Shown here in pieces: positions 1 to 64,000 of a stretch of 64,000 nucleotides of DNA. Positions within the stretch are counted from its first letter, which is position 1, and each line of letters opens with the position of its first letter. The notes beneath the pieces are model-generated. The model was given only the letters and a program-made list of their open reading frames with translations, ran no database searches and was not told the DNA's origin. The stretch is from Pseudomonadota bacterium (GTDB lineage Bacteria; Desulfobacterota; Desulfobulbia; Desulfobulbales; Desulfocapsaceae): NCBI GenBank assembly GCA_018821985.1, contig JAHJKP010000044.1, positions 1-64,000 of the forward strand. Reading direction: 5' to 3'. The position numbers and the translations under genes were made by a program.

Positions 1-99
1 AACAATATAGCCAAGAAATGGACCTTGCCAATCAGGGACTGGAAGGCAGCTTTGAACCGCTTCTCCATTTTGTTTGGCGACAGAATGCCGGTTTATTGA
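1..99 (+). CDS. IS256-family transposase, C-terminal end (partial)
   Basis: Reading frame 1 is open from the window edge to a TGA at 97-99 and encodes 32 residues beginning NNIAKKWTLPIRDWKAALNR. The block W-T-x-P-I-R-x-W-K-x-A-L-N, followed by a short hydrophobic stretch and a stop, is the usual C-terminus of Mutator/IS256-type (DDE) transposases, which cut and paste their own element. The catalytic DDE residues lie outside the window, so whether the enzyme is intact cannot be judged. It runs towards, and is convergent with, the truncated deaminase gene on the minus strand. The downstream 40 bases look like the element's terminal repeat, which supports the call. Confidence 0.8.
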   Translation, partial: NNIAKKWTLPIRDWKAALNRFSILFGDRMPVY

Positions 100-140
100 A
101 CATTAAAAAATGTCATTTACACAAAATTATTTACAGGCCC
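1..140 (+). mobile_element. Right end of an IS256-family insertion sequence
   Basis: After the transposase stop, the stretch at about 113-140 reads as CATTTACACAAAATTATTTA and then CAGGCCC. A TTTACACAAAA-type core and an end near GGGCCTGT (read inward) match the terminal inverted repeats usual for IS256-family elements. The outer edge is placed at about 138-141 because deaminase coding sequence resumes there (codons for ILFTT), while the last residues GL and the stop come from the IS end. The expected 8-9 bp target duplication would be the bases just right of 140; its partner is outside the window. Confidence 0.72.
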
Positions 141-1645
141 GTTGTAAACAAAATCCCTCCCTGAATGCCTTGGCCACCATATTTTGCAATTTGTAAAAAT
201 GCATTCTCTTCTGCATGAAGAGAACGAGTATGCACTTGATTTTTTTCCTTGTCCAACCTGTTTTTAATATCTTTGAAACAATAAGACACATTTATACCTT
301 TCAACTTACCCCTTATGTTACTTGATGTTACAATTGTTTTGTAAGTATCTTTAAGAAGAGTTCTGAACTCGATATTATTATTTTCGTAATAGCTAAAAGC
401 TTGTTTGTCTTCATTATTTAGGAGTTTTTCAGCGTTTCTTAGAATACAAGGAATTTGCCCTTCTGGTGTTGCATTCCATCCAATAGATTTAAGTGCATAA
501 TGACTATCTGTCACTGCTGCCCCTACTTGTCTTGAAAGACAACCTGAATTCAATTTTGCATTATGAGCTATTTGCATACACCTTTCATTGTGGGATGGTG
601 GCACAATCCCTGGATGCATGATGAGAGTAACGTATTTGGCTAATTGTTTTTTTACGTCTGACAGATCGTCTTCGCCAATTTGGTTGTTATTAATATGGAT
701 ATCCGCAATCTCAATACACTTTGGGAGGTTTTGAGAGAAAAACTGTTGTTCACCTTTAAGTTTTTCTGGATACTCTTTCTTATCTAATTGTTTGATTTGT
801 ATTTCGTTATAATTAAAATCTTTTTGCAGTCGTTTTATTCTATCATCGTTTTTGGTGCTGATTGCTAACAAATAAAAAGCAGAATATCTTTCTCTAAAAT
901 AGATTGCTTCATAAGGATTTCTCAAGGCGTCAATGACTACATATGTTGGTTTGTCTTGGTTTATTTTTCTTAATAATTTTATTATTTTGTTTACTCTTCT
1001 AGAAAGACGAAAGATTAAGTCTGGGTTGAATGTACTATCTAGAGCATTGCCAGAACATCTTATGTTATCCCCAATTAACTGGTACAATCTGGTGTAACTT
1101 TCTTCTGATAATTTATTTAACAATGTTTTTAATTTGAACGAGAATAGAGGAAGTTTTTTGAAATAAAATTCAAAAGATTGTTTTCTTCTCGAATCAATTT
1201 CATTTTGATCTTTACTGCCGGATTCCTCTATTTGTTTTCTTAATATGTGTATATCTTTCCGGTACTTATGTAGGCTGTCATATTCTTCTTTAATTGATTG
1301 TTCAAAATCTATTTTAATTTCTTCTTTTTCAATTTGTAATTGTTCGTAAATATATTGGCTAAAACTGGTAAAATCATTTTCAACTATGAATGATGTAATA
1401 ATATCTTTGAGTTGTATCCAATGAAATGGCTCCCAATTTTCTTTAATGTATCTATATATTATTTCGTACTTACGTTTTTCTGAAGAACCGTAATCATCCG
1501 GTGCCGGTAAATTCAAAACAGATATTTCTTGGCTTAACAATTGAGCGACAGTAGAACACCCTGATCCAGTTCTCCCAGTAAGACCAATAACAATAAAACC
1601 TTTGCGATTTTCATATAGTTTATTTAGTGCTTCAAATGTCTTCAT
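131..1645 (-). pseudogene. Anti-phage dCTP/dCMP deaminase, C-terminus cut off by an IS
   Basis: The 504-residue product has an N-terminal P-loop domain (GRTGSGCST, residues 24-32, with Cys where Walker A normally has Lys), a long charged helical middle (about 60-330) and a C-terminal deoxycytidylate deaminase domain starting near 345. That domain has the zinc/proton-shuttle motif HAE at 477-479. This architecture matches deaminases that deplete dCTP during phage infection (DcdV/AvcD, dCTP deaminase defence genes). Sequence stops at ILFTTGL, exactly where a PCxxC motif supplying two zinc-ligand cysteines should follow. The last two residues and the stop come from the IS terminal repeat, so catalytic loss is expected. 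The start at 1645 follows a purine-rich AAGAAAGAG. The gene is very AT-rich and begins about 30 bases after an attC-like site, as in a gene cassette. Confidence 0.8.
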
Positions 1646-1675
1646 AATGGCTCTTTCTTATTTGTATTTCTGGAA

Positions 1676-1768
1676 ACCCAACGCTTCCCTTGAGGGGCGC
1701 GGCCAATGAACTTGACCGCTTCAGCTCCGCATATGTTTACCGCGTCCCTCTCTAAGCGTTTGTTGGGT
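1676..1768 (-). other. Integron attC-like recombination site
   Basis: The 93-bp stretch starts with ACCCAAC (1676-1682) and ends with GTTGGGT (1762-1768), fitting the RYYYAAC / GTTRRRY ends of attC sites. The inner arms also pair imperfectly: CGCTTCCCTTGAGGGGCGCG on the left against a CGCGTCCCTCTCTAAGCG stretch on the right. Read on the minus strand, ACCCAACAAACGCTT then AGAGAGGGACGCG resembles chromosomal-integron repeats of the Vibrio VCR type. It lies directly after the stop of one minus-strand gene and just before the start of the next, which is where an attC belongs. Confidence 0.75.
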
Positions 1769-1865
1769 TTTGTTTTATAATGGCTTTTTACGATTTGTCT
1801 GTTTGCTGATTTTTTCTTTTATCTTAACCAGGCACATGGGCAACAAGACAGGCCCGTTAAAGATG

Positions 1866-2330
1866 TTAGAAAAAACCATTGCCTCGCTTTACGTTTCTAC
1901 TGAATTCTTCTGATTCTCTATTTAATCTCTCTGTAGTTTTGTAGTTCTGTGTGCAAACACGACATTCAAAGAAACCTTTGCCGTCAGTATGAAGGCGTGA
2001 TAATTTCTGTTTAGAATCATAGCAGTTCTGGCAATAAGGTTCCTCTTGCCCGTCAGAGTTTGACAAATAGTAGCAAGGCTGAATCCACTTGAGCTCTGCT
2101 TTTAATTTTGCCTCTGCAGTTAGTTGCCTTATTGTTTCGTCACGGTCGATAATTAACTGTTGGATTTCTGCTGCTTCCAGTTTTGCATCGGCAAGCGCTG
2201 AGACGAGTTCAGCTAGCTTCAGCTTAGTCTCTGCTTTCTCCAAACTAGTATCACTTTCGCGGATAAATTTAGCGATTTCGGTTGCTGTTTTCAGACTTCC
2301 TAAAAGGGAGCCTATTGATGCAAGATCCAT
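1866..2330 (-). CDS. Small coiled-coil and zinc-ribbon protein, probable gene cassette
   Basis: I do not recognise a named family. The 154-residue product starts MDLASIGSLLGSLK; this start is preferred over an upstream ATG at 2357 because GAAAGGAGA sits just before it. Residues about 25-80 are Ala/Glu/Leu/Lys-rich and predicted to be a long helix or coiled coil. The C-terminal part carries a zinc-ribbon-like pair (CQNC, then CRVC about 30 residues later) and ends with a charged tail. Such helix-plus-ribbon proteins are common in cassettes and phage-related islands, with unknown role. It is flanked by GTTGGGT at 2388-2394 upstream and the attC-like site downstream, giving a complete one-gene cassette layout. 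Confidence 0.7.
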   Translation of the reverse strand: MDLASIGSLLGSLKTATEIAKFIRESDTSLEKAETKLKLAELVSALADAKLEAAEIQQLIIDRDETIRQLTAEAKLKAELKWIQPCYYLSNSDGQEEPYCQNCYDSKQKLSRLHTDGKGFFECRVCTQNYKTTERLNRESEEFSRNVKRGNGFF

Positions 2331-2387
2331 ATTTCTCCTTTCGATATTATAACTCAATGGCTTGATGGCTTCTTAATTGGATTTAAA

Positions 2388-2394
2388 ACCCAAC
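2388..2394 (-). other. Possible integron core site (GTTGGGT)
   Basis: On the minus strand GTTGGGT lies about 57 bases before the start of the zinc-ribbon gene and is identical to the 3' core of the attC-like site at 1676-1768. It may be the left boundary of that cassette. The flank to the right does not fold as a clear attC, and no integrase gene is visible, so it could be an attI remnant, a secondary site or coincidence. Confidence 0.35.
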
Positions 2395-2804
2395 AGTGTG
2401 TTAAACAGAATGGGCCAAAATGGTGCCATGCAGATTCTGTCCTGTATCTTTCTTGAATAGCATGCAATGCCTATTTTCCCAACATATTCACATAACTTTT
2501 TGAGAGTACATGATGCGGCAGGCAAAAACAAGATCTTCAATAAAATAAAAGAATTGGGGCGGTTTAAGGATAGACGTGGCATGTCTCATATTCTTCTTAT
2601 TGTCACAGCGGTGTCAAATATGATACCTATTAACTTAATAGGACAATCGGGGGCAGGCCACGTTTATCTAAAATGAACGCATGACTGCCGGCGATACCGG
2701 GACGATGGCCGTTTTATCCTTATTACCAAGCAAAAGGTTGCGACATTAAACTCTTTCCTACCATTACTCAGCTGATCCAGGCCCGCGAGACCATCCGGCT
2801 GCTG
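2395..2804. other. Gap between cassette region and ABC exporter; possible coding remnant
   Basis: No intact gene is convincing. A plus-strand stretch at 2494-2545 reads FLRVHDAAGKNKIFNKI. It resembles FLRISDEAGENKFLKKI read at 9488-9540, with DNA identity interrupted by few changes, so both may be remnants of the same coding sequence. The frame of the ABC gene is open back to 2685 without an ATG. Confidence 0.4.
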
Positions 2805-4520
2805 GTGCCGTATTTCAAGAAATACCGGCAGCGGCTGCTCTGGGGGATCCTTGCCCTGCTGAGCACTGATCTTCTCCAGCTCTACATCCCCCGGGTGATC
2901 AAGCAGGCGGTGGACGCCCTGCAACTCGGCCAGGCCACTTCCGCCTCCCTCCTTCGCCAGGGTGGCCTGATCCTCTTCTTCGCCGTAGGCATCGCCCTCT
3001 TTCGCTTCACCTGGAGATATCTGGTCCTGGGCTTTTCCCGCCTCCTGGAACGAGACCTGCGCAGTCGTCTCCTGAGCCGTCTGGTGCGGTTGGATCGCCC
3101 CTTTTTCAATCGCCGCTCGGCGGGTGAGATCATGGCGCTTTCCGGCAACGATCTCACCAACGTCCAGCTGGCCTGCGGCATGGGCATCGTCTCCTTCATT
3201 GATGCCTTCCTGATGACCGGCGCAGCCGTATGTTTCATGGCCTACATCCATCCCGGCCTCACCTTCCTGGCCCTGGCGCCCATGCCGGTCCTGGCCATTC
3301 TGACCGGATTGCTCTCGGCCATGCTCCATAAACGCTACAACCGGGTCCAGGAACAGTTCTCCGACCTCACCGAGTTCGCCCGTTCCACCCTGATGGCCAT
3401 CCGGCTGATCAAGGCCTATACCCAGGAACAGCGCCAGACCGAGCAGTTCGACCGGCTGGGGAGAGAGTTCGTGCGCAACAATATCCGCCTGGCTCTGGTC
3501 CAGGGAGTCCTCACTCCCTTTTCCACCTTGATCGCCAGTACCAGTCTGCTGCTGGTCCTCTTTTTCGGGGGACGGCTGACCATTGCCGGCTCCATTTCCA
3601 TCGGCGACTTTGTGGCCTTCATGACCTACCTGGGGCTGTTGACCTGGCCGATGATGGCCATGGGCTGGGTGGCTAACCTTTTTCAGCGCGGGATCACCTC
3701 GCTGCACCGCATCAGCAGGGTGATGGAAGAGGAGCCGCTGTTGCGCGAGCCCCGGAACCCCTTGGCCATACCGGCCGTCACCAGCCTGTCTGTTCGCAAC
3801 CTCTCCTTCCGCTACGTTGGCCAGAATACCATGGCTCTCGACGACCTGAGCCTTGAGATAGCCCCCGGCCTGCTGGGCATCGTCGGTCGTACCGGCTCCG
3901 GCAAGTCGGCGCTGTGCCAGCTGCTGGCCCGTCTGTATCCGGTGGAGGACGACAGGTTGTTCCTGGCCGGGATCGATTACAACCGGCTCCCCCTGGCGGG
4001 ACTGCGGGCCAAGATCGCCTATGTGCCCCAGGAGACCATCCTCTTCTCCGATACCATCCGCAACAACATCGCCTTCGGCCGTCCCGGGGCCAGTGATGCA
4101 GAGATCGTGCAGGCGGCCCGGGCGGCTGGAATCCACGAAGAGATTGAGGCCTTCAAGGACGGGTATCAGTCACGGGTGGGGGAGAAGGGGCTGCTCCTCT
4201 CCGGTGGCCAGCGCCAGCGCCTCGCCCTGGCCCGGGCCCTGCTGCTGGACCGTCCCATCGTCATCATCGACGACGGACTCTCCGCCGTCGATACCGACAC
4301 CGAGCATCATATCATCGAGAATTTCTCCAGCTGGCTGCCGGGCCGGATCTGCATCCTGGTCTCGCACCGGGTTGCCCCACTCCTTTCGGCCGACCGGATC
4401 ATCGTCATGGAGAAGGGGAGCATCGCCGCCCAGGGCACCCACCTCCAGCTCTTGGAACTCAGCCCCTTCTACCGCACCATTTATCAGCACCAGACCACGG
4501 CCGGGGAGGCGGCAGCCTGA
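2805..4520 (+). CDS. ABC exporter half-transporter 1 (degenerate ATP site)
   Basis: The 571-residue product has a six-helix exporter membrane domain (about 1-290) and a C-terminal nucleotide-binding domain with Walker A GRTGSGKS, signature LLSGGQRQ and Walker B IVIIDD. The residue after Walker B is Asp in IIDDGLSAVD where a catalytic Glu is usual, so this is probably the non-hydrolysing half of a heterodimer, as in MdlA/SmdA or TM287/288-type pairs. The stop overlaps the next gene (TGATG), implying translational coupling. The start is uncertain: GTG 2805 has no clear ribosome site and the frame is open upstream to 2685 with only non-ATG codons. Substrate cannot be told; lipids or drugs are usual for such pairs. 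The gene is markedly GC-rich. Confidence 0.88.
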   Translation: MPYFKKYRQRLLWGILALLSTDLLQLYIPRVIKQAVDALQLGQATSASLLRQGGLILFFAVGIALFRFTWRYLVLGFSRLLERDLRSRLLSRLVRLDRPFFNRRSAGEIMALSGNDLTNVQLACGMGIVSFIDAFLMTGAAVCFMAYIHPGLTFLALAPMPVLAILTGLLSAMLHKRYNRVQEQFSDLTEFARSTLMAIRLIKAYTQEQRQTEQFDRLGREFVRNNIRLALVQGVLTPFSTLIASTSLLLVLFFGGRLTIAGSISIGDFVAFMTYLGLLTWPMMAMGWVANLFQRGITSLHRISRVMEEEPLLREPRNPLAIPAVTSLSVRNLSFRYVGQNTMALDDLSLEIAPGLLGIVGRTGSGKSALCQLLARLYPVEDDRLFLAGIDYNRLPLAGLRAKIAYVPQETILFSDTIRNNIAFGRPGASDAEIVQAARAAGIHEEIEAFKDGYQSRVGEKGLLLSGGQRQRLALARALLLDRPIVIIDDGLSAVDTDTEHHIIENFSSWLPGRICILVSHRVAPLLSADRIIVMEKGSIAAQGTHLQLLELSPFYRTIYQHQTTAGEAAA

Positions 4521-6328
4521 TGGAGCACGGTTTCGGATATTTTGAGGAAGATCGACTCAAGAAGACCGGCGACCTCCGTCTCTGGCAACGGATCGCCCGC
4601 TATGTTCTGCCGTACTGGAAGTCGGTCTCTCTGGCGATTGTCCTGTCGCTGGCCATCACCGGCTGCAGCCTGGCCCTGCCGTACCTGATGCGCCTGGCGG
4701 TCGACGGTTTCATCACCAATCTGCAACCACCTCTGGGGGAGAGGCTGAGCGGGGTGGCAGGACTTGCCGGCTCCTTTCTTTTGCTCATGGTGACCGGCTT
4801 TGTTGCCAACTTTCTGCAGGTGGTGGTGCTGGAGTGGGCGGGGCAGCGGATCATGCACGCCCTGCGCCAGGACCTCTTCCGGCACCTGATCGGCCTGGCC
4901 AACCCTTTCTTTAACCGCAACCCGGTGGGCAAGCTGGTTACCCGGCTGACCAACGATATCCAGAACATGTACGAGATGTTCACCTCGGTCATCGTTTCCC
5001 TGTTCAACGACCTGGCGCGGCTGGTGGGGATTCTGGTAATCCTGCTGCTGATGAACTGGCGGCTGGCCCTGATGATGCTGGTGTTGGTGCCGTTGATCCT
5101 CTTTAACACCGTCCTCTTCAGCCGTCTGGCCCGCCTGGCCTTCCGCGACATCCGCACCCAGCTGGCCCGGCTCAACTCGTTTCTACAGGAGGCGATCGGC
5201 GGCATCAGCATCATCCAGCTCTTCTCCAGGGAAGAGTATACCCGCGCCCGGTTTGAGGATCTGAACGAGGCCTACATGCAACGGAGCCTCTATCAAATCA
5301 AGATCTTCGGCATCTTCATGCCGCTGCTCGAGGTCCTGAGCTCTCTGGCCATTGCCCTGATCATCTGGTACGGCGGCGGCCAGATCATCGAAAACCAGAT
5401 GAGCATCGGCATGCTGGTCGCCTTTCTCGCCTATATGCGCTTATTTTTTCAGCCCTTGCGGGAACTTTCCCAGAAGTATTCGGTGGTGCAGTCGGCCCTG
5501 GCCTCGGCCGAGCGTATCTTCCAGCTTTTGGACACCGAAAATACCCTGACCATCCCCGTCAGTCCGGTGCGCCCAACACAGGTGCGCGGGGAGATCGATT
5601 TTTCCGGGGTGACCTTCGGCTACAACCCGGAGCGGCCGGTGCTGCGTGATCTCACCTTTAAGGTTGCGCCGGGCGAGACCCTGGCCATAGTCGGAGCCAC
5701 CGGCGCCGGCAAGACCACCATAATCAGCCTGCTGGAACGGTTATACGACCCCGACCACGGCGTGGTGAAGGTGGACGGGATTGACCTTCGAGATCTCGAT
5801 CCCCTCTTTCTGCGCGGCCAGATCGGGCTGGTCATGCAGGAGGTGTATCTCTTCCCGGCCTCGGTGCGGGAGAATATCGTGCTCGGCCTCCAGTTGAGTG
5901 AGGCGCGCCTGAGCGAGGTGATTGCCACCGCCCAGCTCACCAGCCTGATCGCAGGACTGCCGGAGGGGCTCGAAACCCGCATCGGCGGGACGGGCCTCGA
6001 TTTTTCCGCCGGCCAGCGCCAGCTCCTGGCCCTGGCCCGGGTGCTGGCCCGCGACCCGCGCATCCTGGTGCTGGACGAGGCCACCGCCTCCATTGACACC
6101 GAAACGGAAATGCTCATCGAGAAGGCCATGGCCGCCACCCTGGCCAACCGGACCAGTGTGGTCATCGCCCACCGGCTCTCCACCATCCGCAGGGCCGACC
6201 GCATTCTGGTCATGGATCACGGCCGTCTGGTCGAGGCAGGAAGCCACGAGGAGTTGATGGCGCGTCCCGGCATCTATCAGCGCCTGCAGATCCTGCAAAG
6301 CAACAACTCCAACGCCCGGACGGCCTGA
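4520..6328 (+). CDS. ABC exporter half-transporter 2 (catalytic half)
   Basis: The 602-residue protein has a six-helix membrane domain (about 30-320) and an ATPase domain with Walker A GATGAGKT, a signature of the form FSAGQRQ and Walker B LVLDEATASID, so the catalytic Glu is present here. It would pair with the product of the overlapping upstream gene, whose matching position is Asp, to make a heterodimeric exporter in the inner membrane. The FSAGQ signature in place of LSGGQ is a mild deviation seen also in MdlB-like proteins (SVGQ). Start ATG 4520 shares its A with the preceding TGA. Substrate unknown. Confidence 0.9.
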   Translation: MEHGFGYFEEDRLKKTGDLRLWQRIARYVLPYWKSVSLAIVLSLAITGCSLALPYLMRLAVDGFITNLQPPLGERLSGVAGLAGSFLLLMVTGFVANFLQVVVLEWAGQRIMHALRQDLFRHLIGLANPFFNRNPVGKLVTRLTNDIQNMYEMFTSVIVSLFNDLARLVGILVILLLMNWRLALMMLVLVPLILFNTVLFSRLARLAFRDIRTQLARLNSFLQEAIGGISIIQLFSREEYTRARFEDLNEAYMQRSLYQIKIFGIFMPLLEVLSSLAIALIIWYGGGQIIENQMSIGMLVAFLAYMRLFFQPLRELSQKYSVVQSALASAERIFQLLDTENTLTIPVSPVRPTQVRGEIDFSGVTFGYNPERPVLRDLTFKVAPGETLAIVGATGAGKTTIISLLERLYDPDHGVVKVDGIDLRDLDPLFLRGQIGLVMQEVYLFPASVRENIVLGLQLSEARLSEVIATAQLTSLIAGLPEGLETRIGGTGLDFSAGQRQLLALARVLARDPRILVLDEATASIDTETEMLIEKAMAATLANRTSVVIAHRLSTIRRADRILVMDHGRLVEAGSHEELMARPGIYQRLQILQSNNSNARTA

Positions 6329-6500
6329 TTCCTGCCGGTCGGGAAGATCCCCTGTCGTTCCGTGCAGCAGCGGTCAAACTCCCAACTTGCAGGGAGCTCC
6401 TGGCCAATCAGCGCCAGGGCAGCTATTCCCGGAACGATCTTTTTCAGTTATTTTTGTTTATTGTTTTTTATGGATAATCAATCCCGTAGGAGGCACATTC

Positions 6501-6911
6501 ATGGCAATCGCATGGCTAGCAGTACTCAAAAGCGTTCCCTGGTCCGAGGTCATCAGCAACGCGCCCAAGGTTGCCGATGGCGCCATGAAGCTGTGGAACG
6601 CGGTGGCCAGGAAATCTCCTTTGCCGGATGTTGCGGAGGCGAGCTCGCAGCCGGCCGACTCGCTCGACGCTCAACCCCTGGCCGCACTCGAAGACCGTGT
6701 TCTCAGCCTGGAGGCTGCGGTCTCCGACCTGCACGGCCAGATGCTCGCCTCCTCCGAACTCATTAAGGAACTCGCCGACCAGAACGGACAGCTTATCCGG
6801 CACATCGAAACCAATCGGCTGCGCCTGCTCTGGCTGAGCGCAGCGACCGCTGTGGTGGCAATTGCCGCACTGCTCACCCTGCTTCTGGCCTTCTCGCAGC
6901 ATGGCGCCTGA
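6501..6911 (+). CDS. Small protein with coiled coil and C-terminal membrane anchor
   Basis: I do not recognise a named family. The 136-residue product begins MAIAWLAVLKSVPWSEVI; this ATG is chosen over one at 6387 because TAGGAGG lies just before it. A central segment (about 55-105) with LEDRVLSLEAAVSDLHGQM and similar heptads is a likely coiled coil, followed by a hydrophobic helix (LLWLSAATAVVAIAALLTLL) near the C-terminus and a short tail. The layout suggests a tail-anchored inner-membrane protein with a cytoplasmic helical stalk. It lies 170 bases after the ABC exporter genes on the same strand and shares their high GC content. Confidence 0.7.
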   Translation: MAIAWLAVLKSVPWSEVISNAPKVADGAMKLWNAVARKSPLPDVAEASSQPADSLDAQPLAALEDRVLSLEAAVSDLHGQMLASSELIKELADQNGQLIRHIETNRLRLLWLSAATAVVAIAALLTLLLAFSQHGA

Positions 6912-6992
6912 CCTCACCATCAGCACCGATGCGGGCCTTAAAGCCTTCCGTGCCGGGGATGTCAGGGCTTATGCCTCTTAGGAGAAACAACG

Positions 6993-7295
6993 ATGCCAGC
7001 GACCAAACGAGAGCAGCCCGTACAACTGGAGAACCTGCCGAACATCGGCAAAGCCATTGCCGCCGATCTTCGACGTATCGGCATCGTGCACCCCGATCAG
7101 CTTGCCAGGCGCGAGCCGCTTGCCATATATCGTGAACTGTCAGAAGTGATGGGCCGTCGCCTCGATCCCTGTCTGCTCTATACCTTGCTCTCGGTAAAGC
7201 ATTTTCTTGACGGCGGCGAGGCTCTGCCTTGGTGGAATTTCACCGCTGAAGGAAAGATTCTTCTGAAATCGAGCGAGAAAGGAAGCCAGCCATGA
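6993..7295 (+). CDS. Cdd1/TfoX-C-like helix-hairpin-helix protein
   Basis: The 100-residue product has LPNIGKAIAADLRRIGI at residues 14-30, a helix-hairpin-helix DNA-contact type motif, then the conserved stretch ending in SVKHFLDGG..PWWNF. This fits the small Cdd1 pathogenicity-locus family, related to the TfoX C-terminal domain and sometimes labelled mitomycin-resistance proteins. Their function is poorly defined; nucleic-acid binding is inferred only from the motif. ATG 6993 follows TTAGGAGAAACAACG, a good ribosome site. It is 15 bases from the convergent DUF2784 gene. Confidence 0.75.
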   Translation: MPATKREQPVQLENLPNIGKAIAADLRRIGIVHPDQLARREPLAIYRELSEVMGRRLDPCLLYTLLSVKHFLDGGEALPWWNFTAEGKILLKSSEKGSQP

Positions 7296-7310
7296 AACCA
7301 CGCATGCCAG

Positions 7311-7679
7311 TCATTCCCCTCGGCGACGTGCCAGAAAAACATACCCATAGATGATCATATTTACGGCGATAAGCGCCATGCCAAGCAGGTAACGCAGCTC
7401 GGTGGTGAGGTGATCGGGATAGAGAAGCAGGGTAACATAGTGCTCGATGAATCCGCCGGCATAGCCCGCCTCGTCTCCTCTTTCCCGGAGAAATTTTTCA
7501 AAGGGAGTAAGCGGGCAACCCCAGTCCGCCCACTCGACCACCACCCCCCAGAACACGGCGGCGAGATGCACCCCGAGAAGGAAGCGGTGGCGGAGCACCA
7601 ACAAGCCTCCCAGTACGGTAAAAAGGGTGAAGGCGAGATGGAGCAGGAGGATTGAGTCGGCGGCTATGCGGTAGATCAT
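7311..7679 (-). CDS. DUF2784 family membrane protein
   Basis: The 122-residue product has three to four hydrophobic helices (about 6-28, 34-50, 98-118) and the family-typical stretch EWADWGCPLTPFEKFLR followed by GGFIEHYVTLLLYP. These match DUF2784 inner-membrane proteins of 110-130 residues, whose function is unknown. It is complete and convergent with the Cdd1-like gene. It still belongs to the GC-rich block, and composition drops sharply upstream of its start. Confidence 0.85.
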   Translation of the reverse strand: MIYRIAADSILLLHLAFTLFTVLGGLLVLRHRFLLGVHLAAVFWGVVVEWADWGCPLTPFEKFLRERGDEAGYAGGFIEHYVTLLLYPDHLTTELRYLLGMALIAVNMIIYGYVFLARRRGE

Positions 7680-7948
7680 TGTTTGTTTTTCATGTTTCGT
7701 TGCTCATAACGCGAAAGCAAGGCGGGGATATTTATGGGCAGGGGAGTGATAGCCGTAAAAAAAGGATTGTATTTAACAATAATTGTTTGTTGATTCAGTA
7801 TGTTAGCGTTGACTAGCCCCGTTCCTGCAGTTTCCCGGTACGCTATACTTGATGCCTTGATGCTGATCATGACACTTTTATCCGCCTATTCATCTACGTC
7901 GACTCCCTGAAGATGAACGCTTCTTTCTTCGGGGAGACCGAGACCACC

Positions 7949-9178
7949 TCATTCCTGATGCCTCGGTAACCGAATAATAAAGGTTGTTCCTGAACCGGGC
8001 TCTGCTTCAAAGACAAGGGTGCCTTTATGCTTGCCGACAATAACATCATGGGCAATAGTCAGGCCCTGGCCAGTACCCTTGCCAACGTCCTTGGTGGTGA
8101 AAAAAGGATCGAAGACCTTGTTGTGGATATGCGCGGGTATGCCGCAGCCTGTATCGCTAATCCGAATCTCCACATGCTGGTCATGCTGTTTGGTGCTGAT
8201 AGTAATTCTACCTTTGTTACCCTCTGGATTATTGCCGAGCTGGTTTTCTATGGCATGGGCGGCATTGACCAGCAGGTTCAAAAAAACCTGACCCATCTCA
8301 TTAGCCAGGCAAGGCAAGGGTTGAAGCTCAGGATCAAGGTCGGTATCAACCGTTGCCACATATTTCCATTCATTTCTTGAAATTGTAATAGTTGTCTCGA
8401 TAAGTTGATTGAGATCGGCATTGACTTTCTGCTTACTCCCAGGATGTGAAAATTCTTTCATCGCCTGGACAATTGAGGCAACTCGTTGTAGCCCGTCATT
8501 TGATTGATCGATGGCGCGGGGAATCTCTTCTTGCAGATAGTCCCAGTCAAGATGAGCAAGGATGTCATCATTTTGCTTAATTTGTGCCTCTGTTACGGTA
8601 CCATTCTTAATGGATTCAAGAAGTTCCAATAAGCTGGTGATTAAGTGAGATGATTCTTTGAACGCTTCCTTGAGAAAGGCAATATTGCTGCTGATGAATT
8701 GGATGGGGGTATTTATTTCATGGGCGATACCGGCTGCTAATCGGCCAACAGACTCCAACTTCTGAGCTTGCAGGAGTTGGATATTAAGCTTCTCATGTTC
8801 TAGATCCGCTTGCTGTTTCTCTATCGCCCGTTTGATCTGGAGCAATAGCTGATCGATATCATACGGTTTCTGCAGATAGGAGAAGGCTCCCCGACTGGTG
8901 GCATCCATGGCCGATTCGAGTGTGGCGTTGCCGGTGAGGATGATAGCAGCTGTGGACGGATGATCAGCCTTGATCCGGGAGAGTACGTCCAGTCCGGAGA
9001 TGTCCGGTAGTCCGAGGTCAATAAGGGCCAGATCGATGTCGTTTGCTTGCATAAGAGAGAGCGCCTCCGCTCCGTCTTTGGCTACAAGAGTTCCATACCC
9101 CTTGAACTCCAGGATATCGGCAAGGACTTGCCTCACCGCAGGATCGTCGTCGATAATCAAAATGACTGTTTTTTTCAT
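7949..9178 (-). CDS. Response-regulator/histidine-kinase hybrid (REC-HisKA-HATPase)
   Basis: The 409-residue cytoplasmic protein begins with a receiver domain (residues 1-120; DDD at 10-12, phospho-acceptor D54, K104) followed by a short coiled coil and a kinase core. The HisKA motif LAAGIAHEINTP has its phospho-His at 153, and the HATPase carries N-box, ISDTGCGIP and GTGQGLT motifs. It has no membrane segment, so the input is probably phosphorylation of its own REC domain by another kinase. No partner regulator is adjacent. It is transcribed away from the SDR gene, and its ATG at 9178 lies at the edge of a 490-base divergent intergenic region. Confidence 0.88.
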   Translation of the reverse strand: MKKTVILIIDDDPAVRQVLADILEFKGYGTLVAKDGAEALSLMQANDIDLALIDLGLPDISGLDVLSRIKADHPSTAAIILTGNATLESAMDATSRGAFSYLQKPYDIDQLLLQIKRAIEKQQADLEHEKLNIQLLQAQKLESVGRLAAGIAHEINTPIQFISSNIAFLKEAFKESSHLITSLLELLESIKNGTVTEAQIKQNDDILAHLDWDYLQEEIPRAIDQSNDGLQRVASIVQAMKEFSHPGSKQKVNADLNQLIETTITISRNEWKYVATVDTDLDPELQPLPCLANEMGQVFLNLLVNAAHAIENQLGNNPEGNKGRITISTKQHDQHVEIRISDTGCGIPAHIHNKVFDPFFTTKDVGKGTGQGLTIAHDVIVGKHKGTLVFEAEPGSGTTFIIRLPRHQE

Positions 9179-9666
9179 GTCGGTTTTGTTCCCCCTATCG
9201 CTTCTAAGGCTGGTTTATTTATTTAGACTGCTTGTCACGTGCTCTCATTCGATAGGGAGCCGTATTATTAAGACCTAAGGTGAACACGGCTATCTGCAGA
9301 ATATGGGCCAATCCGTTCATTGCCTTGCGTCCATACATTTACTCTTTTCAACCTACCTCACTTTAAGCAGAGTTGATCCCCGTTTGTGTGGGAATAACAT
9401 TACTTAAAAGCTTTGCCACTCTTGTGTAACCGTGAGTCAAGAAAGGTGAGAGTTGAGTCTCCTGGGAAGACATTTTACTTTTTTGAGGATATCTGATGAG
9501 GCAGGCGAAAACAAGTTTTTAAAAAAAATACTAGTATGAAGAAGTTGTCGCTAAAGAGCATCTTGTGTATCATATATTAAAGTAGGGGTGAGTTTTTCAA
9601 CACCGGGGAAAAAAACAAGGAGAACTGTTCTGCCCCTCAGGCGGTAAGCGGTCACAGGAGATTCTT
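9179..9666. other. Divergent intergenic region with a coding-like remnant
   Basis: About 490 bases between two divergent genes. The stretch 9488-9540 reads FLRISDEAGENKFLKKI and resembles one at 2494-2545; a stop follows shortly and no start or ribosome site is seen. The SDR gene has a good ribosome site (CACAGGAG). I see no RNA gene. Confidence 0.4.
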
Positions 9667-10860
9667 ATGGGTAAACAAGGTCGTCCAGACAGTGACAAGA
9701 AAATCGGGGTGCTGATCGGTGGCTCCGGCCTGATCGGCGGTGGCATCCTCCATTATTTCAAGACCAGGAACGAAGGCGAGTTTGAGCTGCTGGCACCCAA
9801 CAGTAAACGATTAAGTATACGTGATCCTAAGGATATTCGTCTCTATCTTAAACGGAATACACCTGATTTTATCATCAATACCGCCATCACCTCCATTGAC
9901 AGTAATCCCCTTCTTACTTTGGAGACAAATTACCTTGGCACTGTCAACCTGGCCAGGGCTGCGGTGGATCTGGCTATTCCCTATATCCATTTCAGTTCTG
10001 CTGCCGTCATGCCGACAGGGGAAAATCTTGCTGAAGATGATCAACTGAGCTTAAGCCCAAAACTGGCCAACTATCCCAAATCCAAATTACTGGCGGAACT
10101 GGCCCTGCAGGAAATGCACCGCACCCTCGGCCTTGATTATACCAATATCCGTCTGGCCGTGGTTTATGGAGCGCACGATCACAAAATCCAGGGCTTTCAA
10201 CGGATGCTCTTTGCGCTGGCTGATCAAACCATGCCCTTTCTTTTCACCAATCATCAGGCCATGCATTCGTACTCCAATGCGAAAAAAGTCCCATCTTTTG
10301 TCCATCATATCCTGAACCACCGGGAAGAGTTCAGCGGTCAGACCTTTCACTTTGTCGATCCCAATCCAGTGTTATTGAGTCAACTTATTCTCACCATTAA
10401 GTCTTACATGGAGCTGAAGCGGCCAAAGGAAATTTTCCTGCCCTATCCCTTGGCCAGGTTTGGAGCCGGTTGCATGGTAGCGTTAACCAGGATGCTGAGA
10501 CGGATCGGCATTGAGTCCAAGATGCCGCCCGAGTTGATGTTTCTGCAGAATTTTTATCAGACGCAGAGTCTGTCGGCGACAAAACTCAGTCAATCGAGCT
10601 TTGTCGATCCGGATCCGAGGATCACTGTTTTTACCGAATTGCCTATGTTGATCCAATATTATCTGACTCGCTGGGAAGATCTTAATCTCATTACTCCGGA
10701 TGATAAGATTTTCTTTGATCCAAGTAAACGGGCCGATATCTTTCTGAATGATCCTGAACAATTGCTCATATCCCTGAAGGATGAGACATCTTTTTCTTTT
10801 CTGGATACCTGCACGTGGCCACGTGGTGGTAATGTCGATTCCGAGACAGAAGATAAATAA
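9667..10860 (+). CDS. Extended SDR family NAD(P)-binding protein (epimerase/dehydratase-like)
   Basis: The 397-residue product has a Rossmann nucleotide-binding motif GGSGLIGGG (residues 18-26) and the SDR active-site pair in NYPKSK (Y136, K140) with a serine region HFSSAA at 108-113. These identify an extended short-chain dehydrogenase of the sugar epimerase/dTDP-rhamnose reductase type. The C-terminal third (about 290-397) goes beyond the usual fold and matches nothing I recognise. The substrate is unknown. It is followed on the same strand by a PEP-carboxykinase-like gene 216 bases away, and the pair may work together, but a separate promoter candidate lies between them. Confidence 0.8.
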   Translation: MGKQGRPDSDKKIGVLIGGSGLIGGGILHYFKTRNEGEFELLAPNSKRLSIRDPKDIRLYLKRNTPDFIINTAITSIDSNPLLTLETNYLGTVNLARAAVDLAIPYIHFSSAAVMPTGENLAEDDQLSLSPKLANYPKSKLLAELALQEMHRTLGLDYTNIRLAVVYGAHDHKIQGFQRMLFALADQTMPFLFTNHQAMHSYSNAKKVPSFVHHILNHREEFSGQTFHFVDPNPVLLSQLILTIKSYMELKRPKEIFLPYPLARFGAGCMVALTRMLRRIGIESKMPPELMFLQNFYQTQSLSATKLSQSSFVDPDPRITVFTELPMLIQYYLTRWEDLNLITPDDKIFFDPSKRADIFLNDPEQLLISLKDETSFSFLDTCTWPRGGNVDSETEDK

Positions 10861-10970
10861 CGCCAAAATATGATTTGAATACCAAGAGGGCATGGACAGA
10901 AGGGGATGTCCATAAACGTATTGCTTACTGAATGTGGTTTTTGTTGCCGTGCACACTGAAAGCTTAAAGC

Positions 10971-11000
10971 TTGACATCGAAGGCTGCTTCCACATACCAT
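10971..11000 (+). promoter_or_regulatory. Candidate sigma70 promoter for the PEPCK-like gene
   Basis: TTGACA at 10971-10976, an 18-base spacer and TACCAT at 10995-11000 lie about 75 bases before the ATG at 11077. The -35 box is perfect and the -10 is weak. Confidence 0.4.
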
Positions 11001-11076
11001 AAGCATATAAAGAATAAATAATTGTCGCTGATCTATGCCTACTGTGACCCCTGCAACTGATAAAGGAAAAATATTC

Positions 11077-12750
11077 ATGGCAACCGTGCAACAGATTCCC
11101 TTTTCCCCCTGGCGGGCCATCATCGAGACCGGCTTGTATGCTAATTCAGTTTACAAGACTTCCATGGCTGAATTGTATGAGCTCTCGCTTCGTCAACCAG
11201 AGATCGTGGCGACCTCTCAGCCCATGTACAATCCAGGCCAGTTCGGTCTTCCCGAGGATGCAGTCGTTCTGGTGTCCAACGATGGGTCTGTTGTCGGACG
11301 CACTGCCCGTGCCCGTCTTCTGGTGCGTACCTTTGACAAGGGCCAGAGTGACAGGATTCAGGCCCTGCTGCGTGAGGCGGTCTATCAGTTCAATAAACGG
11401 CCGGCTCTGCACCTGGAAGGGGTGATTGGACTGCATGCTGATTTCATGATCAAGGCCCATCTCCTCAGTCCTGCCACCGATGCCAAAAACATGCTTGACT
11501 GGGGTATAAATTTCTGTCCTTTTATCAAGCCCTGGAGTGATATTTACGCCAAATCACGGATCATCAACGAGCCTGATATCATCGCCTTTGCCGATCCTGA
11601 ATGGAGTCATCCGGATTATCCGAATGGCTGTGTTATCATTGATGAGATGACTAACTGTATCGCCATTCTCGGTCTGAGGTATTTCGGTGAACGAAAAAAG
11701 GGAACTCTGACCCTGGCCTGGACCATCGGGGTGCGCCATAATATGGTGGCCTGTCACGGCGGCATCAAGAAGATCGGCAATATGCCGCCGGTGGCTGTTT
11801 TTGGTCTTTCCGGTTCGGGAAAATCCTCAATCACCAACAGCCTGGATCATGAGGGAATGCTGACCGCTGAGGAAAAGGTCACCGTGATCCACGATGATGC
11901 CTTTCTTATTGACCTGGAACGGGATTTCTCAGTGGCCCTGGAACCCTCTCTGTTTGATAAGACTGATGCGGTTACCAGTGATGACTCGCAGCTCAAATAT
12001 TTCTATTCGGCCCAGAATGTCGGGGTGATGGCCATGTCTGATGGTGGGAAGCGGATGGTGCATGGGGATGTGCGTAACAATAACGGCCGCTGTCTGAAGA
12101 GCCGGGATATGTTTCGCCATGCGGGACACTGTGAACGGCCAGGCATCTTGATCTGGCTGCAGAAAGATACGAGCCTGCCGCCAATCTCCAAAGTTACGAG
12201 CAGTTCACTGGCCGTGGCCATGGGCGCTTCGCTTTCTACCATGCGGGCCAAGGGAGTGGAAAATGTTGATGCCCTTGAGCTGGAGAAATTGGTCATCGAG
12301 CCCTTTGCCAATCCCTTCCGGGTCCATTCCTTGCTGGAGGATTGCGAGCAGTTTCGTAAACTCTTCAAAATGGGATGTGAGTGTTTTATTATGAATACCC
12401 ATGCCTTCGGTGTGGGTGATGATCTGGAGAATATCGCCAAAGAGCTGTCGCTGGCTATTGTAACCGAACTGGTGCGGGGGAATATTCAGTGGCGGGAGTG
12501 GCGTACCTTTAAGGGACTCTTGGTGCCGAAAAATGGCAATGATTATTTTGGCCCAGATTTTGACCGCAAATATAAACCCACCCGGAATTCTGTTTATCTT
12601 CGTTTCCAGCGTGACCGGATGCAGGATCGTATCACTTTTCTTTCCCGTAAACGGGATGAAGAACATGACATGGCCAATACCTTTATCGCGCCCTTGGTAT
12701 CAGCCCGATTGACCATCGACCGGATTCTCGATCCGGATCTGTATCGCTGA
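11077..12750 (+). CDS. PEP carboxykinase (ATP)-like protein, divergent
   Basis: The 557-residue product carries FGLSGSGKSS (about 242-251) and HDDAFLID (about 272-279), corresponding to kinase-1a and kinase-2 motifs of ATP-dependent phosphoenolpyruvate carboxykinase (FGLSGTGKT, GDDEH). Overall length also suits that family. Other regions, including the N-terminal 200 residues, look unlike classical PckA, and I could not place all substrate-binding Arg/His residues, so the reaction is uncertain. ATG 11077 is preferred to 11035 because TAAAGGAAAA precedes it. It follows the SDR gene and its stop is 11 bases from the convergent cfa stop. It may be a PEPCK or a kinase of the same fold acting on another substrate. 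Confidence 0.72.
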   Translation: MATVQQIPFSPWRAIIETGLYANSVYKTSMAELYELSLRQPEIVATSQPMYNPGQFGLPEDAVVLVSNDGSVVGRTARARLLVRTFDKGQSDRIQALLREAVYQFNKRPALHLEGVIGLHADFMIKAHLLSPATDAKNMLDWGINFCPFIKPWSDIYAKSRIINEPDIIAFADPEWSHPDYPNGCVIIDEMTNCIAILGLRYFGERKKGTLTLAWTIGVRHNMVACHGGIKKIGNMPPVAVFGLSGSGKSSITNSLDHEGMLTAEEKVTVIHDDAFLIDLERDFSVALEPSLFDKTDAVTSDDSQLKYFYSAQNVGVMAMSDGGKRMVHGDVRNNNGRCLKSRDMFRHAGHCERPGILIWLQKDTSLPPISKVTSSSLAVAMGASLSTMRAKGVENVDALELEKLVIEPFANPFRVHSLLEDCEQFRKLFKMGCECFIMNTHAFGVGDDLENIAKELSLAIVTELVRGNIQWREWRTFKGLLVPKNGNDYFGPDFDRKYKPTRNSVYLRFQRDRMQDRITFLSRKRDEEHDMANTFIAPLVSARLTIDRILDPDLYR

Positions 12751-12761
12751 TCTCAGCCGTT

Positions 12762-13895
12762 TTAACGATGACTCTGGTAACCTGCCAGTCTGCCCTTTTT
12801 TGAGAAGACGATCTGCCACACCTGTGTTGTCCGCGAGCGGAAGGCACCCGCCATGGAGAGAAGGTAATATTTCCACATCCGATAGAATGTTTTGCTGTAT
12901 CTGTCCTGCAGCCTTGGCCAGCTTTGATCGAAATTGGCAAACCAGCTTGTCAGTGTTTTGTCGTAGTGAATGCCGATGTTATGCCAGTCTTCCATGACAA
13001 GCAGGAGCTCACTGGCCTTACCCATCTGCTCGATGGAGGGGAGCATGCCGTTCGGGAAAATGTATTTGTCAAACCAGGGGTCTCCATGGTGGGTTGAGTT
13101 GTTGGAACCTATGGTATGAAGCAGAAAGAGAGCGTCCGGCTTCAGACAACGGTTGACCATCTGCATGAACTCGCGGTAATTTTTGTAGCCCACATGCTCG
13201 AACATACCGACTGAAACAATAGCGTCAAATTCCTCAGACAGATCACGGTAGTCAAGGAGGCGGATGTCGATGGGCAGCCCGGCGCAACGCTTACGGGCCA
13301 GTTTGGCCTGTTCCTTGGAGATGGTTATTCCCACTGCTTCAATGCCATGGTTTTGGGCCGCATAGCAGACAAAACTTCCCCATCCACATCCGATATCGAG
13401 CACGCGCATCCCCGCTTCCAGTTTGACCTTCCGACAGATAAGCTCCAGTTTGGCCTCCTGGGCCTCAGTGAGATCCACGGTCTCGTTATCCCAGTAAGCA
13501 CAGCTGTAGGTCATGTGTTTGTCGAGCATACATTCAAAGAGATCATTGCCGACATCATAATGTTTTCTGCCTACCTCCAAGGCCTTTCTTTTGTTCTGGC
13601 AGTTGGAGAGGGTGGCTTTGATGCTGCAGAGAAGAGCAGACCTGGATTTTTTGAGTTTTAGGTCAAGATCGTTTCGCAGGACGCGAAAAAAGAACTGATC
13701 AAGGGAGGGACAGTCCCACCAGCCGGCCATATAGCTCTCTCCCAGAGCGAGAGAACCTCCACAGAGAATGTGGTCGTAGAATTCGGGGTTGTGGATCTGG
13801 ATGTCCCAGGGGCGGGGGCCGTTGATGCTGATGCCGGCGAGGAAAAAAAGTTCAGAAATTGTCTGCACTGATGAGTCTTGAGTGATTGGCGACAT
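12762..13895 (-). CDS. cfa: Cyclopropane-fatty-acyl-phospholipid synthase
   Basis: The 377-residue product transfers a methylene from S-adenosylmethionine to unsaturated acyl chains of membrane phospholipids. The AdoMet motif VLDIGCGWGSF is near residue 144, followed by EAVGITISKEQ and by FDAIVSVGMFEHVG, all typical of Cfa. The C-terminal block from HYDKTLTSW to the YLLSMAGAFRSR stretch matches the family's conserved end. The length is close to E. coli Cfa (382). It is monocistronic and convergent with the PEPCK-like gene. Confidence 0.93.
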   Translation of the reverse strand: MSPITQDSSVQTISELFFLAGISINGPRPWDIQIHNPEFYDHILCGGSLALGESYMAGWWDCPSLDQFFFRVLRNDLDLKLKKSRSALLCSIKATLSNCQNKRKALEVGRKHYDVGNDLFECMLDKHMTYSCAYWDNETVDLTEAQEAKLELICRKVKLEAGMRVLDIGCGWGSFVCYAAQNHGIEAVGITISKEQAKLARKRCAGLPIDIRLLDYRDLSEEFDAIVSVGMFEHVGYKNYREFMQMVNRCLKPDALFLLHTIGSNNSTHHGDPWFDKYIFPNGMLPSIEQMGKASELLLVMEDWHNIGIHYDKTLTSWFANFDQSWPRLQDRYSKTFYRMWKYYLLSMAGAFRSRTTQVWQIVFSKKGRLAGYQSHR

Positions 13896-14313
13896 AAGGA
13901 TTCGTTACCTCCTCTCGTAAGATTCCGTACTTTTGATATCTCTTGTTAATAATTGAAAGAAGTATCAGGTAAAAAATGAGAGTGTCTTTTTTTATGGCAT
14001 ATCATGCTACCTGTATAAAAAACAAGAGAGAAGTCATAGTGCCCTTTTACAGGAAGGATTTCGCAATATCAAAGGCATCCACCAAAGGGCTGATTCTATT
14101 TTAGATTGCAGCTCAGGGAAGAGCCTGGGAAAAATTTATATTCATATTTATTTATCTCCTTGCATCTGTACCCATATTTAGATGTATACTTTAATAAAGA
14201 GAAGAACCAGGTAAGATGAAGGAGGTATGAAATCCAGTCAACCGCTTGTCAGAGGGTGCTTCAATCATGAGCGCGTAGATGATAGGCAGGGACAATGTGA
14301 AAGGAGATTTTTT
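13896..14313. other. Divergent intergenic region upstream of cfa and the BCAM0308-like gene
   Basis: About 418 AT-rich bases. A weak plus-strand promoter candidate has TTGCAT at 14160-14165 and TATACT at 14185-14190 (19-base spacer). An ATG at 14227 is in frame with the next gene, but the ATG at 14314 has the better ribosome site. Nothing else is evident. Confidence 0.35.
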
Positions 14314-14820
14314 ATGAGCCAGAAAAAACAAGGAAGTATGGACCAGAAACAGGGAAGGCAGGATAAGTTGATCCAGGAAGAGCGTCACGACACCTATAAG
14401 GAACAGGAAAAGTGGCCCGAGCCTACGGTCTGTAGTGAATGCAGCGCCGTATTTCTTGATGGAAGATGGGTATGGATGGAGTCGGCTGACAATGCCCATT
14501 CTATTATCTGCCCGGCCTGCCAGCGTATTAAGGATGTGTTCCCAGCCGGTTATCTGGAGGTTAAAGGCACCTTTTTCGGCAGCCATCAAGAGGAAATGCT
14601 TAATTTGATTCACAACCTTGAGGCCCAGGAAAAAGGCGAACATCCAATGGAGCGGTTGATGGCCATTACCACAGAAGAAGATTATACCCTGATCACCACC
14701 ACTGGTATCCATCTAGCCCGGCGGATTGGTGAGGCCTTGAAACATGCGTATCAGGGCGATCTTGAGTTTGCCTATGGTGATGCGGAAAAAATTATTCGCC
14801 TGAGCTGGGTCCGGGAATAA
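14314..14820 (+). CDS. BCAM0308-like zinc-binding protein
   Basis: The 168-residue product has a charged N-terminus, then EPTVCSECSAVFLDGRW and, about 25 residues later, ICPACQR, giving two CxxC pairs of a zinc ribbon (about 45-80). The remainder is an alpha/beta domain with TGIHLARRIGEALKHAYQGD. This layout fits the BCAM0308 family, whose function is unknown but which resembles the zinc-ribbon part of archaeal NMD3-like proteins. ATG 14314 follows GAAAGGAG; an in-frame ATG at 14227 lacks a ribosome site. The neighbouring pcm and HPF-like genes hint at stress or ribosome maintenance, which is inference only. Confidence 0.7.
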   Translation: MSQKKQGSMDQKQGRQDKLIQEERHDTYKEQEKWPEPTVCSECSAVFLDGRWVWMESADNAHSIICPACQRIKDVFPAGYLEVKGTFFGSHQEEMLNLIHNLEAQEKGEHPMERLMAITTEEDYTLITTTGIHLARRIGEALKHAYQGDLEFAYGDAEKIIRLSWVRE

Positions 14821-14904
14821 GAACGAACAGTTGTTTGTTCATTCAAAGTATTCCGAATCGATTGTCGTAAGAGAAACCGACAACAGGAGGTGGTTGAAGA
14901 GAAG

Positions 14905-15564
14905 ATGAGTAACAGGCAACAAATAGATGCCATGCTTCACACCATTGAGATCGAGTGCTCGTTTACCAAAGGATTTACCGGACGCTCGTCATTGTTGCCC
15001 GAGGTAATGGAGGCTATGCGTTTGGTCTCACGGCAGGATTTTGTGCCACCCAGCCTAGCAGCAATGGCTTATGAGAACACCCCCCTGCCCATTGGCAAGG
15101 GGCAGACCATCTCCCAGCCTTTCATCGTTGCCCTGATGACGGATCTTCTCTGCCCGGAGAAAGGGGATGTGGTCCTGGAGGTAGGTGCCGGCTCAGGATA
15201 TCAGGCTGCTATTCTTTCCCTGCTGGTCAGGAAGGTTTACACTATTGAGATCATTCCTGCCCTGGCAGAAAGGGCAATGGAGCTTCTGCAGAGGCTGGGC
15301 TATGGGAACGTTGAGGTGCGGCAGGGTGATGGTTACCATGGTTGGCCCGAGTATGCCCCGTTTGACGGTATCATGGTCACAGCCGCAGCCACTCATGTAC
15401 CGCCCTCCTTGAAGGAACAACTTAAGCCGGGCGGAAAAATGATCATTCCCGTTGGTTCCCCTTATGTGGTTCAGGAATTGTTGGTGCTGGAAAAAGATCA
15501 GCAAGGGATATTCACTACCAGGAATGTGTTACCCGTGTCCTTTGTACCGCTCACCCGTGCATAG
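14905..15564 (+). CDS. pcm: Protein-L-isoaspartate O-methyltransferase
   Basis: The 219-residue enzyme methylates isoaspartyl residues in aged proteins using S-adenosylmethionine, starting their repair. It shows the Pcm hallmarks RQDFVPP, LPIGKGQTISQP, the AdoMet motif VLEVGAGSGYQAA, and IMVTAAATHVP near residue 160. ATG 14905 lies 14 bases after AGGAGG; a GTG at 14890 overlaps that ribosome site and is less likely. The gene is complete, in line with family length (208-220), and sits 84 bases after the BCAM0308-like gene and 69 before the HPF-like gene. Confidence 0.93.
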   Translation: MSNRQQIDAMLHTIEIECSFTKGFTGRSSLLPEVMEAMRLVSRQDFVPPSLAAMAYENTPLPIGKGQTISQPFIVALMTDLLCPEKGDVVLEVGAGSGYQAAILSLLVRKVYTIEIIPALAERAMELLQRLGYGNVEVRQGDGYHGWPEYAPFDGIMVTAAATHVPPSLKEQLKPGGKMIIPVGSPYVVQELLVLEKDQQGIFTTRNVLPVSFVPLTRA

Positions 15565-15633
15565 ATTGACAGATGTTAAGGAAAACAGTTCATCCCTATT
15601 TGACCATGAACCCTGTATCTTCGGAGGAAAGCT

Positions 15634-16185
15634 ATGCAAGTACCTTTACAGATCACCTTTCGCAATATGGAAACATCCGAGAAAATAGATGCGGATATCC
15701 GAAAACGGGTCGACAAATTAACCAGTCACCATCCTGAGATCATCAGTTGCCACATTGTAGTTGAGGCTCCGGCCCAACGCCATCAAAAAGGGGGGCTCTT
15801 CAAGACCAGGATTGATATCAGCTGTCCGGAAGGAAAGTTTGTCATCAATCGGGAACCATCTGCCCAGCATAAAGAGGCTGAGGACGTCTTTCTATCCCTT
15901 CGCGATGCCTTTAATGCCGTCGATCGCAAGCTGGATGAATATTCTTGCAAGAGAAAGGGGGAAGTCAAGATGCATGAGGAGGTGCCTCGAGGTCGGATCA
16001 GTGAGCTCTTCCCCATGGAGGATTATGGGACCATCACCACGCTGGATGGCCGGGAGATTTATTTCCACCGTAACAGTGTTCTGAATATGGATTTTGATGC
16101 CCTGACCATTGGCGACATGGTCCGCTTTCATGAGGAAGCGGGGGATAATGGCCCCCAGGCCAGCACTGTCAAAGTGGAAGCATGA
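15634..16185 (+). CDS. HPF/RaiA-like ribosome-associated protein with a cold-shock-like tail
   Basis: The N-terminal about 110 residues, starting MQVPLQITFRNMETSEKI, fit the hibernation-promoting factor / YfiA fold that binds the 30S decoding channel and stalls idle ribosomes. The C-terminal about 65 residues (RGRISELFPMEDYGTITTLD followed by EIYFHRNSVL and a VRF motif) resemble a cold-shock/S1-like OB fold with the typical G-x-I and IYFHRNS strand. This differs from long HPF, whose tail is a dimerisation domain. A ribosome site (GGAGGAAAG) precedes ATG 15634. The role is inferred to be ribosome protection in stress. Confidence 0.85.
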   Translation: MQVPLQITFRNMETSEKIDADIRKRVDKLTSHHPEIISCHIVVEAPAQRHQKGGLFKTRIDISCPEGKFVINREPSAQHKEAEDVFLSLRDAFNAVDRKLDEYSCKRKGEVKMHEEVPRGRISELFPMEDYGTITTLDGREIYFHRNSVLNMDFDALTIGDMVRFHEEAGDNGPQASTVKVEA

Positions 16186-16219
16186 TGAGTAAGAAGGGAA
16201 AAGGTGTTTGCCTGTTTGT

Positions 16220-17119
16220 TTAAGCTTCAGGCTGGCTGTTCCTGTCAGTATGTTTTATGATGTTTTTTAATGATTCAATAACCTTGCTTGCCTCTCCCTT
16301 GGTCAAGTCGTTAATCCCTTTTTTCTGATAATATTTGTTCAGAAAATTGTGGAAGTGAGTTTCGTCCCAGTGGAGATCTGCCAGGAGATGTTTGATGAAA
16401 TATTTCTGTCTGAAGGTAAGGCCATAGGGGTTTATCTGATACCGTTTGCTCCGGGCAAAATAGCGGAGCAAGTGGTTGAAGGCCTTCTCGTCCAGATCCT
16501 TGGCCGAGCGGACGCCTGTCACCTGCTGCAGGATATCCCGATATTCCTGGTCTGAGAGATGAAGGTCCCGTTTGACAATATGAATGAGGGCCAGTTTCTT
16601 CTTGTCAAGCCCGGTTGGTTTACGGCATCTCTTCATTATCTCCCGTATGAATGCAGGCAGATCAGCAGGTACCCTGGAGGTGATCAGATTGTCATCGACC
16701 ACCACCTGTTCGTCTGTGTAGCTGCATCCTGCTTCCTTTAACTCTTCTGCCACGTTCTTGTAGCAGGTGGCTCTTCTGCCGCTAAGTACACCCGCCGAGA
16801 CCAGGATCTGTGGACCATGACATATGGCAGCTACCGTTTTTCCATCTTTAAAGAATTGGTGGACCAGGGCGAGTATTTTCTCGTTGTTGCGAAGGAGAGC
16901 GGGGGCCTTTCCTCCAGGCAGGATCAGGATGTCATACAAGGAGGAATCAATCTGGGCCAGGGTGCGAGTGGTCATGACACGATACCCGTGCTTGCCGATA
17001 ATCGGGTCACTCTTGATTGAAGCGATGTCGATCTCTATTCCCTCTTCAAGAAATCGATAGTAGGGAACCAGCAGTTCCGAATCCTCGAAACCATCTGCAC
17101 TGATAATAAGCGCCTTCAT
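16220..17119 (-). CDS. DJ-1/PfpI-family protein fused to a gp16-like (DUF1018) domain
   Basis: Residues 1-165 form a DJ-1/PfpI class I glutamine-amidotransferase-like domain with the nucleophile elbow AAICHGPQ (C100, H101), as in PfpI/YhbO proteins that act as glyoxalases, deglycases or chaperones. Residues about 171-290 (LDKKKLALIHIVKRDLHLSD, then YRDILQQVTGVRSAKDL) resemble phage Mu gp16-type DUF1018 proteins. The join is uninterrupted, so this is a true fusion rather than a frameshift. PfpI proteins alone are about 165-190 residues. It is preceded by a GGAGGATAC ribosome site and isolated from pycB by a strong hairpin. The activity is unproven. Confidence 0.82.
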   Translation of the reverse strand: MKALIISADGFEDSELLVPYYRFLEEGIEIDIASIKSDPIIGKHGYRVMTTRTLAQIDSSLYDILILPGGKAPALLRNNEKILALVHQFFKDGKTVAAICHGPQILVSAGVLSGRRATCYKNVAEELKEAGCSYTDEQVVVDDNLITSRVPADLPAFIREIMKRCRKPTGLDKKKLALIHIVKRDLHLSDQEYRDILQQVTGVRSAKDLDEKAFNHLLRYFARSKRYQINPYGLTFRQKYFIKHLLADLHWDETHFHNFLNKYYQKKGINDLTKGEASKVIESLKNIIKHTDRNSQPEA

Positions 17120-17160
17120 CGTATCCTCCCTGTTTCACGGCAGAGCCGCATCATCGTTAA

Positions 17161-17208
17161 AATCATAAAAGCCCCTTCATGACTCTGCATGAAGGGGCTT
17201 TTATGATT
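17161..17208 (-). terminator. Strong intrinsic terminator after pycB
   Basis: A perfect 21-base inverted repeat (17161-17181 and 17188-17208) with a 6-base loop has a GC-rich core, CCCCTTCATG paired with CATGAAGGGG, flanked by A/T runs on both sides. It ends transcription of the minus-strand pycB, 30 bases after its stop. Confidence 0.9.
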
Positions 17209-17237
17209 AGATCCTGAAAGGCCTGGATGCAAAAGTG

Positions 17238-19148
17238 TTATTCGTCAATATCAACCTTTGCAATTTTAGCACCTGGTTTGATTGCATCTCCCACCTTGAC
17301 CGATATGGTGGTTACAATGCCGGCAATGGCACTGACCACAGGGGTTTGCATCTTCATGGCCTCCATCATGGCCACCTGTTCACCGGCAGCCACCTCCTGA
17401 CCTTCCTTGACGCTTATCTCACAGATGTTTCCGGCAAATGGGGCGCGGATATCGCCATTCTTGGCCAGGGCCTGGATCTCTTCCTTGGAGAGTACCGTAG
17501 CGGCGGCAGCCACCCCTGCTTTGGCCTCGGGGGCAAAGGCGTAGATACGCTGATGGTGATCCACATTGAGATAGACATTGGACTCGCCATTATGTTCATT
17601 GACCATGGACGGTCCGATTTCGATGACGTGCTCCTTGCCGTAATGATCGGTAAAGGAAAGGGTTGATCCTACGTTAAATTTACCCTGATGCAGGAAGATG
17701 GATGGAGGCAGGACATAGACTTTGCCAAATTCTTCCTCAAACTTGAAAAAGTTGACGGCATCATTGGGATGTTGCAGATAGAGGACCAGCTGCTGATCGG
17801 TGGGTTCAACGCCAATTTTTTCGCTCAAGGTTGTACGTTCATGCTCGAGATCCATGTCCTCTATCTCGTCCATTCCCCCTTCCTGCTCCAACACCTTTTT
17901 CCAGTCGGTACCCAGCACTTTTTCATAGATCCACTCTTCCGGCTGGTAGAAAGGAAATGGGCCATATTTACCAAGGAGCAGGTTGCGCAGGTCACCGGAT
18001 GGATTGCCGTAGCGCTCTCCGCCTTGGACATTGGCAACCGCAGTGGTCCACAGGATCTGGGATCCGGGAGTTACCGACCAGTAGTTGCCGAGCTCTTTTT
18101 GGACTCTTGGTAATTCTTTGTGCAGGATGTCGGGCATCTTATCAAGGAAACCACCTTTTGCTGCCTGCTCCAGGCTGGAACCCATGGCCCCGCCAGGGAG
18201 CTTGTGGATCTGCACAGTTGGTTGGAATCCTTTGATCTGGGACTCAAAGGCAGCGTAATATTGGCGTTGGTCGCGGATGACCTCTGAGGTCTCAATCACG
18301 GCATCTTCATCAATACCCACGGCTTTGTAGCCCAGTTCTTTCAGGGTCTGGATAACGGTGAGGCTGGGAGCAGGGCCGTAATATCCAGTCATGGAGGAAT
18401 CACTGGCATCGACAATGGATGCGCCATTGATGACGGCAGCAGCGATCCGACCGATATCGTTGCCGTCGGTATTGTGTCCATGATAATGGATCGGCAGATC
18501 CGGATAACTCTGTTTAATGGCATCGACCAGTTGACCGATACGTTGCGGCGAACCCAGGCCGCCATGGTTTTTAATACAAAGGATGATGTCCGTGCCGGTG
18601 ACATCCAGGATGTCTTTGACCTTTTTGATATAGAAGTCGTCGGTGTGTTCCGGACCGGTGGAAAAGCAGATGCAGGGTTCATTGATCTTCCCGGCCTTGG
18701 CCACTTCCTCAAATACGGCCTGCATGTTTGGGATATGATTCATGAAATCAAAGGTTCGCCACACATCTACATATTTTGCGAACTCACGAACCGTGAAGCG
18801 GATAACATTCTGCGGATAAGGACGATAGCCAAAGAGATTCACCCCGCGACACAAGGTCTGAAACATGGTGTTGGGCATCTTTTCGCGCAGGAGTTGAAGC
18901 TTGAGAAACGGATCAACCTGTTTGCGGAGGATATCCACATGAATCGAGGCGCCCCCGGTAATCTCAAGTGAGAAATAGCCGGCCCGTTCACGGGACGGTG
19001 CGGCAAGCATGTCGGTATGCAGCAGGATGCGATTCTTGAAATCAGATTGAGAGAGGTCTCGGGCCGTGTTGGTGATATAATAGCCGTCAGCCTTTCTGAG
19101 TTGGGCGACAACCTCGCTGGGGGCCATTCCCTGTATAATGCGTTCCAT
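17238..19148 (-). CDS. pycB: Pyruvate carboxylase subunit B (carboxyltransferase plus biotin carrier)
   Basis: The 636-residue product joins a TIM-barrel carboxyltransferase domain (about 15-300), a PYC/OADA conserved domain (to about 520) and a C-terminal biotinyl domain with the biotinylation motif EAMKM. It transfers carboxyl from biotin to pyruvate, making oxaloacetate, together with the biotin carboxylase encoded just upstream. Barrel motifs KNHGGLGSP and IHYHGHNTDG supply metal and substrate contacts. The start at 19148 is preferred over 19175 because GAGGAC precedes it. An oxaloacetate decarboxylase alpha role is less likely because no Na+-pump subunits are nearby and pycA is adjacent. 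Confidence 0.88.
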   Translation of the reverse strand: MERIIQGMAPSEVVAQLRKADGYYITNTARDLSQSDFKNRILLHTDMLAAPSRERAGYFSLEITGGASIHVDILRKQVDPFLKLQLLREKMPNTMFQTLCRGVNLFGYRPYPQNVIRFTVREFAKYVDVWRTFDFMNHIPNMQAVFEEVAKAGKINEPCICFSTGPEHTDDFYIKKVKDILDVTGTDIILCIKNHGGLGSPQRIGQLVDAIKQSYPDLPIHYHGHNTDGNDIGRIAAAVINGASIVDASDSSMTGYYGPAPSLTVIQTLKELGYKAVGIDEDAVIETSEVIRDQRQYYAAFESQIKGFQPTVQIHKLPGGAMGSSLEQAAKGGFLDKMPDILHKELPRVQKELGNYWSVTPGSQILWTTAVANVQGGERYGNPSGDLRNLLLGKYGPFPFYQPEEWIYEKVLGTDWKKVLEQEGGMDEIEDMDLEHERTTLSEKIGVEPTDQQLVLYLQHPNDAVNFFKFEEEFGKVYVLPPSIFLHQGKFNVGSTLSFTDHYGKEHVIEIGPSMVNEHNGESNVYLNVDHHQRIYAFAPEAKAGVAAAATVLSKEEIQALAKNGDIRAPFAGNICEISVKEGQEVAAGEQVAMMEAMKMQTPVVSAIAGIVTTISVKVGDAIKPGAKIAKVDIDE

Positions 19149-19262
19149 AATTTGTCCTCGTGGGGGGATCGTCATATTCTTCTTTATCCGGGCAGGGCCG
19201 TGGAAAATAAGAAGCGTATCTAAATAAAGTTATAAAGAGTTTCCGCTGTTGTCAAATAGGCC

Positions 19263-20705
19263 TTAAAAGGCGTAGGCATTCGTGCCGCGATGATGGATTT
19301 CGGCAATCAGTTTGGACAGCTTCTCCGCCTCATTGGGTGTTTCCTTATACTCAAAGAGTTGTGGGTGGGTATCGAGAAAAGAGGTGTTGAAATCACCTTT
19401 TATAAAATCTGGATCCTGCACGATATTCAGGTAAAAAGGAATGGTGGTTTTAGGACCGGCAATATCAAAGTTCTGCAAACAGCGGCGCACCCGGCTCACG
19501 GTTTCGTTCCAGGAGAATCCATGGACGGTCAGCTTGACCAGCAGGGAGTCATATACCTGGGGAATGGTATAGCCCTGATAGACAAATCCGTCGAGACGAA
19601 CCCCGTAGCCGCCTGGTGAGCGATATACAGAGACGGTCTTGCCGCCTTCCGGCATGAAATCCGTCTGCGGATCTTCGGCGTTGATTCGCATCTCGATGGC
19701 ATGACCCCGCAACTGGATATCATCCTGAGTGAAGGACAGGGGCTTGCCCAGTGCCAGCTTGATCTGGGTACGGACGATATCAATGCCGGTGATCATCTCG
19801 GTTACGGTATGCTCAACCTGGACCCGGGTGTTGATCTCCATGAAATAGTAGTTGAAGTCCTTGTCGATCAGGAACTCAACGGTACCTGCATTGGTGTAGT
19901 TGGAGGCCTTTGCGGCCTTGACCGCAGTTTGACAGATCTTCTCCAAAAGCTCTTTGTCGCCAATCATAGAGGGGGCAATCTCAATGAGTTTCTGATTCCG
20001 GCGCTGGATGGAGCAGTCACGGGTTCCCAAATGGATGGTGGCACCTTCCTTGTCGGCAATGATCTGAACCTCCACATGTTTGGGGTTGATCACCACCTTC
20101 TCCAGATAAACAGACTCATCATTAAATGCTGCCTTTGCCTCGGAACGGGCCACCGGGATCTCCTTGCGCATCTGCTCATCTGACTCAATAAGCCTGATTC
20201 CACGGCCGCCGCCGCCGCAGGTGGCCTTGAGCATGATGGGGTAGTCGTATTTCCCGGCAAAGGTCAACGCCTCCTGGACGCCATCTTCTCCTGCAGACAG
20301 GTTCGGTGTCCCTGGAACCATGGGGATTCCGGCCTCGGCCATGATCCTTCTGGCAATGACTTTGTTACCCAGATTGGAGATAACCTCGGAGGTGGGACCG
20401 ATAAAGATGATGCCGGCGTCCTCACATGCCTTGGCAAAATCCGGATTTTCGGCAAGAAAACCGTAACCCGGATGAATGGCACAGGCGCCTGTACGTTTGG
20501 CAGCCTTGATGATCTTCTCAATGTTCAGATAATCGCAGCGTGGCCCGTCACCAAGAAGGACGGCCTCGCTGGCGAGCCGGATATGGCGTGAATCTTTGTC
20601 AGGGGTTTCATAAACTGCCACGGCCTCATAATCTAATTCCTGGATAGCCCTCATGATGCGGATGGCAATCTCTCCGCGATTGGCTACGAGTATTTTCTTT
20701 TTCAA
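19263..20705 (-). CDS. pycA: Pyruvate carboxylase subunit A (biotin carboxylase)
   Basis: The 480-residue enzyme is an ATP-grasp biotin carboxylase: N-terminal KKILVANRGEIAIRI, glycine loop GGGGRGIR near 165, the EINTRVQVEHTVTE catalytic segment near 293-306 and a C-terminal B domain. It carboxylates biotin on PycB using ATP and bicarbonate. AccC of acetyl-CoA carboxylase has the same fold (about 450 residues), but the 114-base distance to pycB and the extended C-terminus (about 30 residues) favour the pyruvate carboxylase role. Both genes read on the minus strand, probably as one operon, and would feed oxaloacetate to biosynthesis. Confidence 0.88.
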   Translation of the reverse strand: MKKKILVANRGEIAIRIMRAIQELDYEAVAVYETPDKDSRHIRLASEAVLLGDGPRCDYLNIEKIIKAAKRTGACAIHPGYGFLAENPDFAKACEDAGIIFIGPTSEVISNLGNKVIARRIMAEAGIPMVPGTPNLSAGEDGVQEALTFAGKYDYPIMLKATCGGGGRGIRLIESDEQMRKEIPVARSEAKAAFNDESVYLEKVVINPKHVEVQIIADKEGATIHLGTRDCSIQRRNQKLIEIAPSMIGDKELLEKICQTAVKAAKASNYTNAGTVEFLIDKDFNYYFMEINTRVQVEHTVTEMITGIDIVRTQIKLALGKPLSFTQDDIQLRGHAIEMRINAEDPQTDFMPEGGKTVSVYRSPGGYGVRLDGFVYQGYTIPQVYDSLLVKLTVHGFSWNETVSRVRRCLQNFDIAGPKTTIPFYLNIVQDPDFIKGDFNTSFLDTHPQLFEYKETPNEAEKLSKLIAEIHHRGTNAYAF

Positions 20706-21043
20706 GGGAACTCCTTCTTATTTACGGGTATTCGGTTGTCGTCGTTCGATTGTAATGAGTATTGGTTTTGTCTAAAAGGCAGAGCTGAAATAATGTAGCT
20801 CGGCAAAGAACTTCTATTACAAAGTAAAGATATAAGGAAAATGCGTCAAGATATATATTTACCTTTTTTTGAAATATCTAACAAAAACTAGAGAAAAATA
20901 CCACGTAGCCCCATTAATTAAGAACAGATGTGATGGAAATGAGAGAAAAAAACCAGATTTGTGGGAAAATACTCTGCAAAACAGCCGCTACACCCTTAGC
21001 CTCCAGTTGTATTGCGGAACAGTTATTCTGTGTGCAGGCGTCC
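20706..21043. other. Intergenic region between glnS end and pycA start
   Basis: About 338 bases, AT-rich near 20820-20900. It should contain the pycA promoter. No hairpin with a T-run for glnS and no RNA gene is evident. Confidence 0.4.
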
Positions 21044-22741
21044 TTACGATTTGTCAGTCTTTATCCAGGAATCTCTCAAGGTGACGGTCCGGTTGAAGGC
21101 AGGTGCTCCTGGCTGAGAGGAAATCAGATCGGCGCAGAAATAGCCATGACGTTCAAACTGAAAGCTTTCCCCTGCTTGTGCCTTGGCCAGAGATGGTTCG
21201 AGCATGCAGTTGTCAAGAATGGTGAGAGAATTTGGGTTCAGGTGTTCCTTGAAGTCAACCTGTTTGTCAGCGTCTGGGTTCTCGGTCAAGAACAGGCGGT
21301 CATAGAGCCGTACAGGACACTGAATGGCGTGGGCTGCGGAGACCCAGTGGATAGTACCTTTGACTTTGCGGCCATCAGGTGCGGAACCGCCTCGGGTCTC
21401 CGGGTCATAGGTGCAGTGGATCTCGGTGATTTCTCCTGATGCTGCATCTTTGACCACGGACACGCAGCGGATAAAATAGCCGTAACGGAGACGGACCTCA
21501 CGATCTGGCCCCAAGCGGAAGAATTTTTTTGGCGGATCTTCCATGAAGTCATCCCGTTCAATGTAGATCTCACGGGAAAAGGGGATCTTTCTGCTGCCCA
21601 TCTCCGGCCTCTGGGGATGATTCTGGGCCTCCATCTCTTCGCTCTGCCCTTGCGGATAATTATCAATGATCACCTTCAGGGGGTTGAGCACGACCAGGAC
21701 CCTGGGCGCTGTCTCATTGAGGTCATCCCGTACCGCATTTTCGAGTACACTCATGTCGATCCAGCTTTCTTTCTTGCCAATACCGATATCGGTACAGAAT
21801 TTGCGAATGGCCGATGCTGAATACCCTCGCCGTCTGAGGCCGGAGATGGTGAGCATGCGCGGATCATCCCAACCTTGAACATAATCGCCCTGCACCAGCT
21901 GCAGGATCTTGCGTTTACTCATGACGGTGTAGGTCAGGTTGAGCCTGGCAAATTCAATCTGCCGGGGATGACATGCTGTCTTCAGGGTATCAAGGAACCA
22001 GTCGTAGAGAGGGCGGTGGTCCTCAAACTCCAAGGTGCAGAGGGAGTGGGTGATCCCCTCAATGGCATCGGATATGCAGTGGGTGTAGTCATACATGGGA
22101 TAGATGCACCACGTATTACCGGTGCGGTGGTGGGCGACTTTCAGTATTCGGTAGATGACCGGGTCGCGCATGTTCAGGTTGGGGGAACCCATGTCGATCT
22201 TGGCCCGCAGGACCCGGCTGCCTTCATCAAATTCACCATCTTTCATCCGCTGGAAAAGATCCAGGTTCTCCTCAATGGTCCTATTCCGGTACGGACTCTC
22301 TTTGCCTGGTTCGGTAAGGGTGCCACGGTAGGCCCGAATTTCTTCTGCAGAGAGTTCACATACATAGGCCTTGCCCAGTTTGATCAGCTGGATTGCATAT
22401 CCATAAAGCCGGTCGAAATAATCAGAGGCATAGAAGAGGTCTTGGCCCCAGTCAAAGCCAAGCCATTTGACATCCCGCTTAATGGATTCAACATAGGCGG
22501 ATTCTTCTTTGCTCGGATTGGTATCATCAAAGCGTAAGTGGCAGGGACTGTTGTTTTCAAGAGCAATGCCGAAGTTGAGGCAGATGGATTTGGCATGGCC
22601 AATGTGCAGAAAGCCATTAGGCTCAGGTGGAAAACGAGTTACCGTTTGTTGGTGTTTACCTGAACGCAGGTCTTCGGCAATGATCTGTCTGATGAAATCA
22701 AGGGGTTTTGCTTCGCGTGAGATTTCGGTGTTGTCTGTCAT
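21044..22741 (-). CDS. glnS: Glutaminyl-tRNA synthetase
   Basis: The 565-residue class I synthetase charges tRNA-Gln with glutamine. It shows the HIGH-type motif [14 protein letters not shown] near residue 47, the second signature VMSKRK near 270, and two C-terminal anticodon-binding beta-barrel regions. Its presence means direct glutaminylation, which is not universal in this group, and a tRNA-Gln gene lies 5 kb away in the same window. It is the downstream partner of gltX (164 bases apart, same strand); the two families share ancestry. The length is normal (E. coli 554). Confidence 0.95.
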
Positions 22742-22905
22742 TATTTTCTAATCCTGCTTTATTTATCCAGCTCTATGCCAAAAGATTTTATTTTTCTGCC
22801 TTTTCGAGGAGCCGTTGCGAAAGAATTAGTGTGTTAGAAATTTTTTCGTTAGGGCTTTTTATGTCGTTTTGGTCATTGAGGTGACCGCGTTCTTTTTTAC
22901 AGCGC

Positions 22906-24384
22906 TTATTGAAAGAACTTATCAACATCACGAAGCCGCCGCATTACCTTTTCCCGTCCCAGGGTCATGAGGATATCATACATGGAGGCTCCGGCCAGTT
23001 GCCCGGTGACTACAGTGCGCATGCCATTGACAATGACACCGGGTTTGACTCCCTTCTCCTCGGCCAGTTCTTTTGCCACCCGCTCCGTCTCTTCGGCCGT
23101 GAAGTGTTCAAGGGTCTGATAACGGTCGGCGAGCAGGGGTAACCATTGTTGAAGCTCTGGAAATTTGAGCAGGTTTTTTTGAAGTGGTTTGGTTTCAACC
23201 AGGAAATCATCGGAAAAATAGGCGCGTCCCAGTGTGGCAAAATCGTTGAGGGTGTGAAAGCGGTCGCGGATCAGATCCAGGGTGTGCAGGTACCACTCCT
23301 TCCTCTCTCCTGCATAGGATGCGTCCCACAGCCCTTCTTTCTCCAGGACCTTCTGGACCATGTCGCCAATTTCTCCAATATCCATGGTCCGCAGATATTG
23401 TTCATTGATAGAAATGGCCTTTGGGTCGGTGAAGAATTTTTCATCCCCCTTGCGGTAATTGAAGATGGAGTTGGACTTGTTGATCCGCTCCAGGGTAAAT
23501 GCCTCAATGAGTTCCTCGCGGGAAAAGATCTCTTTGTCGTCACCTGGTGACCATCCCAGCAGGACCAGGAAGTTACAGAAGGCCCAAGGGATAAAACCGT
23601 GTTCCTTGTAAAATTGAACGGCGACGATTTCGCCATGGCTGCGTTTGGAGATCTTGGCCTTCTTCAGGTCGAGTGTGAGCGGCATATGGGCAAAGACCGG
23701 CAATGGAGACCCCAGCGCCTCGTAAAGTAAGACCTGACGGGTGGTGTTGGTCATGTGGTCCTGGCCGCGAAGCACATGGGTGATCCGGTCACGGATGTCA
23801 TCCACTACATTGCAAAGCAGGTAGAGGGGCTTGCCGTTGGAGCGGACAATGACAAAGTCATCGACCTCGCTGTAACTGTGTTCAATACGTCCGAGGACCT
23901 TGTCGTCATAGCCAAGCATGCCGCTGCGCTCAGGCACCTTGAAGCGGATGACATAGGGCAGACCCGCGCCCTCTTTCTCCGCGACCTGTTCCGGGGTCAG
24001 ATTGCGACAGGTGCCATCGTAGCCCATATGCTGTTTGGCGGCTATTGCCGCTTCTTTTCTGGCCTCAAGCTCTTCCTTGGTGCAAAAACATTTGTAGGCA
24101 TGGCCCTCGGCCAGTAATCGGTGGGCAGCGGCCAGATGATCAGCGCTGAATTTCGTCTGGAAATAGGGGCCTTCATCCCAGTCAATACCCAGCCACTCAA
24201 GACCGTCGAGGATGCCCTGGATGGAGCCTTGTGTGGAACGTTCAGTGTCCGTGTCTTCAATGCGCAGGATCAGTTTGCCGCCTGTTTTCTTGGCATAAAG
24301 CCAGTTGAAGAGAGCTGTTCGAGCCCCACCTATATGGAGATAACCAGTTGGGCTCGGCGGAAAACGCAGTCGTGTTTCTGTCAT
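22906..24384 (-). CDS. gltX: Glutamyl-tRNA synthetase
   Basis: The 492-residue class I synthetase attaches glutamate to tRNA-Glu. It has the motif YLHIGGARTALFNWL near residue 15 and KISKRSHGE near 245, as in bacterial discriminating GluRS. The chosen start MTETRLRFPPSP at 24384 has AAGGAG eight bases upstream; the open frame extends 34 codons further but that part has no family similarity. The length agrees with typical 470-500. It lies upstream of glnS on the same strand. Confidence 0.95.
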   Translation of the reverse strand: MTETRLRFPPSPTGYLHIGGARTALFNWLYAKKTGGKLILRIEDTDTERSTQGSIQGILDGLEWLGIDWDEGPYFQTKFSADHLAAAHRLLAEGHAYKCFCTKEELEARKEAAIAAKQHMGYDGTCRNLTPEQVAEKEGAGLPYVIRFKVPERSGMLGYDDKVLGRIEHSYSEVDDFVIVRSNGKPLYLLCNVVDDIRDRITHVLRGQDHMTNTTRQVLLYEALGSPLPVFAHMPLTLDLKKAKISKRSHGEIVAVQFYKEHGFIPWAFCNFLVLLGWSPGDDKEIFSREELIEAFTLERINKSNSIFNYRKGDEKFFTDPKAISINEQYLRTMDIGEIGDMVQKVLEKEGLWDASYAGERKEWYLHTLDLIRDRFHTLNDFATLGRAYFSDDFLVETKPLQKNLLKFPELQQWLPLLADRYQTLEHFTAEETERVAKELAEEKGVKPGVIVNGMRTVVTGQLAGASMYDILMTLGREKVMRRLRDVDKFFQ

Positions 24385-24873
24385 GAAAACTCCTTGAAAT
24401 GATCGGCTGATTTGATCAGTGTGTTTGAAAAGTGGAATAAAGAATGAATACGGAATCGTTATATCGTTTTCAACTCTATTGTTCAATAGTTATGATGACG
24501 AAAATGCAGATTCTACAGTGTTTTCGGGGGCTGGAATGAAGATAGAGTTGTGGAAAGGGATTGAATTCTGTGTCGGTATCAAGGCTAAGGTTGAGGTTGT
24601 TGCCGGCAATGCTCTGAATAATAAATAAATTGTCGGGACTTGTTCCTTGTTAAGAGGAGTATTTTTGTTGTTCTCTTTGCTTGAAGCTTGTATATTATCT
24701 CATTTTTGTGAAAAAATTCATGATATTCAGAAATTATTGATACTTGTATAGTGGTTCCGGGTATTCCCTTAAATGGGAATACACTTGATCATGCCTGCTC
24801 ACTTCGGGTGGCTGTGACCGAAGGGTTATCCATTAAAAATTATGATCCGAATTATGACTAGTGAGGAGTAAAA
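24385..24873. other. Divergent gltX/serA intergenic region with inverted repeats
   Basis: About 490 bases. Close to serA are two inverted repeats: GTATTCCC / GGGAATAC (24761-24768, 24775-24782) and CTTCGG / CCGAAG (24802-24807, 24818-24823). Either could be an operator or leader hairpin. An open frame at 24419-24628 lacks a ribosome site and is judged spurious. Confidence 0.45.
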
Positions 24874-26469
24874 ATGAAAGTACTGATTAGTGACAATCTG
24901 TCTCCTGCCGGAGCACAGATCCTGCGTGATGCCGGTCTGGACGTTGATATCAATACCGGTCTTGCCCCGGAAGAGTTGAAGAAGATTATCGGCAATTATG
25001 ATGGGCTGGTGATTCGCAGCGCCACCAAGGTGACAGCCGAGATTGTCGCTGTGGCTGACAAGTTGCGGGTGGTGGGGCGGGCCGGTATCGGCCTTGACAA
25101 TGTTGATATTCCGGCTGCCAGTCAGAAAGGGATTGTGGTTATGAATGCGCCGGATGGTAATGCCACCACTGCGGCTGAGCATGCCATTGCCTTAATGATG
25201 TCGCTGTCACGAAATATTCCCCAGGCCACCGCCTCCATGAAGGCAGGGAAGTGGGAGAAGAAGAGTTTCATGGGTCGTGAGGTGACGGGTAAGACCCTAG
25301 GGATCTTCGGTATTGGCCGGATCGGCGCCATCGTTGCCAACAGGGCTCAGGGTTTGCGGATGAAGGTTATTGCCTATGATCCCCATATGCCCAAAGAACT
25401 GGTGGAAAAGCTCGGTGTGGAGCTTGTCAGTCTGGAAGAGCTGGCCAAGCGTTCTGACTACATCACAGTGCATGTGCCGCTGACCAAGGAGACGGACAAG
25501 GTCTTATCCACAGAGTTCTTCACGAATATGAAGAAAGACGCCATGTTTATTGATTGCGCGCGCGGTGGGGTCTGCGACGAAGAGGCCCTGTACAAGGCGT
25601 TGGTTGATGGCGAAATTGCGGGTGCGGCCCTTGATGTCTTTGCGGTGGAGCCAACTAACATGGAAAATTGCCCCATGCTCGGCTTGAATAATTTTATTTG
25701 TACCCCTCATCTTGGCGCATCCACCAGTGAGGCCCAGGAGAATGTGGCCCTGACCATTGCCGAGCAGGTGGCTGATTATCTGAAGACCGGGGTTATTGCC
25801 AACGCTGTGAATGTGCCCTCAGTGAGCGGCGACGTGTTGGCTCAGGTTGGTCCCTATATTAATCTGGGTGAGATGCTGGGTTCTCTGCATATGCAGATGG
25901 CGAAAGGCAGTGTTCAGGATGTGAGCATTGAATACAGTGGTGAACTGGCGGATCTGAACACCAGTCCCATCACCGTTGCCTTTCTGAAAGGTCTGTTTAC
26001 TCCCATTCTTCAGGATGCCGTTAACTATGTTAATGCCCCGGTTATTGCCCGTGATCGGGGAATCAGGGTGGTTGAATCCAGAACTGAACAGTCCGATGAC
26101 TTTACCAATACCCTGACCATCAGGGTCAAGTCCAGTGAGGGCGAAAATGTCCTAGTGGGAACTGTTTTTGGTAAAAAAGAGCCGCGCCTGGTTCGCTTGA
26201 ATGCCTTCCGTTTGGAGGCGCTTCCAGCAGGACCAATGCTTCTGGTTTACAATAAAGATGTTCCCGGGGTTATTGGTGATCTTGGTACCACTTTGGGCAA
26301 GGCCGGCGTCAATATATCCAGGATGACAGTTGGCCGTGAGGAGTCCAGTGAGCAGAATGTCATTTTTCTCAATACCAATATTCCGATCTCCAAGGAATTA
26401 CTGGCTGAGGTGCAGGCCCTTGACTACATTGACGGGGCTATTGCCCTGGAGATGGTGAGTTATAAATAA
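24874..26469 (+). CDS. serA: D-3-phosphoglycerate dehydrogenase
   Basis: The 531-residue enzyme oxidises 3-phosphoglycerate to phosphohydroxypyruvate, the first step of serine synthesis. It has the dehydrogenase domain with NAD motif GIGRIGAIVANRAQG near 150, catalytic Arg/Glu/His regions (ARGGVCDEEAL; HLGASTSEAQ), an intervening ASB domain (about 320-440) and a C-terminal ACT domain (about 455-531). This is the long type-1 form used in many bacteria, in which the ACT/ASB part gives serine feedback. A GAGGAG ribosome site precedes ATG 24874. It is followed 47 bases later by the DUF1844 gene. Confidence 0.95.
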   Translation: MKVLISDNLSPAGAQILRDAGLDVDINTGLAPEELKKIIGNYDGLVIRSATKVTAEIVAVADKLRVVGRAGIGLDNVDIPAASQKGIVVMNAPDGNATTAAEHAIALMMSLSRNIPQATASMKAGKWEKKSFMGREVTGKTLGIFGIGRIGAIVANRAQGLRMKVIAYDPHMPKELVEKLGVELVSLEELAKRSDYITVHVPLTKETDKVLSTEFFTNMKKDAMFIDCARGGVCDEEALYKALVDGEIAGAALDVFAVEPTNMENCPMLGLNNFICTPHLGASTSEAQENVALTIAEQVADYLKTGVIANAVNVPSVSGDVLAQVGPYINLGEMLGSLHMQMAKGSVQDVSIEYSGELADLNTSPITVAFLKGLFTPILQDAVNYVNAPVIARDRGIRVVESRTEQSDDFTNTLTIRVKSSEGENVLVGTVFGKKEPRLVRLNAFRLEALPAGPMLLVYNKDVPGVIGDLGTTLGKAGVNISRMTVGREESSEQNVIFLNTNIPISKELLAEVQALDYIDGAIALEMVSYK

Positions 26470-26516
26470 CATGGCCTTTGCCGGGTTCAATCTTTTGAAG
26501 GAGTTGGGTTTGCGCT

Positions 26517-26837
26517 ATGGATGAAAAAAAAGAGCAAGGTTGTCCTTGTGGAGAGGGAAAGGTTCCTGATCGAAACGGCAAATGCGTCATGCCCAATGTG
26601 ACTTTTCCTGCATTTATTATGTCGTTAAATACCTCGGTTCTCTATCATCTGGGTGAAATTGCTGATCCGGAAACAGGAAAGAAGCAGGTTGATTATGAAC
26701 TGGCCCGGCACGGGATTGACACTTTGATGCTTTTGCAGGAGAAAACAAAGGGAAATCTGACTTCTGACGAGGAGGGGATGCTGAAAGGTATTCTCTATGA
26801 TGTCAAGATACGTTTTGTAAAGTCAATTAAAAAATAA
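26517..26837 (+). CDS. DUF1844 family protein
   Basis: The 106-residue product contains the family block FPAFIMSLNTSVLYHLGEI followed by ELARHGIDTLMLLQEKTKGN and a C-terminal helix. DUF1844 proteins are common in Desulfobacterota and have no known function. The N-terminal part has a cysteine pair, CPCGEGK, and a third Cys at 23 (KC). It is cotranscribed on position with serA (47-base gap) and precedes ispE by 47 bases. Confidence 0.88.
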   Translation: MDEKKEQGCPCGEGKVPDRNGKCVMPNVTFPAFIMSLNTSVLYHLGEIADPETGKKQVDYELARHGIDTLMLLQEKTKGNLTSDEEGMLKGILYDVKIRFVKSIKK

Positions 26838-26884
26838 GTCGTTGGGCCCTCAGATTCTAGTTGTCTTGTTGAGGTAAATGATTG

Positions 26885-27766
26885 GTGTTAGATATTTCCG
26901 GAACTTCCCTTGTGTTACGGGCGCCGGCCAAGGTGAATCTGTCCCTACGGATTCTAGGGAGGCGCCCTGATGGCTATCACGATCTCGATACCGTGATGCA
27001 GAAGCTGGATCTCTGTGATGTTGTGACGCTGACGCTGACTGATGAGCCGGGGATTGCTTTGCACTGTCCTGATTCGGACCTGCCGGAAGATTGCTCCAAT
27101 ATCGTCTGGAGAGCGGCGGAAACGTTTCTTGCGGTATGTGAATGGGGAAAGGGGGGGGTTGATATTACCCTAGAGAAGAACATCCCCGTTGCTGCAGGGC
27201 TTGGAGGTGGAAGCAGTGATGCTGGTACTGTCCTTGCTGGGCTCAATAGGCTGTTTGGTGCAGGCTTTTCCGTCGAAAAATTGATTGCGATTGCCAGGCC
27301 ACTGGGAGCAGATGTTCCATTTTTTGTGACAGATCATGGTGCTGTGCGTGCTGAAGGGATAGGCGATCGGATGTACCCAGTACAATCCCTGAAGAACTGT
27401 ACTGTGGTTCTTGCTAATCCGGGCTTTTCCGTGTCTACGCGTTGGGTATATGAAAAATATGCGTTGACAATGATAGCTAAAGATTCTAAATTGTGTGATT
27501 GTCAAAAAAATATGGCTCATAACTTGCCCTGTGCAGGAGGCAATGATCTGGAACGGGTAACTATTTATTTTTATCCAGAAATTGAGGTCCTTAAGCAAAA
27601 ACTTCTTAATGTGGGCGCATCTTCTGTGTTGATGTCTGGAAGCGGACCAACTGTTTTCGGGATTTTTCTAGATGAGCATGGCGGCAAGTCAGCTCTTGTT
27701 CGGCAGGCTGTTCAGGTGTTACAACAACAAAAGGGTGTGAAGGTTTTTGTGACTCAACCTGTGTGA
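26885..27766 (+). CDS. ispE: 4-diphosphocytidyl-2-C-methyl-D-erythritol kinase
   Basis: The 293-residue GHMP kinase phosphorylates CDP-methylerythritol in the non-mevalonate isoprenoid pathway. It has APAKVNLSLRI near the N-terminus (catalytic Lys/Asn), the ATP loop PVAAGLGGGSSDAG near 105 and the third GHMP motif SSVLMSGSGPTVFG near 245. A GAGG at 26871-26874 supports GTG 26885; TTG 26882 is also possible, and an ATG at 26878 is out of frame. The stop TGA (27764-27766) directly abuts the first base of tRNA-Gln, leaving no spacer. Confidence 0.93.
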   Translation: MLDISGTSLVLRAPAKVNLSLRILGRRPDGYHDLDTVMQKLDLCDVVTLTLTDEPGIALHCPDSDLPEDCSNIVWRAAETFLAVCEWGKGGVDITLEKNIPVAAGLGGGSSDAGTVLAGLNRLFGAGFSVEKLIAIARPLGADVPFFVTDHGAVRAEGIGDRMYPVQSLKNCTVVLANPGFSVSTRWVYEKYALTMIAKDSKLCDCQKNMAHNLPCAGGNDLERVTIYFYPEIEVLKQKLLNVGASSVLMSGSGPTVFGIFLDEHGGKSALVRQAVQVLQQQKGVKVFVTQPV

Positions 27767-27841
27767 TGGGGTGTCGCCAAGCGGTAAGGCACCGGGTTTT
27801 GATCCCGGCATTCGTAGGTTCGAATCCTGCCACCCCAGCCA
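27767..27841 (+). tRNA. tRNA-Gln (anticodon TTG)
   Basis: Seventy-five bases fold as a cloverleaf: acceptor TGGGGTG with CACCCCA, D arm GCCAAGCGGTAAGGC, anticodon stem CCGGG/CCCGG with loop TTTTGAT (anticodon TTG), T arm with GGTTCGAATCC, discriminator G and an encoded CCA at 27839-27841. It starts at the base after the ispE stop and ends 48 bases before prs, so it is probably processed from the operon transcript. Confidence 0.95.
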
Positions 27842-27889
27842 GAACAGCTGGTTGGACAATCCTTTTATATTACATGTAAAAAAACTATT

Positions 27890-28828
27890 ATGCCAAAACC
27901 ACCGAAAATATTTTCAGGCAATGCCCATCCGCAGTTAGCTCGTGAAATTGCTGAGTTTCTTGAACTTCCGCTGTCAGAGGCGGATGTGAGAAAATTCAGT
28001 GATGGTGAAATATTTGTTGAGATAAAAGAGAATGTTCGTGGTGACGATGTCTATGTCGTGCAGCCTACCTGCACACCGGTCAATGATCATCTGATGGAGC
28101 TGGTGATCATGGTTGATGCCCTTCGCCGGGCATCGGCACGAAGGATAACGGCAGTGGTTCCATATTATGGTTACGCACGTCAGGACAGAAAGGTTGCTCC
28201 CAGGGTTCCGATTTCAGCCAAAGTTGTCGCTGAAATGTTTATGGCGGTAGGGGTACGTCGTGTATTGTGTATGGATCTGCATGCCGGCCAGATTCAAGGT
28301 TTTTTTAATATCCCAGTTGATCATTTATATGCTGCTCCGGTGTTGTTGAAATATATTAAAGAGCAATTTAAAAATGTAATTATGGTATCACCTGATGCCG
28401 GTGGAGTTGAAAGGACTCGTGCTTTTGCTAAACGTCTTGATGCAGGTCTTGCTATTATTGATAAACGGCGGGATCGCCCCAATGAATGTCAGGCCATGAA
28501 TGTGATTGGTGACGTGAAAGGCAAGGTTGCGATTCTTCTCGATGACATGGTGGATACTGCGGGTACTCTGTGTAATGGGGCGGCAACACTGCTTGAACAT
28601 GGTGCCAAGGAGGTACATGCCTGTTGCTCGCACCCAGTTTTATCAGGGCCGGCCATTGAACGTTTGAATAAGTCATGTATTAAATCTCTGGTGGTTACGA
28701 ACTCTATTCCTCTGCGTGGAGATGCCTTGAAGTGTGATATCATTAAGGTATTGTCAGTGTCTGAGCTTCTTGCTGAGGCTATTGATCGTATTCATAATGA
28801 GGATTCGGTCAGTTCGCTTTTTGTATAA
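27890..28828 (+). CDS. prs: Ribose-phosphate pyrophosphokinase
   Basis: The 312-residue enzyme makes PRPP from ribose 5-phosphate and ATP for nucleotide, histidine and tryptophan synthesis. It shows [15 protein letters not shown] near 36-50, the catalytic flexible loop [10 protein letters not shown] near 94, the PRPP loop [14 protein letters not shown] near 215 and the metal-binding MDLHAGQ. Length agrees with class I bacterial Prs (about 315). It follows tRNA-Gln and precedes rplY, a conserved operon order. Confidence 0.96.
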
Positions 28829-28933
28829 TTGTATAACTTTGGCTTAACAGTCTGCGTTATTGTTTTTTTAGATAAATAAGTTCTTCAATTGTCTGCTTTG
28901 TGCAGGTGATGCAGGAACGTGATGGAGGAAAAA

Positions 28934-29497
28934 ATGCTTCAACAGGAAATGTCCGCTTCAGTAAGAAAAGATTTTGGGAAGGGGGCCATGCGGCGCTTGC
29001 GGATGGCTGGCAGTACTCCGGCAGTTATTTATGGAACAGGACGTGATCCTGTTGCACTACAGCTTGAGACTCTGCCACTTGTTAAACAGTTGCTGAAGAT
29101 TCGACGCCGTAATGCTGTGATTACTCTGAATATTGAAGGAGATTCTTCCCGGCATGTTTTGATTAAAGAATTGCAGACGGATCCTGTGCGAGACACCTTG
29201 ATTCATGCAGATTTTTATGAGATTCACTTGGATAAGCCACGTCAGTTCACTGTTGATCTGGTAGTGACTGGGAATGCTAAAGGTGTCGATGTCGGTGGTA
29301 TTTTAGAAGTTGTTTCAAGGAAAGTGGTAGTAGAGGGAAATCCTCTTGATATCCCTGATACGATGGAAGTCGATGTGACAGATCTTGCCATTGGTGATAA
29401 TTACCTGGTTAGTAATTTGGAAATTCCTGCTAATCTTAAGATGATTACAACAGGTAATGCTGTTTGTGTAACAATTATGGCACCGTCTGTAGCTTGA
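28934..29497 (+). CDS. rplY: 50S ribosomal protein L25/general stress protein Ctc
   Basis: The 187-residue protein has the N-terminal 5S rRNA-binding L25 domain (about 1-95) and a C-terminal TL5/Ctc beta domain (about 96-187). The motif IHADFYEIHLDKP at the domain junction is diagnostic. It binds 5S rRNA in the large subunit. ATG 28934 follows GGAGG by five bases; an upstream GTG/ATG pair at 28919-28924 overlaps that site and is less likely. A strong terminator follows. Confidence 0.93.
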   Translation: MLQQEMSASVRKDFGKGAMRRLRMAGSTPAVIYGTGRDPVALQLETLPLVKQLLKIRRRNAVITLNIEGDSSRHVLIKELQTDPVRDTLIHADFYEIHLDKPRQFTVDLVVTGNAKGVDVGGILEVVSRKVVVEGNPLDIPDTMEVDVTDLAIGDNYLVSNLEIPANLKMITTGNAVCVTIMAPSVA

Positions 29498-29524
29498 TCT
29501 AATACATAATATTTGTATTTTTTT

Positions 29525-29562
29525 ATCCGGAAAGAGCTGTAGCTCTCTCCGGATTTTTTTTT
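29525..29562 (+). terminator. Intrinsic terminator after rplY
   Basis: A 14-base stem (29525-29538 with 29541-29554, one mismatch) containing ATCCGG/CCGGAT and a 2-base apex is followed by a run of eight or nine T. It closes the ispE-tRNA-prs-rplY unit. Confidence 0.88.
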
Positions 29563-29644
29563 GTGGAGCAGTTGCGAAAGAGCTAATGAGTCTCTGGTCA
29601 TTTAATTGTAACGGCCATCGCAGGTTTGATGTTATTTTTTTACA

Positions 29645-30259
29645 ATGGCTAGATGTGAAAGTATGAGTGAAGATATATTTTTAGTGGTCGGGTTGGGGAA
29701 TCCTGGTAGTGAGTATGCTGCAACGCGGCATAATGCCGGTTTTATGGTTATTGATGAGCTCGCCAGAAGGTTTGGGGTGGCTGTTGAACAAGAGAAGTGG
29801 CAGGCGCATTTTGCACAGCTTTTTTTATGGGGGGCTAGAATATGTCTTCTGAAGCCGGATACTTTCATGAACTTGAGTGGCAAGTCTGTTGCTAAGTATG
29901 TCGATTTTTATAAAGTAGAGCCAGGTCAGATACTCGTTGTGCATGATGATCTGGATATGGCCCCTGGGCGGGTGAAATTGGTTGCCGGAGGTGGGGCTGG
30001 TGGTCATAATGGTATTCGTTCATTGGTTCAATATCTAGGAACAAAGAATTTTCTGCGATTAAAGTTGGGTATTGGCAGGCCGGGGAAGTTGAATGTCTAC
30101 TCAGAGATTCCGGTGGAGAAATATGTATTGGCTCCCTTTTCTCCAGACGAAAAAATACTCTTGGAGCAGAGGGTCGATGTTATAGAAAAAGGTCTGGAGT
30201 ACCTTGTTCGCGATGGAGTTGCCAAGGCAATGAATCTGATAAATACCATAAAACCGTGA
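29645..30259 (+). CDS. pth: Peptidyl-tRNA hydrolase
   Basis: The 204-residue enzyme releases peptides from drop-off peptidyl-tRNAs. It has the Pth signatures VVGLGNPGSEYAATRHNAGF (with the catalytic His), KPDTFMNLSGKSV, and HDDLDMAPGRVKL followed by GGGAGGHNGIRS. The start is either ATG 29645 or ATG 29663 (MSEDIF); neither has a strong ribosome site and the family alignment starts just after the second. The length is usual (about 190-200). It lies downstream of the rplY terminator, so it probably has its own promoter. Confidence 0.94.
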   Translation: MARCESMSEDIFLVVGLGNPGSEYAATRHNAGFMVIDELARRFGVAVEQEKWQAHFAQLFLWGARICLLKPDTFMNLSGKSVAKYVDFYKVEPGQILVVHDDLDMAPGRVKLVAGGGAGGHNGIRSLVQYLGTKNFLRLKLGIGRPGKLNVYSEIPVEKYVLAPFSPDEKILLEQRVDVIEKGLEYLVRDGVAKAMNLINTIKP

Positions 30260-30516
30260 GCTTTATTCCTCGCCTCAGAGAAAGGATCTTTTTTGAGGAG
30301 CGTAATCTTTAAAAATATGTTACTAATAAAACATGTTTTTATTGTTGTCGTAGATGAAGTCAGTGATTCGTCGACTGGTAAAAAATTAGTTTTTTGTATG
30401 GAACATGGGGAGTCCTTGAAGTCATTTGATGGCTTTCATTTATTGGGGATGATAAGAAGATCCTTGTAAGTGAAAAAGGATCTCTTGTTTAAACTATTCA
30501 TCTTGACCAGGAGGAT

Positions 30517-30999
30517 ATGGTGTTTATTGCAGGCGATATGGCCGTTTATCCGGCTCATGGTGTTGGTGTTATTGAGTCCATAGAGACTCAGACAGTTGCG
30601 GGGATGGATCATTCATTTTATGTGATGAAGATCATTGAGAATGATATGAAAATCATGATTCCCACAGGAAACAGTGATAATGTGGGGCTTCGTGCCATTA
30701 TCGGCAAGAATGAGGTGGAAAAGGTTATGGTGATTCTGCGGGAAAGAGATATCTCGATTAGTGCGCAGACCTGGAACCGACGCTACCGTGACTACATGGA
30801 AAAGATTAAGACTGGATCCATCTTTGAAGTGGCGATTGTGCTCCGGGATCTGTTTCTGCTCAGTGTGGACAAGGAGCTTTCCTATGGAGAAAGAAAGATG
30901 ATGGATACCGCAAAAAATCTTCTGGTAAAAGAAATTTCTCTGGCCCGGGATATGGATGAGGCCAAAACTGCAGATCAGATTGAAAAGATGTTCTCCTGA
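30517..30999 (+). CDS. carD: CarD/CdnL-type transcription regulator
   Basis: The 160-residue protein has an N-terminal RNA-polymerase-interacting Tudor-like domain (DMAVYPAHGVGVIESIETQT, residues 7-26) and a C-terminal helical DNA-binding domain (about 70-160). CarD-type proteins stabilise open promoter complexes, chiefly at rRNA promoters. CCAGGAGGAT precedes ATG 30517. It stands between pth and rluD, its usual place in Desulfobacterota genomes. Confidence 0.9.
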   Translation: MVFIAGDMAVYPAHGVGVIESIETQTVAGMDHSFYVMKIIENDMKIMIPTGNSDNVGLRAIIGKNEVEKVMVILRERDISISAQTWNRRYRDYMEKIKTGSIFEVAIVLRDLFLLSVDKELSYGERKMMDTAKNLLVKEISLARDMDEAKTADQIEKMFS

Positions 31000-31083
31000 C
31001 ATTTGCGTGACGTTTTGTAAGTATGCTGTCTTTCAGTTATATAAATCCTGTTTTGTAATAAAATCTTTACATGGCTGTAAGTC

Positions 31084-32073
31084 ATGAGTCATTTTAGTTC
31101 TGAGTCTTCTTCTGATCTTTCTTTTTCAGGGTCTCAATTTATCTTTCATGTCAAGCCCGAGCAGGCGGGATGTCGTCTGGATCACTTTCTGGTACGTGCT
31201 GTCCCTGGGACCTCCCGCTCGGTTTTAACTGAATCTGTTCGTCTCGGATTGATTAAGGTCAATAATCTTCAAAGGAAAAGCAGTTATTGCTTAAAGGCTG
31301 GGGAGTGTATTGCCGGATCTCTTTTTGTAACTCCGGTAATGGATCTGTTGCCTGAAGAAATACCCTTTGATGTCCTCTTTGAGGATTCATATCTTCTGAT
31401 CCTTTCTAAGCCTCCTGGCCTGGTTGTACATCCAGGCAGCGGGAATTATTCCGGTACTCTGGTGAATGGCCTGCTCTATCATTGCAAAGCCATCGCCGGG
31501 GTTGGTGGTGATGTGGTCAGGCCCGGCATTGTGCATCGACTTGATAAAGATACATCGGGGCTTATGGTGGTGGCTAAAGAGGAGGGGACGCATCGCAAAC
31601 TTGTTGATGCCTTTAAAACCAGGACTATTGAAAAGCAATATCTGGCCTTGGTTCATGGTATTCTGAAGAAAAAAACAGGAAGGATTGTGGCGCCCATTGG
31701 GCGGCATCCCGTGCATCGTCAGAAGATGACAATCAGAGAGGATGGAAGGTACGCGGCAACAAACTGGCAAGTGCTTCAGGAGTTTTCTTCTGGGTTCAGT
31801 CTTGTTCAGCTTCAGATCGAGACCGGACGTACTCATCAGATTCGAGTACATATGGCATCCATGGGGCATCCGGTAGCGGGTGATATAGTTTACAATAGCG
31901 GCCGGGGAAAAAGAAAATTTATCAGACAATTGCTCCACTCCTCTCACTTACGTTTTGTCCATCCTGTAACTGGGGAAAAACTTTTTTTTTCTGCCCCTTT
32001 GTGGCCTGACTTTTCATTGATCATTGATCAGCTGGCAGATGAAACAACTCAGGATGGGCAGGAGCGGTTGTGA
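31084..32073 (+). CDS. rluD: Ribosomal large-subunit pseudouridine synthase, RluA/RluD family
   Basis: The 329-residue enzyme isomerises uridines in 23S rRNA. An N-terminal S4-like domain (about 25-80: CRLDHFLVRAV, LIKVNNLQRKSSY) precedes the catalytic domain with the active-site Asp in RPGIVHRLDKDTSG and the later ETGRTHQIRVH. RluD is the best guess because of the S4 domain and length; RluC is an alternative. It overlaps coaE by four bases (GTGA), showing coupling. Confidence 0.88.
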   Translation: MSHFSSESSSDLSFSGSQFIFHVKPEQAGCRLDHFLVRAVPGTSRSVLTESVRLGLIKVNNLQRKSSYCLKAGECIAGSLFVTPVMDLLPEEIPFDVLFEDSYLLILSKPPGLVVHPGSGNYSGTLVNGLLYHCKAIAGVGGDVVRPGIVHRLDKDTSGLMVVAKEEGTHRKLVDAFKTRTIEKQYLALVHGILKKKTGRIVAPIGRHPVHRQKMTIREDGRYAATNWQVLQEFSSGFSLVQLQIETGRTHQIRVHMASMGHPVAGDIVYNSGRGKRKFIRQLLHSSHLRFVHPVTGEKLFFSAPLWPDFSLIIDQLADETTQDGQERL

Positions 32074-32660
32074 TTATCGGAGTTACAGGAGGCATGGGCT
32101 CTGGTAAAAGCTTTGTGGCTGTGCTTTTAGGGAAATTGCTGGGAGTGGATGTCCTGAGTGCGGATATTCTCTGTCGTGATCTCTTGCAAATACAAATGCC
32201 GGGATGGCAGGGGATTCAGGAGAAATGGGGATCGCGTTTTTTGGATTTTGCCGGGAATATTGATAGGGCTGTTCTGCGGAAGGTTTTGTTTGCCGAGCCA
32301 GAGGTGCGTCGAGGTGTAGAACAGATTTTGCATCCGCTTGTCCGTCAGGAGATAATCAGTCGAGCTGCAGAGAAGAGAGTGAGTTTGGAAGGAATGGTGG
32401 TTGAGGTTCCATTGCTTTTTGAGGTTGGCTGGCAGAATGATTTTGATTGGATTGTTGTAGTTTATTCCGAGCATGAATGCTGTGTTCAACGTATTGTCAG
32501 GCGTGACAGTGTAAGTCAGGAGGAGGGCAGAAGCGCCATCAGCGCACAAATCTCTCTTGAGGAAAAAGCATTACAGGCCGATTCTGTGATTGAAAATTCT
32601 GGTCCTCTTGCCCTGACTGTCCTTCAGGTTTATCATCTGGCTCGTCTGTTGAACCTTTGA
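32070..32660 (+). CDS. coaE: Dephospho-CoA kinase
   Basis: The 196-residue P-loop kinase catalyses the last step of coenzyme A synthesis. It has GVTGGMGSGKSFVA at residues 4-17 (Walker A), the DVLSADILCRDL segment with the conserved Asp, and VVEVPLLFEVGW in the family's P-L-L-F-E motif. It starts at GTG 32070, overlapping the rluD stop. Length is normal (about 200). Confidence 0.93.
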   Translation: MIIGVTGGMGSGKSFVAVLLGKLLGVDVLSADILCRDLLQIQMPGWQGIQEKWGSRFLDFAGNIDRAVLRKVLFAEPEVRRGVEQILHPLVRQEIISRAAEKRVSLEGMVVEVPLLFEVGWQNDFDWIVVVYSEHECCVQRIVRRDSVSQEEGRSAISAQISLEEKALQADSVIENSGPLALTVLQVYHLARLLNL

Positions 32661-32702
32661 GTCGGTTTTTTTACTCATAGTGGCTTTAGTTGATGAAAAA
32701 GG

Positions 32703-32731
32703 TTGACATGGTTTTTTGAAGTACGTATATA
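32703..32731 (+). promoter_or_regulatory. Candidate sigma70 promoter upstream of rho
   Basis: TTGACA at 32703-32708, a 17-base spacer and TATATA at 32726-32731 (followed by TT) nearly match the consensus. Confidence 0.6.
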
Positions 32732-33245
32732 TTAAAATCATCAGAGAGAAAATCCTACCTTTGACCGATCTGCTTAAAATACTGTGTACTATATATACTT
32801 ACAGATCACCTTGAGTGATTGATTGTACTGTAAGCAAGGAAATAGAATTTCTTCAAAATAATTATTTCAGTATAAATCTTATCTCTGCCCCATCCCTTAG
32901 AACATAAATACTAAGAAATAAAAAATATTTCATATCTGATCATCTTCTTAAAAAAAGTGTCTGGATATAGCCTATTGTGCTGATACGTATCCTTTGTGAT
33001 CGCTCAGTTTGATTTTAGTTATTTCCTGTAAGTGAACGTTCCTTTAGGGTGTGATTTGTCCAAGACCTTAAAGCGAACTCATTATAACGTTTCTGTATTC
33101 AAGTTTTGTTTTAAAGAGTTGTATTCCTTTGTGATCTGAGGTGTATTGCGGATGCCACTGTTTGTTCTTGTGCTGCTACCTGCATCATTAGGCATGTTGT
33201 GTACAAGTGTCACTCTCTTGGGTAGTTTTTGCTCTGTTTTACTAA

Positions 33246-33259
33246 ACCTGTTAACAGGT
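33246..33259. repeat. Perfect 14-bp palindrome in the rho leader
   Basis: ACCTGTTAACAGGT is its own reverse complement and lies 70 bases before the rho start, in a position for a protein-binding site or a small RNA hairpin. Confidence 0.5.
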
Positions 33260-33328
33260 AATGATATTTTGTAATCTTGTCCTGCCAATAGCCCTGCCAA
33301 TAGTAGCCATCATAGGAGAAAAAGTTTA

Positions 33329-34579
33329 ATGAATCTGGCGGAATTAAAGCTGAAGAAAATTGACGAGTTGGTAAAACTTGGTCGAAATTTAAAGATTGAG
33401 GGAGTGAGTTCCTTGCGGAAGCAGGAGCTGATCTTTGCTATTTTACAGGCTCAGGCGGATGAAGATGGAAAGCTTCGTGGTGGCGGTGTGCTTGAAATCT
33501 TACCTGATGGTTTTGGTTTTCTCAGAGCGCCTGATTATAATTATTTGCCAGGTCCGGATGATATTTATGTCTCTCCTTCACAGATTCGACGTTTGAATCT
33601 GCGTACGGGTGATACTATTGAGGGTTTGGTTCGTGCCCCCAAGGAAGGGGAACGCTATTTCGCCCTGTTGAAGGTTGAGAGTGTCAATTTTGATCCACCT
33701 GAGGCGGCAAAGACCAAGACTCTTTTTGCCAACCTGACACCATTGCATCCTGATGAAAAATTAAACCTTGAATGGCAGCCTGATAATTATTCCATGCGCC
33801 TTATCGATATGATGGCCCCCATTGGTAAAGGGCAGCGTGGGCTGATTGTTGCACCTCCACGGACCGGAAAAACCGTTTTGATGCAGAAGATTGCCAATTC
33901 TATTGTGAAAAATCATCCTGATGTTTATCTGATTGTCCTGCTCATTGATGAGCGACCTGAAGAAGTCACAGAGATGGCCCGATCAGTCCTGGCAGCTGAG
34001 GTTGTCAGCTCAACCTTTGATGAGCCTCCTCAACGACATATCCAGGTGGCTGAGATGGTTCTTGAGAAGGCAATACGCTTGGTGGAACATAAGAAAGACG
34101 TGGTTATTTTACTTGATAGTATCACCAGGCTGGCCCGTGCCTATAATACTGTGACTCCCTCCAGCGGTAAGATTCTTTCTGGTGGAGTGGAAGCTAATGC
34201 CTTGCAGAAACCAAAACGATTTTTTGGGGCCGCCAGAAATATTGAGGAGGGTGGCAGTCTGACTATTATTGCATCTGCCCTGGTTGAAACCGGAAGCCGA
34301 ATGGATGAAGTGATTTTTGAAGAATTTAAAGGAACAGGGAACATGGAACTTGTTCTTGACAGGAAAATGGCTGAGAAAAGGATTTTCCCGGCCATTGATG
34401 TCAAACGCTCCGGCACCCGTAAAGAAGATCTGCTGATGGATGCGGATACACTTAATCGTGTATGGATTCTGCGTAAACTGTTGAGCTCAATGAATCCTGC
34501 TGATGGGATAGAATTCATTATTGGCAAGATGAAACATCACAAGACTAATAAAGACTTTTTTGAATCCATGAATAGCTAA
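33329..34579 (+). CDS. rho: Transcription termination factor Rho
   Basis: The 416-residue hexameric RNA helicase ends transcription at C-rich rut sites. It has an N-terminal helical part ([19 protein letters not shown]), an OB-fold RNA site with DGFGFLR and YVSPSQIRR, Walker A in PPRTGKT near 185, Walker B with [16 protein letters not shown] near 265, and the R-loop region [11 protein letters not shown]. Length matches E. coli Rho (419). A ribosome site AGGAG precedes ATG 33329. Confidence 0.97.
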
Positions 34580-34906
34580 GCCTGATTAACTGGATCAGTG
34601 TTAGGGCTTAGCGTGTACGTAAGGCAGGATGCCTTGCACCGATTAATGAAAAGATAGGGCTATCTTGTCTAGGAAAATATTTGTAACCACTGTTTTCTTA
34701 GATAAGAGTTACTGGTTTAATGCTTATACTTACGGTGCGTAAGCTTTTTTTGTTGTAATTTTTGACTTATTTATTATATTCTTTTCTCTGTTTGTATTAT
34801 GTTGATGGACTGTTTTTAATGGAAAGAGTAGATGTAAATGGAGCGCTTGAGAGCGTTATAAATATAACCTGAACAGTCTCGAGTCTGTTTCGGAGGAAGA
34901 GGAACT
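34580..34906. other. Intergenic region between rho and rpmE
   Basis: About 327 bases. It contains a candidate terminator at 34729-34752 and an AAGGCA/TGCCTT inverted repeat near 34622. The rpmE ribosome site is GGAGGAAGAGG. No gene is seen. Confidence 0.5.
34729..34752 (+). terminator. Candidate intrinsic terminator after rho
   Basis: CTTACG (34729-34734) and CGTAAG (34738-34743) form a short stem with a 3-base loop, followed by C and seven T. It is modest in strength. Confidence 0.55.
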
Positions 34907-35125
34907 ATGAAGAAAGATATCCATCCAGAATATCATACAATAAATGCAGTTTGTGCCTGTGGGAGTGAAGTAGAGATTGGTTCAGTGCTGACTGAAATGA
35001 AGGTTGAAATTTGTGCAGCTTGTCATCCTTTCTTTACCGGTAAGCAGAAAGTCCTTGATACTGCAGGACGTATCGATAAATTTAATAAGCGGTATGCAAA
35101 ACATTTCGAAAGCAAAAAGTCTTGA
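34907..35125 (+). CDS. rpmE: 50S ribosomal protein L31
   Basis: The 72-residue protein starts MKKDIHPEY as L31 does and keeps the zinc-binding cysteines of the C+ form (CAC near 15-17; CAAC near 36-39), so this is the zinc-containing L31 rather than the zinc-free paralogue. The block [20 protein letters not shown] is diagnostic. A strong terminator follows at 35164. Confidence 0.95.
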
Positions 35126-35163
35126 TTACGGCGTATTCTTTCTGTAATTTTTAGCTATTTCAG

Positions 35164-35200
35164 GTCCACAGCAATGGGGTAATATTGCTGTGGACTTTTT
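35164..35200 (+). terminator. Intrinsic terminator after rpmE
   Basis: GTCCACAGCAAT (35164-35175) pairs perfectly with ATTGCTGTGGAC (35184-35195) around an 8-base loop and is followed by five T and GTTTTTT. prfA starts only about 40 bases later, so read-through or a promoter overlapping the hairpin is needed for prfA. Confidence 0.85.
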
Positions 35201-35238
35201 GTTTTTTCACGTAGTACTTCTCCTCCCGCTTGAATTCC

Positions 35239-36306
35239 ATGTTTGATAAGTTTGACGATCTGCAAGAAAAGGTTGCGCATCTTGAAGGCAGACTTTCTGA
35301 TCCCTCGCTCATGAATGATCAGAAGGCCTATCAAAAAGTGGCCAGAGAACATGCGCACCTGGTTAAGTTGTATATTCTTTATTCCCAGTATCGACAGGCT
35401 GAACTGGATATTGCGAGTAATCGTCAGCTTCTTCAGGGTGATGAAGACGAGGAAATTCAGGAGCTGGCAAAGGCAGAGATTGAGGAGCTGAAAGAAAAAG
35501 AAGTAGCTCTGCAAAACGAGATCCGTCTGCTGCTTCTGCCAAAAGATCCTAATGATGAGCGTAATACTTTTCTGGAGATTCGTGCCGGTACCGGTGGCGA
35601 TGAAGCAGCACTTTTTGTTGGTGATCTCTATCGGATGTATTCTCGATTTGCCGAATCTCAAGGGTGGAAAATTGAGGTGATGGCCTCCAGTCCCTTGGGA
35701 ACAGGTGGTTTTAAAGAGATTATTGCCTTGATCAGCGGTGAGCAGGTCTATTCCAGGATGAAGTATGAGAGCGGTACGCACCGGGTGCAACGGGTTCCTG
35801 AGACAGAGACCCAGGGACGTATTCATACCTCGGCAGTGACTGTCGCCATCTTACCTGAGGCCGATGAGGTTGAGGTGGATATCAAGATGAATGAGTTGAA
35901 GTTTGATGTCTTTCGTTCCTCAGGACCTGGTGGGCAGAGTGTTAATACTACTGATTCTGCAGTGCGGGTGACCCACTTGCCTACGGGGCTGGTGGTTATC
36001 TGTCAGGATGAGAAGTCTCAGCATAAAAATAAGGCAAAGGCCTTGACGGTATTGCGGGCAAGATTATTTGACCGGGTGCAGCAGGAGCATCATGACAAGA
36101 TCTCACAGGATCGTAAAAGTCAGGTTGGCAGCGGTGATCGCAGCGAACGCATTCGGACCTATAATTTTCCCCAAGGTCGACTCACGGACCATCGAATTAA
36201 TCTGACCTTGTATCGTCTCGATTCGATTATGGATGGGAAGCTTGATGAGGTTATTGACCCATTGATCAGTCATGATCAGGCGGAAAAATTAAAAGAAATT
36301 GAGTAG
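35239..36306 (+). CDS. prfA: Peptide chain release factor 1
   Basis: The 355-residue factor recognises UAA/UAG and triggers peptide release. The catalytic GGQ is in [17 protein letters not shown] near residue 230, preceded by [20 protein letters not shown]. The family's N-terminal helical domain is complete. ATG 35239 is chosen; a TTG at 35230 is in frame. The next gene, prmC, encodes the methyltransferase that modifies this GGQ glutamine. Confidence 0.96.
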
Positions 36307-36472
36307 CCTGTTCTCCAAGGATAATGTTGACCTGAAAAAGGCGGTAATGGCCACAATGGTTAGTTTGAGAAAAATTGTAAAACCGCAGATTGTTCCTTGA
36401 TGCTTTCCCTGTGCGGTTGTCGCGAACTATTCTTTTTGATTGATTTTTCCCTGTATTCCCATTTTCCTTTCC

Positions 36473-37360
36473 ATGCATGTCCTTGATCTCGTTCATTCCG
36501 GAGTGAAGCAGCTTGAATCGGCAGGTATTGAGCAAGCTGCACTTGAGGTTGAGCTGCTTTTGGGCTTCTGTCTTGGGAAAAACAGGGCTGGGCTGTTCTT
36601 GGCGGCAGCAGAAGAGGTGGATGGTTGTCAGGAACAGCAATTTCGATCCCTTCTAGATCGTCGGGCAGCACATGAACCCTCTGCCTATATCTTAGGCGAA
36701 AGAGAGTTCTGGTCGCTTCCTTTCTTAGTGACTCCTGCTGTTCTTATTCCCAGGCCAGAGACAGAGTTCCTTCTGGAGACGGTCCTTGCTGTAGTCAGGA
36801 ATGGAAAATGGCAACCAGGCCCTGTCCTGGATCTTTGTTGTGGCAGTGGCGTTATTGGTATTATCCTTGCCCTGGAAATGGGTCGACCCGTGACATCGGT
36901 TGATCTTTCTGCGCCAGCCTTACGTGTTGCCCGCCAGAATGCGAGAAGGCATCAGGTTGCTGATCGACTTTCCTTGGTGCAGGCAGATCTGCTCAGCGCG
37001 TTTTCCCCCCGGCCTCTTTTTTCACTAGTGGTTTCCAATCCTCCCTATGTGAGTAAAGAGGAGCTGCAAGATGGATTACAACCGGAGGTGATGCGTTATG
37101 AGCCCTATCTGGCGCTTAATGGTGGAGTATGCGGTCTGGAAATTATTCGACGGATACGAAAGACTTTGCCCCAAATGCTGAGACCGAGTGGTGAATTTTT
37201 TATGGAGATTGGTGCAGATCAGGGCCAGGCAGTGATTCAGCTTTTTAACTCTGATGATGGCGCAAAAATATTTGAACGGGTTGAGCTGCTCCAGGATTAT
37301 AGTGGCCGGGACAGGGTCTTGCATGCCAAGATGGTGAGGCACCTCCTTGTTCAAGAATAA
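36473..37360 (+). CDS. prmC: Release factor glutamine N5-methyltransferase
   Basis: The 295-residue enzyme methylates the GGQ glutamine of release factors with S-adenosylmethionine. It has the HemK N-terminal helical domain, the linker IPRPETEFL, the AdoMet motif VLDLCCGSGVIGI and the glutamine-binding NPPY (VVSNPPYVSKEEL) near residue 195. The start ATG 36473 fits family length; a TTG at 36440 extends the frame by 11 codons. Pairing with prfA is typical. Confidence 0.94.
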   Translation: MHVLDLVHSGVKQLESAGIEQAALEVELLLGFCLGKNRAGLFLAAAEEVDGCQEQQFRSLLDRRAAHEPSAYILGEREFWSLPFLVTPAVLIPRPETEFLLETVLAVVRNGKWQPGPVLDLCCGSGVIGIILALEMGRPVTSVDLSAPALRVARQNARRHQVADRLSLVQADLLSAFSPRPLFSLVVSNPPYVSKEELQDGLQPEVMRYEPYLALNGGVCGLEIIRRIRKTLPQMLRPSGEFFMEIGADQGQAVIQLFNSDDGAKIFERVELLQDYSGRDRVLHAKMVRHLLVQE

Positions 37361-37520
37361 CTGTAACATTGGAATTTGCCGTGACCAGCAGTCACTCTTC
37401 ATCCATCCTTGGAGCGAGCGACTCTTGAGCCTGCATACTGTGCGTAAGGAGCTGTAAGGAAATGATTATAAACAAAATGGTTACTTGGTAACGGCTTCAA
37501 AGAGGGAGATGAACAGGTAA

Positions 37521-38789
37521 ATGGAAAAACTTATTATTGAAGGCGGAAAGCCCTTGTACGGTACAGTGCGGATCAGTGGCGCCAAGAATGCTGCCCTGCC
37601 GCTGATTGCCGCCACCCTCTTGGCAGAGGGAATTCATACACTGAACAATGTTCCCGACCTGCGTGATACCCGGACGATTCTTCGTCTGCTTGAATCTCTG
37701 GGCATCACCTGGGAAAGACAGGGGGCAACCCTGAGAATTGATTCCACCAATCTTACCTATTCCGAGGCCTCCTATGACCTGGTAAAAACCATGCGGGCCT
37801 CGGTTCTGGTCTTAGGCCCACTTCTGGCCCGTCTTGGTAAGGCTAAGGTCTCCCTACCCGGAGGCTGCGCCATTGGGGCCAGGCCTATTGATTTTCATAT
37901 CAAGGGGTTTGAGCAGTTAGGAGTGACCTGCCGTCTTGAGCAGGGGTATGTTGATGCGGAGATTGACGGACGGATGCAGGGGAGTACCATTTTTTTTGAT
38001 GTTCCATCGGTTACCGGTACTGAAAATCTGGTCATGGGTGCAGCGCTTGCGCAAGGAACAACGATTATTAAGAATGCGGCGCGGGAGCCCGAGATCGGCA
38101 ATCTTGTCGATATGTTGACGGTCATGGGTGCAGAGATTGAAGGGCGTGGTACGGACAGGCTGATCATTCATGGGGTGGAGAGACTGTATGCCGCTGAAAG
38201 TGAGATTATCCCCGATCGGATCGAGACCGGAACTTATCTGATTGCGGTTGCCGCCACAGGTGGAGAGGTTACTGTGACTGATTGTAACCCCATGCATCTC
38301 CCATCCCTGCTCGACAAGTTACGAGCGGCAGGGATGGAGGTCAAGGAGTCGGAAAGTGCAATTTCCTTAGATGCCACGGGAGGAAAAAAGATCAAGGGTG
38401 TTGATATTACAACCATGCCCTACCCTGGTTATCCAACGGATTTACAGGCCCAGTTCATGGCCTTGATGGCCCTGAGTGATGGAGTCTCTCTTGTTCATGA
38501 AACGATCTTTGAGAACAGATTCATGCATGTGGCTGAGTTGCACCGGATGGGAGCGGATATCACCATAGATGGTCATACAGCCTTGGTCAAGGGGATGGGT
38601 AGGGCCGGTTTTCATGGTGCCCCGGTTATGGCAACTGATCTGCGGGCAAGCTCGTCACTGGTCATTGCAGGCCTTGCGGCAGAGGGCAGAACCGAGATTT
38701 CCAGAATTTATCATCTGGAGCGAGGCTATGAACAGATGGTCGAGAAATTGACGGCCTTGGGAGCTACAGTCTGGAAAGAAGAGGAGTAA
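37521..38789 (+). CDS. murA: UDP-N-acetylglucosamine 1-carboxyvinyltransferase
   Basis: The 422-residue enzyme transfers enolpyruvyl from PEP to UDP-GlcNAc, the first committed step of peptidoglycan synthesis. It has the N-terminal [20 protein letters not shown] substrate loop, the catalytic Cys in [15 protein letters not shown] near 117 (so fosfomycin-sensitive type) and the C-terminal [17 protein letters not shown]. Length matches E. coli MurA (419). A bidirectional terminator follows. Confidence 0.96.
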
Positions 38790-38820
38790 GCTCCGGATAA
38801 AGGAAAATTGGGATTTCAAT

Positions 38821-38854
38821 AAAAAAAAGCCGCTCATATGAGCGGCTTTTTTTT
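38821..38854. terminator. Bidirectional terminator between murA and the NrfD gene
   Basis: An exact 34-base palindrome: eight A, GCCGCTCAT, then ATGAGCGGC and eight T. The A and T runs on both sides suit termination of murA (plus) and the NrfD operon (minus). Confidence 0.92.
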
Positions 38855-39037
38855 ATTTGACTGAAAAAGTAATCAGGCCGTTATTCTGACATAACCATAA
38901 TATTAAAGTGATGTAACGGTATAAGGAACCCGGTCGCTTTTCATCCTTGCATGGAGTGTCCGCGACACTCAGCCATCCCTGCCCTGCGTACGAAATAGGT
39001 CTCAATAGTATGGTTATTTCGTAAGAGTTTCTAAGAA

Positions 39038-40231
39038 TCAATGATGTTCTTTCTGGGTAAAAGTTTTGCCAAATATCCGTTCTCCCATAAGAAAACCAAA
39101 GGCAACAACACCGATACCACCAGCAATGACCCCAAATTCAAAGATGGAGGGGACATAGCTGAAATAGGATGGGAGACCATCCCATCCGAGATTCTGGGGA
39201 ACGATCTGTCCGGCAACAACAAGGTCATAACGGGCCACAAACTGTCCGACCAGAACGAGAAATCCGGCAAAGGCCATCATGCCAACATTCTCAAGCCGAG
39301 ACAGGATTATAAGCATCATGGGAATGAGAAGGCCAATGCACACCTCCACAACCCAAAAATTGATGGAGAGTGGCCCGCTGATCAGCGCATCTGCGGCGGT
39401 CCTTCCCAGTTCAGGTCCACCCACATAAAAACTGACCAGACGCCAGAACGTGGCAACTGTATAGAGAATGAGCACCAGGGTCATGGCCTTACCCGCACTT
39501 TTCACGCCGAGATGAACGGCATGACTCATCTTTTCCCCCCGGATCTTGTAGGCAAGAACATTGAAAAGGATTGTCGCGGCCGCGCCGGAGAGAAAGGCGG
39601 CAGTCAGGAAGTAGATGGGTAATTGCGCTCCATACCAGTAAGGGCGGGCTGGAAGAGTGGCAAAGACGCCACCGAGACAACTGTTGGCCAGGACCTCGGC
39701 AATTGCTCCAAATACGCCCAGGATCAGGGCAACACGGGCAAGTCCGGTAACGATTCCGGCAAACTCAATGATCATGCAACCTACGGCCAGACCGTAGAGT
39801 GTTCCCATCCACCAGATGTTTGAGGTGGGGTTGGGGGAGAGGATATTGTAGATCAGCATTCTGTGGGGACTGGCAATCTCCACCCCGATGGTGGCAAATG
39901 CGCCCATGATACAGATAATGGACATCCAGACCATCCGGTTGCTGATAATTCCCATACGAGTTCCGCCAAAGACATGGCTCATGGCGGCATAGATACATAA
40001 ACCCGTGGAGGTGATGGCCCAGAAGGCATAGGTGGAGATCAGCATGCCCCATGGCATTTCGCGGGTATTGTTGTAGATGATATGATGACCGAAAATAAAA
40101 GCGAGTACCCCGCAGCTGAGACCGACCACCGTCACAATCAGAAAAAAGATTGTCGCCCTGTTCATGCCAGGTGTTGCCAGACGTGGTTCAGCTGTCTCGG
40201 CAAATATGGCTGATATTGATTTGTTTGTCAT
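39038..40231 (-). CDS. NrfD/PsrC-family membrane quinone-interacting subunit
   Basis: The 397-residue protein has about ten hydrophobic helices spread over its length and the features of NrfD/PsrC/DmsC anchors, which exchange electrons with menaquinone but bind no cofactor. Examples are MLISTYAFWAITSTGLCIYA and the SLINFWVVEVCIGLLIP-like later helix. It is the last gene of a minus-strand trio after a TAT-exported FeS protein and a hexahaem cytochrome. The trio lacks a molybdopterin subunit, so it may act as a quinone:cytochrome oxidoreductase like Qrc/Act relatives, by inference. Confidence 0.85.
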   Translation of the reverse strand: MTNKSISAIFAETAEPRLATPGMNRATIFFLIVTVVGLSCGVLAFIFGHHIIYNNTREMPWGMLISTYAFWAITSTGLCIYAAMSHVFGGTRMGIISNRMVWMSIICIMGAFATIGVEIASPHRMLIYNILSPNPTSNIWWMGTLYGLAVGCMIIEFAGIVTGLARVALILGVFGAIAEVLANSCLGGVFATLPARPYWYGAQLPIYFLTAAFLSGAAATILFNVLAYKIRGEKMSHAVHLGVKSAGKAMTLVLILYTVATFWRLVSFYVGGPELGRTAADALISGPLSINFWVVEVCIGLLIPMMLIILSRLENVGMMAFAGFLVLVGQFVARYDLVVAGQIVPQNLGWDGLPSYFSYVPSIFEFGVIAGGIGVVAFGFLMGERIFGKTFTQKEHH

Positions 40232-40315
40232 TTTCTACTCCTGCAGATTTATTTTCTTCGACGAAGGGTGTCAGGGTGGTGTTCCATTTAACCCCATAAA
40301 GTCTGAATTTGGGTT

Positions 40316-41011
40316 TTAATGACCAGCCTGAGTGTCCTGGTGATCTTTTCCGTGGGCACCATCGTTTCCAGTCATTCGCTTATATCCCTTGACACCGACA
40401 TGACAGGTGTTGCAACGGGTATTCGAGGCAAATGCTGTGGCGCCATCGTGACATTTTCCACAGTATTTGCCATCATAGAGTGCCTGCATGGTAAAATTAT
40501 CGGTTTTCTCCGCTGCTCCTTTCTCCATGGCAAATGTGCCATCATGGCAGGCCTCACATTCCAATCCGAAATCTTCGGTGTGGGACTTATGGTAAAAAAC
40601 CACAGCCTTGACCGGCTTGGTCCAGACAATGGGTGCCTCTGGTGCCAATTCTTTGACGTCCATGTGGCAGGAGGAACACTGGCTATTTGTGGCAAAGGCT
40701 GTGTTTCCATCATGGCAGGAACCACAGAATTTCCCTTCAGCCATGGCCGTCATAGTCATTTTGCCGGTGGTCAGAACTGCGCCTGCTTCCATGGTAAAGA
40801 GCTCGTCATGGCAGGCATCGCAAGCGAGGCCTGAATCCATTGTGTGTATCTTATGAGTGAAGGTTACCTTTGTTGGTTTTTCCCAGACAATGGGGGCCTC
40901 AGGACCATAACTGTCTTCATCATAAGCTTCTGCGGCAATTGAATTGGTGGCAAGGAAAGAAAATCCTGCCAGCAGGATGGCCACAATTGTTATTATTCTG
41001 TTTTGCATCAT
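40316..41011 (-). CDS. Periplasmic hexahaem c-type cytochrome (duplicated c7-like triheme)
   Basis: The 231-residue product has a Sec signal peptide (residues 1-27, ...LLAGFSFLATNSIAA) and six CxxCH haem motifs: CDACH, CGSCH, CSSCH, CEACH, CGKCH, CNTCH. The two halves (about 36-125 and 126-215) are clear repeats, each starting APIVW.KP.K, with an HK-x-H pair for distal haem ligands and three haems. That pattern is the c7-type triheme domain, duplicated. It lies between the FeS and NrfD genes and probably relays electrons between them and other periplasmic carriers. The C-terminal tail is His/Asp-rich. Confidence 0.93.
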   Translation of the reverse strand: MMQNRIITIVAILLAGFSFLATNSIAAEAYDEDSYGPEAPIVWEKPTKVTFTHKIHTMDSGLACDACHDELFTMEAGAVLTTGKMTMTAMAEGKFCGSCHDGNTAFATNSQCSSCHMDVKELAPEAPIVWTKPVKAVVFYHKSHTEDFGLECEACHDGTFAMEKGAAEKTDNFTMQALYDGKYCGKCHDGATAFASNTRCNTCHVGVKGYKRMTGNDGAHGKDHQDTQAGH

Positions 41012-41139
41012 TTATTTTCTCCTGCAAGTCTGCGAGTATTACGAGGGTGATTTTGCGACTACTCACGATGTTATGGGGTGTCGGCGAGTTTCTTTTCAGG
41101 GACTCACTTTCCCTTTAGTTTTCCCTGTATCGTTTTGTC

Positions 41140-41907
41140 TTATGCATTCATGTAAAAAACATTGGGCAATGCCCCGGTGTCGGGACGTAAGACCCAGATC
41201 TTGGTCTCAGGGGTGTGGAGTAAACGATAGATCTCTGTGGACTTGTCTTTCAGATCACCAAAGATTCTTACCCTGGCTGGACAGGCTGCGGCACAGGCTG
41301 TTTCCTTTTCACCTTCGGCCAGCCTAGTATCGATGCAGAAATTACATTTATCGATGGCATATTTCTCATGATTAAAATAACGGGCATTATAGGGACAGGC
41401 TGCCATGCATGTCTTGCAACCGATGCATTTTTTATAATCCATGACCACAATACCAGTCTCAGGGTCTTTATATGTTGCTTTGGTCGGACAGACTCTTACG
41501 CAGGGAGGCCGATTACAGTGGTTGCAGAGTACTGGCCTGAATTCTCGCTTTTCTGAACCGTTTTCAGTAGTAAGTCGTTCCTGGATTGCAGTTCTGTAGG
41601 CACCATGGCCGTCAGGCACATGGTTCGTCTGTTTGCAAGCTTCAACACATTTTTCACAGTCGATACATCGGTTTTGCCGCATGACCATGCTATAATGTTT
41701 GGGGTATGGATACTGGCCTTCAACCGGGATATCTAAATCTGGATTGATCTGACTGCTGGCATGAGATAGTGACGTCAGAGACAGCACCGACCCTCCCAGG
41801 AAAACACCAGTAACTGCAAGTCCCATTTTCAGGAATTTACGACGCTCCTCTAAAGGCAAATTTTCAATGCCTTCATTTTCTTCTTTTTCCAAGTCCTTGA
41901 TATCCAT
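41140..41907 (-). CDS. TAT-exported ferredoxin-like subunit with four [4Fe-4S] clusters
   Basis: The 255-residue protein begins with a twin-arginine signal (ERRKFLKMGLAVTGVFLGG, about 20-40) and carries four cysteine clusters: CIDCEKCVEACK, CNHCNRPPCVRVCP, CIGCKTCMAACP and CNFC...CAAACP. This is the HybA/PsrB/DmsB type of electron-transfer subunit. The start at 41907 follows AGGAGG; the frame extends upstream without similarity. It is the first gene of the trio with the hexahaem cytochrome and NrfD protein. No catalytic molybdenum subunit is adjacent, which is unusual for PsrB-like proteins. Confidence 0.92.
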   Translation of the reverse strand: MDIKDLEKEENEGIENLPLEERRKFLKMGLAVTGVFLGGSVLSLTSLSHASSQINPDLDIPVEGQYPYPKHYSMVMRQNRCIDCEKCVEACKQTNHVPDGHGAYRTAIQERLTTENGSEKREFRPVLCNHCNRPPCVRVCPTKATYKDPETGIVVMDYKKCIGCKTCMAACPYNARYFNHEKYAIDKCNFCIDTRLAEGEKETACAAACPARVRIFGDLKDKSTEIYRLLHTPETKIWVLRPDTGALPNVFYMNA

Positions 41908-42607
41908 TCTGAGCCTCCTATACTTGATACACCAAAAAAGTGTTTCGAAACGAGCCGGAGAATCAGATAAAATGTATCTTTTTCTCCGGCATATAAAGGT
42001 CGTTGCAGACGTTGCTGGTACAGGCTGCAAGCTGTTGCTATTCAATAGCTATGTATCTGTATATCTAGTGCGTTCAGTCGGTAAAGTGAATCTTCAGATT
42101 TTGGAGGATATTATTTAGCGAAGCTGAATACTGTGCAAAAAAGCTGCTACGTTTCATGCTAATCATGAAATAACTTGCCACATATCTGGAGCAATCATTG
42201 TCACTATATAAAACTTTTTTACTAACAGCAATCAAAAATGAATGAAAATTCATTTTTAATTGCTGTTAGTAACACTTTGATATTAAATAAATTTATTTCT
42301 ATACTGTTCAAGTGTGATATTGTCTTATGCTCGATACCATAATGAAATTTATATAAAAATATGGATTTCTGATAGTGGATTTTGTTGCAAAAGGGAGTAT
42401 TTATCTGTCATGTAAGACTTTGAAAGAAAAATCCGGTCGGAATGATAGAAGAACAGATAGGGAGTGACCAGCTCTTGATGATTCTTGACAGGTTTACTTT
42501 GTCTGGAGTATCTTTTTTGCTGTTGATGTATTATTGATCTGAAATGCTAAGTGTCATTAACATATAAAATATGACATAAAAGGAATTACCCTTTTAGGGG
42601 GAGAATT
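41908..42607. other. Divergent intergenic region with a large hairpin
   Basis: About 700 bases between the electron-transfer trio and the pentapeptide gene. It contains a 25-base-arm inverted repeat (42219-42272) and a promoter-like TTGACA at about 42486 with TATCTT 18 bases later. No protein gene is supported. Confidence 0.5.
42219..42272. repeat. Long imperfect inverted repeat
   Basis: Arms of 25 bases (42219-42243 and 42248-42272; for example TTACTAACAGCAAT with ATTGCTGTTAGTAA) differ at one position, around a 4-base loop GAAA. There is no T-run after either side, so it is not a standard terminator. Confidence 0.8.
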
Positions 42608-44062
42608 ATGGGTGCTTTGAAAAAAAATGTTCCAGCATTGCTGGTGAGTATTTTGGTCTTGAATTGGAATCATGTTACCTTTGCCGGGCAAGGGATTTCT
42701 CATGGTAGTGTGCAGGATAACAGGAAGCAACTGATTGAAACCAACAACTGTACAGGATGTGATCTTTCTGGTGTGAATCTTGACAGGGAAAATTTGACAG
42801 GTGCCAATCTGGAAGGGGCTAACCTGTCTAAAGTAAGATTACATCTTGCAACTTTGGCTAATGCCAACTTACGGAATACAGATCTGAGAGATGCCGAATT
42901 TGGTGGTTCTGATCTGGCAAACGCAGATCTTCGTGGTGCAGATCTGAGAGGTACTACCTTTGTTGGTGCCTATCTTGTTGGCGTTCAATTGGACAACAAT
43001 GTCGTCTTGAATCAACCGTCTGAAGAAAGTGTCTCTGGTAATGTTCCTGCTCAGAATATTAGTGAAGATCATTCTGTTGCAGCTGCCGGTGAGCAGGTAA
43101 AATCATCCGTTGTGCAAAAAAACGAAGGTGATGTTGATACATCTATACAGAATCAGCCATCTGAGATCACAAGAAATGTGGAAAATACTCCGGTTGAAGA
43201 GTCTGGTTTCTTTGCGAAAACCTTGGAGAGTGTAAAGGGGATGTTTGTATTTGGTGAACGTGATGAAAATAAAACTGGTGCAGAGAGTGCGGCTGAAACC
43301 GAAAAGTCTGATGGGGTGATTGAGGAAGCAACACCTGCTGTGGAGACAGTGCCAGAAAAGAATGTTGTCATAGATATCCCTCCTGTCAAAGAGGAAGAGT
43401 CGTCTGTTGCTGGAGGTGCTGAGGTTGTTGTTTCCCCAGAAAAACCAGGATTTTTTGATAAAACATTGGAGAGTGTGAAAAGCTTGTTTGGGCAGAGTGA
43501 AAGTGTCGGTAATGAAGCTGTGGCAGAAAAAGTAGCTGACGCTGGGAAGTCTGACGAGACAATTCATAAATCTGCTGTGGTTGAACAGGCGAGTGAGCCT
43601 CTGGTGGAAGCGCACTCTTCAGCAGCTCCAGTTGTTGTGGAAGAAAATCAGACAGCGGATAACGATCCAGTAGGTCTTGTAAAAAATGATGATATTCTTC
43701 AACAAGAGAAAGCGGAGTCAGCGGTTGAAATAGAGAAAAATATGCAACGTCTTCTTGATACTAAAGGTTGTTATGGATGCCGGCTCACAGGGGTAGATCT
43801 GACTGATAAAAATTTAGATGGCGTTGATCTCGAAGGTGCTGACCTGAGTGGAAGCAGACTGGAAGGTGCTGACCTTGAGAAGGCGAACTTGAAGGGAGCT
43901 ATACTGGTAGGGGCAAATCTCAGAAACGCGAATTTGGAGGGAGCTGATCTCTATAAAGCAAATCTTTCAGGGGCTGATTTAACCGGTTCCAAGTTAGACG
44001 GAACTCTGCTTGATGATGCTCAACTATCTGAAACTATTGGATATGAGAAGAAGATGGAATAG
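42608..44062 (+). CDS. Exported protein with two pentapeptide-repeat domains
   Basis: The 484-residue product has an N-terminal signal peptide (about 1-27, cut near TFAGQ). Two pentapeptide-repeat domains, at about 36-130 and 377-480, contain A(D/N)LxxA repeats such as LTGANLEGANL and LDGVDLEGADLSGS, folding as quadrilateral beta-helices. Each domain starts with a matching lead: QLIETNNCTGCDLSGVNL and RLLDTKGCYGCRLTGVDL. The acidic Ser/Glu/Val-rich linker holds a second duplication, SGFFAKTLESVKGMF and PGFFDKTLESVKSLF. Function is unknown; the periplasm or outside is the likely site. It sits alone with a GGGGGAG ribosome site. Confidence 0.85.
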   Translation: MGALKKNVPALLVSILVLNWNHVTFAGQGISHGSVQDNRKQLIETNNCTGCDLSGVNLDRENLTGANLEGANLSKVRLHLATLANANLRNTDLRDAEFGGSDLANADLRGADLRGTTFVGAYLVGVQLDNNVVLNQPSEESVSGNVPAQNISEDHSVAAAGEQVKSSVVQKNEGDVDTSIQNQPSEITRNVENTPVEESGFFAKTLESVKGMFVFGERDENKTGAESAAETEKSDGVIEEATPAVETVPEKNVVIDIPPVKEEESSVAGGAEVVVSPEKPGFFDKTLESVKSLFGQSESVGNEAVAEKVADAGKSDETIHKSAVVEQASEPLVEAHSSAAPVVVEENQTADNDPVGLVKNDDILQQEKAESAVEIEKNMQRLLDTKGCYGCRLTGVDLTDKNLDGVDLEGADLSGSRLEGADLEKANLKGAILVGANLRNANLEGADLYKANLSGADLTGSKLDGTLLDDAQLSETIGYEKKME

Positions 44063-44098
44063 TGAAATATGGAGGGACATAATGACTGTTCGCCATGT

Positions 44099-44137
44099 GA
44101 ATTCATGAGCTGACACATGGTGTCAGCTCGTGAATTC
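44099..44137. terminator. Hairpin between convergent genes
   Basis: An 18-base stem (44099-44116 with 44120-44137, one T/G change) with loop ATG, including GAATTC at both ends, lies between the pentapeptide gene stop and the response-regulator stop. It has no clean T-run, so terminator use is likely but not certain. Confidence 0.6.
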
Positions 44138-44143
44138 AGGGGA

Positions 44144-44734
44144 TTATTTTGGATATCTTGTAGGGTCAGTTTGTTCTAGCAGGTCTAGTACCTTATAAAT
44201 TCGTTCATAGGGTGGGTTTTGTTCATCGCGAAGAATTGATTCGATGCTCTCTATCCGGCTTTGTAATTCAGCGGTTCTGATCTCCAGATTTTGAATGGTT
44301 AGCGCCGCCGCACTTTCTGTTGTATCCATTGCCTGACTGAGATCCAGGGCGTTACGCATTATTGACTGAACATTGGCAATCTTTTCCAGGCGCAGAAACA
44401 GTTCATCAAAATTAATAGGTTTTTCCAAGTAGTCGGCAGCGCCTTTTTTCATTGCCTCAACTGCGGTATCAACTGACGAGTGAGCAGTGATCAGGATAAC
44501 CTCAATATTGGGGCTGATGCTTTTGGCAATGTCAAGAACTTCAATGCCGCCGATTGAGCCTGGCATCATCAGGTCGGTCAGGACCACATCAATATGCTGT
44601 TGGGGGAGAATCTTTCTTGCCTGATAACCATCTTCAGCGATCAACACCTCATACCCTTCTTTTTCAAGGCGTTTTTCCAGCATTCTTCTGATAACAGGAT
44701 CATCGTCAACAACGAGTATGGTCATATTTCTCAT
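44144..44734 (-). CDS. Response regulator with coiled-coil output
   Basis: The 196-residue product has a receiver domain (1-125; DDD 10-12, phospho-acceptor D54, conserved K in LEKP at about 104) and a helical tail (about 130-180) predicted to be a coiled coil, without a DNA-binding or enzymatic domain. It is the last gene of the cheA-cheW-cheB-cheR cluster and lies 14 bases after cheR, so it is a probable target of the CheA phosphorelay in place of a simple CheY. The partner of the coiled coil is unknown. Confidence 0.85.
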   Translation of the reverse strand: MRNMTILVVDDDPVIRRMLEKRLEKEGYEVLIAEDGYQARKILPQQHIDVVLTDLMMPGSIGGIEVLDIAKSISPNIEVILITAHSSVDTAVEAMKKGAADYLEKPINFDELFLRLEKIANVQSIMRNALDLSQAMDTTESAAALTIQNLEIRTAELQSRIESIESILRDEQNPPYERIYKVLDLLEQTDPTRYPK

Positions 44735-44748
44735 GCAAGAAGCCTCAT

Positions 44749-45585
44749 TTATTTTTTCTGATAAAAGATTGATCGTAAATGTCTCTTGGGTATAAAACGA
44801 GGACAGATACCAGTGAGTGATTCTGTGGAGCCAATGATGAGATAGCCGTCATCAGCTAAACTGTCAGCTATTTTATTGAAAAGTTTCTGGCGGTCGGGAA
44901 GGGTGAAATAGATAGCAACATTACGACAGAAAATGATGTCAAATTTACCAAGACCGGCAAAAGGCAGCATAAGATTAAGTTTTCTAAACTGGACCATGGC
45001 CCGGATTTCATCCTTAATTGTCCAGGAATCACCAAACATGGTAAAATAACGTTGCAGTTTATCACCAGGAAGTCCCCGTTCCATCTCAAATTTGTTGTAT
45101 TTCCCACGACTGGCTTGAGCAACTGCTCCATCTGAAATATCCGTGCCGAGAAGCTTGATGCTGTATTTGGAAATATTAGGAAGCATCTCTTTGATGATGA
45201 TAGCGATTGAGTAGAGTTCCTGTCCTGTTGATGAGGCGGCGCTCCATATCTTGAGATTGGTTTTCAGGGCCGGAGATCCCGGAGTACGGGCATCGATTAG
45301 TTCAGGTAGCAGCTTGTGCTGCAGGAGCTCAAAGGGACCTTTGTCGCGAAAAAAAAGGGTTTCATTGGTGGAGATGGCATCAATGATTTTACGTTCAATA
45401 ATCTTGCTGGGTTCAGTTTTGGCCTTCTGGTAGAGCTCCTTGTAGGTATTGCAGCCATGTTCGCTGGCGATGGAACCCAAGCGTGTTTCAAAGAGGTAAG
45501 ATTTGCTCTGGTCAAGATATATTCCCGATATGTCGTGAATATATTGAGCAACAAGCTTCAGTTCGTCTGGTGATATCTTTAACAT
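44749..45585 (-). CDS. cheR: Chemotaxis protein methyltransferase CheR
   Basis: The 278-residue enzyme methylates glutamates of chemoreceptors using S-adenosylmethionine. It has the all-helical N-terminal CheR domain (about 1-75, with SYLFETRLGSIASE) and the AdoMet-binding domain with KIWSAASSTGQELYSIAI and IIFCRNVAIYF. Length is as in E. coli (286). It follows cheB by 53 bases in the same operon; no receptor gene is present in the window. Confidence 0.94.
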   Translation of the reverse strand: MLKISPDELKLVAQYIHDISGIYLDQSKSYLFETRLGSIASEHGCNTYKELYQKAKTEPSKIIERKIIDAISTNETLFFRDKGPFELLQHKLLPELIDARTPGSPALKTNLKIWSAASSTGQELYSIAIIIKEMLPNISKYSIKLLGTDISDGAVAQASRGKYNKFEMERGLPGDKLQRYFTMFGDSWTIKDEIRAMVQFRKLNLMLPFAGLGKFDIIFCRNVAIYFTLPDRQKLFNKIADSLADDGYLIIGSTESLTGICPRFIPKRHLRSIFYQKK

Positions 45586-45638
45586 GCTGTCAGAAGTGTG
45601 ATCATAGAGAGAAGGGGAACTTTGTTTTTTTATGAGTG

Positions 45639-46766
45639 CTATCTGACACTTTTAGTAATTTCAGCAGCGATTTTATTTAAAGGGGCGACTATGTCAGCCA
45701 GACCCTGCTGAATGGGGGCCTTTGGCATTCCATAGACCACACAGGTGGCCTCGTCTTGGGCAATGACAAAGGCCCCCTTTTGTTTCAGTAGCTGCAAACC
45801 CTTTGTGCCATCTGAACCCATTCCGGTCATGATAACAGCAGTTGTACGACCAACATAATAATCACCCACTGAACGAAACAGATAATCGACTGATGGCTTG
45901 CAAGAATTCTCGGGAGGATCGTTGGTGATCTTGATAATTCGATTTTTCCCATCAGCACTGGCCACGAGTTTCATTTGCTTCCCGCCTGGTGCGATATAGA
46001 CTGTGTTGGGCTGGATCGGCTCAGCCTCTTCTGCTTCTTTTACGGTGAGGGCACATTTGGCATCAAGGCTTGCGGCCAGAGATTTGGTGAAAACCGGCGG
46101 CATGTGTTGGACAATGACCACCGGGACACCAAGGTCACCAGGGAGTAGTGGTAACATCTGGCTGAGGGCGTTTGGGCCTCCGGTTGAGATACCGATGGTT
46201 ACAATCTCTGATTTTCCTCTTCGTACAGATGGCCTGGTGGTATTGCTCGTCCCGGTAATTGCTTGAGGACGCAACAGAGTATCAGCTCTTTTCCCCAGAA
46301 GAGTTTTGGGGCGAGTGAATACTCCCCTTGTGCCAAGTAATGAAGAAGCATTCTGTGAATGGCTGAATGCCTCAAGCATTGGCAGCAGGGCCGCCTTTAT
46401 CTGATCCTTCCCTTCTTGCAGAGTGGCACTTTGTGGTTTGAGAATAAAGTCAAAGGCGCCCAGCTCCAGGGCCTTCATGGTCATGTGGCTGCCGTCAGCA
46501 GTGAGCGTTGAGAGCATGATCGCGCCGACACTTGTATGGCTCTTCTGAAGTTCGGCCAACACCTCCAACCCATTCATCTCCGGCATCTCAATATCGAGAG
46601 TGAGCAGATCAGGTTTTAAAGTAGCAATCTTGGACATGGCAATCTTGCCATTATGGGCGATGCCTACAACCTCAACTCCTGGAATCTCAGCCAGGATATC
46701 ACTGACAGCCTTTCGGTAAACAATGGTGTCGTCTACAACTAAAACGCGTAGGTTTTTTGCAAGCAT
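45639..46766 (-). CDS. cheB: Chemotaxis response regulator methylesterase CheB
   Basis: The 375-residue protein has an N-terminal receiver domain (1-120; VVDDTIVYRK, LTLDIEMPEMNG with the phospho-Asp) and a C-terminal methylesterase domain (about 185-375) with the catalytic triad parts: Ser in GISTGGPNAL, His in VQHMPPVF and Asp in MTGMGSDGTKG. It removes methyl groups from receptors upon phosphorylation by CheA. It overlaps closely with cheW (2-base gap) and precedes cheR. Confidence 0.95.
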   Translation of the reverse strand: MLAKNLRVLVVDDTIVYRKAVSDILAEIPGVEVVGIAHNGKIAMSKIATLKPDLLTLDIEMPEMNGLEVLAELQKSHTSVGAIMLSTLTADGSHMTMKALELGAFDFILKPQSATLQEGKDQIKAALLPMLEAFSHSQNASSLLGTRGVFTRPKTLLGKRADTLLRPQAITGTSNTTRPSVRRGKSEIVTIGISTGGPNALSQMLPLLPGDLGVPVVIVQHMPPVFTKSLAASLDAKCALTVKEAEEAEPIQPNTVYIAPGGKQMKLVASADGKNRIIKITNDPPENSCKPSVDYLFRSVGDYYVGRTTAVIMTGMGSDGTKGLQLLKQKGAFVIAQDEATCVVYGMPKAPIQQGLADIVAPLNKIAAEITKSVR

Positions 46767-46768
46767 TA

Positions 46769-47233
46769 TCAGTGGCCTTGTTCCTCGATGCGTAAGACTT
46801 TATTGACATCAAGAATCCCAATAAGCTTGTCGTCAGTTTTATAGACACCAGAAAAAAATTCTCCCTGTATTCCCCCCATATTGGCAGGGGCACGTTCAAT
46901 TTTTTCCGTGTCTGCTGAAATGACATCGCTAAGCCGGGTGACTAGAAGTCCTACATGTTCACCTGGTGAACTTACAATAATGTTTCTCGAACTGAGAGTG
47001 GTATCTGTGGACCCGAGGCCGAGTTTCTTGCCAAGATCGATGATGGTCACAATCTGACCCCGCAGATTCAGGATTCCGGTGACATAGGATGGTGCCTGGG
47101 GAACTTTCGTCATATCCATCAGTTTGTTAATCTCCTGGATCTTCAAGATATCCATTCCGCATAAGGCGTCGCCGATAAAAAATGTAGCCAGTTCGACAAG
47201 TATTTTGTTGGTAGTAGTTTTTGATTCGTTCAT
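46769..47233 (-). CDS. cheW: Chemotaxis coupling protein CheW
   Basis: The 154-residue protein is a single CheW domain: LVELATFFIGDALCGMDILK, VTGILNLRGQIVTIIDLG and the C-terminal KLIGILDVNKVL. It tethers CheA to receptors. It lies 228 bases after cheA and 2 bases before cheB, all on the minus strand, so the operon order is cheA, cheW, cheB, cheR, response regulator. Confidence 0.95.
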   Translation of the reverse strand: MNESKTTTNKILVELATFFIGDALCGMDILKIQEINKLMDMTKVPQAPSYVTGILNLRGQIVTIIDLGKKLGLGSTDTTLSSRNIIVSSPGEHVGLLVTRLSDVISADTEKIERAPANMGGIQGEFFSGVYKTDDKLIGILDVNKVLRIEEQGH

Positions 47234-47460
47234 ATAATCCCTCTTAACAAAGCAATATGGATTGATAAAGAGCAGGCTTCGATCTTCTGGGTAATGCTTA
47301 GGCCGTTTAGGACTGAGTTGTGAATTCTCAGGCTCTTTTTTTTAACGGTCCGTTATGTAATTTCTGCCATATAAAAGTGCAGGATGTGATTGTCAACAAC
47401 GGCTCAGAACGGAAAAAAGGACTACTGAGTTGTTTCCTTGCCGTGTTCATTTACTGATGA

Positions 47461-50298
47461 TCAGAAGAGACGTTTGATGTAATCATGGACACAGGCCATT
47501 AATTTTTCTTTGTCCAGTTTGATATGATATTCATCAATGCCAACGGCCTTGCCTTTGGCGATATCCTCGTCTGCAGCCAGTGTGGTCAGGGCAATAATAG
47601 GAATTTTGTTATACTTGGGATCTTTTCTGATGGTTTCTGTTAACTCAAAGCCATTCATGTTTGGCATCTCAATGTCGGTTACCAGCATGGAGATTTCGTC
47701 AGCGTGTTTTTGCAGTAAATCCCAGGCAATGGCCCCATCTGCTCCTTCAATGACTTTGTATCCTGATTCAGTCATGTAGCTTTTGACCTGATTACGGAAG
47801 AAGTTTGAGTCTTCAGCAATCAGGATTGTGGGTATTACCCCGCTTGTTTTATCAACTTCAAAAACTGGTTTTTCAGCAAACCATTCTGGATAAAGAGTTT
47901 GGACGATCTCAAAGACATCAACGAGCATGGTGGTGTGGGCATCGATGATTATGGAACCCATGATCCCCGGCTGCTTAAGGGTTACTCCATCAATCTCAGA
48001 GGTGATTTCGATGGCATCAATGGGACCAATGGCCAAGAGGCCAATGGGCTTTGAACAGATGTTAAAGACGATAACCAGCAGGTCGTCCTGATCTGCTAAG
48101 GGATGGACTGATGCAATATCATCGACAGTAATCAGGGCAAGGCTTCCCCCTCGGTACTGCATGACCCGTCTGCCACCCATGTCTTCGATCTCTGACCGTT
48201 TGATTTTTTCAATGCGTTCCACCTGATTCAGGGGAACAGCAAACTGCTCATGTTCTGAGTTGCGGAAGATAAGTAAAGCCTGTTTGTCTTTCTGGGCACG
48301 CATGAGTTCTGCGGCAGCCAAAGCAACCTCATTTGCCCTGTCTGTGCCGTCAATGGAGGTAAGGCGCGCCATCCGTGCCAGATTACTCACATCAAGAATC
48401 AAGGCAATGCGGCCATCACCCATGATTGTGGCACCGGCATACCCTTTGCACTGCTGTAGATGTCTGCCCAGAGGTTTGATGACAATCTCCTCTGAATCCT
48501 GCAGACGGTCAACAACAAGGCCATATTTCATGGAGCTGGTAGAAACGACTACGATATTCAGGGCACTTGAGGCAGCGAATCGGCGATCTGTAACGGAGCG
48601 ATCGTCTGTCGTTGATTTATTTACTTCTCCCTGTTTATCCTCACTGGTGGTTTGGAAAAGAGGGGATGTCTTGCCCCGGCGATCAGCAATACTCCCACGT
48701 CTGTCTTCCTTCTGTTCTGCTTCTTCTTGATCCCAGTAGGTGCGTTCTGTTTCTATGACGTCAGCCAATCTGATTAAAGGCAAGAGGTTACCGCGGAGAC
48801 GTACAACTTCAGCATTTCCGACTTTCTCCACCCGCTTTTTTACCTGATTTGCGGGGATACGCAGGAGTTCTTCCAGGTTGACCTGAGGAATGGCGTATCG
48901 TTCGCCGCTGGTGGTGATTATTTGACAGGGAATAATAGCAAGGGTCAATGGAAGTTTGATGGAAATGGTGGTTCCGTTTCCAACCTCGGAGACGATTTCC
49001 ACCTGACCTCCGAGTTTGTCGAGGTTGGTTTTTACGACATCCATGCCAACGCCACGTCCAGAGACGTCTGTGACCTTTTTGGCCATGGAAAAACCTGGCA
49101 GAAAAATAAGATTAACCTTTTCTTTGTCTGACATGATCAAGGCCTGCTCGGAGGTGATCAGGCCTTTGCTGATCGCGCTTGCTGCAAGTGCTTCACCGTC
49201 AAGACCTTTACCATCATCACGGATCTGGATTACAACCTGACCTGCTTCATGGTAAGCTTTCAGGATGATTATGCCTTTCTCTGCCTTGCCCACCAGTTTC
49301 CTGTCTGCGGGCATTTCAATACCATGATCCACCGAATTACGTATCAGATGGGTCAGTGGATCGTTAATGGATTCAATAATGGTCTTGTCCAGTTCAACAT
49401 CGTTACCAACGATGGTCAGCTCAATGGTTTTATTGAGTTGTTTGGAGAGGTCGCGTACCACCCGTGGAAACTTGCTGAACACATTGCCAATGGGCTGCAT
49501 CCTGGTCAACATGATTGCCTCTTGCAGTTCAGAGGTGATCAGGTCAATGCGCTGTCCCACTGCCTCGGCATTGCGCAGGTCGTTTGAACCGATGGTCTGC
49601 AGGAGCTGGTTTCTGCTGAGTACAAGTTCTCCAGCCAGGGTCATGAGTGAATCAAGCAGACTGACATGCACTCTGAGACTGGTATCTGCCTTGACCTGAG
49701 GAGTCTGGACGGTTGATGTAACCTCTGAGGCAACTGGAGGCGGAGTTACTTGTGGCGCTGGCCTGACAACAGGAGGAACTATTGGTTCCGGAGTTGGTGT
49801 GACAGGTTCGGGTGCTGGTTCAGGAATGACAGCTTCGCTTATGACGACAGGTTCGGGTGCTGCTTCAACAACGGGTTCTGGTGTCGGCTTTGGTGCGGCA
49901 GCCTGGACCGCGTTTCCTTCAGCGATGGCATTTAAAGGGATGAGATGTTCTGTAATGTCTTCATCATTGCTGGACTGAATATTGTTGATCATTGCCTCCA
50001 GCTTATCAGAACCCTGGAGAAGGACATTGACGATCTCGGGATTTGGCACAAGTTTTCTGCTGCGTATCATCCCCAGGATATTTTCCATGGCGTGAGACAA
50101 CTCCTGGATCACAGTAAGTCCCATAAAACCAGCTCCCCCTTTGATAGAGTGAGCAGCCCTGAAGACTTTGTTCACCAAGTTTTCATCTATGTTGGCCCCT
50201 GCTTTTTCTATCGCCAGAAGATCAGTTTCAATGTCAGCAAGATGCTCAAGGGATTCTTCGATAAAACCTTGAAGTATTTCATCATCTTCAATTTGCAT
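47461..50298 (-). CDS. cheA: Hybrid chemotaxis histidine kinase CheA with two CheW modules and a REC domain
   Basis: The 945-residue protein contains, in order, an Hpt domain (phospho-His H50 in RAAHSIKGG), a Pro/Glu-rich linker (about 130-205), a dimerisation domain, an HATPase core (HLIRNSVDHGIE, then RDDGKGLD and GRGVGMDVV), a CheW domain interrupted by a polar 50-60-residue insert (around 510-560, with DRR repeats), a second CheW-like domain (about 660-800) and a C-terminal receiver (about 815-945, TDIEMPNMNGFE). The REC tail can be phosphorylated in cis, a hybrid design found in non-flagellar or type IV pili chemosensory systems. It heads the che operon. Confidence 0.93.
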   Translation of the reverse strand: MQIEDDEILQGFIEESLEHLADIETDLLAIEKAGANIDENLVNKVFRAAHSIKGGAGFMGLTVIQELSHAMENILGMIRSRKLVPNPEIVNVLLQGSDKLEAMINNIQSSNDEDITEHLIPLNAIAEGNAVQAAAPKPTPEPVVEAAPEPVVISEAVIPEPAPEPVTPTPEPIVPPVVRPAPQVTPPPVASEVTSTVQTPQVKADTSLRVHVSLLDSLMTLAGELVLSRNQLLQTIGSNDLRNAEAVGQRIDLITSELQEAIMLTRMQPIGNVFSKFPRVVRDLSKQLNKTIELTIVGNDVELDKTIIESINDPLTHLIRNSVDHGIEMPADRKLVGKAEKGIIILKAYHEAGQVVIQIRDDGKGLDGEALAASAISKGLITSEQALIMSDKEKVNLIFLPGFSMAKKVTDVSGRGVGMDVVKTNLDKLGGQVEIVSEVGNGTTISIKLPLTLAIIPCQIITTSGERYAIPQVNLEELLRIPANQVKKRVEKVGNAEVVRLRGNLLPLIRLADVIETERTYWDQEEAEQKEDRRGSIADRRGKTSPLFQTTSEDKQGEVNKSTTDDRSVTDRRFAASSALNIVVVSTSSMKYGLVVDRLQDSEEIVIKPLGRHLQQCKGYAGATIMGDGRIALILDVSNLARMARLTSIDGTDRANEVALAAAELMRAQKDKQALLIFRNSEHEQFAVPLNQVERIEKIKRSEIEDMGGRRVMQYRGGSLALITVDDIASVHPLADQDDLLVIVFNICSKPIGLLAIGPIDAIEITSEIDGVTLKQPGIMGSIIIDAHTTMLVDVFEIVQTLYPEWFAEKPVFEVDKTSGVIPTILIAEDSNFFRNQVKSYMTESGYKVIEGADGAIAWDLLQKHADEISMLVTDIEMPNMNGFELTETIRKDPKYNKIPIIALTTLAADEDIAKGKAVGIDEYHIKLDKEKLMACVHDYIKRLF

Positions 50299-50587
50299 TT
50301 ATTTGGCTCCTTCTGGGAGAAATTGAAAAATAAAAACGATTATCGCCAAGGATACAGATGTTCAAATAAAAACGGCATGGGTTCTGTCCTTTTGGATGAA
50401 GGTGTCTCCATGCTCAAAATATAATTATATCGAATCTATAGCTTTATATATAGTGTATTTTAAAAAAAACAAGAAGAGTAAAAACTACCAACAGTTGTAT
50501 CAATCTAGATCTACAAGTTGTAGAAAGTGATATTGAAAAAATAGCCTTGACTTGTTTTCTGATCTTTTTGTTCAGATAAATAACAGA

Positions 50588-51037
50588 TTACTGAGGCTCT
50601 TTCTCTATGGAAATGACGGAAATATCGTAAAAAAGGTTGTGTCCTGCCAGAGGATGATTGTAATCAACGACAATGGTATCATTGTTAATCTCAACGATCG
50701 TAGCTGGGACTTGATGATCTTGACCATCTTTTTCTACCTTCAGTGAGAGGACCATCCCAATCTGAGGGGTCATTGTGCTGCCGAGGGTGCTTCTGTCGAG
50801 TGTCTGTAGAAGGTCTTTACGACGTGGGCCATATCCCTCGTCAGGCTCAATCTTTACCCGTTTTTGTTCGCCTGGAGACATACCTAGAAGGGCTTGTTCG
50901 AGGGTGGGAGGAAGCTCATGGCTGCCAATGGTAATGACTAACGGTTCAGACTCGTTAGAGTCATGGAAAGTTGTTCCATCTTCAAGTTTCCCGGTACAGC
51001 TGATTGAGACTCTATCGTTTTGTTGTACTTGTTTCAT
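50588..51037 (-). CDS. slyD: FKBP-type peptidyl-prolyl isomerase, SlyD-like
   Basis: The 149-residue product starts MKQVQQNDRVSISCTGKLED and has the FKBP fold with the SlyD-type insert-in-flap region (EPDEGYGPRRKDLLQTLDRS). It isomerises prolyl bonds and acts as a chaperone. It lacks the His/Cys-rich metal-binding tail of E. coli SlyD, so FkpB/SlpA-like naming is also possible. The start at 51037 fits the family; the frame is open 26 codons further upstream. It is 289 bases upstream of cheA on the same strand. Confidence 0.88.
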   Translation of the reverse strand: MKQVQQNDRVSISCTGKLEDGTTFHDSNESEPLVITIGSHELPPTLEQALLGMSPGEQKRVKIEPDEGYGPRRKDLLQTLDRSTLGSTMTPQIGMVLSLKVEKDGQDHQVPATIVEINNDTIVVDYNHPLAGHNLFYDISVISIEKEPQ

Positions 51038-51326
51038 GAGAGGCTTGTTCCATTGAAAGAAAAAGAGAATTGATACGTGATGTTTATTTGCAAAAAAAAA
51101 AAACGTATGTCGCAATTATTTCACATATGTTATCCCATTGTCCCTTATTTGGCAATAAGTGTTGAGCACATTGCTGAGAGACTTCCTGCTGAGGATACTA
51201 GTGAATGTTTTTTTTTTGTGAAAAAATCGCTGTTGCTTGACAAAGAACAGTGATCGGCATAAAGTTATTCTTTTTTCTTAGTTTTTACATGGATGCACTG
51301 ATCTTTTTGAGTAGAGTGAAAAAAGA

Positions 51327-51767
51327 ATGGGAGGGGTTGTCCAAGAACTCATGCGGGTTCAGGATTCTCGGAATAAGATGAATAATTTCAAGTTGTGTTT
51401 TGAAAAATCTGAAAGTGGTCTGTTGCCGGCAATTGCTCAGGATTATCAGAGTGGTGAAGTCCTGATGCTTGCTTATATTAATAGTAAATCATGGGAAAAA
51501 ACGCTGGAGACAGGAAAGGCTCATTACTGGAGTCGTTCACGCAATAAATTGTGGCTCAAAGGTGAATCCTCGGGTCATGTTCAGCTTATTCGTGAGATTC
51601 TGGTTGATTGTGATGCCGATACTGTGGTGTTCAAGGTAGAACAACTTGGGGGTGCCGCCTGTCATACAGGGCATCGCTCATGTTTTTTCCGTCGGATTGA
51701 AGGCGGTGATATCTCTGTTATTGGAACAAGGGTGTTTGATCCGGAAAGTGTATATGGAAAAAAATAA
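51327..51767 (+). CDS. hisI: Phosphoribosyl-AMP cyclohydrolase
   Basis: The enzyme opens the ring of phosphoribosyl-AMP in histidine synthesis. The conserved blocks [39 protein letters not shown] and the metal-binding DCDADT followed by [15 protein letters not shown] are complete. The monofunctional form (about 120-145 residues) is present, without a HisE domain. The start is uncertain: ATG 51327 (146 residues), 51351 or 51378; none has a perfect ribosome site. hisG follows 131 bases later. Confidence 0.94.
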
Positions 51768-51898
51768 CTTGTTGTAATCAAGTAGAGTAACTATTCAGGT
51801 GGGGAGGGCAGTCCTTGATTTTTTTATTCTGCCTTTCTAATAAACCACAGTTTCAATAATCTGAGCAGTACTAAAATAGAACGAGTGGAGAGCAGGTC

Positions 51899-52780
51899 AT
51901 GGAGACGATAGAACAACTTAAATTGGGACTTCCTAAAGGAAGTTTGGAGAAGGCAACCATAGAGTTGTTTGAAAAGGCAGGGTGGTTGATCAAACCAAGA
52001 TCGCGTAATTATTTTCCTGAAATTGATGACCCTGAACTGGTCTGTTCTATCTGTAGACCCCAGGAAATGTCAAGATATGTTGAAAGTGGGATGCTTGATG
52101 CCGGAATTACAGGTAAGGATTGGACCATAGAGAATAAGTCAGAGGCGGTGGTTGTCTGTGATCTTGTTTATTCAAAGGTGAGCAGGAGGCCGACACGCTG
52201 GGTTATCGCGGTGGCCGGTGATTCAGCAATTCATACCGTTGAAGACCTGGAAGGAAAAAAGATTTCCACGGAACTGGTGAATGTGACTAGAGATTTTTTT
52301 AAGGAAAGAAATATCAACGTCACTATTGAATTTTCCTGGGGAGCAACGGAGGCCAAAGTGGTCTCGGGGCTTGCGGATGCCGTGGTTGAGGTGACTGAAA
52401 CCGAAAGCACGATCAGGGCTCACGGCCTGCGCATTATTCATGAACTGATGGAGTCTAATACCCAGTTTATTGCCAATAAAGAGGCTTGGGCCGATCCCTG
52501 GAAGCGCGAGAAAATTGAAAATGTCGCCATGCTCCTGCAGGGTGCCTTGAATGCTGATCGGATTGTTGGCCTGAAGATGAATGTCCCTCATGCGCTTCTC
52601 GAGCAGATCATCAACCTGCTTCCCAGTCTTAACGCGCCAACGGTGGCTAATCTTTATCAGCAGGACTGGTATTCGGTGGAAACCGTTGTTTCAGAGGATG
52701 CGGTTCGGGATCTTATCCCAAAATTGAAAAAGAATGGCGCTGAGGGTATTATCGAATATGCCCTGAATAAGGTGATTTGA
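51899..52780 (+). CDS. hisG: ATP phosphoribosyltransferase, long form
   Basis: The 293-residue enzyme performs the first step of histidine synthesis, joining ATP and PRPP. It has [20 protein letters not shown] at the start, VTGKDW-type catalytic elements ([10 protein letters not shown]), the PRPP-binding stretch [20 protein letters not shown] and a C-terminal regulatory ACT-like domain (about 225-293). The length identifies the HisG-long type, which needs no HisZ subunit. It lies between hisI and engB. Confidence 0.95.
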
Positions 52781-52868
52781 TTTTTTTCTAGTGGAAATTA
52801 TGGCCTGGATTACCTGTGGCTGGCATTGTCTCCTGGTTGTTGTATGAGCCGGGAAGGAAGTACATCGT

Positions 52869-53456
52869 ATGAATTTTGTTGATATTCAGTTTCTTTTAAG
52901 CGTCCATAACCTGTCCCAGCTGCCCGTGCCGTCACTACCGGAGATTGCCTTTGCCGGGCGTTCGAATGTAGGGAAGTCAAGTTTGATGAATACCCTGGTG
53001 GGCAGGAAAAGTCTGGTCAAGGTAAGTGGCCGTCCAGGAAAGACGCAGGGACTCAATTTTTTTGAAGTGGCAGGTAAGGTTTATCTTGTGGATTTGCCCG
53101 GCTATGGCTATGCCAAGGTCGCCAAGGGGATGCAGGATAACTGGCAATCCCTTATCACTTCCTATCTGGAGAGCCGGGAGACGCTCTGCTGTGTTGTGGT
53201 CATTATGGACCTGCGGCATGAAGCCAAGGAGTACGATACCCAGCTTATTGGCTGGCTGCGGGGGAAAAATATTCCTTTTCTGCCGGTTTATACCAAGATG
53301 GATAAATTGTCAGGAAATGAGAGGATCAAGAATGCCAGGATTCTTGATGCTGGCCATGGTATTGACCCAGGGCAGCGGATCCTATTCTCAGCGATGACGG
53401 GGCAAGGGAAGGATGAGCTGGAGAGAGCCCTTGCTTCTTTTTCTAAAGTAGATTAG
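52869..53456 (+). CDS. engB: Ribosome-biogenesis GTPase EngB/YsxC
   Basis: The 195-residue GTPase assists 50S subunit assembly. It shows all G motifs: G1 GRSNVGKSS near 30, G2/G3 with KTQGLNFF and VDLPGYGYAKV, G4 TKMD near 140 and G5 SAMTG near 175. The length is usual (about 195-210). A ribosome site GGGAAGGAAG precedes ATG 52869. It follows hisG by 88 bases. Confidence 0.95.
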   Translation: MNFVDIQFLLSVHNLSQLPVPSLPEIAFAGRSNVGKSSLMNTLVGRKSLVKVSGRPGKTQGLNFFEVAGKVYLVDLPGYGYAKVAKGMQDNWQSLITSYLESRETLCCVVVIMDLRHEAKEYDTQLIGWLRGKNIPFLPVYTKMDKLSGNERIKNARILDAGHGIDPGQRILFSAMTGQGKDELERALASFSKVD

Positions 53457-53566
53457 CTTTTTGATTGTTGGGTAGAAATACGTATATTCTCTTCGTCCGA
53501 TGGAGAGTTTTTTTTATTGACCATCAGATGATTAAATTCCAGATAGGTGTTGGGAGATAAAACACT

Positions 53567-53887
53567 ATGTCATTTCGTTCTGAATGGTCATGTTGGGAGA
53601 TCATGAAGTGTGAGGAGGGCAACAAGTGTCCAGCAAGGGAACAGCCTGATAAAATGTGCTGGGAAATTACTCAAGAGATGGACGCCCGTTCTTTTGATAT
53701 CTGTAAAGATTGTCTGGTCTATGTGAGTCGGCAGAAGGATAGCGGATTTACCAAGGAAGAAATTCTTAGTATTCTGGCCCAGAAGGGAATTAATGTTCTG
53801 GAGCGTCGAAAAACATGCAGATGTTCCCAATTTCAGTTAAGTAATAATCTTGTATCTCTTCGTGCGAAGGGGAATTCTTTTCGTTGA
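53567..53887 (+). CDS. Two-CW domain protein, copy 1
   Basis: The 106-residue cysteine-rich protein reads CWEIMKC...KCPA...MCWEITQ, giving two CW motifs, then CKDCLVYVSRQKDSG and CRCSQF near the end. This pattern fits the small two-CW family of Desulfobacterota and relatives, whose function is unknown; the eight or so Cys suggest metal or FeS binding. It is a close paralogue of the next gene: the N-terminal 50 residues and the SRQK...FTKEEILSI block are nearly the same. The C-terminal tail of about 20 residues is longer than in copy 2. Confidence 0.85.
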   Translation: MSFRSEWSCWEIMKCEEGNKCPAREQPDKMCWEITQEMDARSFDICKDCLVYVSRQKDSGFTKEEILSILAQKGINVLERRKTCRCSQFQLSNNLVSLRAKGNSFR

Positions 53888-53928
53888 ACATCAGATAAAA
53901 AATATAGATCGTTGTCGGGGGTAACATC

Positions 53929-54213
53929 ATGTCACTTCGTTCTGAATGGCCATGCTGGGAAATCATGAAGTGTGATGAGGACAAAAAGTGTCCCGCAAAG
54001 GAACCGTCTGCCAAATTGTGTTGGGAAATTGTTCAGGAAAAGAACATATGTTCTTTTACTATCTGTAAAGATTGTCTGGTTTATGTAAGTCGGCAGAAAA
54101 ATTGCAAGTTTAGTAAGGAAGAGATTCTCAGTATTATGGTTCAGAAGGGAATTGATGTTCTGGATCGTAATACATGTACTTGTCCTCAATTTAAGGACCT
54201 TGAGGAGAAATAG
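53929..54213 (+). CDS. Two-CW domain protein, copy 2
   Basis: The 94-residue product starts MSLRSEWPCWEIMKCDEDKK and repeats the CW, CKDC and CTCPQF motifs of the gene 41 bases upstream. DNA similarity extends into the leader, where both have a CATCAGAT element and a GT(C/T)GGG stretch before the ATG. So a segment of about 350 bases was duplicated in tandem. It is followed by a strong hairpin and the convergent lepA. Metal or cluster binding is inferred only from the cysteines. Confidence 0.85.
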   Translation: MSLRSEWPCWEIMKCDEDKKCPAKEPSAKLCWEIVQEKNICSFTICKDCLVYVSRQKNCKFSKEEILSIMVQKGIDVLDRNTCTCPQFKDLEEK

Positions 54214-54241
54214 AACGTCATTTATTTTTACAGGGATGAAA

Positions 54242-54290
54242 AAGGGGCCAAATCAAGCTGGAGTGAGCATGATTTGGCCCCTTGCTTTTG
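54242..54290. terminator. Bidirectional terminator between the two-CW genes and lepA
   Basis: AAGGGGCCAAATCA (54242-54255) pairs perfectly with TGATTTGGCCCCTT (54270-54283) around a 14-base loop. A GCTTTTG follows on the plus side and an A-rich stretch (TTTTTC on the minus strand) on the other. Confidence 0.85.
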
Positions 54291-54311
54291 AGCAATATGG
54301 TCGGAAGCCTT

Positions 54312-56108
54312 TTATTGTTCAGACTTAAGCACTGCTAAAAAGGCCTTTTGGGGGATCTCGACATTGCCCACGGTCTTCATTCTTTTTTTACCCGCCTTTT
54401 GTTTCTCCAGGAGTTTTCTTTTTCTGGAGATGTCACCACCATAACATTTTGCAATAACATCTTTTCTCAGTGCCGATATGGTGGTCCTGGCGACAATTGA
54501 TCCGCCGATGGCGGCCTGAATGGCGATTTTAAACATCTGCCTGGGAATCTCGCGCTGGAGCTGTTCGCAGGCATGCAGGCCGCGGGCCCGGGAATTGGCA
54601 CGATGAACCAGCTGGGAAAGGGCGTCCACCAGTTCACCGTTGACCAGGATGTCCAGTTTGACCAGATCACTCTTGCGATAATCATAGAGTTCGTAATCAA
54701 ATGAGCCATATCCCTGGGTGGCTGATTTTAATTTATCGTAGAAATCATAAATGACTTCCGCCAGCGGCAGTTCACATGTGAGCTCTATCCTGCCAGGCAT
54801 TGGGTAGTGGTAGTGGGTATTTTCGCCACGCCGTTCCATGCATAGCGCCATCACCACCCCCATATATCTCTCAGGCATGAGGATGGTCGCCTTGATATAT
54901 GGTTCTTCCACCCGGCTGACCTTGGAGGGATCAGGGAAATGGGCAGGATTGTCAACTTCCACCATACTGTCATCGTTGAGGTAGAAGTTGTATTTAACGG
55001 AAGGGACGGTCAGGATGAGAGAAATGTCAAATTCACGTTCCAGTCGCTCCTGAACGACTTCCAGGTGCAGAAGTCCAAGAAAGCCACAGCGAAAGCCAAA
55101 ACCAAGGGCTACTGATGAGTCTTTTTGGTAGGTCAGGGCTGCATCATTAAGCTGTAGCTTTTCAATGGCGGTGGCCAGATTCTCATAGTCATCGGTGGAT
55201 ATAGGATAGATGGAAGAGAAGACTACCTGCTGGACCATTTTAAAACCGGCCAGGGCCTTGGCGCAAGGTCTGTCTTTATGGGTGATGGTGTCGCCTGGCC
55301 GGGTATCGCTGATGGTCTTTATACCGGCCAGGATATAACCGATCTGCCCGGCGGAGAGTTGTTTTTGTGGCTCTTTGCTGACTCCTCTGAACAGACCTAC
55401 TTCCTCGACCTTGTATGTGGCGTTGTTGGACATGAACTTTATCATCTCACCTGTCTTGATGGTACCATTGATAATGCGGCAGGAAATGATAGTGCCCCTG
55501 AAAGCATCATAATGGGCGTCAAAAATGAGGGCCTGGAGTTCGCTGGCAGGGTCGCCTTTTGGGGGGGGAAGGAATTTGACGATGGCTTCAAGAATATCAT
55601 CGACACCCTTTCCTGTCTTTGCTGAGCAAAGCTGGATGTGATCTCGGTCCAATCCCAGGTCTTCCTCGATCTGTTCAGCTACCTTCTCCGGCTCGGCTGA
55701 TTGGAGATCAATCTTGTTGATAACCGGAATGATCTCCAGATTGTTTTCCATAGCAAGATACAAATTGGCCAGGGTCTGGGCCTGAACCCCCTGGGCGGCA
55801 TCAATGAGGAGCAGGGCACCTTCACATGAACTGAGGGCGCGCGAGACCTCGTAGCTGAAGTCTACATGGCCAGGTGTATCCACGAGGTTCAGTTCATATG
55901 TTTTTCCGTCTTTAGCGGTGTAGGGCAGGCAAATGGTCTGGCTTTTGATGGTGATGCCACGTTCACGTTCGATGTCCATATTGTCAAGCATCTGGTCTTT
56001 GAACTCACGAACAGAGACTTGATTGCATAGCTGGATCATGCGGTCGGCAAGGGTAGATTTGCCATGGTCAATGTGGGCGATAATGGAAAAATTTCGTATG
56101 TGTTTCAT
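54312..56108 (-). CDS. lepA: Elongation factor 4 (LepA)
   Basis: The 598-residue GTPase acts on stalled ribosomes, back-translocating tRNAs or aiding 30S assembly. G1 IAHIDHGKSTLADR, G3 VDTPGHVDFS, G4 NKID and G5 SAKTG are present, followed by EF-G-like domains and the LepA-specific C-terminal domain (SDLVKLDILVNGE, AKCYGGDISRKRKLLEKQK). Length equals E. coli LepA (599). It is divergent from rpoH across 342 bases. Confidence 0.97.
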   Translation of the reverse strand: MKHIRNFSIIAHIDHGKSTLADRMIQLCNQVSVREFKDQMLDNMDIERERGITIKSQTICLPYTAKDGKTYELNLVDTPGHVDFSYEVSRALSSCEGALLLIDAAQGVQAQTLANLYLAMENNLEIIPVINKIDLQSAEPEKVAEQIEEDLGLDRDHIQLCSAKTGKGVDDILEAIVKFLPPPKGDPASELQALIFDAHYDAFRGTIISCRIINGTIKTGEMIKFMSNNATYKVEEVGLFRGVSKEPQKQLSAGQIGYILAGIKTISDTRPGDTITHKDRPCAKALAGFKMVQQVVFSSIYPISTDDYENLATAIEKLQLNDAALTYQKDSSVALGFGFRCGFLGLLHLEVVQERLEREFDISLILTVPSVKYNFYLNDDSMVEVDNPAHFPDPSKVSRVEEPYIKATILMPERYMGVVMALCMERRGENTHYHYPMPGRIELTCELPLAEVIYDFYDKLKSATQGYGSFDYELYDYRKSDLVKLDILVNGELVDALSQLVHRANSRARGLHACEQLQREIPRQMFKIAIQAAIGGSIVARTTISALRKDVIAKCYGGDISRKRKLLEKQKAGKKRMKTVGNVEIPQKAFLAVLKSEQ

Positions 56109-56450
56109 TGCTTTCAGGGGGAATTTATGAAATGCTGAAGAAGAAAATACTTCAATATGCTTGAAGAAATAGTATTTAAGGGAATCTTAAGGAATCGATT
56201 TTTCGTTCAGGGGGTCGTCAATTTGTGCCATGAATGAAAACGCTGATTTTTCAAGACTCCCTTGTAGCATAAAAGGATCAATAAGAAAATAGAATTCTCC
56301 TTTATTTCCTATGGATAAGTGGTCTGGAAGGAGAGTCGCCCGTTCTGTGTGGTATTTTGCTTGAGAGATATAATGATTGCACTTTGATGGAACTGGGGTA
56401 ATAATAAAAAGTTTCTATAATTGATATTGTCTTGGCAAACAGAGCCCGAT
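56109..56450. other. Divergent lepA/rpoH promoter region
   Basis: About 342 AT-rich bases with no gene. The rpoH start has a weak ribosome site (CAGAGCCCGAT). No clear operator or thermosensor hairpin can be defined by eye. Confidence 0.4.
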
Positions 56451-57470
56451 ATGACCTCAAAAAAAAATATAATTGATACTTCAAATTCTTCTGATCTGCT
56501 GGATATGCCAGATTCTGAGCGGGAGGAAACCGATCAGTATGAGCATCCTCTTGTCTCCCTTTCCAACGAGGAGCATCTGCCTGCTCTTAGTAATCCTGCT
56601 TTACATCGTTATTTGCAGGAGATCAGTCAGTATGAGCTCTTGACGCGAGAAGAAGCGGATGAACTGGCGGTTAGATTCAGGGAAAATGGCGATCAAGATG
56701 CCGCTTACAGGCTTGTTTCTTCTAATTTACGTCTGGTAGTCAAGGTGGCCATGGATTTCCAGAAATATTGGATGCAGAATTTTATGGATCTCATTCAAGA
56801 GGGAAATGTGGGTCTGGTGCAGGCCACCAAGAAATTTGATCCCTATCGGGGGGTTAAGTTTTCCTATTATGCCGCTTACTGGATTCGGGCTTATATCCTG
56901 AAGTTTATCATGGATAATTGGCGCCTGGTCAAGATCGGTACCACTCAGGCTCAGCGGAAGCTCTTTTTTAGCCTGAACAAGGAGAAAAAACTTCTTGAGT
57001 CCCAAGGCTTTCAGGCCGAAACAAAATTACTGGCCCAGCGTCTGAATGTTAAAGAAAGCGAAGTTATCGAGATGAGTCAGCGCATGGGAGGCGGGGATGT
57101 CTCTCTTGAAAGCCCGGTTCGTGCGGATTCGGATGATGAACAGAAAAGCTTTTTGCCCAGTGAGGGACCAGGAATTGAGGAAATGGTGGCCAGCAGTCAG
57201 ATGAAGGCCAAGCTTGCCGATATGATTATGAGCTTAAAAGAAAATCTTAATCCCAAAGAGACTATGATTCTGGAAGAGCGACTGCTCACCGATGAACCTC
57301 TTACTCTTCAGAATATTGCTGATAAGTTTAATATCTCCCGGGAAAGAGTCAGGCAGATTGAAGTGAATTTACTAAAAAAAATGAAGAAGTTTTTTGAGAT
57401 AGAAATGCCGGATATCAAGGATTTCTTTGATGGGGAAACCATTGTGATTAAGGAACGTTCTGATAAATAA
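56451..57470 (+). CDS. rpoH: Heat-shock sigma factor RpoH (sigma32)
   Basis: The 339-residue sigma70-family factor has region 2 with LRLVVKVAMDFQKY, QEGNVGLVQATKKFDP (core binding and -10 recognition) and the RpoH box QRKLFFSLNKEKK near 165, which sets RpoH apart from RpoD and RpoS. Region 4 ends with ISRERVRQIEVNLLKKMK. It is longer than E. coli RpoH (284), with extra residues at both ends. A TTG at 56421 extends the frame but ATG 56451 fits better. It directs transcription of chaperone and protease genes. Confidence 0.9.
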   Translation: MTSKKNIIDTSNSSDLLDMPDSEREETDQYEHPLVSLSNEEHLPALSNPALHRYLQEISQYELLTREEADELAVRFRENGDQDAAYRLVSSNLRLVVKVAMDFQKYWMQNFMDLIQEGNVGLVQATKKFDPYRGVKFSYYAAYWIRAYILKFIMDNWRLVKIGTTQAQRKLFFSLNKEKKLLESQGFQAETKLLAQRLNVKESEVIEMSQRMGGGDVSLESPVRADSDDEQKSFLPSEGPGIEEMVASSQMKAKLADMIMSLKENLNPKETMILEERLLTDEPLTLQNIADKFNISRERVRQIEVNLLKKMKKFFEIEMPDIKDFFDGETIVIKERSDK

Positions 57471-57540
57471 CTGTTTCTGTCTGGTAGCTGTTCTTCCTTT
57501 TTCTAAAATATAAAGTTCGATTAGGATCAAGATCTGAATA

Positions 57541-58749
57541 ATGAAAGTACCTTTGCTCGACCTTAAACAACAATTGAAGTATCTTCGGGAAGACATTCTG
57601 GAGGCAGTCACCAGGGTTATCGATTCAACAACGTATATTCAGGGTCCCGAAGTCTCTCTGCTGGAGCAGGAGATTTCCGCTTATTGTGGTGTGGAAAACG
57701 GGGTGGGGGTCTCAAGTGGCACCGATGCCCTGTTAGTTTCATTGATGGCCTTGGGGATAGGAGCTGGTGATCAGGTTCTGACTACACCTTATTCTTTTTT
57801 TGCCACCATGGGAGTTGTCCTCCGGTTGGGGGCCACTCCTGTTTTTGTAGACATTGATCCTGTCTCCTTTAATATCGACCCCGCTGCCATGGAAGAGGTT
57901 CTTTCTCGTGACCATGAAAGAAAAATCAAGGCCCTCCTGCCAGTTCATCTCTACGGACAATGTGCAGATATGGAGGCGATCATGAAGTTGGCACATCAAT
58001 ATAACTTGCCGGTTATTGAAGATGCGGCCCAGGCCATTGGTGCTGAATGTCCGATGAATGGAGATACGGGTGGCGGAATGAATGTTCAATGGAAGAAGGC
58101 TGGATCCATTGGGCTTGCTGGATGTTTTTCTTTTTTCCCCAGTAAAAATCTTGGGGGCATAGGCGATGGCGGGATGGTTGTGACCCATGATGTTGCTTTT
58201 GCTGACAAAATTCGAATCTTACTTAATCATGGGGCTTCACCGAAATATTATCATGGACAGGTGGGGGGCAATTTTCGCCTTGATCCCATACAGGCCGCAG
58301 TACTGCGAATCAAGATGACCTATCTGGATCAGTGGCATCGGGCCAGGCGAGATAATGCCGATCGCTATAACAGAATGTTTACTGAAACCGATCTCGTTCA
58401 GAACAAATTTCTGGTTCTGCCGCAGGCTGTTTATCATAGGAAACAGCAACTTGAAGGGAGCCTGAATGGTGCTGGAGAAAATTTTCATATCTATAACCAA
58501 TATGTCCTGCGGGTCAGCAGGCGTGACGCCTTGCTTGACTGGTTACGCTCTCAGGATATCGGCTGTGAAGTCTATTATCCGGTGGCTCTGCATCAGCAGA
58601 AATGTTTAGGTACAAGTTTTCCGGTGCAGTCTTTCCCCCAGGCTGAGAGGGCTGCCTCTGAGACCATTGCGCTGCCGATTTACCCGGAATTAACTGCGGA
58701 CATGCAGGAGTATGTAGTTGATAAGATAGCCGAATTCTATCGGCAGTAA
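57541..58749 (+). CDS. DegT/DnrJ/EryC1/StrS family sugar aminotransferase
   Basis: The 402-residue PLP enzyme transfers an amino group to a nucleotide-linked ketosugar. It has the N-terminal VPLLDLKQQLKYLREDILEAV, substrate region SSGTDALLVSLMALG, and the PLP-binding lysine at K202 in SFFPSKNLGGIGDGG. It resembles proteins that make UDP-amino sugars for surface polysaccharides. It stands 71 bases after rpoH and 76 before the TPR/beta-barrel gene, with which it may form an envelope-polysaccharide unit. The exact sugar is unknown. Confidence 0.9.
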   Translation: MKVPLLDLKQQLKYLREDILEAVTRVIDSTTYIQGPEVSLLEQEISAYCGVENGVGVSSGTDALLVSLMALGIGAGDQVLTTPYSFFATMGVVLRLGATPVFVDIDPVSFNIDPAAMEEVLSRDHERKIKALLPVHLYGQCADMEAIMKLAHQYNLPVIEDAAQAIGAECPMNGDTGGGMNVQWKKAGSIGLAGCFSFFPSKNLGGIGDGGMVVTHDVAFADKIRILLNHGASPKYYHGQVGGNFRLDPIQAAVLRIKMTYLDQWHRARRDNADRYNRMFTETDLVQNKFLVLPQAVYHRKQQLEGSLNGAGENFHIYNQYVLRVSRRDALLDWLRSQDIGCEVYYPVALHQQKCLGTSFPVQSFPQAERAASETIALPIYPELTADMQEYVVDKIAEFYRQ

Positions 58750-58825
58750 ATGTATTGTCTCCGTGAGTTTTCCTTTTGCTAATGTGTTCTGGAATAAGAA
58801 ATATCTTTGCCATGGAGGTTGTTTG

Positions 58826-61800
58826 ATGGTGAAGGGTTCTTGGCAGAATTTTCTGATGGTTTTCATATCTCAACAAGTGGCTGGTCAGCAGGTGGGCATC
58901 TTTTCCTGGAAGATTATCGTCACTTTTTTCTTTCTTTTATTTATCCCTTCTTTCGCCTCTGCTACTCCTGCAGCCATTACCCCTGAACGTGATGTTGTTA
59001 TCAGTGATACCAGTAAGGAACCTGGATGGAAACTTCTCTGGGATGAGGCTCGAGAACTGACGCGAGAGGAGAAATATGTTGAAGCCGCCCGGACTTATTC
59101 TCAGCTGCTTTCCCTGAAAAAGAATATTGAGGAGGCTTCATGGGAATATTGCCTGGTGCTGATCGCCCTCTCTGATTGGGATCGTGCCTCAGTCGTTGTG
59201 GCAGATCTTTTGGAAGGAGATCCGCAGCGCACAGAATATCTGTTAAGCGCTGGTCTGGTCGCCTTAAATAAGAAAGAATATGTCAGAGCCTCCACATATT
59301 ATGGCCTTGTGTACAAGAAAAAAGTCAACCTGGATGAGACTCAGGTAATAGATGCTCTTACTGGTCTTGTCACTGCCTTACGTGGACAGGGGAAAAATGA
59401 GGCAGCCTATTCGTTAATGGAACAACTGATTCAGTATCGGCCTGGAGATAGTCTGCTGCTTCATCAACTGGCAGTCCATGCGGTCAAATCAGGTCGGCGG
59501 GAAAAGGCATTGGTTTATTATGCAAACCTTGTCTCTCAGGATACGGTGGAGGATCAGGTTCTACTTGAGGCGGCTGTAGTCTTTGAAGAATCTGGTGAGA
59601 AGGCCAGCGCGGTTCGTCGCTCTCCATCCCTCCCTGGAGTGAATAACACTATCCCGTCCCTGGCCTATGTCTGCTGGGATAAATATTTACAGCGCTATCC
59701 AAATTACCGACCGTTTCAGGAAAAAATTGCTGATTATTTTATTGCCCGGGGGGAGAAGGAGGCGGCATTACCTCATCTCCTGATCTTATTAGCCCAGGAT
59801 GATCAACGTGATGAGCGCCTCCTGCAGATTGGTGCCATTTATCTCTTTGATCTGGGACAACCTGATAAAGCGCTCTCTTTTTATGAGGAGTACTTACAAC
59901 ATCATCCTGGGAATCAGGCTATTGCTCAGCAAATAGCAAAGATCCAGGATCTGCTGGCCCATAATCTGTTATCCAGGGTAAAATATGATGGCGCCTTGCC
60001 GTTGTGGAAGGAACTTGTACAGATTACTTCCAACCCTCTGGCTATTTATTCATCCATGGCCAAGCTCCTTGAAAAACGTGGTAACAGCAAAGAACTGCGT
60101 GAGGTGCTTACCATTATTCATCAGTATGAATCGGGGAACAGAGAAGTGATTCTTCGTCTTGCTGAGCTCTTTCTGGAACAGAAGGATATGGGCCGGGTAG
60201 ACTATTTTCTGTCTCTATTGCCTCAGGAAGTGATGGCCTCGGATGGTGGCTCGAAGCCACTGGAGCATGGAATAGTAGGAGCTGTGCAGGATGAGCCAAG
60301 ATACTTGCTGACCAGTGCACGACTTGCCGATCTGCGTGGACTTTCCGGGCAGGCATTGGTCTGGTATAACCGGTATCTTCAGGCGAAGCCAGGTGCTGAG
60401 GATATTCGGTTACGTTGTATGGATTTGGCGGCACAGCTTGGCCTGATTAGTCAGTACCAGGAACATTTTCACATGCTGCGACGGGATGCAAAGTCTGATC
60501 CAGAGCGGTTAAACATAGATATGCGGTACGCCGGAGTCTTGCTGGAAAACGGGCTGGCAACCGAGGCCAAAAAAATCTATCAAAAATTGATTGAGGCAGG
60601 GCAGGGGGAACCTGGACGCATTGCCGAGACACGTCTCGCTCTGGCTGATGCCCTGAACAGGGAAGGAAATATCTTTGAGGCCGAGCAGGTCTTGCGGCAG
60701 ATGCTGGTAGATGGTGTGGCAATTGGATCTGTCCTTCGCAAGTTAGTTGAATTCGCCTTGGAGGCCAATGAAGCGGATCTGGCCTCGGCTTGGCTTACCT
60801 TATTGTCTGAGCAACCAGGGTATTCTGTCACTCCTGCAACTTGTGAGGGAAATGAACATGACTTTGTCTTGCTCCGGGCAAGGGTGTTGGCCGCTATAGG
60901 AAAATTGAGTAAGGCTATCGCGAGTATCCTGGAGTATCGAGGATTTCTTGTCCAGTATTGCCCTCAAGATGCCGGGACGAAGTATCAGGCGGATCTTTTA
61001 CTCTCTTATCTTTATTTGCAGGATAAGCAATATGGCAAAGGTCAGGAACTGGTAGCGAATCTTCTCAAGGAACATCCGCTGGATCTGGAGCCTTTGATTC
61101 TTGCCCAGCAACTTGATACTGGTTTGTCAGGTAAGGCTCAGGGGGATAGGGTTGATGGTGTCCTCAGTAAAGATTATAATAACAGCTTTCAAAGCCTGAT
61201 ACAGGCCGTACAGTTAGAAAGAACATATGGAGATATTGAAGCGGCCCGTAAACATGTGCTGATGGCCTTAAAGGAGGTACCTGATTCAATAGTTGCCAGG
61301 GTCGTCCAAGCAGATATCCTTGAGAAACAGGGAGGTCTGGATGCATCTTTTTCTGTCTTGCAAAGCCTTGCTGTTGATTATCCTTCGGAGCTTAGTTTCG
61401 CTCGGAAATTACTGGAGATTGAATTTAAGCAGGCATCATTTCGAAAAATTATAAAAGAACTGGCTCCTTCTCAACAGGTAGGTCTTGCGAAAGGGATTAT
61501 GGCCTTTCCTGATAGCAGTCATTTGTTAGTGTGGCAGAAGTTAATCCTTGCCCGCTCCCTGTGGGCTGATCGGCAATGGGTGGCAGCGGTGGCGGTGTAT
61601 GACTCTGTGTTGCAGCCCTCTGTGGAGAGGCTTTTTACAGATAGGATAGAAAAACAACAAATTCAACTTGTCTTACCCCCTTCGAAGCAAAGCTTCTTGA
61701 ATGTAATTACCTTTACTCATCCGGCTGAACCGGATCGCCTGACTGTAGTGATGGATCCCACATTTGTCATGACTCAGTGTGGACAGCCTGGTGGTAGAAT

Positions 61801-63013
61801 CGGTGTTGATCTCTACGCTGATTTTCGCTGGCAGCAATTAGTTGCCAGGGAGCTCTCAGCCAGGAGAGCGTTAGCGCAGGGCGAATATTATCAGGCCATG
61901 AAAGAGTATCAGGAGGTGGTTGAAAAGAACCCTTCTCCTGAGTCTCTTTTTGATCTTGCCGGGATTTACAGTCGTCTTGGGTTTTTAGGGAAGGAGGCCT
62001 TGCTTTATGAAGAGATTGAACGAGAAAATCCTGATTATCCTGAGTTAACTGAGTCTGTGCAGCGTAACAGTCTGAAGAGAAAACCCCGGGGCATGATTGA
62101 CTCCGGATATTCTTCTCTCAGCGGTCGCGATGGATATTTTGATATGCAACAGACACGAGGTGGGGCCAGTGTCTGGATGCTGCCGACTCTTCGTCAGGAG
62201 ATGGATGTCAGCTGGAGCACCATTCACGCCATCTCCGAGGATACGGATCAGGCCCTGTGGCGGAACAGATTTCTGGCGGCATATTCTTTTTATCCTCATT
62301 ATAATGTTGATTTTATCACCCGAGTTGGTGTGGATAAATCTGTTAATGAGTATAATCAACCCCATTTTGATACTATTCCACTCTTTCATCTGGAGATGCG
62401 TGGCCGCATAGGGGATGATCTGCATGCTTTTGTCAGTCTGGATCAGGATATAGTGGATGATACTGTCGAAGCCCTTGAACAGGGCATCAGCAGGCGGGAT
62501 GTGGAAGGTGGTGTCAGGATGGATATCCTGCCGCGCCTCTTTTGTGGTGGGGAATATCTGTTCAGAGAGTATAGTGATGCTAACCATCAGAATCGTTATC
62601 ATGTCTGGGCGACTTATATCATTCATAGTGAACCGACTCTGCTGCAGGTTACCTATGGTCAGGAGTTTCAGCACAATGCCGAGGTGAATATGGGCCGGGA
62701 CTTTTCCTCTGAAAATGGGTTTATGCCTGGTGATCATCCCTACTGGAGTCCTAAAGAATATTGGCAAAATTTAGTCTCTGTCCATTTTGAGCATCAACTG
62801 GCTGCAGATGTGCTGGGCCGGAGTGCCCCCAGTTACTATACCCTTGATTATTCCTTTGGCTATGATGATGGCGGGTATGACAGTCATACCTTTGGCGGTG
62901 ATATTTTCCTTGAAATGAGCCGTCATTTCTTATTAAATAGTAGTTTCGAGATAATCCAGGGTGGTCCGGTGATCCGCAAGGATTTAGCTTTGTCGCTTGT
63001 CTATCGCTGGTAA
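58826..63013 (+). CDS. Large TPR protein with C-terminal outer-membrane barrel (BcsC/PgaA/PelB-like)
   Basis: The 1,395-residue product starts with a signal or anchor segment (about 27-50, IIVTFFFLLFIPSFASATP), then about 1,050 residues of repeated helix pairs resembling TPRs (for example DKALSFYEEYLQHHPGNQAI), and a C-terminal 300 residues rich in aromatic/polar strands ending LALSLVYRW, typical of a beta-barrel with a terminal Trp/Phe. This is the plan of exopolysaccharide export proteins such as BcsC, PgaA and PelB. No synthase gene is adjacent; the upstream DegT-type gene supports a sugar link. ATG 58826 is chosen because GGAGG precedes it by about eight bases; a GTG at 58763 is in frame. 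Confidence 0.8.
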   Translation: MVKGSWQNFLMVFISQQVAGQQVGIFSWKIIVTFFFLLFIPSFASATPAAITPERDVVISDTSKEPGWKLLWDEARELTREEKYVEAARTYSQLLSLKKNIEEASWEYCLVLIALSDWDRASVVVADLLEGDPQRTEYLLSAGLVALNKKEYVRASTYYGLVYKKKVNLDETQVIDALTGLVTALRGQGKNEAAYSLMEQLIQYRPGDSLLLHQLAVHAVKSGRREKALVYYANLVSQDTVEDQVLLEAAVVFEESGEKASAVRRSPSLPGVNNTIPSLAYVCWDKYLQRYPNYRPFQEKIADYFIARGEKEAALPHLLILLAQDDQRDERLLQIGAIYLFDLGQPDKALSFYEEYLQHHPGNQAIAQQIAKIQDLLAHNLLSRVKYDGALPLWKELVQITSNPLAIYSSMAKLLEKRGNSKELREVLTIIHQYESGNREVILRLAELFLEQKDMGRVDYFLSLLPQEVMASDGGSKPLEHGIVGAVQDEPRYLLTSARLADLRGLSGQALVWYNRYLQAKPGAEDIRLRCMDLAAQLGLISQYQEHFHMLRRDAKSDPERLNIDMRYAGVLLENGLATEAKKIYQKLIEAGQGEPGRIAETRLALADALNREGNIFEAEQVLRQMLVDGVAIGSVLRKLVEFALEANEADLASAWLTLLSEQPGYSVTPATCEGNEHDFVLLRARVLAAIGKLSKAIASILEYRGFLVQYCPQDAGTKYQADLLLSYLYLQDKQYGKGQELVANLLKEHPLDLEPLILAQQLDTGLSGKAQGDRVDGVLSKDYNNSFQSLIQAVQLERTYGDIEAARKHVLMALKEVPDSIVARVVQADILEKQGGLDASFSVLQSLAVDYPSELSFARKLLEIEFKQASFRKIIKELAPSQQVGLAKGIMAFPDSSHLLVWQKLILARSLWADRQWVAAVAVYDSVLQPSVERLFTDRIEKQQIQLVLPPSKQSFLNVITFTHPAEPDRLTVVMDPTFVMTQCGQPGGRIGVDLYADFRWQQLVARELSARRALAQGEYYQAMKEYQEVVEKNPSPESLFDLAGIYSRLGFLGKEALLYEEIERENPDYPELTESVQRNSLKRKPRGMIDSGYSSLSGRDGYFDMQQTRGGASVWMLPTLRQEMDVSWSTIHAISEDTDQALWRNRFLAAYSFYPHYNVDFITRVGVDKSVNEYNQPHFDTIPLFHLEMRGRIGDDLHAFVSLDQDIVDDTVEALEQGISRRDVEGGVRMDILPRLFCGGEYLFREYSDANHQNRYHVWATYIIHSEPTLLQVTYGQEFQHNAEVNMGRDFSSENGFMPGDHPYWSPKEYWQNLVSVHFEHQLAADVLGRSAPSYYTLDYSFGYDDGGYDSHTFGGDIFLEMSRHFLLNSSFEIIQGGPVIRKDLALSLVYRW

Positions 63014-63090
63014 TTTTATTCATATCCCTGCAGATTGTGTGGTACTTACCCATAATTTGCAGGTTTTTTTTATTTCTACAGGAGGAAATA

Positions 63091-63576
63091 ATGGTTGAAC
63101 GAGTACCGATGTCGACTCAGGGGTATCAGAAACTTCGTAATGAACTTCAGCGTCTTGAGAAGTTTGAGCGTATTGATGTGGTCAAGGCGATTGAAGTTGC
63201 CCGTGCTCATGGTGATCTGAAGGAGAATGCGGAATATCATGCTGCCAAAGAGCGACAGGGACATATAGAAGGGCGTATTATGGAACTTAAGGATAAACTG
63301 GGTCGTGCTGAGGTGATTAATTGTATGGATGTGCCTACCCAACGGGCAGTCTTTGGAACGGTTGTGACCTTACTGGATCTTGAAACGGATGCTCAGGTTA
63401 GTTATCAGCTTCTGGGCACGGAAGAGGCTGATGTGAAGAAGGGTTCTATTTCCGTGTTTTCGCCCTTGGGTAGGAGTATTCTTGGAAAAGAGGTAGGAGA
63501 TGAGGTGACTGCGAAGACGCCTGGCGGAACCCGTGAGTTTGAGGTAATCGAAATTACATCTTCTTCATTTGCCTAA
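63091..63576 (+). CDS. greA: Transcription elongation factor GreA
   Basis: The 161-residue protein enters the RNA polymerase secondary channel and stimulates cleavage of backtracked RNA. It has the coiled-coil N-terminal domain with DLKENAEYHAAKERQGHIEGR (the acidic tip D and E) and the C-terminal globular domain ending EFEVIEI. Length matches E. coli GreA (158). ATG 63091 has AGGAGGAAATA upstream; an ATG at 63037 in the same frame does not. Confidence 0.96.
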   Translation: MVERVPMSTQGYQKLRNELQRLEKFERIDVVKAIEVARAHGDLKENAEYHAAKERQGHIEGRIMELKDKLGRAEVINCMDVPTQRAVFGTVVTLLDLETDAQVSYQLLGTEEADVKKGSISVFSPLGRSILGKEVGDEVTAKTPGGTREFEVIEITSSSFA

Positions 63577-64000
63577 TTCATTTGGCTGACCTTGAATATG
63601 GGATAGTTTTTTTTAAACACATTTTGTGCAGTTCCGGATGTAGTTATTGAGCTGTGGAATTGCATTGTTTGTTATCAATGTTGAGCCCGGATAAATTTTA
63701 TGTCATCTATGATAGATGTGGTGATTTTCTGGAGAAACATGAAGCAGGTTGATCTCTCACAAGGAAAAAAATGAGAGAATAGTTTCGATGCAAACAATGG
63801 CTTTGAGGATTTTTTAATAAATAAAGAGTTGAGGAACATCTGATATTCATTTTTATGGTGCTATTTGTCCTGATCAAGCCGGTTGGAAGGATTATGCTCA
63901 GTCTCTAAGTCTCTGCAATACGGTTTTCTTTGTTGTCATCTTTTCATCCTTACGCAGTTTCTTGCATTTTCAGTCGCTTTATCTGTAGAAATTCTCACTT
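63577..64000. other. Intergenic sequence to the right window edge
   Basis: About 424 bases without a supported gene, tRNA or terminator hairpin. It is AT-rich around 63640-63860. A downstream gene may start beyond the edge. Confidence 0.4.

Follow-up and report, generated by a model that had tools for sequence, protein, structure and literature searches.

Evidence that an IS256-family insertion truncated an anti-phage dCTP deaminase gene at a variable chromosomal spot in a Desulfocapsaceae genome

A contig from a member of the Desulfocapsaceae opens with the tail of a transposase, towards which an anti-phage deaminase frame runs from the right and stops just short of the place where its second zinc motif should follow. 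The question raised by this arrangement is whether an insertion sequence has broken the gene and, if so, what was broken, in what surroundings and with what outcome. The window analyzed here comprises the first 64,000 nucleotides of contig JAHJKP010000044.1 (assembly GCA_018821985.1) and begins at the first base of that contig, which we call C50; C-numbers denote contigs of the same genome (G000), and other genomes carry their own G-numbers.

The insertion element and its two junctions

The right end of an IS256-family element occupies positions 1–140 of the forward strand. An open frame ending in KKWTLPIRDWKAALNRFSILFGDRMPVY* supplies the last 32 codons of a transposase (1–96, with the stop codon at 97–99), and a terminal inverted repeat at 111–140 pairs with the IS end on contig C40 at 22 of 30 positions, such that the two ends are imperfect inverted repeats. 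The same 140 bp are found unchanged at the starts of C51 and C52 and as a 99% copy inside C7, and the left edge of the window is thus an assembly break within a repeated IS. A pattern search of the assembly places the right IS end at four sites (C50, C51, C52, and C7) and finds the opposite end at the starts of four contigs (C26, C27, C40, and C56). Sequences flanking the right-end copies diverge after position 140/141; the end was placed at 140 because the target duplication described below starts next to it.

Transposase_mut (PF00872) has no match in this assembly and the body of the IS is absent from it, as would be expected for a multicopy repeat left unresolved by assembly. The junction is therefore spread over two contigs, neither of which spans the insertion. 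A full-length sibling element of ~1.33 kb is present in G477, a genome of the same genus; its left and right ends are 97.8% and 93.5% identical to ours, respectively, and its 422-residue protein scores 415.5 bits against Transposase_mut. Members of the IS256 family carry imperfect terminal inverted repeats of about 20–30 bp and duplicate 8–9 bp of target. The first-pass annotation had read an IS256-type transposase tail at 1–99 and a terminal repeat ending near 140, and both readings hold, the former through the stop at 97–99 and the match of the sibling, the latter through the pairing with the other IS end. The same 140-bp IS end also occurs, with 100% identity, on contig C11 of G475, another genome of the genus (locus L109, 53–192), which suggests recent spread.

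The first 138 bp of contig C40 belong to the other IS end and are followed by the in-frame remainder of the deaminase, FTTASPCELCAKKAYHLGI; the sequence directly after the IS end, TTTACAACAGCTAGTCCATGTGAGCTTTGT, translates as FTTASPCELC. The 8 bp at 141–148 of the window (GTTGTAAA on the forward strand, TTTACAAC on the gene strand) recur at C40:139–146, so that, read on the gene strand, TTTACAAC adjoins the IS on both contigs. When the flanks of four left and three right ends were paired in all 12 combinations, only C40/C50 and C56/C52 agreed at 8/8 positions, the rest at 0–5; the right end on C51 and the left ends on C26 and C27 have no partner of equal flank. When the two halves are joined so that the eight bases occur once, they encode a single protein of 576 residues. 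The other IS end, an 8–9-bp copy of the bases right of about 140, and the missing C terminus with PCxxC are what the first-pass annotation had proposed to look for beyond the element, and C40 supplies all three. A 63-base probe for the empty site matches the assembly of this genome only as two overlapping halves, with no uninterrupted copy.

The deaminase and what remains of it

The interrupted gene lies on the reverse strand at 131–1645 as an ORF of 504 residues that constitutes the N-terminal part of an anti-phage dCTP deaminase. Its product matches the PADLOC dCTPase model with an E value of 4.9e-103 and the family NF041025 (anti-phage dCTP deaminase) over positions 1–364 of 437 with 308.1 bits; a family search of the same genome places NF041025 positions 360–435 at C40:133–336; taken by itself, the C40 part scores 81.3 bits. 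The curated cut-off of 400 bits is reached by neither half, and unbroken relatives of the subgroup (L048, L175, and L124) also score only 386–397. Near the N terminus, at 1550–1585 (reverse strand), lies a motif conserved in alignments, GLTGRTGSGCST, that we read as P-loop-like. The first zinc motif, of the HAE type, is present as LHAEENA at 200–220 (reverse strand) in the region of PF00383, as seen in alignments, and its partner, PCELC, resides on C40.

The truncated frame keeps 502 of the 576 residues and then continues with Gly, Leu, and TAA (131–133), all inside the inverted repeat; it ends GGILFTTGL*, and the last Thr codon takes its third base from the IS. The insertion deprives the protein of its 74 C-terminal residues, PCxxC included, and this motif, absent from the interrupted product, is found in frame on C40. 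It had been claimed from the window alone that the frame stops at TTGL just before PCxxC and that its last two residues and stop codon derive from the IS; the far half on C40 and the position of these codons within IS sequence bear out both statements.

In deaminases of this fold, zinc is bound by the HAE motif together with the two cysteines of PCxxC. In the unbroken relative L048, the PF00383 match spans both zinc motifs, and the top PDB match of L048 is a dCMP deaminase, with an alignment that covers both motifs; the closest solved structures belong to dCMP deaminases (4p9c, E = 6.5e-10). Since the HAE motif is separated from PCxxC, the product should form no zinc site and should be inactive, and on the basis of its sequence we strongly infer that the truncated deaminase has lost its activity. 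A search of passages of PMC9455884 yielded no zinc-site data of use. According to PMC10511110, AvcD depletes deoxycytidine nucleotides during phage infection and is held in check by an RNA, AvcI; no AvcI-like RNA was identified here, the Rfam search of the window giving only a tRNA.

The 576-residue reconstruction aligns end to end with proteins from Picosynechococcus, Geminocystis, Pantoea, Lachnospira, Aeromonas, and genome G047, and the junction reads TTASPCELC in all of these except Geminocystis (TTASPWELC). The Geminocystis gene, on a plasmid of Geminocystis sp. NIES-3708 (L036, 3986–5869), has thereby lost one zinc cysteine and is otherwise intact. Contigs of named genomes were scanned with an alignment query, which gave relatives, and with a single-protein query, which gave none. 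The named loci considered are the best 80 of at least 231 relatives and were found partly through the pattern LHAEENA; they are silent on breaks at or before this motif and give no rate of loss. Among these best 80, a single open frame contains both LHAEENA and PCxxC in 75, SC or CC replaces PC in a frame that runs on in 4, and a frameshift just before PCELC is present in 1, that of Nitrosomonas sp. HPC101 (L116). This frameshift, real or a sequencing error, lies close to the position at which the IS is inserted here.

We searched 395 sampled genomes of the phylum with NF041025 at E ≤ 1e-20. Of 21 matching genomes, 13 had matches covering only positions ~325–404, like ordinary dCMP deaminases, and were set aside. 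Eight deaminase-type genes were left, of which those in G220, G267, G148, G348, and G047 (the last to the end of its contig) are open across the domain; the stop flagged in G348 sits at the end of the match, and the frame before it is open. The other three are broken, by the IS in the genome studied here, by an in-frame TAG in G297, and into pieces in G189, although 3/8 is a small number and draft genomes may contain errors. Within the genus, matches came from 3 of 17 genomes, our own among them; the two copies in G475 and the one in G468 are without internal stops. Of 50,697 phage records, 2 matched, weakly. Among plasmids, 51 records matched, 7 of them with coverage of 80% or more.

The chromosomal spot and a possible integron origin

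To the right of the deaminase, genomes of the genus match the window from ~2395–2416 or further right and not leftward. The edge of the conserved chromosome, as given by these matches, lies at ~2395 and is followed by a first ABC-transporter gene, recognized by its ABC domains, at 2805–4520 (forward strand; 2395–4520 in all). Between this edge and the deaminase, an ORF of 163 residues at 1866–2357 (reverse strand) matches no family, and the stretch 1760–2368 recurs in G446 at 83% in another context. A dispersed repeat of ~190 bp at about 2392–2580 marks the edge of the conserved chromosome and is also found on C54 and C4 of the same genome and in several relatives of the genus.

On C40, the deaminase remainder is followed by genes that we read as a HigB-like ORF, rlmN, a phosphoesterase, and a DEAD-box helicase. 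In G477, G469, and G471, this block and the ABC-transporter flank occur on a single contig, separated by other genes and not always in the same order, which supports the neighborhood of C50 and C40; G376, G478, and G357, in which the flanks are on separate contigs, were left out of the count. The genes between the flanks encode a DarT-type protein (83.1 bits), an ADP-ribosylglycohydrolase, and a UvrD-like helicase in G477; a DUF4062 protein, a ThsB-type TIR protein (62.7 bits), and a SLATT protein in G469; and an ATPase with weak AAA matches in G471. The spot between the ABC-transporter pair and the rlmN/DEAD-box block thus appears to be variable and often to hold defense-type genes. In the genome studied here, it runs from position 2395 of the window to ~500 on C40 (L016), and its content differs in each species with a counterpart (L107, L101, and L207).

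The deaminase gene may have arrived at this spot as an integron cassette. A probable attC site at 1676–1768 (reverse strand), with the ends ACCCAAC...GTTGGGT, terminates 30 bp before the deaminase ATG; these ends are attC-like by the consensus. The 93 bp form an imperfect hairpin that folds better than all 200 shuffled sequences on either strand (z about −4.1), and the site is the only one of its kind in the window, compared with two matches in 400 kb of random sequence. Downstream of the gene, a search for a complete attC yielded none, only a half-site, AACCCAAC. Palindromic repeats of the type AGGGGTCAG...AAAATTA follow the deaminase at L016 442–482 and 1555–1590, where the second half of an attC would be expected. 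An integron integrase (429.2 bits; cut-off 265) is encoded at C16:47506–48456, on a contig other than those of the deaminase locus and not adjoining it.

Two named relatives have this deaminase type inside integrons. In Vibrio intestinalis (L124), the same type of deaminase lies between two attC-like sites, 3819–3953 and 5822–5926, and in a methanotroph symbiont of Bathymodiolus (L175, 1042–2028 and 3842–3939), two ORFs separate it from an integrase of the integron type (436.9 bits), and it directly follows an attC-like hairpin that was missed by the scans, recognized by eye, and then folded. The association is not general, since a relaxed attC scan gave 1 of 76 named loci upstream (L124) versus 1.9 expected by chance and 4 of 78 downstream versus 2.1 expected. 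Elsewhere in the genome, on C43 (L042, ~10715–10805), a second attC-like stretch that is 79% like window 1691–1762 lies between genes that we read as TrmO-like and as a ZIP-like transporter. In two Pseudomonas strains (L142, 3659–3782, and L157, 3648–3768), the deaminase is preceded, at a distance of a few hundred bases, by a similar long inverted repeat.

Weighing of the readings and comparison with known systems

The locus is best explained by an IS256-family insertion that truncated and presumably inactivated an anti-phage deaminase carried at a variable spot, a reading to which we assign a probability of about 95%. The element (~1.33 kb long, should it resemble the G477 sibling) jumped into a DcdV/AvcD-type gene and duplicated 8 bp; the reading frame now enters the inverted repeat and terminates, parting the two zinc motifs and leaving a product that is predicted to lack the zinc site and to be inactive. 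The gene itself was cargo of a spot that differs between related species, possibly brought in as a cassette. The proposal in the first-pass annotation that an IS256-family element interrupts the gene before its second zinc motif is confirmed by the duplication, the in-frame PCELC, the paired IS ends, and the synteny. One could instead suppose that the ends of C50 and C40 are unrelated repeat ends brought together by an assembly artifact, given that each contig terminates in a repeat and the body of the IS is missing; equal 8-bp flanks, a conserved protein that continues exactly and in frame, and the co-location of the two flanking blocks on a single contig in three relatives make this extremely unlikely, and a chance match of contig ends is ruled out by the duplication and the synteny. 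That TTGL is the natural end of the deaminase, or that the protein is functional in a shorter form, has in its favor a frame open to residue 504 and is of practically negligible probability, as the Gly, Leu, and stop are IS sequence and 79 of the 80 named loci (the best 80 of at least 231) retain the second motif, exactly or with one residue changed. None of these 80 ends at TTGL, the observation on which the first-pass annotation would have abandoned its reading, and a natural end there is rejected.

Two further explanations accept the insertion and differ in its consequence. The IS could act as a reversible switch, with a self-harmful deaminase that is mostly off and is restored by rare precise excision under selection by phage attack. 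The insertion is clean, the 8-bp duplication is intact, and PMC5649170 describes reversible IS256-family insertion in biofilm genes of Staphylococcus and Pseudoalteromonas; however, the assembly holds no empty-site copy, although a single-consensus assembly could hide a minority. We regard such a switch as very unlikely, and the earlier suggestion of precise excision is left without support by the lack of an uninterrupted copy. It is highly improbable that the truncated protein, whose N-terminal half is complete and whose frame is open, has been kept for a new role such as nucleotide binding or the poisoning of an intact deaminase, as a search of the genome gave no second copy of this deaminase type and nothing indicates expression. 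The idea that the gene was lost because it was toxic or costly likewise finds no support: three broken genes of eight are too few, and therefore provide no argument for selection.

With simple truncation as the preferred reading, the locus provides a clean record of a phage-defense gene lost to an insertion sequence, an ordinary route by which such genes disappear, and the insertion explains why contig C50 ends where it does. The setting is of wider use, being a species-variable spot with defense-type genes in several species, and there are hints of a deaminase that sometimes travels as an integron cassette.

With the IS256 family, the element shares imperfect inverted repeats and 8-bp duplications, and its G477 sibling has a Mutator-type transposase; the transposase of our own copy is visible only at its two ends, where its tail and start can be read as such. 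Phase variation mediated by IS256 (Staphylococcus and Pseudoalteromonas; PMC5649170) likewise involves an element of the same family cleanly inserted in a gene and differs in its excision, which is not seen here. Integrons that carry defense genes are already in print (PMC12409362). Like such cassettes, the deaminase has an attC-like site just upstream and an integrase elsewhere in the genome, with the Vibrio and symbiont loci as comparable cases; it differs from them in being without a complete downstream attC and without an adjacent integrase. The closest likeness in the protein itself is to DcdV/AvcD (NF041025; PADLOC dCTPase), with which the joined halves share domain order, LHAEENA, PCELC, and a full-length alignment, the difference here being the IS that stands before PCELC.
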